Shown in pieces: positions 1-40,091 of a stretch of DNA of 40,091 nucleotides. A program made the translations under genes and the position numbers. How positions within the stretch are numbered: the stretch's first letter is position 1; each line of letters begins with the position of its first letter. Source of the DNA: Acidimicrobiia bacterium (GTDB lineage: Bacteria; Actinomycetota; Acidimicrobiia; Acidimicrobiales; Bin134); assembly GCA_022821445.1 (NCBI GenBank), contig JAJEDQ010000121.1, positions 1-40,091 on the forward strand, in the 5' to 3' direction. Below the pieces are notes generated by a model. It was not told where the DNA came from and made no database searches. It saw only the letters and a program-made list of their open reading frames with translations.

Positions 1-513
1 CTGCGGTCGAAGTTCGGCATGGTGCTCCAAGACACCTGGCTCTTTGGCGACACCATCTGGGAGAACCTCCGCTACGGCAACCCCGACGCCACCGACGACC
101 AGATCCTGGAGGCCGCCCGGGTCACCTATGTGGACCGGTTCGTCCCCTCGCTGCCCGACGGCTACGACACCGTGATCAACGACGAGGGCGACAACATCTC
201 CGCCGGCCAGAAGCAGCTCCTAACCATCGCCCGGGCCTTTTTGGCCGACCCGGCGATCCTCATCCTCGACGAGGCCACCTCATCGGTGGACACCCGCACC
301 GAGGTGCTGATCCAAGAGGCCATGAACGCCCTGCGGGCCGACCGGACCAGCTTTGTCATCGCCCACCGCCTTTCCACCATCCGCGGGGCCGACACCATCG
401 TGGTGATGGACGGCGGACGCATCGCCGAGCAGGGCTCCCACGAAGAACTCCTAGCCCGCGCCGGCCCCTACGCCGACCTCCACGCCGCTCAATTCGCCGG
501 CCAAGCCACCTGA
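1..513 (+). CDS. ABC transporter ATP-binding/permease protein, C-terminal part
   Basis: This is the nucleotide-binding domain of an ABC exporter whose 5' part lies before the window; the frame is open from base 1 and 170 residues are visible. It hydrolyses ATP to drive substrate movement across the cytoplasmic membrane. Visible motifs, in order, are the Q-loop (MVLQDTWLF), the signature motif in the variant form NISAGQKQ instead of LSGGQ, the Walker B segment [12 protein letters not shown] and the H-loop VIAHRLST. The Walker A motif and the membrane domain would be upstream. The ISAGQ variant and the Walker B wording resemble MsbA/MdlB-like half-transporters. The substrate cannot be told from this fragment. 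Confidence 0.93.
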
Positions 514-542
514 CCCCCACCGCGGCGAACCCGCCAAAAATG

Positions 543-627
543 CGGAGGGGGTGGGATTCGAACCCACGGTGACTTGCGCCACACACGCTTTCCAAGCGTG
601 CCGATTCGGCCGCTCTCGCACCCCTCC
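543..627 (-). tRNA. tRNA-Ser (anticodon GGA)
   Basis: On the minus strand a complete class II tRNA can be folded. The acceptor stem GGAGGGG (627-621) pairs with CCCCTCC (550-544). The anticodon arm is CACGC-TTGGAAA-GCGTG with anticodon GGA at 593-591. There is a long variable arm, and the T-arm contains GGGTTCGAATCCC. The discriminator base is G at 543 and CCA is not encoded. It reads UCC/UCU serine codons. It lies between the ABC transporter gene and the SRP RNA, on the opposite strand to both. Confidence 0.96.
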
Positions 628-719
628 GGAAGTTAGGGAATTTACCGCACACCGACGGGCGGTCCTGCACCGGTTGCCGCTATCCTGACGACATCTGGGC
701 CGTGGGCCCGGTTTGGAAT

Positions 720-825
720 GTGATGGTCGGGTCCTGTGCAACGCCAGCCCGTGAACCGAGTCAGGGCCGGGAGGCAGCAGCTCTCAGCGGATCCTGGGGT
801 GTGCCGCAGGCCGCCTGGCCATCAC
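720..825 (+). ncRNA. ffs: Signal recognition particle RNA (small bacterial type, 4.5S)
   Basis: The conserved domain IV is clear: GTCAGGGCCGGGAGGCAGCA sits at 760-779. A GGGA tetraloop (GNRA type) is closed by GCC/GGC, and the asymmetric AGCAG side of the Ffh-binding loop follows. The ends pair as a long hairpin: TGATGG at 721-726 with CCATCA at 819-824, continuing as (T)CGGGTCCTG against CAGGCCGCCTGGC. Size is about 105 nt. The RNA forms the SRP with Ffh for co-translational targeting of membrane and secreted proteins. Location just upstream of dnaX is common in actinobacteria. The exact 5' and 3' ends are inferred from the pairing. Confidence 0.93.
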
Positions 826-893
826 TTTCGAGACCGGAGACCCACGGCCCGACTGATTACGCCCGACTGGGCCTAGCTGTCGCTCAGTCTGAG

Positions 894-899
894 TAAAGT
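894..899 (+). promoter_or_regulatory. Leaderless -10 box of dnaX
   Basis: TAAAGT lies 7 nt before the ATG of dnaX and no Shine-Dalgarno sequence is present. This is the TAnnnT-N6-9-start pattern seen at many genes here, and it supports the start at 907. Confidence 0.6.
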
Positions 900-906
900 C
901 GGCGCA

Positions 907-2763
907 ATGGCCCTTCAGGCGCTGTATCGACGCTATCGACCGGGTTCCTTCGCGGAGCTGCGGGGGCAAGAGGCCGTCGTTCGAGCCCTCCAGAACGCGG
1001 TCCAACAGGGCCGAGTCGGTCATGCCTACCTGTTCAGCGGTCCTCGGGGTACCGGCAAGACCAGCACGGCTCGCATCCTGGCCAAGGCCCTCAATTGCAC
1101 CGACTTGAGCAGCGACGGCGAGCCCTGCGGCAAGTGCCAGTCGTGCCTGGACATCGCCAACAATGCTTCTTACGACCTCATCGAGCTCGACGCCGCTTCC
1201 AACAACAAGGTGGACGACGTCCGCGACCTCATTTCCCGAGTGGCGATGGGCTCTCCCGGCCAGGCCAAGGTGTATGTGCTGGACGAGGTCCACATGCTCA
1301 CTCCTGGAGCGGAGAACGCTCTGCTGAAGACACTCGAGGAGCCCCCCGACCATGTGGTGTTCGTGCTGTGTACCACCGAGCCCCACAAAGTAGTGCCCAC
1401 CATCCGCAGTCGCACCCAGCACTTGGAGTTCAACCTCATCGACGGCGACGTGCTGGCCGACCACGCCCGCTGGGTGGTGGAGCAGGCCGGACTGGAAGTG
1501 GACAACGACGCCATCAACCACGCCGTCCACCGGGGGGCCGGATCGGCTCGCGACACGCTGTCGGCCCTCGATCAGATCGTGGCCGCCGGCGGTGTCGCTG
1601 ATCGGCTCGACGCGGTGGACGCCATCGTGGAGGCGCTAGCCGGTCAAGACTACGGCCCTGCATTTGTCGCGGTGCATGAAACCCTGCGGTCGGGCCGGGA
1701 GCCCCGGATTATCGGCGAGGCCCTCCTCGATCGATTGCGGAATGCCTTCTTGAGCAAAATGGGCGCCGACTTGAGCCACCTCACCGATGCCCAGCAGGAA
1801 AGCGCCCGGACCACCTCCGCGCAGATTCCCCCGGCCGGACTCACCCGTGCCCTAGAGGTACTGGGGAGCGCCCTGGTGGATATGCGTCAAGCTCCCGATC
1901 CCCGGGTGGATTTGGAAGTGGCACTGGGACGACTCACCCGTCGAGACCTCGACACCGACATCAGCGCCCTGCTGGAGCGCGTCGAGCGCCTGGAGCGCCA
2001 CGGTCCTCTCCCGTCCACCCCCTCGACGGGTAGCACCGACCCCGTTCCCGCCTCCCCGGACTCCCCCCCCAGCAGCAGCCCGAGCAGCGGACATGAGCGA
2101 GCCCGAGCCGCCATTGCCCAGCTCCAGGCCAAACAGACCTCAGACACCGAGCCCCGTCCGGCGGCATCTGTCCCCCAGGATTCCGATTCCGACGCCGCAC
2201 CGGCAGCCGATCGAGCCCCGCGCCCAACGCTGGGAGCAGTGCGAGCTGGACGAGCGCCTGCGACTTCACCAAGCAGTCCAGAGGCCGCCGGAGCCACCAC
2301 GGTCACCGGCGATACCGATGCATCCCTGCCCAGTCGAGAAGAGATGGTCGTGGCCTGGGCCGACGCCATCCTGGGCAACCTTCCCAACCGGGCCCGGATC
2401 CGCTTCCAGGCCGGCCGCTTCATCGCCAACGATCCCCGAAGCGTGGTGTTCGTCCTGTCTGATCAAATCCACCTGAACCGCTGCGAGGAAGTCCGCGAGG
2501 CGGTAGACGACGCGCTCCGAGAGTACTTCGGACGGCCCGTGCCGCTGCGTCTGGCCATCGATGACGACAGCACCGCACCGCCTCCCGACATTCAGCCGGC
2601 ACCGGCGCCTCCCGCCCACGATGAAGTCGAGGCCGTCGATCCCGATGAGCTGATCGACGAGGAAACCGCCACCAAAGAGGCCATTTCCAATCTCATGGCG
2701 GCATTTCCCGACTCCGAACTCGTCACCTTCGATCCGCCCGCCTCGAACAGCCAGCGGGGGTAG
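907..2763 (+). CDS. dnaX: DNA polymerase III subunit gamma/tau
   Basis: Clamp-loader ATPase of the replicative polymerase, 618 aa. The N-terminal AAA+ domain (about 1-220) has the Walker A motif GPRGTGKTS near residue 45, a zinc-binding module with CGKCQSC, the Walker B/DEVHML motif and the sensor 1 segment [15 protein letters not shown]. Domains II and III follow to about residue 355. A low-complexity Pro/Ser/Ala linker (about 365-475) then leads to a conserved C-terminal domain (about 480-560) that in tau-type proteins contacts polymerase and helicase. No A-rich slippage site of the E. coli kind was seen, so only the full-length form is expected. The next gene is recR, 2 nt after the stop. 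Confidence 0.96.
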
Positions 2764-2765
2764 TC

Positions 2766-3386
2766 ATGGACAGCGCAAGCAGCGTCTATGCCGCCCCGGT
2801 CCAGGTGCTGATCGACGAGCTGGGCCGTTTGCCGGGCATTGGCCCCAAATCGGCGCAGCGCATCGCCTTCCATTTGCTGAAGGTGTCCGAGCAAGATGCG
2901 CTGAGGCTGGCTGATGCCATCAAGGAGGCCAAGGCCCGAATTCAGTTCTGCCAGCGGTGTTTCAACATCAGCGAGCATTCCGAATGCGAGCTGTGCGCTG
3001 ACCATCGCCGCGACCCGGCGGTCTTGTGCGTGGTGGAGGAGCCTCGCGACATTGTGGCCCTGGAGAAGACCCGGGAGTTCCGAGGCCGGTACCACGTGCT
3101 CGGCGGGGCCATCAACCCCATTGAGGGCATCGGCCCCGACCAACTCCGTGTCAAAGAGCTGCTGGCCCGCATCAACGACGAAAACGTCACCGAGGTCATC
3201 TGCTGCACCAACCCCAACATCGAGGGCGAGGCCACTGCCATGTACCTGGCCCGCCTCATCGAGCCGCTCGGGGTGGCCGTGACCCGAATCGCCAGCGGCC
3301 TCCCGGTGGGCGGTGATCTGGAATACGCCGACGAGCTGACCCTCAGCCGCGCCTTGGAGGGTCGCCAGCGCATCTCAGCAGGCTGA
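2766..3386 (+). CDS. recR: Recombination protein RecR
   Basis: 206 aa, the usual RecR length. RecR with RecO (and RecF) loads RecA on SSB-coated gaps during daughter-strand gap repair. The N-terminal helix-hairpin-helix ([19 protein letters not shown], about 15-34) is followed by a C4 zinc finger ([16 protein letters not shown], about 59-74). A Toprim domain comes next ([14 protein letters not shown] and later [16 protein letters not shown]). A Walker-B-like C-terminal part closes the protein. The ATG lies 2 nt after the dnaX stop, so translational coupling is likely. In many bacteria a ybaB/ebfC gene sits between dnaX and recR; here there is none. Confidence 0.97.
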
Positions 3387-3417
3387 GTCCCTAGGCCCTC
3401 CAAGGAAAGACGTAACC

Positions 3418-3555
3418 GGCTGAAAAACCAGCCTGCAAACGCAAGACACCGCCTTAGCGAGTCGGGCGGGGGGCATTGGGAACCGACACGCATAAGGCGG
3501 TGCTTGTTTGTTTCAATTACATTACAAAGATGACGAAACGAAGTCAAGTCATCTT
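3418..3555. terminator. Structured convergent intergenic region (probable bidirectional terminator)
   Basis: The 182-nt gap between the converging recR and thiolase genes holds three inverted repeats. The first is a small hairpin GGCTG/CAGCC (3418-3422/3429-3433). The second is a long stem pairing 3436-3455 (CAAACGCAAGACACCGCCTT) with 3493-3510 (TAAGGCGGTGCTTGTTTG), imperfect by small bulges, with a nested GTCGG/CCGAC stem inside. The third is a perfect 8-bp stem AAGATGAC/GTCATCTT (3527-3534/3548-3555). The plus-strand side of the long stem runs into T-rich sequence (TTGTTTGTTTC), as in an intrinsic terminator. A small RNA is the alternative reading. Confidence 0.55.
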
Positions 3556-3568
3556 GGACTTGTAACAA

Positions 3569-4747
3569 TCAGACTTCGACTAGGAGCGCATCCCCCTGAC
3601 CGCCGCCGCCGCACAGCGCAGCTGCTCCCAAACCGCCGCCCCGACGGCGGAGCTCGTGCAACAACGCAAGCACTATGCGGTTTCCACTGGCTCCGATGGG
3701 GTGGCCCAAGGCAATGGCCCCGCCGTTCACGTTCACCACATCGTCGGAAATCCCCAGGTCGGCCATCGACGCCAGAGCCACCGCGGCAAACGCCTCGTTG
3801 ATCTCAAACAGGTCCACCTCGCCCAGGCTCCGATCGGCCGACTTGAGCGCCTGGAAAATGGCCCGCGACGGCTGGGTGAGCAGCGAGGGATCGGGTCCAG
3901 CCACCTGGCCGTAGCCCACATAGGCGCCCAGCGGCTCCACGCCGAGATGCTCAGCCCGCTCTCGACTGGCCACCACCAGCGCGCTGGCCCCGTCGGAGAT
4001 CTGTGAGGCGTTGCCCGCGGTGATGTTGCCCGACTCGGCGAACGCCGGGCGCAGTCGGCCCAGCGACTCGGCGGTGGCGTCGGTGCGCACCCCCTCATCG
4101 GCCGGCACCGTCACTGGATCGCCCCGGCGCTGGGGCACCTCCACCGGCACCATCTCGTCGTCGAACCGACCGGCGGCCGCGGCGGCCGCGGCCCGCTGAT
4201 GCGACTGGGCTGAGAACGCATCCTGGAGCTCACGGGGCAGGCCGCTCGACGCGGCGTACTTCTCGGTCCCCGTCCCCATGGCACAGTGATCGAAAGCGCA
4301 GAACAGCCCGTCGTACATCATGGAGTCCACCAGGTCACCGTCGCCCAGGCGATACCCCTCCCGGGCCTTGGTCAACAGGTAGGGCGCCTTGGTCATCGAC
4401 TCCATGCCTCCGGCCACCACGATTTCGGCGTCGCCCGCGGTGATCATCTGGTGGGCCAGGTAAATGGTGTTGATGCCCGACAGGCACACCTTGTTCACTG
4501 TGGTAGCCGGCACCGTCATCGGGATGCCCGCCCCCACCGCCGCCTGTCGAGCCGTGGCCTGACCCTCACCGGCCAACAGCACTTGACCCATGAACACGTA
4601 GTCCACCTGCTCGGGGGCCACGCCCGCCCTCTCCAGCGCGGCCCGAATGGCCAGCGCCCCCAGCTCGGTCCCCCGAAACGACGCCAGCCCGCCCGACATC
4701 TTTCCGATGGGCGTGCGGGCCCCGGCCAAGATCACCGTTTCACTCAT
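3569..4747 (-). CDS. Acetyl-CoA acetyltransferase (thiolase)
   Basis: 392 aa, standard length for a biosynthetic-type thiolase. It condenses two acetyl-CoA to acetoacetyl-CoA or performs the reverse thiolysis in fatty acid or butanoate metabolism. The nucleophilic cysteine is C88 in NKVCLSGIN. The C-terminal catalytic elements are NEAFA, GHPIGASG and CGGGGQGDA. The ATG is preceded by a clear Shine-Dalgarno GGAGAAG (minus strand, plus coordinates 4750-4756). It is one of the few genes here with a leader and ribosome-binding site. It is transcribed divergently from the exonuclease gene, with -10 boxes that overlap. Chain-length preference cannot be judged from the sequence. Confidence 0.93.
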   Translation of the reverse strand: MSETVILAGARTPIGKMSGGLASFRGTELGALAIRAALERAGVAPEQVDYVFMGQVLLAGEGQATARQAAVGAGIPMTVPATTVNKVCLSGINTIYLAHQMITAGDAEIVVAGGMESMTKAPYLLTKAREGYRLGDGDLVDSMMYDGLFCAFDHCAMGTGTEKYAASSGLPRELQDAFSAQSHQRAAAAAAAGRFDDEMVPVEVPQRRGDPVTVPADEGVRTDATAESLGRLRPAFAESGNITAGNASQISDGASALVVASRERAEHLGVEPLGAYVGYGQVAGPDPSLLTQPSRAIFQALKSADRSLGEVDLFEINEAFAAVALASMADLGISDDVVNVNGGAIALGHPIGASGNRIVLALLHELRRRGGGLGAAALCGGGGQGDALLVEV

Positions 4748-4784
4748 TGCTTCTCCCTTGTCTGTCCGCCTTCGATGCCGAACA

Positions 4785-4793
4785 GGATACGGT
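4785..4793. promoter_or_regulatory. Overlapping divergent -10 boxes (thiolase / exonuclease)
   Basis: The minus strand reads TATCCT at 4790-4785, upstream of the thiolase leader. The plus strand reads TACGGT at 4788-4793, 6 nt before the GTG of the exonuclease gene. The two -10 elements share three base pairs, so the two promoters probably exclude one another. Confidence 0.5.
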
Positions 4794-4799
4794 CGCGAT

Positions 4800-5675
4800 G
4801 TGCGGGTCCACCTTGTTGACGGGACATATGAGCTGTTCCGCTACCACTTCTCCCCGGGCAACCGCGACGCCGAGCGGGGAGCGGCCCGGGGCGTGGTACA
4901 CAGCATGCTCCAGCTGGTGGACGACGGGGCCACCCACATCGGAATAGCCACCGATCAGGTGATCGAGTCGTTCCGCAACGAACTGTGGCCCGGCTACAAG
5001 ACCGGCGAAGGGGCGCCCCCCGAGCTGATGGCCCAGTTCCCCCTGGTGGAGGAGGCCCTAGCCGCCGCCGGTTTCTGCATCTGGCCCATGGTCAGGCACG
5101 AGGCCGACGACGCGATGGGCGCTGCGGCCCGCAAGGCCGCTCTGGCTCCTGAAGTGGAGCAGGTGCTGATCTGCACCCCCGACAAAGACCTGGCCCAATG
5201 CGTCACCACCGATGGGCGCATCGTGCAATACGACCGCCGCCAACAGAAACTCATCAACCACCAAGGGGTAGTGGACAAGTTCGGGGTGGCACCCGAGTCG
5301 ATCCCCGACTACCTCGCCCTGGTGGGAGACACCGCCGACGGCTTCCCCGGCCTGGCCGGCTGGGGCGCCCGCTCCACCGCGACGGTGCTGTCCCACTACA
5401 TCCACCTGGAGAACATCCCCGACGCCGTCGGCCAGTGGGAGGTGAGCGTGCGGGGTTCGGCCAAGCTGGCCGCCACCCTGGCCGAGAACCGGGAGCTCGC
5501 CATGCTGTTCCGTCGCATCGCCACCATCGACGACGGTGCCCCGACGTTTGATGGCCTCGACGAATTAGAGTGGGCCGGCCCCACCCCGGAGTTCCCCGAG
5601 CTGATGAGCAGATTGGGCGGCGACCATCTTGTTGAGCGGGCCGACGACCTGAAGCGCCGATTGGGAAAGGCCTGA
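4800..5675 (+). CDS. 5'-3' exonuclease (PIN/H3TH flap-nuclease family)
   Basis: 291 aa, a stand-alone relative of the 5' nuclease domain of DNA polymerase I. It would remove 5' flaps or RNA primers in repair and replication. The start is the GTG at 4800, giving MRVHLVDGTYELFRYHF, where the first aspartate is the usual N-terminal metal ligand; the leaderless -10 TACGGT agrees. Further acidic motifs are HEADDAMGAAARKAA and CTPDKDLAQCV. The helix-three-turn-helix region is near FGVAPESIPDYLALVGDTADGF with the glycines of PGLAGWGARS. There is no polymerase domain. A longer frame runs upstream into the thiolase gene but has no support. Confidence 0.85.
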   Translation: MRVHLVDGTYELFRYHFSPGNRDAERGAARGVVHSMLQLVDDGATHIGIATDQVIESFRNELWPGYKTGEGAPPELMAQFPLVEEALAAAGFCIWPMVRHEADDAMGAAARKAALAPEVEQVLICTPDKDLAQCVTTDGRIVQYDRRQQKLINHQGVVDKFGVAPESIPDYLALVGDTADGFPGLAGWGARSTATVLSHYIHLENIPDAVGQWEVSVRGSAKLAATLAENRELAMLFRRIATIDDGAPTFDGLDELEWAGPTPEFPELMSRLGGDHLVERADDLKRRLGKA

Positions 5676-5689
5676 AAGGAAGACCAGAT

Positions 5690-6826
5690 ATGCGTACTGC
5701 GGTCACCGAGATGTTTGGCATCGAGTTCCCGATACTGGCCTTTACCCACTGCCGCGATGTGGCCGCCGAAGTCAGCCGGGCCGGTGGATTGGGCGTGCTG
5801 GGCGTTGTCGGACACACCGAGGAAGACCTGGAAACCGATCTGGCGTGGATCCAAGAGCAGGTCGGCGACCGCCCCTTCGGCGTCGATCTTGTGGTTCCCG
5901 CCCGCTACGAGGGCGTCGAGCAGGGCGGGCTGGACGTGGAGCAGGCCCACTCGCTCATCCCCGCTGAGCACCGGCAATTTCTCGACGAGCTGCTCGAGCG
6001 CTATGACGTGCCGCCGCTGCCGCCCGACGACAGCTCACCCCGGGACTGGGGTCCCGCGGCCCCGCTGTCGGGCCGCCGGGCCGGTCGCCAACTCGAGATC
6101 GCCTTGGCCTACCAGCCTGCGCTGGTGGCCAACGCGCTGGGCCCGCCGCCCCCGGAGATGATCGAACAGAGCCATGCCGGCGGCGCCCGGGTCGCCGCCC
6201 TGGCCGGCCGGGCCGCCCACGCCGCTCGCCATGTGGCTGCCGGCGTCGACATCATTGTCGCTCAGGGATACGAGGCCGGCGGTCACACCGGAGAGGTGGG
6301 CTCCATGGTCCTCATCCCCGAGGTAGTGGATGCGGTGGCCCCCGTGCCGGTGTTGGGCGCCGGGGGCATCGGCCGAGGGCGCCAAATGGCCGCAGCCATG
6401 GCACTAGGGGCCCAAGGGGCATGGTGCGGCTCGGTGTGGCTTACCACCGAGGAGGCTGAGACCCACCCCGCGGTCAAGCAGAAGTTCCTGGCTGCTGGAT
6501 CGTCTGACACGGAGCGGTCCCGCACTATCACCGGCAAGCCGGCCCGGATGCTGCGCTCGGCCTGGACCGAGGAGTGGAACCGGACCGATACCCCCGACCC
6601 TCTCCCCATGCCGCTTCAGATCATGCTGACCGGCGAGCCCCGCCGCCGCATCGACCGGGTGGCCCACCACCCCGGCAGCGGCGCCGAGAAGCTGACCAAC
6701 TATTTCGTCGGCCAAATCGTGGGTGCCATGAATCAATCCCTGCCCACCCGCCAAGTGGTCTACAACCTCGTCGAGGAGTTCATCGAGGCCGTGGAAGGCC
6801 TCCAGTCTCAACTCGACGACGGGTAG
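5690..6826 (+). CDS. Nitronate monooxygenase-family flavoprotein
   Basis: 378 aa TIM-barrel flavoprotein of the 2-nitropropane dioxygenase/nitronate monooxygenase family. Members oxidise alkyl nitronates with FMN, and many actinobacterial members have unknown substrates. The N-terminus (TEMFGIEFPILAFTHC, then AGGLGVLGVVGHTEEDLE) is typical. The FMN phosphate and active-site region is visible as VAQGYEAGGHTGEVG and VLGAGGIGRGRQMAAAMALGA. An insertion of about 90 residues around 80-170 (rich in Pro, Glu and Arg) separates the early barrel strands, so it is not a minimal nitronate monooxygenase. The start follows a good ribosome-binding site (AAAGGAAG). It may be co-transcribed with the exonuclease 14 nt upstream. 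Confidence 0.85.
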   Translation: MRTAVTEMFGIEFPILAFTHCRDVAAEVSRAGGLGVLGVVGHTEEDLETDLAWIQEQVGDRPFGVDLVVPARYEGVEQGGLDVEQAHSLIPAEHRQFLDELLERYDVPPLPPDDSSPRDWGPAAPLSGRRAGRQLEIALAYQPALVANALGPPPPEMIEQSHAGGARVAALAGRAAHAARHVAAGVDIIVAQGYEAGGHTGEVGSMVLIPEVVDAVAPVPVLGAGGIGRGRQMAAAMALGAQGAWCGSVWLTTEEAETHPAVKQKFLAAGSSDTERSRTITGKPARMLRSAWTEEWNRTDTPDPLPMPLQIMLTGEPRRRIDRVAHHPGSGAEKLTNYFVGQIVGAMNQSLPTRQVVYNLVEEFIEAVEGLQSQLDDG

Positions 6827-7383
6827 AGCAGCTCCAACGCCTCATCAATCGAACGCGCCCGCTGGATGATCCCCGCCTTCTCGGGCTTGATGAACCCAAC
6901 ATCGACAAGCTGTTGGTGAAACGCGGCCAACGGCGCCCAGAACCCATCCTCATCCAACAACACCACCGGCTTGTACCGCCCGCCCTCATGCAGCCCCAGC
7001 TGCGTCCAGGTGGCCGCTTCAAACAACTCCTCCTGGGTCCCCAACCCGCCCGGCAGGGCACAGAACCCGTCCGACAGCGAGTACATGAGCTGCTTGCGCT
7101 CGTGCATGTCGGCCACTAGGTGGAGCTCGGTCAGCCCCTGATGGGCCACTTCAATCTCGTCCAGGAAGTTGGGGATCACCCCGATCACCTCGCCGCCCGC
7201 GGCCATGGTCGCGTCGGCCATCACCCCCATGAGCCCGACCCGTCCCCCGCCGAACACCACCCCAATGCCCTCGTCAGCCAGCCGCCGCCCCAAATCAGCC
7301 GCCAATTCCGCAAACCCCGCCTCAGTCCCCAGTGACGAGCTGCAAAAGACCGCCACCCGCCTCTGCCCCGGATCCAAAGCCAC
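6808..7383 (-). CDS. LOG family protein (TIGR00730 Rossmann fold)
   Basis: 191 aa from the chosen start. The family is named for cytokinin riboside 5'-monophosphate phosphoribohydrolase; bacterial members release a base from a nucleoside monophosphate. Diagnostic motifs are VAVFCSSS at the N-terminus, FGGGRVGLMG, the MHERKQLM segment and the nucleotide-binding motif PGGLGTQEEL. The start is the GTG at 7383, because TAGCCT lies 7 nt upstream on the minus strand as a leaderless -10. An in-frame TTG at 7416 would add 11 residues, and a GTG at 7356 is also possible. The 3' end overlaps the converging nitronate monooxygenase-like gene by 19 bp. Confidence 0.88.
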   Translation of the reverse strand: MALDPGQRRVAVFCSSSLGTEAGFAELAADLGRRLADEGIGVVFGGGRVGLMGVMADATMAAGGEVIGVIPNFLDEIEVAHQGLTELHLVADMHERKQLMYSLSDGFCALPGGLGTQEELFEAATWTQLGLHEGGRYKPVVLLDEDGFWAPLAAFHQQLVDVGFIKPEKAGIIQRARSIDEALELLYPSSS

Positions 7384-7390
7384 GAGAGTG

Positions 7391-7396
7391 AGGCTA
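7391..7396 (-). promoter_or_regulatory. Leaderless -10 box of the LOG-family gene
   Basis: TAGCCT on the minus strand ends 7 nt before the GTG at 7383. It decides the start over the in-frame TTG at 7416. Confidence 0.5.
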
Positions 7397-7475
7397 CCCA
7401 CCTCTTCCCCACACAAAGGAAGTCGTTGATCCTCAACCTGCCAAACACGACACGCTCAACAACCAAGACCCCATG

Positions 7476-7481
7476 TAGCCT
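7476..7481 (+). promoter_or_regulatory. -10 box of the acyl-CoA carboxylase beta gene
   Basis: TAGCCT lies 9 nt before the ATG at 7491, and no Shine-Dalgarno sequence is seen. The transcript is leaderless or has a very short leader. Confidence 0.45.
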
Positions 7482-7490
7482 GTCACCACA

Positions 7491-9047
7491 ATGGCCGAGC
7501 ACTCGATGAAGGACCGCCTCAACGACTTGGAGCGCCGCAAGCACGAGGCCCTCCACGCCGGACCCCAGCGGGCGGTCGACCGCCAGCACGACAAGGGCAA
7601 GATGCTGGCCCGGGAGCGCATCGAGTACCTGCTCGACGACGGCTCCTTCCACGAACTCGACATGCTGGCCCGCCACCGGGCACTGGACAGCGGCATCGAG
7701 GAGCGGCCCTACACCGACGGGGTGATCACCGGCTGGGGCACCATCGACGGCCGCAAGGTGTTCTTGTTCGCCCAAGACTTCACCGTGTTCGGCGGGGCGC
7801 TGGGAGAGGTGTTCGCCGAGAAGATCCACAAGGTGATGGACCTGGCCTTATCGGTGGGCGCGCCCATGATCGGCCTCAACGACGGGGCCGGGGCCCGCAT
7901 CCAGGAAGGGGTGGTGTCGCTCGACTCATACGGCGGCATCTTCCACCGCAACGTGAAGTCCTCCGGCGTCATCCCCCAGATCAGCGTGATCCTGGGGCCG
8001 TGCGCAGGCGGGGCGGTGTACAGCCCGGCCATGACTGATTTCGTGTTCATGGTGGCCGAGAAATCTCACATGTTCATCACCGGTCCCGACGTAGTGAAGA
8101 CCGTTACCGGTGAAGAGGTAACCCTGGAGGATCTGGGCGGGGCCCGCTCCCACTCCACCAAGTCGGGGGTGGCCACCTTTGTGGGCCAAACCGAGGAGGA
8201 AGTTCTCGACGAGGTCCGTTTCCTGATCAGCCACCTCCCGCCCAACAACCTTGAGGAGCCCCCGCGGGTCGATGCCACCGACGACCCCGAGCGGCTCACC
8301 CCCGAGCTGCGCGACATCATGCCCGACAGCCCCAACCTGCCCTACGACATGCGCCAGGTGATCCAGGGGGTGGTGGACGACGGGGAGTTCATGGAGTACC
8401 ACGCTCACTGGGCCCAGTCCATCGTGTGCGGTTTCGCCCGGCTCAACGGCTACACCGTGGGCGTGGTGGGCAACCAGCCGATGGTGCTGGCCGGCGTGCT
8501 CGACATCGAGTCGTCGTCAAAGGCGGCCCGGTTCGTGCGGACCTGCGACGCCTTCAACATCCCGCTGCTGACCCTGGTGGACGTGCCCGGCTTCTTGCCC
8601 GGCGTCGACCAGGAGCACGGCGGCATCATCCGCCACGGGGCCAAACTGCTGTACGCCTATTGCGAGGCCACCGTTCCCCGCATCCAGGTCATCACCCGCA
8701 AGGCCTACGGCGGGGCCTACGTGGTGATGGACTCCAAATCGGTGGGCTCCGACCTGTCGTTCGCCTGGCCGGGCGCTGAACTGGCCGTGATGGGCCCGCA
8801 GGGGGCGGTGGAGATCATCAACCGCCGCGAGCTCCAGTCCGCCGCCGATCCTGTGGCCCGTCGGGCCGAGTTGGTGGACGACTACACCGAGCGCTACGCC
8901 AACCCCTACATCGCAGCCGAGCGGGGCTACATCGACGATGTGATCGACCCCGCCGACACCCGCCGCCTGGTGATCGCCGGTTTCGAGATGCTGCGCTCCA
9001 AGCGAGAGGAACTGCTGCCTCGCAAGCACGGGATCATCCCGCTCTGA
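7491..9047 (+). CDS. Acyl-CoA carboxylase beta subunit (propionyl-CoA carboxylase type)
   Basis: 518 aa carboxyltransferase subunit of a biotin-dependent acyl-CoA carboxylase. It moves CO2 from carboxybiotin to propionyl-CoA (giving methylmalonyl-CoA) or acetyl-CoA. The N-terminal half has DRQHDKGKMLARERI, the oxyanion-hole region GPCAGGAVYSPA and FMVAEKSHMFITGPDVVK. The C-terminal half has VDVPGFLPGVDQEHGGIIRHG, AYGGAYVVM and FAWPGAELAVMGPQGAVEI. The aspartate in VVMDSKSVG is near the substrate-selectivity position of this family, so propionyl-CoA is the first guess, not proven. The biotin carboxylase (alpha) subunit is not in the window. The epsilon peptide gene follows 57 nt downstream. 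Confidence 0.94.
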   Translation: MAEHSMKDRLNDLERRKHEALHAGPQRAVDRQHDKGKMLARERIEYLLDDGSFHELDMLARHRALDSGIEERPYTDGVITGWGTIDGRKVFLFAQDFTVFGGALGEVFAEKIHKVMDLALSVGAPMIGLNDGAGARIQEGVVSLDSYGGIFHRNVKSSGVIPQISVILGPCAGGAVYSPAMTDFVFMVAEKSHMFITGPDVVKTVTGEEVTLEDLGGARSHSTKSGVATFVGQTEEEVLDEVRFLISHLPPNNLEEPPRVDATDDPERLTPELRDIMPDSPNLPYDMRQVIQGVVDDGEFMEYHAHWAQSIVCGFARLNGYTVGVVGNQPMVLAGVLDIESSSKAARFVRTCDAFNIPLLTLVDVPGFLPGVDQEHGGIIRHGAKLLYAYCEATVPRIQVITRKAYGGAYVVMDSKSVGSDLSFAWPGAELAVMGPQGAVEIINRRELQSAADPVARRAELVDDYTERYANPYIAAERGYIDDVIDPADTRRLVIAGFEMLRSKREELLPRKHGIIPL

Positions 9048-9092
9048 TCCCCAAGCGCAGAAAATCACTCCGGTGTTACCCAAGTGACCAGC

Positions 9093-9098
9093 TAGAAC
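9093..9098 (+). promoter_or_regulatory. Possible leaderless -10 box of the epsilon-subunit gene
   Basis: TAGAAC lies 6 nt before the ATG at 9105 (final base C instead of T). It may give an extra transcript start inside the carboxylase operon. Confidence 0.35.
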
Positions 9099-9104
9099 AG
9101 CCTC

Positions 9105-9299
9105 ATGAGCCTCATCCAGATCACCCCGCAGCCCACCGATGCTGAAGTGGCTGCCATTCTGGTCGCCTACGAGGCTCTCTGGCCTCGTCCCGCGGCCGTC
9201 GAGGTTCCGGCGTCTTCCGCCCCCCGCTGGCGGTTCAGCGGCCGATGGTGGAGCGCCCCCTCGGCAACTCGCCGGCAGCGCCAGTCGTTGAAGCAATGA
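9105..9299 (+). CDS. Acyl-CoA carboxylase epsilon subunit-like small protein
   Basis: 64 aa. In actinobacteria small epsilon peptides (AccE/PccE) lie next to the carboxylase beta gene and strengthen the alpha-beta complex. This one has the family pattern: a short N-terminal helix rich in Glu and Ala (PTDAEVAAILVAYEALWPRP), a Pro/Ala linker, then an aromatic-basic tail WRFSGRWW. The match rests on this pattern and on position directly after the beta gene. The stop codon overlaps the ATG of the MOSC gene (ATGA at 9296-9299), so the two are translationally coupled. Confidence 0.8.
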   Translation: MSLIQITPQPTDAEVAAILVAYEALWPRPAAVEVPASSAPRWRFSGRWWSAPSATRRQRQSLKQ

Positions 9300-9862
9300 C
9301 CACCGACCCGGCCCACCATCGCACTGCCGAGGAACTGGAAGCCGCCCTCGATCACATCCGAGAGGCGCCATCCGACCACGGCACGCTGGAGTTGATCGCG
9401 CGCCGTCCCGCAGTGAATGAGCGCGAGGTCCTGGAAGTCGGCCATCTCAGTCTGGAGGAGGGCTTGGTGGGCGACACCTGGGCCCAGCGCGGCTCATCGA
9501 AAACGCCCGATGGCGGACCCCTCCTCGACGCCCAGATCAACATCATGAACGCCCGGACTGTCGCCGCGGTGGCCGGGCCCATCGAACGCTGGGCCCTCGC
9601 CGGCGATCAGTTGTACATCGATCTCGACATCAGCACCGAGACCCTGCCCCCCGGCACTCGCCTTGCCCTCGGCGAAGCCGTGATCGAGGTCACCGCCGAA
9701 CCCCACACTGGCTGCCAGAAGTTCTCCTCCCGGTTCGGCCTCGCCGCCCTCCGCTTCGTCAACTCGCCGGTCGGCCGCGCCCTCAACCTCCGCGGCGTCA
9801 ACGCCCGAGTAGTCCACCCCGGCCCCATCCACCAAGGCGACTCAGTTACCCGCCTCAACTAA
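9296..9862 (+). CDS. MOSC domain-containing protein
   Basis: 188 aa from the ATG at 9296. This start is chosen because it overlaps the preceding stop as ATGA; the open frame goes back to 9245. The MOSC fold carries sulfur or molybdenum-cofactor-linked chemistry and is related to the C-terminus of Moco sulfurase and to YiiM. Visible MOSC features are the strand after GDTWAQRG, the SAM/MOSC-like segment LAGDQLYIDLDISTETLPPGTRLALG, and the conserved cysteine in EPHTGCQKFSSRFG followed by GVNARVVHPG. Substrate is unknown. It ends about 40 bp before structured repeat copy A. Confidence 0.85.
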   Translation: MTTDPAHHRTAEELEAALDHIREAPSDHGTLELIARRPAVNEREVLEVGHLSLEEGLVGDTWAQRGSSKTPDGGPLLDAQINIMNARTVAAVAGPIERWALAGDQLYIDLDISTETLPPGTRLALGEAVIEVTAEPHTGCQKFSSRFGLAALRFVNSPVGRALNLRGVNARVVHPGPIHQGDSVTRLN

Positions 9863-9898
9863 CCCCCTACCCCAAAAAAGGAGAGCTGGTGCCCCACC

Positions 9899-10016
9899 AT
9901 AGGTGGGCCGAGTGGGTGGCCCGGCTCAGGGCGCCCGCCGCCCGGACTCCATGGAGGACGGCGGGCTGGGCCGGGACAGGACCCGCCGGTCCACCGGAGG
10001 GTGGTACAACCTAGGA
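9899..10016. repeat. Structured palindromic repeat, copy A (3' of aat)
   Basis: About 110 bp shared with 33711-33828. The core blocks (about 9915-9943 and 9954-9987) are nearly identical between copies. It can fold as one long hairpin. The basal stem pairs GGTGGGCCG (9902-9910) with CGGTCCACC (9987-9995). The middle stem pairs CCCGGC (9920-9925) with GCCGGG (9970-9975). The upper stem pairs GCCCGCCG (9933-9940) with CGGCGGGC (9959-9966), and CTCC-AT-GGAG is at the tip. A conserved tail GGAGG-RTGGTA leads into CCTAGG, whose CTA is the TAG stop of aat on the minus strand. On the minus strand a CTTTTTT tract follows further on (plus 9884-9890). It could be a terminator, a 3'-UTR element or a REP-like mobile palindrome. 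Confidence 0.75.
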
Positions 10017-10709
10017 AGCCCACGGAGCAGAAGGCTGCTTGACCGCTGTCTTCAAACGCGCCAAGTACTCACTTCGAGGGATCTCCACCGCCCCCAAGCT
10101 CCGCAGGTGCTCCGTCGCCCACTGCACATCCAACAGCCGGGCTGCACCACCGTGGTTCAACCTCCCTACCAGCGCCACCAGCGCCACCTTCGACGCATCG
10201 CGATCAACATGAAACATCGACTCCCCCGCGAACAGCCCGCCGATCGACACCCCGTACAACCCGCCCACCAGCTCTCCCTCTTCCGACCACGCCTCCACGC
10301 TGTGGGCCCAACCCATACGGTGCAGCCCAACGTAGGCATCTCGGATGTCCGGTGAGATCCAACCATGAGGACGCTCAATTGCTCGGCAGGCATCAACGAC
10401 ATCGGCAAAGGCGATGTCAACCGTTATTCGATATCGCCGCAGCGACCGGCGCAGAGAGCGGGTCACCCGGAGGTCATCGAGCGGGATCACTCCCCGAGGG
10501 TCGGGCGACCACCATCCCAGCTTGTCGGTTCGTCCCAATGGCATCGGAAACAAGCCGGATCGGTAGGCCGCCAGCAGCGTGCCCGGGGCCAGATCCGCCC
10601 CCACTGCCACCAAGCCATGCTCATCGGCCGTCTCAGCAGGAGGAAACTCCCACTGGCTGGGCTCGGGGCGGAGTGGACTATCTGGCCTCACCCCCATACT
10701 CTGCCCCAC
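10011..10709 (-). CDS. aat: Leucyl/phenylalanyl-tRNA--protein transferase
   Basis: 232 aa. The enzyme adds Leu or Phe from aminoacyl-tRNA to N-terminal Arg or Lys, tagging proteins for ClpS/ClpAP-type N-degron breakdown. Family motifs are complete: AYRSGLFPM, WWSPDPRGVIPLDDL, the tRNA/peptide-binding segment GWISPDIRDAYVGLHRMGWA, then HSVEAW and GGLYGVSIGGLFAGESMFH. The start given is a GTG; an ATG 12 nt further in (10697) is equally possible. It lies 22 nt after the cyclophilin gene on the same strand and may share its transcript. Its TAG stop is the first codon-sized part of the repeat element at 9899-10016. Confidence 0.95.
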   Translation of the reverse strand: MGQSMGVRPDSPLRPEPSQWEFPPAETADEHGLVAVGADLAPGTLLAAYRSGLFPMPLGRTDKLGWWSPDPRGVIPLDDLRVTRSLRRSLRRYRITVDIAFADVVDACRAIERPHGWISPDIRDAYVGLHRMGWAHSVEAWSEEGELVGGLYGVSIGGLFAGESMFHVDRDASKVALVALVGRLNHGGAARLLDVQWATEHLRSLGAVEIPRSEYLARLKTAVKQPSAPWAS

Positions 10710-10731
10710 CCAGAGCGCGGGGGTTAGCGGA

Positions 10732-12222
10732 CTAGCCGGATTCTTCGACGGTGACCGAGTTGACGATCACCTGCGGCTCAGGCCCACCGCCCAGCGGGTT
10801 GTTGGGCTGGTCGACGTGGCTGGCCAAAATGGCCTCGGACACCCCCAGACTCGCATCGTCCATTTGGCCGAACACCACGTAGGTGCCCTGGTTGTTGAGC
10901 AGGGCGGTGTTCTCGTTCACCGCGAAGAAGAACTGGGCGCTGGCACTGTTGGGCGCCGCCGTGCGAGCCATCACGATCTGACCCGGCTCGTAGGTGAACC
11001 CCGATCCCTCGTCGGGGATGGTGTAGCCCGGGCCGGGATCAGACGGGGAGTTGGTGTGCGGCGCCCCGCCCTGGATGATGCCGATACCCGGATCGGTGCG
11101 GAACAACAGCGTGTTGTCGTAGTAGTGGTACCGGGCCAACACCGCGAAGTTGTTGGCTGTGATCGGCGTGTTGGCCATGTCGAGCTCGATCCGCATCTCT
11201 CCCGCGGTGGTGTCGAACACCGCGGTGTACTGCTTGGAAGCGTCCAAGCACATGGGCTGGGGGCCGTCGAAATCGAGGACCTGTGGTCCTGATCCGTCTG
11301 CTGGAGGACATCCGCTCAAATCAATGCTCCCTTCAGGAGTTGGGTCGGTGGATTGTATGGCAATGGAGTTGACGATGACCGCCTCGGACGGTCGCCCTCC
11401 GAAGGCGGTGTCCGGGTCGTCAACGTGAAGGACGAGGGCGTCGAGGACCACCGACAAGCTGCCGTCGGAGATCTGGCCCAGGCTCGTGAGCCCCGACACC
11501 GGCTGGGACGGCAAGAACTCGTCGTAGGCCAGCAGGAGGAACTGTCCGGTCGTGTCTCCCTCAGCCGACCACAGCAACTGACCTTGCCGAAACTCCTCGA
11601 CCTCGTCCGCAGCCACCGTGAACCCCGGCCCGGGATCGTCGGCGTCGTTGGTGTGGGGCGACCCACCCTGGATGTAGCCGCCGGTCGGGTCGGTATAGAA
11701 CACGGCTGTTCCGTCGTAGTAGCCGTATCCGGCCAGCGCTGTGAATGCGTTCACCGCCTCGGGATTGGCCTCCTGGTCGAGTGCCACCCTGATCTGTCCC
11801 AGGGTTGTGTCGAACACCGCGGTGTAGTCAAGCTCGGGATCGAGGCATTGAGCCGGAGCCGACTCAAAGGAGGTCACTCGGAACGCCGGGCCTGCCGGAT
11901 CGGGGCACGGAGTGACTTCCCCGGTCAGCTCGCCTCCGGGACCCGGGGGCGGGGGTAGGTCGGGAAACCCGCCGGTGCCCGGTGTAGCGTCGGCACCATC
12001 GCCTTGGGCCGTCTCGCCGATGGCGGTGTCCCCGCTGGTGTCGTCGCTTTCGTCATCTCGCACCACCAGCCACAGGATCAGAACCGCCACCACGATCACC
12101 GTCGCAATCAGAGCGACCCGAACGCCTGTAGAGCGGATTCTGCCGCGGCTCTCGGTCACCCTGGCCCGTTGCTGCGCAACCTGTCGGCGCTCTCGCTGAC
12201 GCTGTCTCTTGTCGGTGGCCAT
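10732..12222 (-). CDS. Membrane-anchored protein with two cyclophilin-type PPIase domains
   Basis: 496 aa from the ATG at 12222, chosen because TAGATT lies 7 nt upstream and the protein then starts MATDKRQRQRERR. A basic N-terminus is followed by one membrane span (ALIATVIVVAVLILWLVV, about 38-55). An acidic Asp/Gly/Pro linker and two tandem cyclophilin-like domains of about 150 residues then lie on the outer face. The second domain keeps the core (LFRTDPGIGIIQGG, SASAQFFFAVN, VFGQMDD). The first has Tyr where the catalytic Arg of FHR-type motifs should be (VFYTDPTGGYIQGG) and only GQFLLLAYD for the FxxQF segment. The first is therefore probably a binding domain, and the second may be active as a prolyl isomerase. 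Confidence 0.88.
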   Translation of the reverse strand: MATDKRQRQRERRQVAQQRARVTESRGRIRSTGVRVALIATVIVVAVLILWLVVRDDESDDTSGDTAIGETAQGDGADATPGTGGFPDLPPPPGPGGELTGEVTPCPDPAGPAFRVTSFESAPAQCLDPELDYTAVFDTTLGQIRVALDQEANPEAVNAFTALAGYGYYDGTAVFYTDPTGGYIQGGSPHTNDADDPGPGFTVAADEVEEFRQGQLLWSAEGDTTGQFLLLAYDEFLPSQPVSGLTSLGQISDGSLSVVLDALVLHVDDPDTAFGGRPSEAVIVNSIAIQSTDPTPEGSIDLSGCPPADGSGPQVLDFDGPQPMCLDASKQYTAVFDTTAGEMRIELDMANTPITANNFAVLARYHYYDNTLLFRTDPGIGIIQGGAPHTNSPSDPGPGYTIPDEGSGFTYEPGQIVMARTAAPNSASAQFFFAVNENTALLNNQGTYVVFGQMDDASLGVSEAILASHVDQPNNPLGGGPEPQVIVNSVTVEESG

Positions 12223-12229
12223 CGCCTGA

Positions 12230-12235
12230 AATCTA
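12230..12235 (-). promoter_or_regulatory. Leaderless -10 box of the cyclophilin gene
   Basis: TAGATT on the minus strand lies 7 nt before the ATG at 12222. It argues against the 26-residue upstream extension of the frame. Confidence 0.55.
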
Positions 12236-12310
12236 CGATGGCAATCACCGAAGTGCCTATCAGCGCAAGAATCTCGGATAACAACCACAAAAGTGCCCAT
12301 TAGCGGCCGG

Positions 12311-12316
12311 TAGCGT
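12311..12316 (+). promoter_or_regulatory. Leaderless -10 box of aspartokinase
   Basis: TAGCGT lies 6 nt before the GTG at 12323. The TTG at 12317 would begin directly after the box, so the GTG is preferred. Confidence 0.5.
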
Positions 12317-12322
12317 TTGGGC

Positions 12323-14849
<2,527 letters not shown>

Positions 14850-14861
14850 GGCCTTATGAAA

Positions 14862-15635
14862 TCAGAGCCGGTAGCCCCCGTCTACGCTGATCACCTGACC
14901 CGTTATGCCGGCGCCCGCCTCCGAGGCCAACAACACCGCCATCGGAGCCAGTTCCTCGGGTTCCAGGATTCGGCGCTGGGCGCTGTCGGCGCGGGCGTCG
15001 GCCTCGGCCTCGGCCGTGCTGATGCCCTTGGCCGCAGCCAGCCGCTCAAAATCCACCAGTGCTGTGTTGGTCCATCCCGGGCACAGGCAGTTCACCGTGA
15101 TCCCGTGGGGCGCCGCTGACATGGCCAACTGTTTGGTCAGGCCCACCAGACCGTGTTTGGCCGCGGTGTAGCCCACGCTGGCCGCGGCCCGCTTGGAAGC
15201 ACCCGAGCCGATGTTGATGATGCGGCCATAGCCCTGCTCGCGCATGGGGGCAAGCGCTTCCTGGCTGGTCCAGAAGGCCGAGATGAGGTTCAACCGCAGC
15301 GTGGCCATGAACGGCTCGGCACTTCCCGAGAAGGGGTCGTGATTTCCTCCCGATGAACCCCCGACGTTGTTCACCAGCACCTCGACGCGCCCGAACTCGG
15401 CCATTGCCGCCCGCACCGGCGAGCGGGCCTGGTCTTCATCGGCGGCGTCGGCCACCACCGCCAGCCCCGATTGGCCCGCGTCCTCGATCTCGGCCACCAC
15501 CGAGTCAAGCTGCTGCCGGGTCCGGGACGACACCACCACCGTGGCCCCCTCCCGGGCCATCCCCACAGCAATGGCCCGTCCGATCCCCCGGCCCCCGCCG
15601 GTGACCACCGCCACCCGGCCTTCAAGCACACGCAC
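14862..15635 (-). CDS. SDR family oxidoreductase (3-oxoacyl-ACP reductase type)
   Basis: 257 aa from the GTG at 15635. It is an NAD(P)-dependent short-chain dehydrogenase with the cofactor motif VTGGGRGIG, NNVGG in place of NNAG, a catalytic Ser in NIGSGAS, YTAAK for YxxxK, and the C-terminal GQVISVDGGYRL. Substrate is unknown. The frame is open further upstream to 15803 and crosses a duplication: a 40-bp segment at 15605-15644 recurs at 15677-15716. Two equivalent starts (15635 and 15707) therefore lie 24 codons apart. The inner one gives the usual short N-terminus (MRVLEGRVAVVTGG). The outer one begins 11 nt after the SnoaL-like stop. Confidence 0.87.
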   Translation of the reverse strand: MRVLEGRVAVVTGGGRGIGRAIAVGMAREGATVVVSSRTRQQLDSVVAEIEDAGQSGLAVVADAADEDQARSPVRAAMAEFGRVEVLVNNVGGSSGGNHDPFSGSAEPFMATLRLNLISAFWTSQEALAPMREQGYGRIINIGSGASKRAAASVGYTAAKHGLVGLTKQLAMSAAPHGITVNCLCPGWTNTALVDFERLAAAKGISTAEAEADARADSAQRRILEPEELAPMAVLLASEAGAGITGQVISVDGGYRL

Positions 15636-15716
15636 TGTCGCGCCGTTGGCGGCCAGGGGGGCCACCCGATGATCCGCCACCGCCACCCGGCCTTCAAGCA
15701 CTGGCACTGTCGCGCC
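15605..15716. repeat. Direct duplication around the SDR start (72-bp period)
   Basis: Segments 15605-15644 and 15677-15716 match at 38 of 40 positions; only AC versus TG after CAAGCAC differs. The offset of 72 bp is 24 codons. The duplicated peptide is GATV(R/P)VLEGRVAV, so the SDR frame stays open across both copies and the translation start region is duplicated. Confidence 0.9.
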
Positions 15717-15717
15717 C

Positions 15718-16107
15718 CTAGCCGTATGAAATCGTGCGGTGGGCCAGCTTCCAGCCGTTCTCGGTCCGCGCCAAGAGATCCCGATACGTCCCGACCAATG
15801 CAATCGACGGTTCAGTGGCGGTGTTCACCCAGAACTGCCAATAGGCATCAGATACAGCCTCGTCGCCGTTCACCGTTACCGCTTGGGTGGTGATCACATG
15901 GCGGGTATTGCTCCCCGGCCCCACGGTGCCTGCGGCGCGCCGCTCAATGGCTCCGGTCAGGAGATTCTCTCGCCCCCGCAGCTCTCCTCCTGGCATGTCC
16001 CACCGAGCATCGTCGGTGAACAAATCCACGTACTCCTCCAAATCCCCCTCATCCGCCAGCATTGCCAACCGGGCAACAACATTTTTGATCGCAGCATCGT
16101 CGCTCAT
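15718..16107 (-). CDS. SnoaL-like / NTF2-fold protein
   Basis: 129 aa. The cone-shaped SnoaL-like fold is used by polyketide cyclases, steroid isomerases and many uncharacterised dehydratase-like proteins. It is recognised from the N-terminal helix pattern (IKNVVARLAMLADEGDLEEY), then VDLFTDDARWDMPGGELRGREN, a central NTRHVITTQAVTVNGDEAV strand pair and the ending GTYRDLLARTENGWKLAHRTI. No substrate is implied. It is the first gene of a minus-strand operon with the SDR and the MazG-like gene. The start is fixed by TATTCT six nt upstream. Confidence 0.85.
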   Translation of the reverse strand: MSDDAAIKNVVARLAMLADEGDLEEYVDLFTDDARWDMPGGELRGRENLLTGAIERRAAGTVGPGSNTRHVITTQAVTVNGDEAVSDAYWQFWVNTATEPSIALVGTYRDLLARTENGWKLAHRTISYG

Positions 16108-16113
16108 GCTCTG

Positions 16114-16119
16114 AGAATA
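16114..16119 (-). promoter_or_regulatory. Leaderless -10 box of the SnoaL-like gene
   Basis: TATTCT on the minus strand lies 6 nt before the ATG at 16107. Confidence 0.55.
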
Positions 16120-16130
16120 CCGACAGGGAG

Positions 16131-16136
16131 TAACCT
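16131..16136 (+). promoter_or_regulatory. Leaderless -10 box of the amidohydrolase gene
   Basis: TAACCT lies 6 nt before the ATG at 16143. The divergent -10 of the SnoaL-like gene is only 11 bp away. Confidence 0.5.
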
Positions 16137-16142
16137 CACCAC

Positions 16143-17831
16143 ATGCACGACCTCGTCATCCGCGCCGGCACAGTCATCGACGGCACCGGCCAGCCAGGAT
16201 TCACCGCCGATATCGCCATCGACAACGAGACGATCACCGAGGTCGGCGCCAACGTTTCCAAGGGACGCCAAGAGCTCGACGCCGACGGCCTCCTCGTCAC
16301 CCCCGGCTTTGTCGACATCCATACCCACTACGACGGACAGGTCTCATGGGACCCCGAGATCACCCCATCGGTGTGGCACGGGGTGACCACGGTGGTTATG
16401 GGCAACTGCGGCGTGGGCTTCGCCCCGGTACGGCCCGGCTCAGAGGAATGGCTCATCGGCCTGATGGAGGGGGTGGAGGACATTCCCGGCGCGGCTCTCG
16501 CCGAGGGCATCGATTGGGAGTGGGAGAGCTTCCCCGAGTACCTCGACGCCGTCGACCGCAAGCCCCGCACCATCGACGTTGCCGCCCAGGTGCCCCATGG
16601 CGCGCTCCGGGCCTACGTCATGGGAGAGCGGGGGGCCGACCACAACAACCACCCCACCGACGATGAAGTAACCGAGATGGCCCGGTTGGCCGCCGAAGGC
16701 GTGGCCGCCGGCGCGGTGGGCTTCACCACCAGCCGCACCATTAATCACAAGACCAAGTCTGGCGAGCACACGCCGAGCCTCACCGCCGGTGCTCCTGAGC
16801 TGTGGGCCATCGCCGAGGCAGTGGGCCAAACCGGCAAGGGAGTATTCGAGATGGTGGGCGACTGGGTGGACTTGGATGCCGAGTTCGATCTGGTAGCCGA
16901 GATGGCCCGGCGCAGCGGCCGACCGCTGTCCATGACCATTGCCGTCCCCGACACAAGGCCCGATCTGGGCCACCAGCTTCTCGACCGCATCACCCAGGCC
17001 AACGAGGCCGGCATCCCGCTGCGAGCGCAGGTGGCCAGCCGTCCGGTGGGCGTGCTCGTGGGCTTGCAGTCCACCTACCACGCGCTGCTGTCCTGCCCCG
17101 GTTACCACCAGTTCGCCGCCCTTGATCTGTCGGAGAGAGTGGCCCGCTTGCGCGAGCCCGACGTGAGGTCTCGTCTGGTTGCCGAATTGGCCGCCCAACC
17201 CCTCCACACCTTCAACCGTCTCGACAAGCTCTTCCCGCTGGGCGAAACGCCCGACTACGAGCCTTCGCCCGACGTCAGCGTGGCCGCCGATGCGGCCCGA
17301 CGCGGCGTGGATCCTCACGAGGCGCTCTACGATGCACTGCTGGCCCGCGACGGCACCGAACTGCTGTACGTCCCCGTGATGAACTACGCCGACGGCGACT
17401 TCGAGCTCACCAGGGAGATGCTGTCCCACCCACTCAGCGTCCCGGGCTTGGGCGACGCCGGCGCTCACGTCGGGTTCCTGTGCGACGGCAGCATGCCCAG
17501 TTTCCTGCTCTCCCACTGGGGGAAAGACCGAACGCGGGGCGATACGCTGCCTGTGGAGCAGCTCATCAAGTGGCAGTGCGCCGACACGGCGGCATTGGTG
17601 GGGTTCAACGACCGGGGCACGCTGGCCGCGGGCCAAAAGGCCGATATCAACCTCATCGACTTCGATCGGCTCAGCCTGCAAGCCCCTGAAATGGTCTTCG
17701 ACCTGCCTGCGGGGGGGAGGCGGCTAGTTCAAAAAGCCAGCGGCTTTGTCTCCACTCTGGTTGCCGGCCAAGTTGTGCAAACCGACGGCAGATTGACCAG
17801 CACTCGGCCTGGCCATCTGGTCCGGAGTTGA
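16143..17831 (+). CDS. Amidohydrolase family protein, N-acyl-D-amino-acid deacylase type
   Basis: 562 aa metal-dependent hydrolase of the urease/D-aminoacylase superfamily. It starts with a beta-sandwich segment ([16 protein letters not shown]), then the metal motif [10 protein letters not shown] (H60 and H62). [13 protein letters not shown] carries the cysteine that is a zinc ligand in D-aminoacylases. The C-terminal active-site Asp is in [15 protein letters not shown]. The final beta-sandwich part is [17 protein letters not shown]. Relatives cut N-acyl-D-amino acids, but actinobacterial paralogues of this type are often of unknown substrate. It ends about 100 bp before the mutase operon and is likely a separate unit. 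Confidence 0.88.
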
Positions 17832-17885
17832 ACACCCCTCAAAGCGCTCAAAACTCCCATTGCTCGTGGAAATGACTGCTCGCAT

Positions 17886-17911
17886 CCGATAGTTGCACTT
17901 CCAACTATCGG
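17886..17911. promoter_or_regulatory. Palindromic operator-like site before the mutase operon
   Basis: CCGATAGTTG (17886-17895) and CAACTATCGG (17902-17911) are perfect 10-bp inverted repeats with a 6-bp spacer. The site ends 10 bp before the -10 box of the mutase gene, so it covers the -35 area. There is no T-run after either arm, so an operator is more likely than a terminator. The cognate regulator is not known. Confidence 0.6.
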
Positions 17912-17921
17912 ACTTCCTTGA

Positions 17922-17927
17922 TAGAAT
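17922..17927 (+). promoter_or_regulatory. Leaderless -10 box of the mutase operon
   Basis: TAGAAT lies 6 nt before the ATG at 17934. An in-frame TAG overlaps this box, so no longer N-terminus is possible. Confidence 0.6.
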
Positions 17928-17933
17928 TCCCCA

Positions 17934-19499
17934 ATGGTCGAGACCATGTCGGGAATTCCCCTCGACCCCACTTACGGCGACGGGTTGCAACCAGGCGAGT
18001 ACCCCTTCACCCGCGGGCTGTACCCCACCGGCTACCGCAGCAAATTGTGGACCATGCGGATGTTTGCCGGGTTCGGAACCGCCACCGATACCAACTCCCG
18101 CTTTCACGCTCTGCTCCGAGCCGGGGGAACCGGGCTGTCCACCGCCTTCGACATGCCCACTCTCATGGGCCGCGACTCCGACCACGAGTGGTCGGTGGGC
18201 GAAGTCGGGCGCGCCGGGGTGGCTGTTGACACTTTGGCCGACATGGAGGATCTGTTCGCGGGCATCGAATTGGACAAGGTAACCACCTCGATGACCATCA
18301 ACGGGCCAGCCGCCATCTGTATGGCCATGTACATTGCGGTGGCTGAGAAGAGCGGCATCGGCCGAGCCCATCTCGGCGGGACAATCCAGAACGACATCTT
18401 GAAGGAGTACCAGGCGCAGAAGGAGTACATCTTTCCGCCCCGGCCGTCGGTCCGCCTGGTAACAGATTTGATCCGCTTCACGACCGCGGAGATGCCCCGC
18501 TGGCACCCGGTCTCCATTTCCGGCTACCACATTCGCGAGGCTGGCTCGACCGCCGCTCAAGAATTGGCTTTCACGCTGGCCAACGGATTCGCCTATGTCG
18601 AGGCCGCCATCGCCGCTGGTCTCGAAGTGGACGACTTCGCCCCCCGGCTCTCGTTCTTCTTCAACGCCCACAGCGACTTCTTTGAAGAGATCGGCAAATT
18701 CAGGGCTGCCCGCCGAATCTGGGCCTCCTGGATGAAGGACCGCTACGGTGCCACCAACCCAAAGTCGCAGATGTGTCGTTTCCACACCCAGACCGCGGGC
18801 GTCTCCCTCACTGCTCAGCAGCCCGAGAACAACATCGCCAGTGTGGCCGTCCAAGCGCTGTCGGCGGTGCTCGGAGGCACGCAGAGCCTGCACACCGACT
18901 CCTACGACGAAGCCCTGGCCCTGCCCACCGAGAAGGCTGCTCGCATCGCCCTTCGCACCCAGCAGATCGTGGCCCACGAGACCGGTGCCGCTTCGGTGGT
19001 CGACCCGCTGGGCGGCGCCCACTTCGTGGAGTGGATGACCGACGAGATGGAGCGTCAAGCCAACGAGATTTTCGACCACATAGATCAAATCGGTCGCGGC
19101 TCCATGCTGGAGGGGGTGTACGCCGGCATCGACGATGGCTACTTCGTCGGGGAGATCGCCGACGCCGCTTACCGTTTCGAACGCGAGGTGAACGCTGGTC
19201 GGCGGATCATCGTCGGAGTCAACGAATTCACCGAAAACGACGACGACGAAGCCAACCTTCTATCCATTGGACACGCCACCGAAGAGATGCAGATCAAGCG
19301 TCTCGATCAGATTCGCAGCGATCGCAACGATGACGCAGTCCGAGCTTCTCTGGCCGCGCTGGTTGAAGCCGCCGGTCAGCCCGACATCAACCTCATGCCG
19401 TCCATCATCGACGCGGTGCAGACCTATGCCACCGAGGGCGAGATCGTCGCGGCATTGGAGTCGGTGTTCGGCACCTATGTCGAGACCGCGATGGTGTGA
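17934..19499 (+). CDS. Coenzyme B12-dependent acyl-CoA mutase large subunit, isobutyryl-CoA mutase type
   Basis: 521 aa substrate-binding (TIM barrel) subunit of a two-subunit adenosylcobalamin mutase. Family landmarks are [34 protein letters not shown] (catalytic His) and [18 protein letters not shown]. At the two residues that set substrate choice it has Phe44 (MRMFAGFG) and Gln162 (YQAQKEYIF). These align by motif and by the same 118-residue spacing with F80/Q198 of isobutyryl-CoA mutase; methylmalonyl-CoA mutase has Tyr89/Arg207. The expected reaction is isobutyryl-CoA to n-butyryl-CoA, as in valine or branched-acid breakdown. It lacks the B12 domain, supplied by the next gene. The N-terminus is about 40 residues shorter than in Streptomyces IcmA. 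Confidence 0.88.
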
Positions 19500-19503
19500 C
19501 CCG

Positions 19504-19950
19504 ATGAGCGAGACACCCGGCATTTCGCCGCTGTCTGCGGACCACCAAGAGCCGCTGCGGGTGGTGCTGGCCAAGCTGGGCTTCGACGGCCATGACCGCG
19601 GCCTCAAAGTGGTAGCCCGAACCCTGCGCGACGCGGGCATGGAAGTGATCTACCTGGGACTGCGCCAGACCACCGACAGCATTGTCGCGGCCTGTGAGCA
19701 GGAGGACGCCGACGTGATCGGGCTGTCGATGCACAACGCCGGTCACCTCACTTTGGCCCCACGCATGGTGCAGGCCGTTGAGGAAGCTGGTTTGGGCGTG
19801 CCGGTGGTGATCGGCGGCATTGTGCCTGCCGAAGACGTGACCGTTCTGATCGAGGCCGGCGTGGCCGTGGTGCTTGGGCCCGGGGCATCAACCGAGGAAG
19901 TTGTGGCCGCGGTGCGAGCTGCCGTGGCCCGCCAGTCCCCAGCCCGGTGA
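19504..19950 (+). CDS. Cobalamin-binding small subunit of the mutase
   Basis: 148 aa B12-binding Rossmann-like domain. It carries the base-off motif FDGHDRGLKVVA with H30 as the lower cobalt ligand, then GLSMHNAGHLTL (the family's S/T-L segment) and GGIVPAEDVTVLIEAGVAVVLGPG, which forms the pocket for the nucleotide tail. It pairs with the large subunit 4 nt upstream to make the complete mutase, as in split isobutyryl-CoA or 2-hydroxyisobutyryl-CoA mutases. The first 17 residues before PLRVVLAKLG are a non-conserved tail. Confidence 0.92.
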   Translation: MSETPGISPLSADHQEPLRVVLAKLGFDGHDRGLKVVARTLRDAGMEVIYLGLRQTTDSIVAACEQEDADVIGLSMHNAGHLTLAPRMVQAVEEAGLGVPVVIGGIVPAEDVTVLIEAGVAVVLGPGASTEEVVAAVRAAVARQSPAR

Positions 19951-19987
19951 CCTCTCAGCCCGCGGATCCCTTCTTGGGTGTCAACCT

Positions 19988-20947
19988 GTGAACGCCCCCT
20001 CGCTCGACGAGCTGTTCGAATCGGCCCGGACCGGAAACCGGCGGGCGTTGGGCAGACTGCTCACCATGGTGGAACGCCAAGACGACAACGCCGTCTTGGT
20101 GTCCGAACGGGCCCACCGCGATGCCGGACAGGCCCGGGTGATCGGGGTGACCGGCGCCCCGGGCAGCGGCAAGTCCACCATTACCGGCCGACTGGCCGCC
20201 GTCTCCGGTGCAGCCCGGCCCGCGATATTGGCCATCGATCCCAGCTCTCCTCTGACCGGAGGGGCCATATTGGGCGACCGCATCCGCATGGACAACAACG
20301 TCAGCAGCAGTACTTTCATCCGGTCTATGGCCACGCGGGGCCACGCCGGTGGGCTGGCGGTGGCCGTGCCCGACGCGGTCCGGGTGCTCGACGCCGCGGG
20401 CTGCAACCCGATCATCGTGGAGACCGTAGGCGTTGGCCAGGTGGAGGTGACCGTCGCCGCCGCCGCCGATACCACCGTGGTGGTGGTGACCCCCGGCTGG
20501 GGCGACGCGGTGCAGGCCAACAAGGCTGGGCTGCTGGAGGTGGCCGACGTCTTCGTCGTGAACAAGGCCGACCGGCCCGACGCCCATGGTGCTCGCCGAG
20601 ACTTGGAATTGATGCTCGATCTCGGGCATCGGGGAGACTGGCGAGCCCCCATCGTCTTGACCACCGCCACCGAGGGGGAGGGCATCGACGACTTGTGGTC
20701 GGAGATCGAGCGCCACACCTCATATCTTCACCACTCCGGCGAACTGATCCGCCGCCGCTGCCGACGCCGCCGCAGCGAGGTGACCGACCGGATCGAGCTC
20801 GGCTTGCGCGACCGGGCTCTCCACATCATCGACGACCAGTCCGGTGAATCGACAATGGTCCGCGTCGAGCGCCACGAGCTCTCCCCTGCCGCGGCTGCCG
20901 AGCAGCTGCTGGCGACCCTGATCCCCGACAAACCTCCAGAAGAGTGA
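19988..20947 (+). CDS. MeaB/ArgK-type G-protein chaperone
   Basis: 319 aa GTPase of the MeaB/MMAA family. These proteins gate the loading of adenosylcobalamin and protect or reactivate B12 mutases. Motifs are the P-loop GAPGSGKST (about 56-64), the switch region IDPSSPLTGGAILGDRIRM, ETVGVGQVEVTVA (G3), NKADRPD (G4) and the C-terminal dimerisation arm. The start is the GTG at 19988; the frame is open further up inside the small-subunit gene. It stands directly after the two mutase subunits and is therefore the dedicated chaperone. In IcmF proteins the same domain is fused into the mutase. Confidence 0.92.
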   Translation: MNAPSLDELFESARTGNRRALGRLLTMVERQDDNAVLVSERAHRDAGQARVIGVTGAPGSGKSTITGRLAAVSGAARPAILAIDPSSPLTGGAILGDRIRMDNNVSSSTFIRSMATRGHAGGLAVAVPDAVRVLDAAGCNPIIVETVGVGQVEVTVAAAADTTVVVVTPGWGDAVQANKAGLLEVADVFVVNKADRPDAHGARRDLELMLDLGHRGDWRAPIVLTTATEGEGIDDLWSEIERHTSYLHHSGELIRRRCRRRRSEVTDRIELGLRDRALHIIDDQSGESTMVRVERHELSPAAAAEQLLATLIPDKPPEE

Positions 20948-20948
20948 C

Positions 20949-22664
20949 ATGAGCACCTACTCCGCCCCCTTGGAAGACATCGCCTTTGCTCTGCGCCGAA
21001 TTGCCGGTTTGGACGACCTGGCCCAGCTGCCCGCATGGAGCGATGTCGGACTCGACCACACCGAAGACCTCCTGGCCGAGGCCGGGCGACTGGCCGCCGA
21101 AGTCATGGCACCCCTCAATCGAACCGGCGATGAAGTAGGCAGCGTGCTCGACGCCAACGGCAACGTCATCACCCCCGAGGGATTTCGGCAGGCCTACCAG
21201 CAGTACATCCAGAGCGGCTGGACCGCGGTGTCGGCTCATCCCGAACACGGAGGGGCCGGATTTCCGCTGGTGGTCGACGTGGCCATCCAGGAGATGTTCA
21301 CATCAGCCAACATGGCGTTCTCGCTTTGCCCGATGTTGAGCCAGAGCGCCATCGGCGCCCTCAGCACCCACGGCAGTCCCGAGCAGAAGCACCTCTGGTT
21401 GCCCCCGCTCACCAGCGGCGCCTGGACCGGAACCATGCTATTGACCGAGCCCCAAGCGGGCTCAGACGTTGGCGCACTCACAACTCGAGCCGAACCCCAA
21501 GGAGATGGGAGCTATCGCCTGTGGGGCCAGAAGATCTTCATCACGTGGGGCGAGCACGACATGGCCGACAACATCGTCCACATTGTGCTGGCTCGCACTC
21601 CCGACGCACCGATGGGTACCCGGGGAATCTCCTTGTTCATCGTGCCCAAGTACTTGGTGGAAGCCGACGGCGCGCTGACCCAGCGAAACGACATTCGGTG
21701 CATCGGGCTTGAGCACAAGGTGGGCATACACGCCAGTCCCACCTGTGTGATGGAGCTCGACGGGGCAGTCGGAGAGCTGGTGGGAGAAGAGGGCGAGGGC
21801 ATGCGCCTTATGTTCACCATGATGAACAAGGCCCGCCTCTTGGTGGGACTCGAAGGCCTGGCGGTGGCCGAGCGGGCCTACCAGCAAGCGGCGGTCTTCG
21901 CCGCCGACCGGCGCCAGGGTAGACGCGCCGACACCGAGCCCGGTGACCAGGCACCGATAATCCAACACCCCGACGTGCGCCGCATGCTTCTGGACATGCG
22001 AGCCCGTACGGAGGCCATGCGGGGGTTGCTGCTTCTCAACGCGGCCGCGGCCGATCGCGCCGCCGGCCATCCCGATCCGGACCACCGACTGCAAGCCCAG
22101 CAGCGGGCCGAACTGCTGACGCCGGTGTCGAAGGCCTGGTGTACCGACCAGGGCGTCGAGGTGGCTTCGCTGGGCATCCAGGTACACGGCGGCATGGGAT
22201 TCATCGAGGAAACCGGGGCCGCTCAGCACTGGCGGGACAGCCGTATCGCCCCCATCTATGAGGGCACCAACGGCATCCAGGCCATCGACCTAGTCGGACG
22301 CAAGCTTCCCATGGCCGATGGCGCTCCGCTGGCGTCGCTACTAGAAGACATGACCGGTTTGGACAAGAATTTGGACCAGGCGGTCGCCGCGGTGGCCGAT
22401 GCCGCCCGGTGGCTGGGCCAGCACCCCGGCGACGACGCTTTGGCCGGAGCCACCCCGTTCCTCGAGATGCTCGGTCTCACCGTTGGCGGTTGGGTCATGG
22501 CTCAGACGTGGGACATGTCCCGACTACTCGATTCGGCCGAACCGGAGCGGGCTGACTTCTGGAGGGCAAAGCAGACATCCAGCCGCTTCTACCTCGATCA
22601 GATCCTCCCGACGGCCCCTGCCCTGCTCTCCGCAGTCACTTCTGGAGCAGCCGCCCTGGACTAG
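20949..22664 (+). CDS. Acyl-CoA dehydrogenase (DmdC-like long form)
   Basis: 571 aa FAD-dependent dehydrogenase of the long acyl-CoA dehydrogenase group, which includes 3-methylmercaptopropionyl-CoA dehydrogenase. Motifs are LLTEPQAGSDVGALTTRA, GQKIFITWGEHDM, GLEHKVGIHASPTC, GIQVHGGMGFIEETGAAQHWRD and IAPIYEGTNGIQAIDLVGRK, with the catalytic Glu in YEGTNG. A C-terminal helical extension of about 120 residues follows. The ATG comes one base after the stop of the G-protein gene, so it belongs to the mutase operon. With an isobutyryl-CoA mutase upstream, a butyryl-CoA or related branched substrate is plausible but not shown. Confidence 0.92.
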   Translation: MSTYSAPLEDIAFALRRIAGLDDLAQLPAWSDVGLDHTEDLLAEAGRLAAEVMAPLNRTGDEVGSVLDANGNVITPEGFRQAYQQYIQSGWTAVSAHPEHGGAGFPLVVDVAIQEMFTSANMAFSLCPMLSQSAIGALSTHGSPEQKHLWLPPLTSGAWTGTMLLTEPQAGSDVGALTTRAEPQGDGSYRLWGQKIFITWGEHDMADNIVHIVLARTPDAPMGTRGISLFIVPKYLVEADGALTQRNDIRCIGLEHKVGIHASPTCVMELDGAVGELVGEEGEGMRLMFTMMNKARLLVGLEGLAVAERAYQQAAVFAADRRQGRRADTEPGDQAPIIQHPDVRRMLLDMRARTEAMRGLLLLNAAAADRAAGHPDPDHRLQAQQRAELLTPVSKAWCTDQGVEVASLGIQVHGGMGFIEETGAAQHWRDSRIAPIYEGTNGIQAIDLVGRKLPMADGAPLASLLEDMTGLDKNLDQAVAAVADAARWLGQHPGDDALAGATPFLEMLGLTVGGWVMAQTWDMSRLLDSAEPERADFWRAKQTSSRFYLDQILPTAPALLSAVTSGAAALD

Positions 22665-22672
22665 CCGCTCTG

Positions 22673-23071
22673 CTAACCGCCCAAGCGCTCGCGGGCAGAA
22701 GCACTGCGGGACAATAGGTGAGCGGGCACCGTCGCCCCGTTTACCACCACGTCTCCTCCGGCGTCGTCTCCGGCCCCCGCGGGCAGCTCGTCAACGTCGC
22801 CGTTCGATCCATCAGCCAACTCCCCCGCCTCGGACGCCGCCTCAGCGGCAGCCCGCTTGACCAGGAAGTCCTCCCATTCAGCCTCTTTGACCAGCTTGTC
22901 CCGGTGGATCGAACCCCGCTCGGCCCCGCTGTCGAATCGCACCCAATAGCGCAGCCAGCGCATGCCGGTATGCATCATCACCTCGCCGGAAGTCCCCTCG
23001 GCAACCCCGGCCAAATCTTCGGCAAGGACAACTCTCTCTCGCCGTTCCAAGACGTCGGATCCCCCGGCCAT
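22673..23071 (-). CDS. Hypothetical actinobacterial protein
   Basis: 132 aa, not assigned to a known family. The N-terminal half looks like a small beta domain (EVMMHTGMRWLRYWVRFDSG, SIHRDKLVKEAEWEDFL). A Glu/Ala/Gly/Asp-rich linker follows, then the short C-terminal motif VPAHLLSRSASARERLGG. I have seen that kind of ending in other small actinobacterial proteins of unknown role. The start is supported by TACCCT six nt before the ATG. It is divergent from the M23 peptidase gene and converges on the acyl-CoA dehydrogenase gene 8 bp away. Confidence 0.7.
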   Translation of the reverse strand: MAGGSDVLERRERVVLAEDLAGVAEGTSGEVMMHTGMRWLRYWVRFDSGAERGSIHRDKLVKEAEWEDFLVKRAAAEAASEAGELADGSNGDVDELPAGAGDDAGGDVVVNGATVPAHLLSRSASARERLGG

Positions 23072-23077
23072 TCCCTC

Positions 23078-23083
23078 AGGGTA
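23078..23083 (-). promoter_or_regulatory. Leaderless -10 box of the hypothetical gene 22673-23071
   Basis: TACCCT on the minus strand lies 6 nt before the ATG at 23071. Confidence 0.45.
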
Positions 23084-23169
23084 ACTGCGACATGCAGACC
23101 CGGAGAAACCGCCGCAGACCCCTACAGGTCATTGACCACAAAGGCAACTTCAGTCACACTGAACTCGTC

Positions 23170-24510
23170 ATGCGTCGACTCATTCGGATCCTTGTCCTTC
23201 TAGCAGTCATAGCGCTGTTGGGATTGAGTGCACCCAGCGCCGCCCAAGACTCTTTCTTCGAAGAACGGCAGCAGCAGATTGAAGAAAAAAAGCGAGAGAT
23301 CGAAGAGCGTCGCCGAGAACAACTCGCACTTCAGCGCGCCGCACTGTTTGCCATCAAAGAGCTCGATGTAGCCAACGCCCAGATCGAAGAGGTGGACCTG
23401 CACCTCAAGCAGGTCAATTCGTGGATCGCCGCGGCCGAAGCCCGCCTGGGAGCGGTGGAGCTCTCCCGCACCGCAGCCCAAGAGCGGGTGGTCGACGCCC
23501 AAGAGCGAGCCGCCGAAGTCGGGCTCGAGATCACTGCAATCCGAGAGCAACTACAAGGCCAAGTGGTCCAGATCTATCTCGATTTCGTATACGAACCCAA
23601 TTTCCTCCTCGAAGACGGCGACCCCAACCGAAACGCCCGTCGCCAGTTCTACATAGAGGAGCTGGGGGCCGACGCTCAGGTGCTCATTGACCGGCTGCGT
23701 CGGGCGTTCGACGACCAGGAAGCTTCGGTGCGACAAGCCGAGCAGGCCCAAGCCGACATCGAGCAGGCCCAAGCCGACATCGAAGAGGCATTGACCGAGC
23801 TGGCCGAGCTCAGAGAGGCCCAAGAACGACTTCAAGCGGAGTGGAACCGAGAGCGGGAAATCCTCCAAGCGAGAATCGCTGTCGAGGCCCAAGAACAGGC
23901 CGACATCGAGGGCGAAATTTCTGGACTCGAGCTGAACATCGAAGAAATCGAAGACGAGATCGAGCGTGAGCGGGAGCGAATTCGTCTAGAAGAAGAACGG
24001 CGGAAGCGCGAGGCAGAACTGGCCCGCTTGGCCGAGTTGGAGCGTCAACGCCAAGAGGACTTAGCCCGCTTGGCCGAACAGGAGCGGGCTGGCCAATTCG
24101 ACAACATCGAAATCCCCGCTCCCCCGACATTCTTCCGGCCGGTAACCGGACCGGCTGGGTCGGGGTTCGGCAACCGGGTCCACCCCATATTCGGAACCGT
24201 CCGGTTCCACGCGGGTCTCGACTTCAGCAACAACATGGGCGACCCCATCGTTGCTGCTGCCTCCGGCACCGTCACCCAGGCGAGATTCCGAGAGGGCTAC
24301 GGCAACACCATCGTCATCGACCACGGCGGTGGGTGGACAACGCTGTACGCCCACCTCTCGGGCTTCAACGTCTCCACCGGAGAAGAAGTTGACATCGGAG
24401 AGCAGATCGGCCTGGTCGGAAGCACCGGTTGGTCCACCGGACCCCACCTCCACTTCGAAGTCCGCTATCGGGGGTCACCTCGCGACCCGGCCAAGTATCT
24501 CAGTCTCTGA
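23170..24510 (+). CDS. Secreted M23 peptidase (LytM domain) with coiled-coil region
   Basis: 446 aa from the ATG at 23170. This start puts a signal peptide at the N-terminus (MRRLIRILVLLAVIALLGLS, cut probably after APSAA); the upstream ATG at 23092 would bury it. A long charged coiled coil (about 30-310, rich in Glu, Gln and Arg) follows. The C-terminal LytM domain begins at FFRPVTGPAGSGFGNRVHP and has the zinc ligands HAGLD and HLHFE, so it should be catalytically active. The layout matches EnvC/NlpD-like or RipA-associated cell-wall hydrolases that cut peptidoglycan cross-bridges during division. A perfect AQADIEQ/AQADIEE heptad duplication is seen in the coil. Confidence 0.9.
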   Translation: MRRLIRILVLLAVIALLGLSAPSAAQDSFFEERQQQIEEKKREIEERRREQLALQRAALFAIKELDVANAQIEEVDLHLKQVNSWIAAAEARLGAVELSRTAAQERVVDAQERAAEVGLEITAIREQLQGQVVQIYLDFVYEPNFLLEDGDPNRNARRQFYIEELGADAQVLIDRLRRAFDDQEASVRQAEQAQADIEQAQADIEEALTELAELREAQERLQAEWNREREILQARIAVEAQEQADIEGEISGLELNIEEIEDEIERERERIRLEEERRKREAELARLAELERQRQEDLARLAEQERAGQFDNIEIPAPPTFFRPVTGPAGSGFGNRVHPIFGTVRFHAGLDFSNNMGDPIVAAASGTVTQARFREGYGNTIVIDHGGGWTTLYAHLSGFNVSTGEEVDIGEQIGLVGSTGWSTGPHLHFEVRYRGSPRDPAKYLSL

Positions 24511-24585
24511 CTGCACCGGGATCAGTGCCTCCAGCAAGCCTCAGCTCGGTTGTCTTTGACCCGGTCTCAAGGCAAGACTGAGCCA

Positions 24586-25752
24586 ATGGAGGCCTTGGTC
24601 TTTGAGCGCAAGCCCGCTCGCTATGTGGCCGCCGCGGTGGCTTCACGGGTGGTTCCCGGTGCAGGGGGCGGGGTAGGTCCACTCCGCTTGCGCGACATCG
24701 AACCGCCTGAACTGCCCGGACCGGAATGGCACACCATTCGACCTCGGCTAACCGGCATCTGCGGGTCCGACCTGGCCACGGTGGAGGGCCGGTCCTCCCG
24801 CTATTTCGAACCGCTGGTGTCGTTCCCGTTCGTCCCCGGTCACGAAGTTGTGGGCATCGATGAGGATGGGCGTCGATTGGCCCTCGAACCGGTCCTGGGG
24901 CCAGCGGCCCGAGGTGAACCGCTCCCGTTCCCCGGCGCTGCCCCCGGCGACGGAGACGACTACGGCTATCTCCTCGGAGGCACCATCAAGGACGGCATCC
25001 AGATCGGCTTTTGCTCCAGTACGGGTGGCGGGTGGGGAGAAATGCTGGTCGCGCACCAGAGCCAACTCCATCCAGTGCCCGATCACTTCAGTGACGAAGC
25101 AGCCGTCATGCTGGAGCCCGCCGCCGGAGGGGTCCACGCCGCCGTGAAGGCCCAAGTCGAGTCCGGGGCCTCGGTGGCCGTGCTGGGAGCAGGCACCATG
25201 GGATTGTGCTCGCTGGCCGCATTGCGGTCGCTCACCTCCGCCGGGACCATCATCGTTACCGCCAAATACCCCCATCAGCGGGACCTGGCCGACGCTCTGG
25301 GCGCAGACATCATCGTCAACCCCGATGAGGTTCGACGCGCCGTGCGGAGGTATAGCGGCTGTCGGATGCTGGGCAACTACCTATCGGGCGGGGTGGATGT
25401 CACCATCGACGCGGTGGGCAGTCCGGCATCGGTAGCCGATGCCATCGCCATCACCAGGCCTCGGGGCCGAGTGGTGTTGTTGGGCATGCCTGAATCGGCT
25501 CGAATCGACCTGACCGGACTATGGCATCGTGAGACCGAACTGGTCGGCGCCTACACCTACGGAACCGAGAACCTTCCGGATGGACAAACTGCCACCAGCT
25601 TCGCGATGGCATTCGATCTAGTGGCCTCAGCCAACCTGGAGCGCTTGGTCTCAGCCCGCTATCCCCTGGACCGCTATCGGGAGGCCGTCGCCCACGCCGC
25701 CGAAGCCGGGGCTCGAGGCGCGATCAAGGTGGTGTTCGAGCAGAACGCTTGA
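24586..25752 (+). CDS. Zinc-type alcohol dehydrogenase family protein (MDR)
   Basis: 388 aa medium-chain dehydrogenase/reductase. The start chosen is the ATG at 24586 (MEALVFERKPARY), where homology begins; the frame opens 12 codons earlier. The catalytic domain has GICGSDLATVEG and FPFVPGHEVVG. The cofactor domain has VAVLGAGTMGLCSLAAL. The four-cysteine structural zinc loop of classical alcohol dehydrogenases is absent: the region holds PVLGPAARGEPLPFPG and an inserted GDGDDYGYL. Relatives oxidise polyols, threonine or formaldehyde adducts; the substrate here is unknown. It converges on the Ldh-family gene with a 3-bp gap. Confidence 0.85.
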   Translation: MEALVFERKPARYVAAAVASRVVPGAGGGVGPLRLRDIEPPELPGPEWHTIRPRLTGICGSDLATVEGRSSRYFEPLVSFPFVPGHEVVGIDEDGRRLALEPVLGPAARGEPLPFPGAAPGDGDDYGYLLGGTIKDGIQIGFCSSTGGGWGEMLVAHQSQLHPVPDHFSDEAAVMLEPAAGGVHAAVKAQVESGASVAVLGAGTMGLCSLAALRSLTSAGTIIVTAKYPHQRDLADALGADIIVNPDEVRRAVRRYSGCRMLGNYLSGGVDVTIDAVGSPASVADAIAITRPRGRVVLLGMPESARIDLTGLWHRETELVGAYTYGTENLPDGQTATSFAMAFDLVASANLERLVSARYPLDRYREAVAHAAEAGARGAIKVVFEQNA

Positions 25753-25755
25753 TCG

Positions 25756-26823
25756 CTAGGAGCCCAGCGGGGCCAGTCCGAAGTCGGCGCCGATGGCACT
25801 GATCTCTTCCACCAGGGCAACCGGCAAGGGAATGCCCTGAGCCAGCCGTTCGGCCCGGTTCTCGTGCTCAATCTCGCCGGGCACATAGATCCGGTCGACT
25901 CCCTCGGCCCGCTCGGTGTTGTGTACGTCTCGGATGAGCTGGTCCATCTGCTCCCGAAACCGGTCCAATCCGCAGAACCGCTCCAGATCCAGGGTCAGGA
26001 ACATCCAGCCCTTGGCCAGCCGGCGATTTCCCACCAATTCGCATTCCGTCTGTTCTGTGTGCCCGAAGCTGCTGCCGGCAACGATCCCGGAGAGCACTTC
26101 CACCATCAGCGCGATGCCAAACCCCTTGTAGCCCCCGAACCAGCACAGATTCTGGGCTGAAGCCGTCGCCGTGTCCGTGGTTGGCCGTCCCAGATCATCG
26201 TTGGCCCATCCTTCGGGGATGGTCGCATCACCGCGCTTTTTGGCCAGCAATATCTTGTTCCCGGCCACCGCGGTAGTGGCGATGTCGTACACCACCGGCA
26301 GTTCTTCCCCGGCGGGAACCGCCCAGGAGAATGGATTGGTGGAGAAGATGCCCGATCGGCCGCCATAGGGAGGCACAATGGCCGGGCCGTTTTGCACCGC
26401 CATGGCGAAGCAGCCGGCTTCGGCCGCAGGGAGGGTGTAGTAGGCCAAGGCACCCAGGTGGGTTCCCTCTCGTACGGTGACTGCCGCCACCCCGTGGGCC
26501 TTGGCCCGCTCCACGGCCAGTTCCATAGCCGCCACCCCGGACACCTGCCCAAATCCAATCCCACCGTCCATCATCACTGTGGCACCGTCGTCCCGAATCA
26601 CAGACACTTCTGTGACCGGCCGTAGATGGCCAGACTTCAGCCGGGCCACATACAGCTCAATCAAGTGGGCGCCATGGGAGTCCACACCCCGCAGGTCGGC
26701 TTCCACCAGGTTGTCGACCACGACTTCAGCTTGATCGGCGGGCACACCCAATCCCTCAAGAATGGCGATCTCGTAGCGCCGCAAAACGTCGTGGTCCACT
26801 GGGACCACATTGGCATCGCTCAC
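25756..26823 (-). CDS. Ldh family oxidoreductase (malate/L-sulfolactate/ureidoglycolate type)
   Basis: 355 aa NAD(P)-dependent dehydrogenase of the type-2 malate/L-lactate dehydrogenase family, which is unrelated to the Rossmann lactate dehydrogenases. Typical parts are EADLRGVDSHGAHLIELYV with the catalytic His, GATVMMDGGIGFGQV, HLGALAYYTLPAAEAG, GRSGIFSTNPFSWAVP and FGGYKGFGIALMVEVLSGI. Substrates of the family are 2-hydroxy acids such as malate, sulfolactate or ureidoglycolate; which one cannot be read from the sequence. The GTG start overlaps the stop of the split DoxX gene as GTGA, so the two are coupled. Confidence 0.9.
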   Translation of the reverse strand: MSDANVVPVDHDVLRRYEIAILEGLGVPADQAEVVVDNLVEADLRGVDSHGAHLIELYVARLKSGHLRPVTEVSVIRDDGATVMMDGGIGFGQVSGVAAMELAVERAKAHGVAAVTVREGTHLGALAYYTLPAAEAGCFAMAVQNGPAIVPPYGGRSGIFSTNPFSWAVPAGEELPVVYDIATTAVAGNKILLAKKRGDATIPEGWANDDLGRPTTDTATASAQNLCWFGGYKGFGIALMVEVLSGIVAGSSFGHTEQTECELVGNRRLAKGWMFLTLDLERFCGLDRFREQMDQLIRDVHNTERAEGVDRIYVPGEIEHENRAERLAQGIPLPVALVEEISAIGADFGLAPLGS

Positions 26824-27337
26824 TGTGAGGCAGCTTCGTCAGACTTCGGGGGCCGATAGAACACAGCGAGCTGTGTCAACCCCGCCAGCACACCTCCGCC
26901 GGCGCCAATTGCCAGACCAACGTAGCCGTCCCAGTGTTCGTCGATTCCCAAAGCGCTGTCCACCGACCATTCCATGGGCCCCAGGGTGGCAATCGACGCC
27001 GCGACCACGGCCAGCACGAAGGTGTACTCCCAGCCTTCCCGAACGATCATGAAGCCGTTGTGGCGGTGGACGGTCCATGCCGCCACCACCATGACCCCGA
27101 CCATCCCCGCGGCCGCCAGGGGGGTGAGAAATCCCAAGGCCAACAGCAAGCCCGCGCCGATTTCCGTGAGCGCTGCCATCCAGGCGTGCAACTTGCCCGG
27201 CTTCATCACATGCTGTCGAACCAACCGGCGGTGCCGGGGATGCGGCCGCCCTGAAAGATCTTGCCGTATCCGTGGGCGGCAAACGTAAGCCCGATGCCCA
27301 CCCGTAAAATCAGCATTGCCAGATTCATCTCGTCCAT
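26820..27337 (-). pseudogene. DoxX-family membrane protein, gene split by a frameshift (TGATG junction)
   Basis: Two minus-strand frames together make one DoxX-like protein of about 170 residues. The N-terminal piece (27337-27206, 43 aa) reads MDEMNLAMLILRVGIGLTFA, then HGYGKIFQGGRIPGTAGWFDSM, and stops. The C-terminal piece (27206-26820, 128 aa) starts MKPGKLHAWMAALTEIGAG and carries three to four membrane spans. Joined, they match DoxX with one base missing around 27207-27210. The break is TGATG: the stop of the first part overlaps the ATG of the second, so reinitiation could still make both pieces. The start at 27337 has TACTGT six nt upstream. DoxX proteins are small four-helix membrane proteins, often redox-linked. 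Confidence 0.8.
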
Positions 27338-27343
27338 GGGCCC

Positions 27344-27349
27344 ACAGTA
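27344..27349 (-). promoter_or_regulatory. Leaderless -10 box of the DoxX-like gene
   Basis: TACTGT on the minus strand lies 6 nt before the ATG at 27337, outside the broken part of the gene. The transcription signal looks intact. Confidence 0.45.
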
Positions 27350-27359
27350 CTGGCCCATC

Positions 27360-27365
27360 TAGGCT
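27360..27365 (+). promoter_or_regulatory. Leaderless -10 box of the small membrane protein gene
   Basis: TAGGCT lies 6 nt before the GTG at 27372. Confidence 0.5.
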
Positions 27366-27371
27366 GGGCAC

Positions 27372-27629
27372 GTGCCCCTCTGGCTCAGTGTTCTCATCGC
27401 CATTCTCGCGGGGATGGTCCTGATCCGGGTCGGCATCGGCGTGCTGTTGATGATTCGCCAGCCCCTTCCGCCGCCTCCTCCGCCGGGTGAGTTGCGCAAA
27501 GTGAAGATCACCTATCGGTGCTCAATCTGCTACACCGAAGTCCGCATGACCGTCGCCCCCGAGGAAGACCCGGCGCCTCCCCGTCACTGCGGCGATGACA
27601 TGGATTTTGTGGCTCCAATCGACGATTAG
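27372..27629 (+). CDS. Small membrane-anchored protein with Cys/His motif, unknown function
   Basis: 85 aa, family not recognised. An N-terminal membrane span (LWLSVLIAILAGMVLIRVGIG) is followed by a short polyproline stretch. A soluble domain of about 45 residues then shows CSIC and, about 25 residues later, HC (PPRHCGDDM), which could hold a metal ion in a zinc-ribbon-like way. The acidic end is DFVAPIDD. The GTG start is supported by TAGGCT six nt upstream. It is divergent from the DoxX-like gene and followed by a short AT-richer spacer with DnaA-box-like sequences. Confidence 0.7.
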   Translation: MPLWLSVLIAILAGMVLIRVGIGVLLMIRQPLPPPPPPGELRKVKITYRCSICYTEVRMTVAPEEDPAPPRHCGDDMDFVAPIDD

Positions 27630-27635
27630 GGTTGG

Positions 27636-27656
27636 TTTTCCACAGGTTGTGAACAA
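27636..27656. promoter_or_regulatory. Pair of inverted DnaA-box-like 9-mers
   Basis: TTTTCCACA (27636-27644, one mismatch to TTATCCACA) and TGTGAACAA (27648-27656, reverse complement TTGTTCACA) face each other in the gap between the small membrane protein gene and crgA. Two sites only, so this is not an origin by itself. Confidence 0.35.
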
Positions 27657-27712
27657 ATCTGGGTACAAACTACAAAGCCGTAACTAGCCCGTCACCTGGT
27701 CGCAACCAAAAA

Positions 27713-27988
27713 TCAATGCCATTGAGTGGCCACCAGCATCCCGGCCAGCAGCAAACCGAGGCCCCCCAACAGGTACCAGTTGTTGGTGTCTCCGGGCAGC
27801 AGCGCTACATAGTTCAACACAATCACGATGGCGCCCAACACCAACAGGGCGATCATCAGCACTGGCACCCAGGTGGGGCTCACCTTCTCGGCCGAGACCG
27901 GTACGCGGGGAACGGCTTCGTTCTCAGGCCGGGTGCCTCTTGGGGTTACCCGTCCGCCTTGCACTCTTCGCTTCGTTGGCTTGGCCAT
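27713..27988 (-). CDS. crgA: Cell division protein CrgA
   Basis: 91 aa, the usual size. CrgA is a two-span membrane protein of the actinobacterial divisome that interacts with FtsZ, FtsQ and penicillin-binding proteins. The basic N-terminus (MAKPTKRRVQGG) is cytoplasmic. The conserved core is VSPTWVPVLMIALLVLGAIV, then the LNY-LPG loop, and the second span GGLGLLLAGMLVATQW. Position beside pabA and the PASTA kinase is the conserved actinobacterial arrangement. The start has TATCCT six nt upstream. Confidence 0.94.
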   Translation of the reverse strand: MAKPTKRRVQGGRVTPRGTRPENEAVPRVPVSAEKVSPTWVPVLMIALLVLGAIVIVLNYVALLPGDTNNWYLLGGLGLLLAGMLVATQWH

Positions 27989-27994
27989 GGGCCA

Positions 27995-28000
27995 AGGATA
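27995..28000 (-). promoter_or_regulatory. Leaderless -10 box of crgA
   Basis: TATCCT on the minus strand lies 6 nt before the ATG at 27988. Confidence 0.5.
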
Positions 28001-28008
28001 GACCTGTA

Positions 28009-28045
28009 GTTATCTGGTTCTAGCCTTGAGCGGTCCCCAGATAAC
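28009..28045. promoter_or_regulatory. Inverted repeat between the crgA and pabA promoters
   Basis: GTTATCTGG (28009-28017) and CCAGATAAC (28037-28045) are a perfect 9-bp inverted repeat with a 19-bp spacer. The right arm overlaps the pabA -10 (TAACGT, 28042-28047), and the left arm lies just upstream of the crgA -10. A shared operator is possible. Confidence 0.4.
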
Positions 28046-28055
28046 GTTGAACCCG

Positions 28056-28637
28056 GTGAGTCCCAGAATTCTGGTGATCGACAATTACGACTCGTTCGTC
28101 TACAACCTCGTCCAGTACCTGGGGGAGCTGGGCGCCGAACCCATCGTTCATCGCCACGATGCCTTGTCCCTCGAACAGGCTCGCGACCTTGAACCCGACG
28201 GTGTTCTCATCAGTCCAGGACCGGGCCGTCCATCTGATGCCGGGCTGAGCAACTCCCTCATCCAGGAGTTCTGCGGCATCCGGCCCGTCCTCGGTGTGTG
28301 CCTCGGATTGCAGTGCCTCGGAGAAGTCTTCGGCGGACACGTGGTTCGAGCCCCTCAAGTCATGCACGGTAAGACATCGATCATCCACCACACCGGAGAC
28401 GGAGTCTTCGCCGGCCTCCCCAACCCGATCGAGGCAACCCGTTACCACTCGCTGATCGTGGAGCGTTCTTCAGTGCCCGAGGTCTTGTCCATCACTGCGG
28501 AAACCGATGACGGCCTCGTAATGGGGTTGCGACACCGTGAGCACCCGGTAGAGGGCGTTCAGTTTCACCCCGAGTCGATTCTCACCTCAACCGGCCACGA
28601 CATGCTGTCCAATTTCCTGGCCCAGACTGGTCGATAG
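28056..28637 (+). CDS. pabA: Glutamine amidotransferase of aminodeoxychorismate/anthranilate synthase (component II)
   Basis: 193 aa from the GTG at 28056 (MSPRILVIDNYDSFVYNLV). It is a class I glutamine amidotransferase that hydrolyses glutamine and passes ammonia to the chorismate-binding partner (PabB or TrpE). The catalytic Cys is in GVCLGLQCLGE and the His/Glu pair in GVQFHPES. The oxyanion segment SPGPGRPSDAG and the RYHSL strand are present. Sequence alone does not separate folate from tryptophan duty, and many bacteria use one protein for both. The neighbourhood (crgA, PASTA kinase) is that of Mycobacterium Rv0013. It converges on pknB 8 bp away. Confidence 0.92.
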   Translation: MSPRILVIDNYDSFVYNLVQYLGELGAEPIVHRHDALSLEQARDLEPDGVLISPGPGRPSDAGLSNSLIQEFCGIRPVLGVCLGLQCLGEVFGGHVVRAPQVMHGKTSIIHHTGDGVFAGLPNPIEATRYHSLIVERSSVPEVLSITAETDDGLVMGLRHREHPVEGVQFHPESILTSTGHDMLSNFLAQTGR

Positions 28638-28645
28638 CTGCCGGT

Positions 28646-31006
28646 CTAGTTCCAGAAAACGTCGCAGCCGTTGTCTACCCCCGGAGTGTCGCCGTCAAGG
28701 CCCTCGGCCCAATTGGAAGCGTTCGCCGCTGATGCGGGCATTGGATACGGAAGTTCGATATTCCACGCCACCGCGAACCCGGGAATATCGGAGTAAGTCG
28801 CAACGAGGCCCCTGCACTCTGTTTCGAATCGGCTGGAAAGGGCGTTCCATTTCGCGATGCTGCCCAAGGCATTGGGCTGGCGTCCCGCAGCCACAGCTCT
28901 CGCAGTAACGTCGGCGGCGGCATTCCACGCTGCCGCCCGACGGGGTTCCAGCTCCTCTTCCGGAATCGCAGGGCGGCCAGGGGGCCCCGGCCCCGATGGT
29001 TCCGGACCCGATGGTCCCGATGGCGGAATGGCCGAAGTTGGCAATCCCAAACAGGCGATTACCTCCGTCCCCGCTGGATGCTCCTCCTGAGCAGGCGGCA
29101 CCTGACCCATTATTCGCCCAACCAGTTCTTCGGTGTCGTTGGGGAAGTCGCAGTCTGGAACAGGCTCGACCAAGACCAGTTCCAGCTCAGCCAACCGTTG
29201 TACAGCCGCTTCCGGGGTCAGCCCGATCAGGCTGGGCACGATCACGCTTTCCGGGCCCAAAGAAACCAGGATCTTGATCGGGGTGCCGGGCAGCAGCAAC
29301 ACGGGTGGCGCCGGATCAGTGCTGATGACAAGGCCCGCATCTACATCGATGGAAGACTCCTCCCAGACTTCATCGCTCACTTCAAGACCGGCTTGCGTCA
29401 AAACCTGGGCGGCCCGCAATGGAGTCATCCCCATCACATCGGGCACCTCAACGGCCTGAATCCCCTCCGCCACGAAGAGCACCACGGTGCTGCCCGGTGC
29501 GACTTCACTTCCAGCCGGTGGATCCTGGCGCAGCACTTGCCCTGACGGCGCAGTGGAACCCTCAACCTCCCGCAATTCGGCGGCGAACCCCCGGTCCTGC
29601 AAGAAACGGGCAGCATCATTCGCGTTTTGGCCCACAACCCCGGGCACTGCTACCGGAACGGCCCCTGAACTTACCGTGAGCTCGATCTCCGCTCCCTGGT
29701 CCACTTCATCCAGCGCCGCCGGGGATTGGGAGATCACCTCGTTGGCTTCCACCGATTCGCTGGCTACGAACACCTGGCTGACCACGAAACCGGCAGCCCG
29801 CAGTTCACGAATCGCCGCCTGACTCGACAAGCCCACCACATCGGGTACGGCAACAAGCGGAGCGGGGGTAGCGGTCACCGCGGGCGGCGCCGACTCATTG
29901 CCGTTGTCCAGCACGTTTGACAGCACAAAAAACACCAGCACGGCCACGGCGATGAAAATCACCGCAGCCGCGGTGTACAGACCAGCTCGAGATGAGGGCT
30001 CCAAGACGGCCACCGCGGGAGGCGAGGCCGCCGGAGGCTGCGGCGGCACCTCTGGAGGCGGCGGAGGCGGGCTTTGCTGGGCGCTTGTCGGTTTCTCCGG
30101 TTCTTGGGATGGCGAAGGTGGAGCTTCCCTCTGGGCGTCAGCAGGCTGATGGCGAGCAGACAGTTGGTGCCGGCCTTCTCGATAACGCCGCAGGTCCTGT
30201 TGAAGATCCTTGGCCGTTGGATACCGCTGTGACGGCTTCTTGGCCAGCAGCTTCATGGTGATGGCCTCAAGTGACTCCGGCAGCACAACTCCCAGCGACG
30301 ACGGGGAGGGCACCGCTTGCTGGACATGCTTGTAGGCCACCGCCACCGAATTGTCGCCCGCAAAGGGAGGACGACCGCAGAGCATCTCGTAGAGCACCAC
30401 TCCAAGCGAGTACAGATCACTGCGATGATCCAGGGTCTCCCCCTGGGCCTGTTCCGGTGAGAAATAGGTGGCTGTTCCCATCACAGAGCCGATTTGGGTG
30501 AGGTTCGCCTCCGCTCCCCCGAACGCGGCAATGGCGATGCCGAAGTCAGTCACCTTCACCTTCCCATCTGGCGACAGCAGCACATTGCCCGGCTTTACGT
30601 CGCGGTGGATTACCCCGTTCTCGTGGGCACAGCCCAGCGCGGCAGCCACGTACATGGCGATTTCTGCGGTCTGCTCAGGAGAGAGTCGAGCGCCGCCTCG
30701 AAGCAGCTCGGCCAAGCTCTTGCCCTCGATGTACTCCATGACGATGTAGTACGTGCCTTCCGCCGAACCCCAGTCGTATACCGCCACAATGTTGGGATGG
30801 TTCAGATTGGCCGCTGCGGTTGCTTCCCGCCGGAATCGCTCGACAAAGCTGGGATCGGTGGCAAATTCTGGAAACAGGCGCTTGATGGCTACCGGCCGCG
30901 ACAAAAGGGTGTCCTCGCCGAGAAAAACATCAGTCATGCCGCCACGAGCGATCTGATTCCGCAATCGGTAACGACCGCCCAAAAGCTCCGGACCGGTGTC
31001 TGTCAT
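28646..31006 (-). CDS. pknB: Ser/Thr protein kinase with PASTA repeats (PknB type)
   Basis: 786 aa transmembrane receptor kinase that controls cell-wall synthesis and division. The kinase domain (about 10-275) has IARGGMTDVFLGE, VAIKRL, the catalytic loop HRDVKPGNVLL, the DFG motif and an activation loop rich in Thr. A Pro-rich juxtamembrane part and a membrane span (about 340-363) follow. Four extracellular PASTA repeats come next (starts VAVPDVVGLS, VAVPGVVGQN, VEVPDVMGMT, VIVPSLIGLT), which bind muropeptides in relatives. An extra tail of about 135 residues (Pro/Gly linker, then a domain with two Cys ending NGCDVFWN) goes beyond usual PknB. The pknA, pbpA, rodA and fha genes normally beside it are missing. 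Confidence 0.94.
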   Translation of the reverse strand: MTDTGPELLGGRYRLRNQIARGGMTDVFLGEDTLLSRPVAIKRLFPEFATDPSFVERFRREATAAANLNHPNIVAVYDWGSAEGTYYIVMEYIEGKSLAELLRGGARLSPEQTAEIAMYVAAALGCAHENGVIHRDVKPGNVLLSPDGKVKVTDFGIAIAAFGGAEANLTQIGSVMGTATYFSPEQAQGETLDHRSDLYSLGVVLYEMLCGRPPFAGDNSVAVAYKHVQQAVPSPSSLGVVLPESLEAITMKLLAKKPSQRYPTAKDLQQDLRRYREGRHQLSARHQPADAQREAPPSPSQEPEKPTSAQQSPPPPPPEVPPQPPAASPPAVAVLEPSSRAGLYTAAAVIFIAVAVLVFFVLSNVLDNGNESAPPAVTATPAPLVAVPDVVGLSSQAAIRELRAAGFVVSQVFVASESVEANEVISQSPAALDEVDQGAEIELTVSSGAVPVAVPGVVGQNANDAARFLQDRGFAAELREVEGSTAPSGQVLRQDPPAGSEVAPGSTVVLFVAEGIQAVEVPDVMGMTPLRAAQVLTQAGLEVSDEVWEESSIDVDAGLVISTDPAPPVLLLPGTPIKILVSLGPESVIVPSLIGLTPEAAVQRLAELELVLVEPVPDCDFPNDTEELVGRIMGQVPPAQEEHPAGTEVIACLGLPTSAIPPSGPSGPEPSGPGPPGRPAIPEEELEPRRAAAWNAAADVTARAVAAGRQPNALGSIAKWNALSSRFETECRGLVATYSDIPGFAVAWNIELPYPMPASAANASNWAEGLDGDTPGVDNGCDVFWN

Positions 31007-31039
31007 GGCGAAAACAGCGTACTTCTTGATTTGCTCGAT

Positions 31040-31837
31040 TTATGGTAGGGCTACGTCGATCACGTCCACGACAACCACCGTCACGTTGTCGCTTCCGCCA
31101 TGCTGCAAAGCCTGGCTCACCAGCGCATCCGCTGCTTCTTTCGGAGACTCAGACTGGAGCAGGATCGCGTGAATATCCCGGTCGTGTACCTCGTTGGTCA
31201 GGCCATCGGAGCACAGCAGATAGCGATGGCCGCTCACTGGGGCCAGAGTCCAATCGTCAACCACCACCTTTGACTCAATGCCCAGCGCCCGGCTGAGATG
31301 ATGCCGGTACTCATGGACTTCAGCCTCTTGCGGGGTGATCATCCCTGCTTTGACCATCTCCTGCACCACGGTGTGGTCCTCGGTCAGCTGGTGAAACCCG
31401 CTTTCGTCGCAACGGTAGACCCGTGAATCCCCGACGTTCACCACGGCCAACGCATCGCGGTGGTCTTGTTCAACCACGGCCAGCGCACACAGAGTTGTCC
31501 CCATCCCCGACAACTCGCTGGTCGACATCGATTCGGCCAAGATCTCCCCGTTGGCTCGCTCCACTGCATCCACAAGCTCGCTCACCGTTGGCACCGGTAA
31601 ATGACTTGGCCGACGTCCGAATCGATGGCGGCGGCGTTCCCCAGTCCGAGTTTGAAGCGCAGCCTTGATTTCGGCAGCCAACGTCTCCACCGCCAAAGAA
31701 GACGCCTCCGCTCCCCCTCGATGGCCCCCCAACCCGTCGGCAACCGCGAAGAGTTCCCCTTCAACCAGCATCGAGTCTTCGTTTTTCTCTCGACGTCGGC
31801 CTCTATCGGTGGCTTGTCCCGCTTCTAGCCGGATCAT
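31040..31837 (-). CDS. PP2C-family Ser/Thr phosphatase (PstP type)
   Basis: 265 aa, Mn/Mg-dependent phosphatase that reverses the kinase encoded next to it. PPM motifs are NEDSMLVEGELFAVADGLGGH (two metal-binding Asp), GMGTTLCALAV, VNVGDSRVYR, LCSDGLTNEV and GGSDNVTVVVV. Mycobacterial PstP has a membrane span and an outer domain after the catalytic part; this protein stops after the catalytic domain and is soluble. It lies upstream of pknB with a gap of 33 nt, so the pair is one operon with the phosphatase first. A TATAGT at 31882-31877 (minus) is a possible -10 with a leader of about 33 nt. Confidence 0.92.
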   Translation of the reverse strand: MIRLEAGQATDRGRRREKNEDSMLVEGELFAVADGLGGHRGGAEASSLAVETLAAEIKAALQTRTGERRRHRFGRRPSHLPVPTVSELVDAVERANGEILAESMSTSELSGMGTTLCALAVVEQDHRDALAVVNVGDSRVYRCDESGFHQLTEDHTVVQEMVKAGMITPQEAEVHEYRHHLSRALGIESKVVVDDWTLAPVSGHRYLLCSDGLTNEVHDRDIHAILLQSESPKEAADALVSQALQHGGSDNVTVVVVDVIDVALP

Positions 31838-31990
31838 CAGAGTTCCATGACCGTGGTGCCCCCCACTTTGCGGTGGACTATAACCACCGCCCGTGACGAT
31901 TGGCAGTCGGCCTCAAACCAGACTTGGCTTCGGCCATTCTCAGTTATCGATCTGATCCCCTGTCTTGTACGCTGACCACCCCGACGATCA

Positions 31991-32074
<84 letters not shown>

Positions 32075-32084
32075 CGTCTGGGGT

Positions 32085-32588
32085 TCAACCCACCGTTCCG
32101 TCGGGGGTAGGGGTGGGCACTTCGGTGACCGGAATAACCGGTGGTGGACCCCAGGCAATTGCCGCTTTGGAGAACCCGGCGGCCATGGCCACCGTCAGAG
32201 CCAGTTCAGCCAGCTCGGCCGGGGTGAACTCCTCGCCCAGCGCCGCTTGGTCCGCCGCACTAAGCCCTGACGGGTCGGAGATCACCGCATCAGCCATTCT
32301 CAAGGCCAGCTTCAACCGATCAGGCAGGTCGCTATCGGCGTAGCCATCTTGGATCTGGTCCACCAGATCTTCGGTGAGTCCCTGCTGCTTCGCACCTGCG
32401 AAGCGGAGGTTCTTTCAAATGTTGCAGTCGTTGACCCGAGCGTTGCGAAGCCGGCCCGCCTCCTTGGTGGCTTGGTCAAGCTGTCCCTCGCTCCACAGGG
32501 TTCCGTAGAAGCGGTTGAACACCGTGAACAACTCGGGCTGATGGTCGAACAACGACATGCCCCCCTCGGGGATGGCAATCCTGGTCAT
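32085..32588 (-). CDS. Carboxymuconolactone decarboxylase/AhpD-like protein, probable selenoprotein (in-frame TGA = Sec58)
   Basis: Read through one TGA, this is a 167-residue protein; read normally, it breaks into a 57-residue piece and an orphan. It starts MTRIAIPEGGMSLFDHQPEL. At residues 50-62 it reads ARVNDCNI-U-KNLR, with TGA (32417-32415) in the second position of the CxxC redox motif of AhpD/CMD proteins. The frame continues without shift (FAGAKQQGLTEDLVDQIQDG, then LKLALRMADAVI, FTPAELAELALTVAMAAGFS) to a TGA at 32085. Ten nt after the inner TGA a hairpin with an AGGU loop looks like a bacterial SECIS. Relatives are peroxidases or thiol-disulfide-type enzymes. The ATG overlaps the upstream gene's stop (ATGA). 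No selA, selB, selC or selD is in the window. Confidence 0.85.
32387..32404 (-). promoter_or_regulatory. SECIS-like hairpin of the CMD/AhpD selenoprotein
   Basis: On the minus strand, 10 nt after the TGA, GCTTCGC-AGGT-GCGAAGC forms a perfect 7-bp stem with an AGGU loop. A CCU/AGG lower stem with internal loops can extend it. E. coli fdhF SECIS also has a GCAGGU apex, which SelB binds; spacing here is in the usual range for bacterial SECIS. Confidence 0.75.
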
Positions 32589-32953
32589 TCCATGACTCCC
32601 TTCAACACGGCCCGGCTGCGGGCCAGGGCTTCGAACGTGGCAATGGCCGTGGTGAGTGCGGCCAATTCGGGTGCCGACAGATGAGCGTTCAGCTCAGCGC
32701 ACAGCTCATCGGTCACCCCGTGGGCGTCCAGCACGTATTGCTCAGTGAACGCCAGCACAACGCCTTCTCGGTCATCTTGAGGAGAAGCAGAGGACGGCTC
32801 GCCGCCAATCATCTGCTCGATGCGGGTGGCGCAAAGTTCCAGCAATCCGGGATCCAGCCCCACGCCATCGAGGGCCTGCACCAACTCCTCCAGCGGGCCA
32901 GCCACATGGGGGTCCAAGGCGCCCAGGGGATTGTCGGTGGAAGTTGAACTCAT
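32585..32953 (-). CDS. CMD/AhpD-fold-like protein without redox cysteines
   Basis: 122 aa from the ATG at 32953 (MSSTSTDNPLGALDPHVAG). The C-terminal half (VVLAFTEQYVLDAHGVTDEL, then LSAPELAALTTAIATFEALA) aligns by eye with the corresponding part of the selenoprotein gene that follows, including the APELAAL/PAELAEL helix. The place of the CxxU motif is LCATRIEQMIGG, without a second Cys or Sec, so peroxidase-type chemistry is not expected. It may be a partner subunit or a degenerate paralogue. The stop overlaps the next ATG (ATGA), and the gene begins 5 nt after the hydrolase gene. Confidence 0.75.
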   Translation of the reverse strand: MSSTSTDNPLGALDPHVAGPLEELVQALDGVGLDPGLLELCATRIEQMIGGEPSSASPQDDREGVVLAFTEQYVLDAHGVTDELCAELNAHLSAPELAALTTAIATFEALARSRAVLKGVME

Positions 32954-32958
32954 GCCCA

Positions 32959-33675
32959 TCACCCGCCGAACATCGCCATCCATTGCTCGGCCGAGCGGGG
33001 CATGAACACATAGTTGGTTTGGCGGGTCTCGCCCATAGACGCCGACGGCTGGGGCGAGTACAGATGGCCGGGATACAGCGTCGCACTGTCGGGAACCCGG
33101 GCCAGGCGCTGCGTCAGGCTCTCGTACATTGCCGCCGGATCGCTCCCCGGCAGGTCGGTCCTCCCGCACCCCTCCAAGAACAGCGTGTCGCCGGCCACCA
33201 AACGCCCGTTGGTCAAAAAGCACTGGCTCCCGGGAGTATGGCCCGGGGTGTGGATCATCTCAATGTCCACCTGTCCCACCGACAGCACATCACCGCTCTT
33301 GTGCAAACACAGATCGTCTTCCTCAATACCGGTAGCCATGGTCACATAGCGGGCTTCGTCCGCCTGCACATGCACCGTAACCGACACCAGCTCTAGCAGC
33401 TCGGCCACCCCCGTGATGGAGAACTGCATCATCGACCCGCCCACATGATCAGGGTGGTAATGGGTAGCCAATACCCCGGCGAGCCGCATCCCGTCGGCTT
33501 CAACAAGATCCACAATCCCCTGTGGATCATAAGCCGGGTCCACCACCACTGCTTCCCCCGTTTCCCGATCCCCAATCAGATAGACAAAATTCACCATCTG
33601 CCGGGCCATCATGTCCCCAACCGCCAAGTCCCGCCCCGACAACAACTGCCGAAAATAAAGCCGATCCTCGTTCAC
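32959..33675 (-). CDS. Metallo-beta-lactamase-fold hydrolase (glyoxalase II-like)
   Basis: 238 aa MBL-fold hydrolase. It has the metal motif THYHPDHVGG (HxHxDH), then HTPGHTPGSQCFL, GDTLFLEGCGRTDLPGSD and a C-terminal PGH in LYPGHLYSP. The arrangement fits glyoxalase II, persulfide dioxygenase or related thioester hydrolases. GCGRTDLPGSD is common in persulfide-dioxygenase/rhodanese-type members, so sulfur chemistry is possible. The GTG start has a strong Shine-Dalgarno (GGGAGGGG) 3-5 nt upstream. It is the first gene of an operon with two CMD-fold genes, the last of which encodes the probable selenoprotein. Confidence 0.9.
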   Translation of the reverse strand: MNEDRLYFRQLLSGRDLAVGDMMARQMVNFVYLIGDRETGEAVVVDPAYDPQGIVDLVEADGMRLAGVLATHYHPDHVGGSMMQFSITGVAELLELVSVTVHVQADEARYVTMATGIEEDDLCLHKSGDVLSVGQVDIEMIHTPGHTPGSQCFLTNGRLVAGDTLFLEGCGRTDLPGSDPAAMYESLTQRLARVPDSATLYPGHLYSPQPSASMGETRQTNYVFMPRSAEQWMAMFGG

Positions 33676-33710
33676 ATCCCCTCCCTTCCCACTAGACCGA
33701 GGAACACAAT

Positions 33711-33828
33711 ATAGGCAGGCTGGGGGGTGGCCCGGCTCAGGGCGCCTGCCGCCCGGAGCTCGTCGAGGACGGCGGGCTGGGCCGGGACAGGACCCGCCAG
33801 CCTGCCGGAGGATGGTAAACCCCTAGGC
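33711..33828. repeat. Structured palindromic repeat, copy B (3' of larC)
   Basis: Second copy of the element at 9899-10016. The basal stem GGCAGGCTGG (33714-33723) pairs with CCAGCCTGCC (33797-33806). The upper stem GCCTGCCG (33744-33751) pairs with CGGCGGGC (33770-33777). The tip is CTC-GTC-GAG. Compared with copy A, three basal pairs are exchanged on both sides (U-A/C-G, G-C/A-U, C-G/U-A). The right end GGAGG-ATGGTA-AACCCCTAGG holds the TAG stop of larC (33825-33823 on the minus strand). The left end is ATAGG, as in copy A. Confidence 0.75.
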
Positions 33829-35010
33829 AACTGGCTCGTCGTCTCCCTGGCGCCGCCAAGCTTCTTCAGCCAACGAAACAACCTCCCGCGCCGGCAGCCC
33901 TAGCAGCTTCGACGCCCTAACAGCCTCGTCGTGCTCAACCTTGACTCTCCCCGCGCTCACCTTCACCCGAACGCGCCGGCCATCCACGTCCACCTCATGC
34001 TCCAACCGGGCCCGAGGCCACCGCTCGATCAACTGCCCCCGCACCCCCAGAGAACCCGTCTCCTCGGCCAGCGTGGCCGCCACCTGATCGCCCACCGCAG
34101 GATCGGCCAATGCACTCACCGTGTACGCCGGCCGCCCCTTCTTCATGACGATCGGCGCGATCCAGGCGTCGTGCGCCCCTGCATCCAACAGCGATGCCAC
34201 CGTGTGCGCCAGGGTCTCCCCCGTGGCGTCATCCACATTGGTCTCAAACAACATCACCGGCTGGCCCGCGGGGCGAGATGCCGCCATCGTCCCCACCACC
34301 ACTTGAGTCAGATTGGGCCGATCCTCCAGTTGGTTGTCGCCCGACCCAAATCCGCTTGCTGAGATCGTCATCGGCGGCATGGGCCCCCAGCCTTCCACCA
34401 GCGCCGAGAGAATTGCCGCACCGGTGGGAGTGGTCAGCTCCAGACCCACGTCCAAGCCGAACGTCGGGCACCCCACCAGCAGTTCCACCACAGCAGGCGG
34501 CGGATTGGGCAGCCGCCCGTGGGCACTGCGGATCATTCCCCGCCCGCACGCCACTGCACTGGAGTAAACCTGGTCGATCCCCAGTACCTCCAGCGCAGCG
34601 CAGGTACCTACCACGTCGATGATGGCGTCCAGCCCGCCCACTTCGTGGAAATGGACCTGCTCTGGCGGCCGGCGGTGCAGCTTGCCCTCGGCCCGGGCCA
34701 GGGCGTCGAAGACCGCCAGTGCCCGGTCGGCCACCCGGTCGGGCAGCCGTGCCTCTCCGACGAGGGCATTGATGTGACTGGCGGTGCGCACCACCGATGT
34801 CTCCTGGGTGATCACCCGCATGTCGGTAGCCGCGACACCCCCTCGCTGGGTGGGATGGGCTTGCAGATCCCAACCGCCCAAGGGCAGCAGTTCGCATATG
34901 TCCCGTACTTCGGCCACATCTGCCCCGGCGTCGATCAGCGCCCCCAACGCCATATCCCCCGCAATCCCGCTGAAGCAGTGGAACCAGGCAACCCCTGCCG
35001 GCTCAGCCAT
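33823..35010 (-). CDS. larC: Nickel pincer cofactor biosynthesis protein LarC
   Basis: 395 aa CTP-dependent nickel insertase that puts Ni into the pyridinium bis-thiocarboxylate nucleotide to form the nickel pincer cofactor of lactate racemase and related LarA proteins. Landmarks are FHCFSGIAGDMALGALIDAG, QVHFHEVGGLDAIIDVVG, ACGRGMIRSAHGRLPNPPPA, ELTTPTGAAIL, and a C-terminal CTP-binding domain after ETNVDDATGETLAHTVASLL. In Lactiplantibacillus the two halves are joined by programmed frameshifting; here the frame is continuous. It overlaps larB by 8 bp. larA and larE are not in the window. Its stop codon is the start of repeat copy B. Confidence 0.94.
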   Translation of the reverse strand: MAEPAGVAWFHCFSGIAGDMALGALIDAGADVAEVRDICELLPLGGWDLQAHPTQRGGVAATDMRVITQETSVVRTASHINALVGEARLPDRVADRALAVFDALARAEGKLHRRPPEQVHFHEVGGLDAIIDVVGTCAALEVLGIDQVYSSAVACGRGMIRSAHGRLPNPPPAVVELLVGCPTFGLDVGLELTTPTGAAILSALVEGWGPMPPMTISASGFGSGDNQLEDRPNLTQVVVGTMAASRPAGQPVMLFETNVDDATGETLAHTVASLLDAGAHDAWIAPIVMKKGRPAYTVSALADPAVGDQVAATLAEETGSLGVRGQLIERWPRARLEHEVDVDGRRVRVKVSAGRVKVEHDEAVRASKLLGLPAREVVSLAEEAWRRQGDDEPVA

Positions 35011-35785
35011 CGTTCAACCCCGTCGGAGACACTGCTCGCTCCCTCGTCTTGAACAGCCGCAGCACAGCGCAAGCCGCGCCAAAACCGTTGTCCACTCCCA
35101 CCACGGTCACCCCCGAGGCACACGAGGACAACATGGCCAACAGCGGGGTGACACCTTCAAGCGACGAGCCGTACCCCGCGCTGGTAGGCACAGCTACCAC
35201 CGGGGCGGGGGTTAACCCGCCAACCACCGAGGCCAGCGCGCCCTCCATGCCCGCCACCACCACCGCGGCGTCAGCTGAGGCCAATACCTCGACCTCACCG
35301 AGAATCCGATGAAGCCCGGCCACACCCACATCGTTCAGCCGATGCGGCGCCAAGCCGTGAGCAGCCAGCACCACGCCGCATTCGTCGGCTACCGGAAGGT
35401 CGGCGGTTCCCGCCGCAGCCAACACCACCCGCTCAGGCCGGGGCGCCGCCGGCCGCCACACCACGGTGGCGTCGTAGCGCTCCCCTCCGGGGTTGAGCTC
35501 CAACGAAGCGACCGCCTGCTCATCAGAGGCTCGGGTCAACAGCACGGGGCCACCCGGCTGATCCAGCAATTCCCTCACGATGGCTGCGCACTGGTCGGGG
35601 GTCTTTACCGGGCCGTATACCACCTCGGCCAATCCCTGTCGGAGGCTGCGATGATGATCCACCCGGGCAAAACCCAAATCAGCGAACGGCAAGCGGCGCA
35701 AATGCCGCACGGCGTCGTCCGCAGTCACCGTGCCGTCACGCACGTCTGCCATCAATTGCCGAACAAAGGCCTCATCCACTCCCAC
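35003..35785 (-). CDS. larB: Nickel pincer cofactor biosynthesis protein LarB
   Basis: 260 aa. LarB carboxylates nicotinic acid adenine dinucleotide and cleaves the phosphoanhydride, the first step to the nickel pincer nucleotide. The N-terminal part (FADLGFARVDHHRSLRQGLA, EVVYGPVKTPDQ) is typical. The C-terminal half is a PurE-like (AIR carboxylase) domain with TADLPVADE, VVVAGMEGALASVVGGL and VPTSAGYG. The GTG start at 35785 could be moved two codons in. It is transcribed divergently from pheA, with only 14 bp between the start codons, so promoters must overlap the genes or one another. Confidence 0.93.
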   Translation of the reverse strand: MGVDEAFVRQLMADVRDGTVTADDAVRHLRRLPFADLGFARVDHHRSLRQGLAEVVYGPVKTPDQCAAIVRELLDQPGGPVLLTRASDEQAVASLELNPGGERYDATVVWRPAAPRPERVVLAAAGTADLPVADECGVVLAAHGLAPHRLNDVGVAGLHRILGEVEVLASADAAVVVAGMEGALASVVGGLTPAPVVAVPTSAGYGSSLEGVTPLLAMLSSCASGVTVVGVDNGFGAACAVLRLFKTRERAVSPTGLNDG

Positions 35786-35791
35786 TATCCT
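35786..35791 (+). promoter_or_regulatory. Leaderless -10 box of pheA
   Basis: TATCCT lies 8 nt before the GTG at 35800, in the 14-bp gap to larB. Confidence 0.4.
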
Positions 35792-35799
35792 GCCCTTTT

Positions 35800-36747
35800 G
35801 TGACTGCCTCTGTCCGATCCGTGAGCCATGTGGCCTACCTGGGACCTCCGGGCACTTTCACCGAGGAAGCACTGCTCACGCAGCCCGACCTGGCTGAAAC
35901 CGACCATTTGCTTTGCCGGTCGATCCCCGAGGTGCTCGAAGCCGCCGCGGCCGGCCGCGCCGATTTGGGGTTCACCGCTATCGAGAACTCCATAGAGGGC
36001 ACGGTAAACGTCGCCCTCGACGCTTTGATCTTCGAACACGACCTTCTCATCCAGCGAGAGGTGATAATCGACGTCCGACTCCACCTTCTCGGCCTTCCCG
36101 GCGCGTCGTTGGAGACAATCCAAAGGGTCATCAGCTTCCCAGTGGCCACTGCGCAGTGCCGGCGCTATCTGACCGACAACCTGCCCCATGCCGAAGAGGT
36201 GGCGGCCAATTCCACCGCAGCTGCGGCGCAGGACCTCTCCCATTCCCAAGACGCTGCGGTTGCCGCCATCGGCACCGCCCTTTCTCAGCAGCTCTACGGC
36301 TTGGAGTTGATCGCCACCGATATCGAAGACCACCCGGAGAACCAAACCCGATTCGTGGCGGTCTCCAGTTCGGGCGTGCCTTCCCCCACCGGGCACGACA
36401 AGACCTCGATCGTGGTCTTCCAGCGTGCCGACCGATCGGGCTCGCTGATGGGCATTCTCGCCGAGTTCGCGGCCCGCTCCATCAACCTCACCAAACTGGA
36501 ATCCCGGCCCACCAAGAAGGCGTTGGGCGATTACTGCTTCCTTATCGACCTTGAGGGCCACATCGCCGACCAACTGGTGGCCGACTGCCTCACCAGCATC
36601 CTGGCCAAGCACGGCGAAGTGAAGTTCCTCGGCTCTTACCCCACCACAACTCGGGGCCATGAGGAGAAGAACAGCAATGCCGCCTCCGCGTGGAGCGAGG
36701 CCCAGAGTTGGATTGACTCCCTCCGCAGCCAAGTGGGCGAGGCTTGA
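35800..36747 (+). CDS. pheA: Prephenate dehydratase
   Basis: 315 aa. It converts prephenate to phenylpyruvate for phenylalanine synthesis; there is no chorismate mutase domain. The dehydratase part has YLGPPGTFTEEALL, GFTAIENSIEGTVNVALD, VISFPVATAQCRRYL, AAIGTALSQQLYGLEL and the catalytic-pocket motif NQTRFVAVSS. The C-terminal ACT domain (about 215-295) shows the Phe-binding GSLMGILAEFAARSINLTKLESRP and CFLIDLEGH, so feedback control by phenylalanine is expected. A polar tail of about 25 residues follows. The start is a GTG; a second GTG at 35821 is also possible. Confidence 0.95.
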   Translation: MTASVRSVSHVAYLGPPGTFTEEALLTQPDLAETDHLLCRSIPEVLEAAAAGRADLGFTAIENSIEGTVNVALDALIFEHDLLIQREVIIDVRLHLLGLPGASLETIQRVISFPVATAQCRRYLTDNLPHAEEVAANSTAAAAQDLSHSQDAAVAAIGTALSQQLYGLELIATDIEDHPENQTRFVAVSSSGVPSPTGHDKTSIVVFQRADRSGSLMGILAEFAARSINLTKLESRPTKKALGDYCFLIDLEGHIADQLVADCLTSILAKHGEVKFLGSYPTTTRGHEEKNSNAASAWSEAQSWIDSLRSQVGEA

Positions 36748-36748
36748 C

Positions 36749-36777
36749 TTGACACGTTCTAATGTCTTCCATTAGAA
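36749..36777 (+). promoter_or_regulatory. Sigma70-type promoter of the LLM gene cluster
   Basis: TTGACA (36749-36754) and TTAGAA (36772-36777) are separated by 17 bp. The start point would fall near 36784, and the leader carries the ribosome-binding site GGAGGAG before the ATG at 36820. Confidence 0.5.
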
Positions 36778-36778
36778 C
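36756..36778. promoter_or_regulatory. Palindromic operator in the LLM promoter
   Basis: GTTCTAATG (36756-36764) and CATTAGAAC (36770-36778) are perfect 9-bp inverted repeats with a 5-bp spacer. The site fills the space between -35 and -10, ideal for repression. The TetR-type gene at 38067 is the nearest candidate regulator. Confidence 0.65.
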
Positions 36779-36819
36779 TGGCGCGGCATTGCCCTCACCC
36801 AACGAACGCGGAGGAGACC

Positions 36820-38040
36820 ATGGAGTTCGGAGTTTTCGTAAACGGCTACATCCCTGGGCCGGCAGCCCACGACACAGAAGCAGAGCACACTGCCTTGATG
36901 CGGGAGGCCCACTACGTCATCACCGCTGACAAGTACAACTGGAAGTACGCCTGGTTCGGCGAGCACCACTGCCTCACCGAGTACAGCCACATGTCTGCGC
37001 CGGCCCCGGTCATGGGCTACGTGGCCGCCAAAACCGATCGCATCCACCTCTCCACCGGCATCACCAGCCTGCCCACCGCCAAAGAGCACCCGGTCCGCAT
37101 TGCCGAACGGGCCGCAATGCTCGACCACATCACCGATAACCGCTTTGAGTTCGGCACCGGACGTGGCGCGGGCAGCCACGAGGTTGCCACCTTTGGCGGG
37201 CTGACCCCGCCCGAAACCAAGTCGATGTGGGATGAGGTAATCCGCGAGATCCCCCGCATGTGGGAGCAGCGCGACTACTGCTTCGAGGGCGAGCACTTCT
37301 CGGTGCCCAAACCCCACAACGTGCTGCCCAAGCCCCACGGCCACGGCCATCCCCCCATCTGGGTGGCGTGCGGCAACCCACCCACCTTCGCCAAAGCCGG
37401 GTCGCTGGGCATCGGCGCCATCGCCTTCAACTTCGAGCCCATCTTCAACCTCAAGGGCCGCATCGACGCCTACAAGGAAGCCATCCAAAGCCCGGTGGAG
37501 CAGATCGGCCAGTTCAGGAACGACAACTTGATGATGACCAACGCCGTCATCTGCCTGGAAGACCGGGAACGGGCCCGGGAGATCGCCAAAGCCAAGGGGC
37601 GGGGCTACCTGGTCACGATGGTGAACCTCTACCACGACACCATGCCCAAGTCTCCCGACGCCATCACTTGGCCTTCTGCACCCAACCAGATCGAGTGGAC
37701 CGACGAGATGCTCGACGGGGCCATTGCCGGCGGCTACATGCTGTGCGGCAATGCCGAAGAGGTCTGCGAACAGGTGGCCCGCTACCAGACGGTCGGCTGC
37801 GATCAGGTGGTGTTCGGCCTGCCCGGCGAGGGCATGGAGCATGACGAGATCGACGAGATGCTCGAAGTGTTCGGCACCAAGGTCATCCCGGAGTACGACC
37901 CCGACCCGATCCACTCCACCGACCGCTATCGGGCGACCGCCCAGCGTCGGTATCCCGACTTCGAATTCCCGCTGCCCGACGGCATCGACGTGGAATTCAT
38001 CCCCGACACCGCCATATTGCCCCTGGGCCACGGCAAATAG
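36820..38040 (+). CDS. LLM class flavin-dependent oxidoreductase (luciferase-like)
   Basis: 406 aa bacterial-luciferase-like TIM-barrel protein that uses FMNH2 or F420. Recognisable parts are MEFGVFVNGYIPG at the first strand, YAWFGEHHCLTEYSHMSAPA, ISTGITSLPTAKEHPVR-type strand pairs, LDHITDNRFEFGTGRG, PPIWVACGNPPTFAKAGSLGIG and YQTVGCDQVVFGLPGEGMEHDEI. The substrate is unknown; relatives are monooxygenases in degradation pathways. The ATG follows a clear Shine-Dalgarno. The promoter carries a palindrome, and a TetR-family gene begins 26 nt after the stop, so the gene is likely substrate-inducible. Confidence 0.9.
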   Translation: MEFGVFVNGYIPGPAAHDTEAEHTALMREAHYVITADKYNWKYAWFGEHHCLTEYSHMSAPAPVMGYVAAKTDRIHLSTGITSLPTAKEHPVRIAERAAMLDHITDNRFEFGTGRGAGSHEVATFGGLTPPETKSMWDEVIREIPRMWEQRDYCFEGEHFSVPKPHNVLPKPHGHGHPPIWVACGNPPTFAKAGSLGIGAIAFNFEPIFNLKGRIDAYKEAIQSPVEQIGQFRNDNLMMTNAVICLEDRERAREIAKAKGRGYLVTMVNLYHDTMPKSPDAITWPSAPNQIEWTDEMLDGAIAGGYMLCGNAEEVCEQVARYQTVGCDQVVFGLPGEGMEHDEIDEMLEVFGTKVIPEYDPDPIHSTDRYRATAQRRYPDFEFPLPDGIDVEFIPDTAILPLGHGK

Positions 38041-38066
38041 CCCAAACGGCTCTAGGAACAGCGGCT

Positions 38067-38711
38067 GTGCCCCGCGACGCCACCGAAACCCGAGCCCGAC
38101 TCATCGCCGAAGCCGAACGCCTGTTCGCCGAGCAGGGCATCTGGAAGGTGCGGGTTCAAGACATCGTGGCCGCCGCCGGGCAAAAGAACAGCTCGGCGCT
38201 CTCCTATCACTTCGGGTCCCGTAGCGGGGTGCTCGACGCCATCTTGCGAGAGCACGGTGAGCCGATCGACCAAGGCCGGGGTGAGGTGTGGGCTTCGTTG
38301 GATGACGACCACACTCCCGCGCTCATTGAGGCGCTGGTTCAGCCCCTCACCCACCGGTTGGCCACCGACAGCGGTCGGTGCTACCTGCGGATCGTGGCCC
38401 AGCTCAGCGCAGACTTCAGTCGCTGGGATTTCGATCCCACCCACGTGCCGGCAAACCTCAACGCCATCTTGAGGCTGTTGCGAGACCGCTCATCGGCCAC
38501 CGGCAAAGCCCAGCGAGACGAGCGGGTTCTGGGCATGATCCAGCTGATGACCACCTCGTTGGCCGAGCGGGCCCGCCGCATCGAAGCAGGCGATCCCTTG
38601 GCCACTCAAGACCACCTATATGCCGCCAATCTGGTGGACATGTTGACCGGGATCATTGAGGCACCCTCTCGGAATACGGCCATGACGGCACCTCAACGCG
38701 CGGGCCGGTAA
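38067..38711 (+). CDS. TetR/AcrR family transcriptional regulator
   Basis: 214 aa. The N-terminal helix-turn-helix domain (about 5-50) is typical: ETRARLIAEAERLFAEQGIW, then VRVQDIVAAAGQKNSSALSYHFGSR, a variant of the YYHF recognition end. The rest is a helical ligand-binding domain (LLRIV-type segment CYLRIVAQLSADFSRW, then MIQLMTTSLAERARRIEAGD). It sits between the LLM gene and the MaoC/SDR/CoA-transferase genes and probably represses this cluster through the palindrome at 36756-36778. The start is a GTG with a weak TAGGAA box 8 nt upstream. Confidence 0.9.
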   Translation: MPRDATETRARLIAEAERLFAEQGIWKVRVQDIVAAAGQKNSSALSYHFGSRSGVLDAILREHGEPIDQGRGEVWASLDDDHTPALIEALVQPLTHRLATDSGRCYLRIVAQLSADFSRWDFDPTHVPANLNAILRLLRDRSSATGKAQRDERVLGMIQLMTTSLAERARRIEAGDPLATQDHLYAANLVDMLTGIIEAPSRNTAMTAPQRAGR

Positions 38712-38714
38712 CTT
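38709..38714 (+). promoter_or_regulatory. Leaderless -10 box of the MaoC-like gene
   Basis: TAACTT lies 6 nt before the GTG at 38721 and overlaps the stop of the TetR gene. Confidence 0.5.
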
Positions 38715-38720
38715 GCCACT

Positions 38721-39206
38721 GTGACAGACAATCAGATTCCTCGACCGGTCACTGGACTGTGGTTTGAGGACTTGATCCCCGGACTGGTTGTCCACCACGC
38801 CATCCGCCGCACGATCACCGAGGCCGACAACGTGGCCCTCACCACCATGACCATGAACCCGGCCCCCATCCATCTCGACGCCGATTACGCATCTGGCACT
38901 GAATTCGGGAAGCCGTTGGTGAACTCCATGCTGACCCTGGCACTGGCTGTGGGCATCAGCGTCCACGAAACGACCATGGGGACCACCGTGGCCAACCTGG
39001 GCTTCCAGGAGGTCTCTTTCGGGGCTCCGGTATTCGCCGGCGACACCATCCGGGTGGAGACCGAGGTGCTCGACGCCCGCCTGTCTGCGTCCCGTCCCAC
39101 CCAAGGAGTGATCACCTTCGAGCACCGGGCCTATACCGCCGGCAACGACACGTTGGTCTGCAAGGCGGTTCGCACTGCCTTGATGCATCGCCGACCGTCT
39201 GAATAG
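38721..39206 (+). CDS. MaoC-family dehydratase (hot-dog fold)
   Basis: 161 aa single hot-dog hydratase. Members hydrate or dehydrate enoyl-CoA or mesaconyl-CoA-type thioesters. The N-terminus has the typical W-FEDL-PG-HH pattern. The active site is TTMTMNPAPIHLDADYA (Asn/His replacing the classical Asp/His pair; the same NPAPIH order is seen in mesaconyl-CoA hydratase-like proteins). The GxxVNSM strand (GKPLVNSMLTLALAVG) and VSFGAPVFAGDTIRVETEVL are as in the family. It lies between a TetR gene and an SDR gene and fits a CoA-ester degradation pathway with the CoA-transferase that follows. Confidence 0.9.
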   Translation: MTDNQIPRPVTGLWFEDLIPGLVVHHAIRRTITEADNVALTTMTMNPAPIHLDADYASGTEFGKPLVNSMLTLALAVGISVHETTMGTTVANLGFQEVSFGAPVFAGDTIRVETEVLDARLSASRPTQGVITFEHRAYTAGNDTLVCKAVRTALMHRRPSE

Positions 39207-39220
39207 GCCATGCTTTGGGC

Positions 39221-39934
39221 ATGAACCGATTTGAAGACAAGATCGCCATAGTCACTGGTGCGGCTTCCGGCATCGGACGGGCCACTGCCGACCGCCTGCG
39301 CTCTGAGGGCGGCACCGTGGTGGGCATCGACCGAGACCCGGTTGATGACGTTGACCTGGCCATCCAACTCGACCTGCTCGACCTCGACGCCATCGCTCCC
39401 ACCGTCGCCCAGGTAGTGGATGCCTACGGTCGCATCGACGTGTTGTGCAACATCGCCGGCATCGGCCATTTCGCCCGTGATGAGGACGAGACCCCGGAGG
39501 CATGGAACCGGGTGATCGGCGTGAACCTCACCGGTACGTTCTTCATGTCCCAGGCCTGCTTGCCCCACTTGCTCGAGTCCGAGGGCAACATCGTCAACAC
39601 CGCCTCCACCGCCGGCACCAACGCCCAGCCGTGGAGTTCCGTCTACTCGGCCTCCAAGGGCGGAGTTATCGCCCTCACCCAGACCATGGCCATCACCAAC
39701 GGGCGGTCGGGAATTCGGGTCAACTGCATCGCCCCCGGGGGTGTTGAGACCCCGATCGCCGGGCAGTTCGCCGTACCGGAAGGCATCGACCTCACCATCA
39801 TGGACCGCATCCTCCCCTTCCACCGCCCAGCCCAACCCTTTGAGCTGGCCGCAGCGTTCGCCTTTTTGGCCAGCGATGACGCCAGTTACTGCAACGGCAT
39901 CGTTCTCCGAGTCGACGGAGGTATGCAGGCATGA
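39221..39934 (+). CDS. SDR family oxidoreductase
   Basis: 237 aa from the ATG at 39221; a TTG two codons upstream is less likely. It is a classical short-chain dehydrogenase: cofactor motif VTGAASGIGRATADRL, Asp36-like acidic residue in GIDRDP (NAD preference), NIAGIG for NNAG, the catalytic Ser in NTASTAG, Tyr/Lys in YSASKGG, and the end GIVLRVDGGMQA. It lies 14 nt after the MaoC gene and is in one operon with it. It probably oxidises a 3-hydroxyacyl-CoA or alcohol intermediate of the same pathway; the substrate is not identifiable. Confidence 0.92.
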   Translation: MNRFEDKIAIVTGAASGIGRATADRLRSEGGTVVGIDRDPVDDVDLAIQLDLLDLDAIAPTVAQVVDAYGRIDVLCNIAGIGHFARDEDETPEAWNRVIGVNLTGTFFMSQACLPHLLESEGNIVNTASTAGTNAQPWSSVYSASKGGVIALTQTMAITNGRSGIRVNCIAPGGVETPIAGQFAVPEGIDLTIMDRILPFHRPAQPFELAAAFAFLASDDASYCNGIVLRVDGGMQA

Positions 39935-39986
39935 CCTGCCCGGCAGCCGTCCACCGCCTTCTCCCGATCAAACGAGGTACGCAACC

Positions 39987-40091
39987 ATGAGCCACCCCGC
40001 TCCCCCGCTTGCTGGTGTCCGGGTCATCGAGAGTTCCCTTCTCGGCCCCGGCTTCTTGACCACGTTCTTGTCCGACATGGGGGCCGACGTC
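39987..40091 (+). CDS. CaiB/BaiF family III CoA-transferase, N-terminal fragment
   Basis: Only the first 35 residues are in the window and the gene runs past the end. The N-terminus PPLAGVRVIESSLLGPGF, then LSDMGADV, is the typical start of family III CoA-transferases, which move CoA between carboxylic acids. The ATG is preceded by GAGG at a good distance. It belongs to the LLM-TetR-MaoC-SDR cluster and would supply the CoA-activated substrate for the MaoC and SDR enzymes. Confidence 0.88.
   Translation, partial: MSHPAPPLAGVRVIESSLLGPGFLTTFLSDMGADV

Follow-up and report, generated by a model that had tools for sequence, protein, structure and literature searches.

A predicted CMD/AhpD-fold selenoprotein coupled to a cysteine-less paralogue in an Acidimicrobiia genome

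The window analyzed here, a stretch of 40,091 nucleotides from an uncultured member of the Acidimicrobiia, carries on its minus strand a gene for a 167-residue protein of the CMD/AhpD fold (32085-32588), whose internal TGA (32417-32415) is predicted to be decoded as selenocysteine 58 (Sec58) in the motif C55-N-I-U58. Comparative analysis confirms this as a genuine selenoprotein gene of that fold, bearing out the probable selenoprotein of the preliminary description: TGA or a cysteine codon stands at this one position in all 54 homologous loci, a SECIS hairpin follows that covaries among them, and the genome holds the sel genes. Our best overall explanation, to which we assign a probability of about 0.88, is that Sec58 is inserted via the SECIS hairpin, that Sec58 and Cys55 together conduct redox chemistry, and that the protein acts with a paralogue encoded immediately upstream.

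A reading frame continued across an in-frame TGA

The minus-strand frame extends from 32588 to a terminal TGA at 32087-32085 and contains, as first described, exactly one internal TGA, that of codon 58, in the context ARVNDCNI-U-KNLRFAGAKQQ. The preliminary description had placed this TGA at the second position of a CxxC-like motif; it does encode the second redox residue, which is the fourth position of a CxxU motif. A match to the Pfam CMD domain (PF02627; 2.3e-10, 40.8 bits against a gathering cut-off of 23) covers residues 18-78 and hence spans the TGA, so that the parts on its two sides belong to one protein. The start codon shares an ATGA overlap with the stop codon of the preceding gene, in keeping with the coupling initially proposed, and a tRNA-Leu(CAG) gene on the plus strand (31991-32075) bounds the gene just downstream. 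As had been anticipated of a plain gene caller, standard ORF calling splits the gene, yielding only 32085-32363 and 32312-32578. Such a split would also arise if the TGA were a true stop or an error of sequencing, and the half beyond it a remnant of a pseudogene or a gene in its own right; however, this interpretation is contradicted by the conservation of both the codon and the frame.

A search of a genome collection recovered 21 related loci, mostly from metagenome genomes of Acidimicrobiia, 20 of which cover the Sec site; all of these have TGA except that of Frankia nepalensis, which has TGC, while the twenty-first (L037) is devoid of the half bearing the site. When the homologue set was widened by profile searches of 296 genomes from the class and 396 from the phylum, the codon proved to be TGA in 38 of the 54 homologous loci, a count that includes a few genomes present twice, in two collections, and Cys (TGC or TGT) in the other 16, including Frankia, with no unrelated residue at the position in any of them. 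The Sec/Cys character requires six changes on the tree, at least five of them forced by well-supported branches, and Cys versions (G060, G191) co-occur with a Sec version (G064) within the same family of genomes. In the host genus, one TGA is present in all 15 full-length gene copies. Two genomes (G036, G096) with an apparent pair of TGAs have merely the Sec TGA and the terminal TGA, and a second Sec codon was rejected in both.

The same TGA recurs in many independent assemblies, which excludes a sequencing error. Moreover, a comparison of 13 closely related sequences gives a dN/dS of 0.071 upstream of the TGA and 0.082 downstream of it, where the two alternative frames reach 2.0 and 4.1; hence, purifying constraint of about 0.08 after the TGA is confined to the frame in question. 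With Cys at the TGA position in other lineages, we rule out an ordinary stop, a pseudogene or an error, a reading that we consider highly improbable.

The SECIS hairpin and the selenium machinery

Ten nucleotides after the TGA, the preliminary description had noted a perfect 7-bp stem with an AGGU loop. This apical hairpin (32387-32404, minus strand) is exactly as stated (GCUUCGC/GCGAAGC), and a lower stem (CCUC/GGG) lengthens it to about 32380-32409. It agrees with the pattern of the published bacterial SECIS sets as described there, namely a stem-loop directly downstream with a small, G-containing apical loop (PMC1088965). At this fixed place, 29 of the 38 loci with TGA form all seven pairs and a further four form all but one; the remaining five, which are distant, have the stem in another register. 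By comparison, the 16 Cys loci retain between one and five of the seven pairs. L062, L065, L067, L068 and L069 encode more distant Acidimicrobiia selenoproteins of the CMD type, in which the TGA position is unchanged but the stem differs in register and loop, and constitute separate CxxU subfamilies.

Across 20 distinct sequences, pairing is maintained in 98.6% of cells and three pairs carry substitutions in both arms of the stem, a level of covariation reached by none of 500 shuffles and by no slid version of the stem; the single-strand fold of the region has a z of -2.4. The synonymous change (pS) is 0.09 over codons 59-61 and 0.06 over codons 62-68, as opposed to 0.41-0.49 further downstream, i.e., synonymous sites of codons 59-68 change 5-7 times less. 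This synonymous freeze combined with the conserved pairing points to an RNA constraint on top of that on the protein, as expected of a bacterial SECIS. Shuffling the synonymous codons of the stem locus by locus gave weak results when each was taken singly (P 0.006-0.21), as pairing is already favored by the encoded peptide RFAGAK; it is the tests across loci that carry the case for the SECIS. Neither the window as a whole nor the hairpin alone matched a SECIS family in Rfam, the single match being due to chance; the hairpin put forward for checking stands as a conserved, covarying SECIS, without a counterpart among the Rfam models. Taken together, the comparative sequence data establish that the UGA is translated and that the SECIS is under selection.

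The genome also encodes all of the components for which a search had been advised. Adjacent selB and selA genes (C243:26064-27755 and C243:27770-28927) share a contig with a tRNA-Sec(UCA) gene (C243:48947-49038), a near-copy of which is present on a second contig (C78:218-309); the two are 97% alike over 309 nt and both lie near contig ends, and may reflect either differing strains within the bin or a true duplication. The selD gene (C91:27404-28348) has an in-frame TGA of its own within the motif GUAGK, with a strong hairpin after it, and SelD is itself predicted to be a second, independent selenoprotein of this genome. Every TGA-carrying genome tested possesses selA, and one Cys carrier (G111) is without it. 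SelB together with the Sec-tRNA is the established means of inserting selenocysteine; with the complete machinery in place and the element conserved, the hairpin would recruit SelB with Sec-tRNA(UCA) and direct the insertion of Sec at residue 58. A SelB-independent decoding of the TGA as Trp or some other amino acid, be it by an altered genetic code or by plain readthrough, has nothing in its favor beyond the in-frame TGA itself and is rejected as exceedingly improbable, since homologues carry Cys and never Trp, the SECIS is conserved solely where the TGA is, the set of sel genes is complete, and TGA terminates other genes, such as the upstream neighbor, as well as the selenoprotein gene itself.

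Active site and relationship to known CMD/AhpD proteins

The AlphaFold model of the selenoprotein (pLDDT 91) matches structures of the AhpD/CMD type, viz., 3c1l, 2gmy, 2prr and 2ijc, as well as PA0269. It shares the helical fold of the latter, and E43, C55 and U58 align with Glu36, Cys48 and Cys51 of PA0269, the same places being occupied by the Glu, the Cys and the second Cys of M. tuberculosis AhpD (PMC3141380). Unlike these proteins, it has Sec in place of the second Cys, Ile57 in place of Tyr50 (His132 in AhpD) and Arg62 in place of His55 (His137 in AhpD). That histidine is essential, and invariant among the AhpD-like structures compared (PMC3141380), whereas Arg occupies its position in all 32 aligned homologues of our set. 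The relay E-(11)-C-x-x-C-(3)-H of the AhpD-type peroxidases is accordingly present only as E43, C55 and U58, and cannot simply be transferred to this protein because its His is Arg62. Thus, the protein is predicted to share the redox residue pair of AhpD and to lie outside the full-relay peroxidase type; a peroxidase activity may be proposed by analogy, a proposal that the lacking histidine weakens.

That CxxU selenoproteins of the CMD/AhpD type exist in bacteria, as the preliminary description stated, agrees with the AhpD-like and CMD-like families predicted in 2005 and represented by hundreds of members in ocean data (PMC1088965, PMC2398784), and both are listed in a 2026 review (PMC13188914). 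Our protein resembles the AhpD-like selenoprotein family (COG2128/TIGR01926) in its CMD fold, its CxxU motif with Sec as the second redox residue, a SECIS just downstream, widespread Cys homologues and an occurrence in marine bacteria. Nevertheless, its score against TIGR01926 is 26.7 bits, below the cut-off of 81.8, which argues for a distinct subfamily, and it departs from that family in Arg62 for the relay His and in the coupling to an upstream Cys-less CMD paralogue. From its description, the CMD-like selenoprotein of the Sargasso Sea set (PF02627) is likewise comparable in combining the Pfam CMD domain with CxxU. The model NF053654 (GroundWater_YciW, YciW-related (seleno)protein) belongs to the same superfamily and matches 30 of the 32 aligned members, but the score of the window's protein, 26.6 bits, is far from its equivalog cut-off of 310. 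As the protein falls below every NCBIfam cut-off that was compared, its subfamily may lack a name. These comparisons give good support to a predicted new member of the long-known CxxU CMD/AhpD type, within a possibly unnamed subfamily. Set against the published relatives as they appear in tables and legends, Arg62 and the paralogous partner may not be unique to it.

Based on these residues, we propose that Sec58 is most likely the attacking selenolate, with E43 as a base and R62 as a charge partner, and that it would react with a peroxide or an oxidized-thiol or disulfide-type substrate. Cys55 would then resolve Sec58 as a selenenylsulfide, with a dithiol reductant restoring the enzyme. Alternatively, the selenoprotein might be neither a peroxidase nor a disulfide reductase, and instead catalyze reductive dehalogenation or another nucleophilic selenium chemistry. 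Reductive dehalogenation of this kind has been suggested for Bmp8, a debrominase of the CMD fold, as well as for the deiodinases. The invariant replacement of the relay His by R62 in all 32 aligned members would be compatible with this, as would the recovery of Bmp8 (6ohi, 6ohj), which shares the CMD fold, by both sequence-profile and fold searches. Several close relatives, judging from their record titles, are from marine or sponge organisms, settings in which organohalogens are common. However, Bmp8 employs Cys rather than Sec, antioxidant-type CMD proteins rank above it among the matches, and halogen-related genes were not seen among the neighbors. We hence regard such a chemistry as unlikely, and favor the redox chemistry of Sec58 and Cys55.

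The cysteine-less paralogue and the gene neighborhood

The gene upstream (32585-32959, minus strand), which shares the 4-nt ATGA overlap with the selenoprotein gene, encodes a shrunken, 124-residue CMD-fold paralogue that has lost the CxxC helix. Searched alone against Pfam it gave no significant match; profile comparison with hhalign recovers it as a CMD protein (98.1% probability, E 6.6e-14), and its structure model matches PA0269. The counterparts of this paralogue that precede the homologous genes in Frankia and other loci are unambiguously CMD proteins, and more distant loci retain the motif only as C-x-x-E. The pair of genes is conserved from the host genus to Frankia. In one complete relative (L037, OX638350.1), a deletion of ~0.57 kb at about 5000-5010 has removed most of the paralogue together with the first half of the selenoprotein gene, Sec codon included, and fuses the paralogue start to the remaining, C-terminal half of the latter; this loss indicates that the pair is not essential. 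Given the coupling and the conservation, the Cys-less paralogue is probably the partner of the selenoprotein, which it would join in a mixed ring or trimer.

Further upstream on the minus strand are genes for a metallo-beta-lactamase-fold hydrolase (glyoxalase II-like; 32959-33675), whose stop overlaps the paralogue start, and for LarC (33823-35010) and LarB (35003-35785) of nickel-pincer cofactor synthesis. In the window and in close relatives, these three genes are tightly packed with the paralogue and the CMD gene, in part overlapping, an organization that could suggest that the CMD pair serves the metabolism of its neighbors as a subunit or adaptor, e.g., in thiol chemistry of lactate or methylglyoxal metabolism. 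But the hydrolase, larB and larC are neighbors shared by close relatives only, and the pair has different neighbors in Frankia, in other Acidimicrobiia and in L034, which makes such a role quite improbable. Across the neighborhoods of the homologous loci only the paralogue is conserved, and we found no conserved neighbor that points to a substrate. A broader proposal, which we advance tentatively and at less than even odds, is that of a two-gene module conserved in Acidimicrobiia and Frankia, whose Arg-type CMD enzyme, with CxxU or CxxC, would associate with the Cys-less CMD pseudo-enzyme in a mixed complex with a chemistry other than that of the AhpD peroxidases, Sec and Cys having been swapped several times.

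We found almost no literature on selenoproteins of Acidimicrobiia or this actinobacterial group. The present analysis adds a securely supported Sec gene of the kind that ordinary gene callers split, and places the trait across uncultured, largely marine and sponge-associated actinobacteria. As Sec and Cys versions coexist in one subfamily, the effect of Sec is testable on closely related enzymes, and the coupled Cys-less partner offers a tangible way into the function of CMD selenoproteins.
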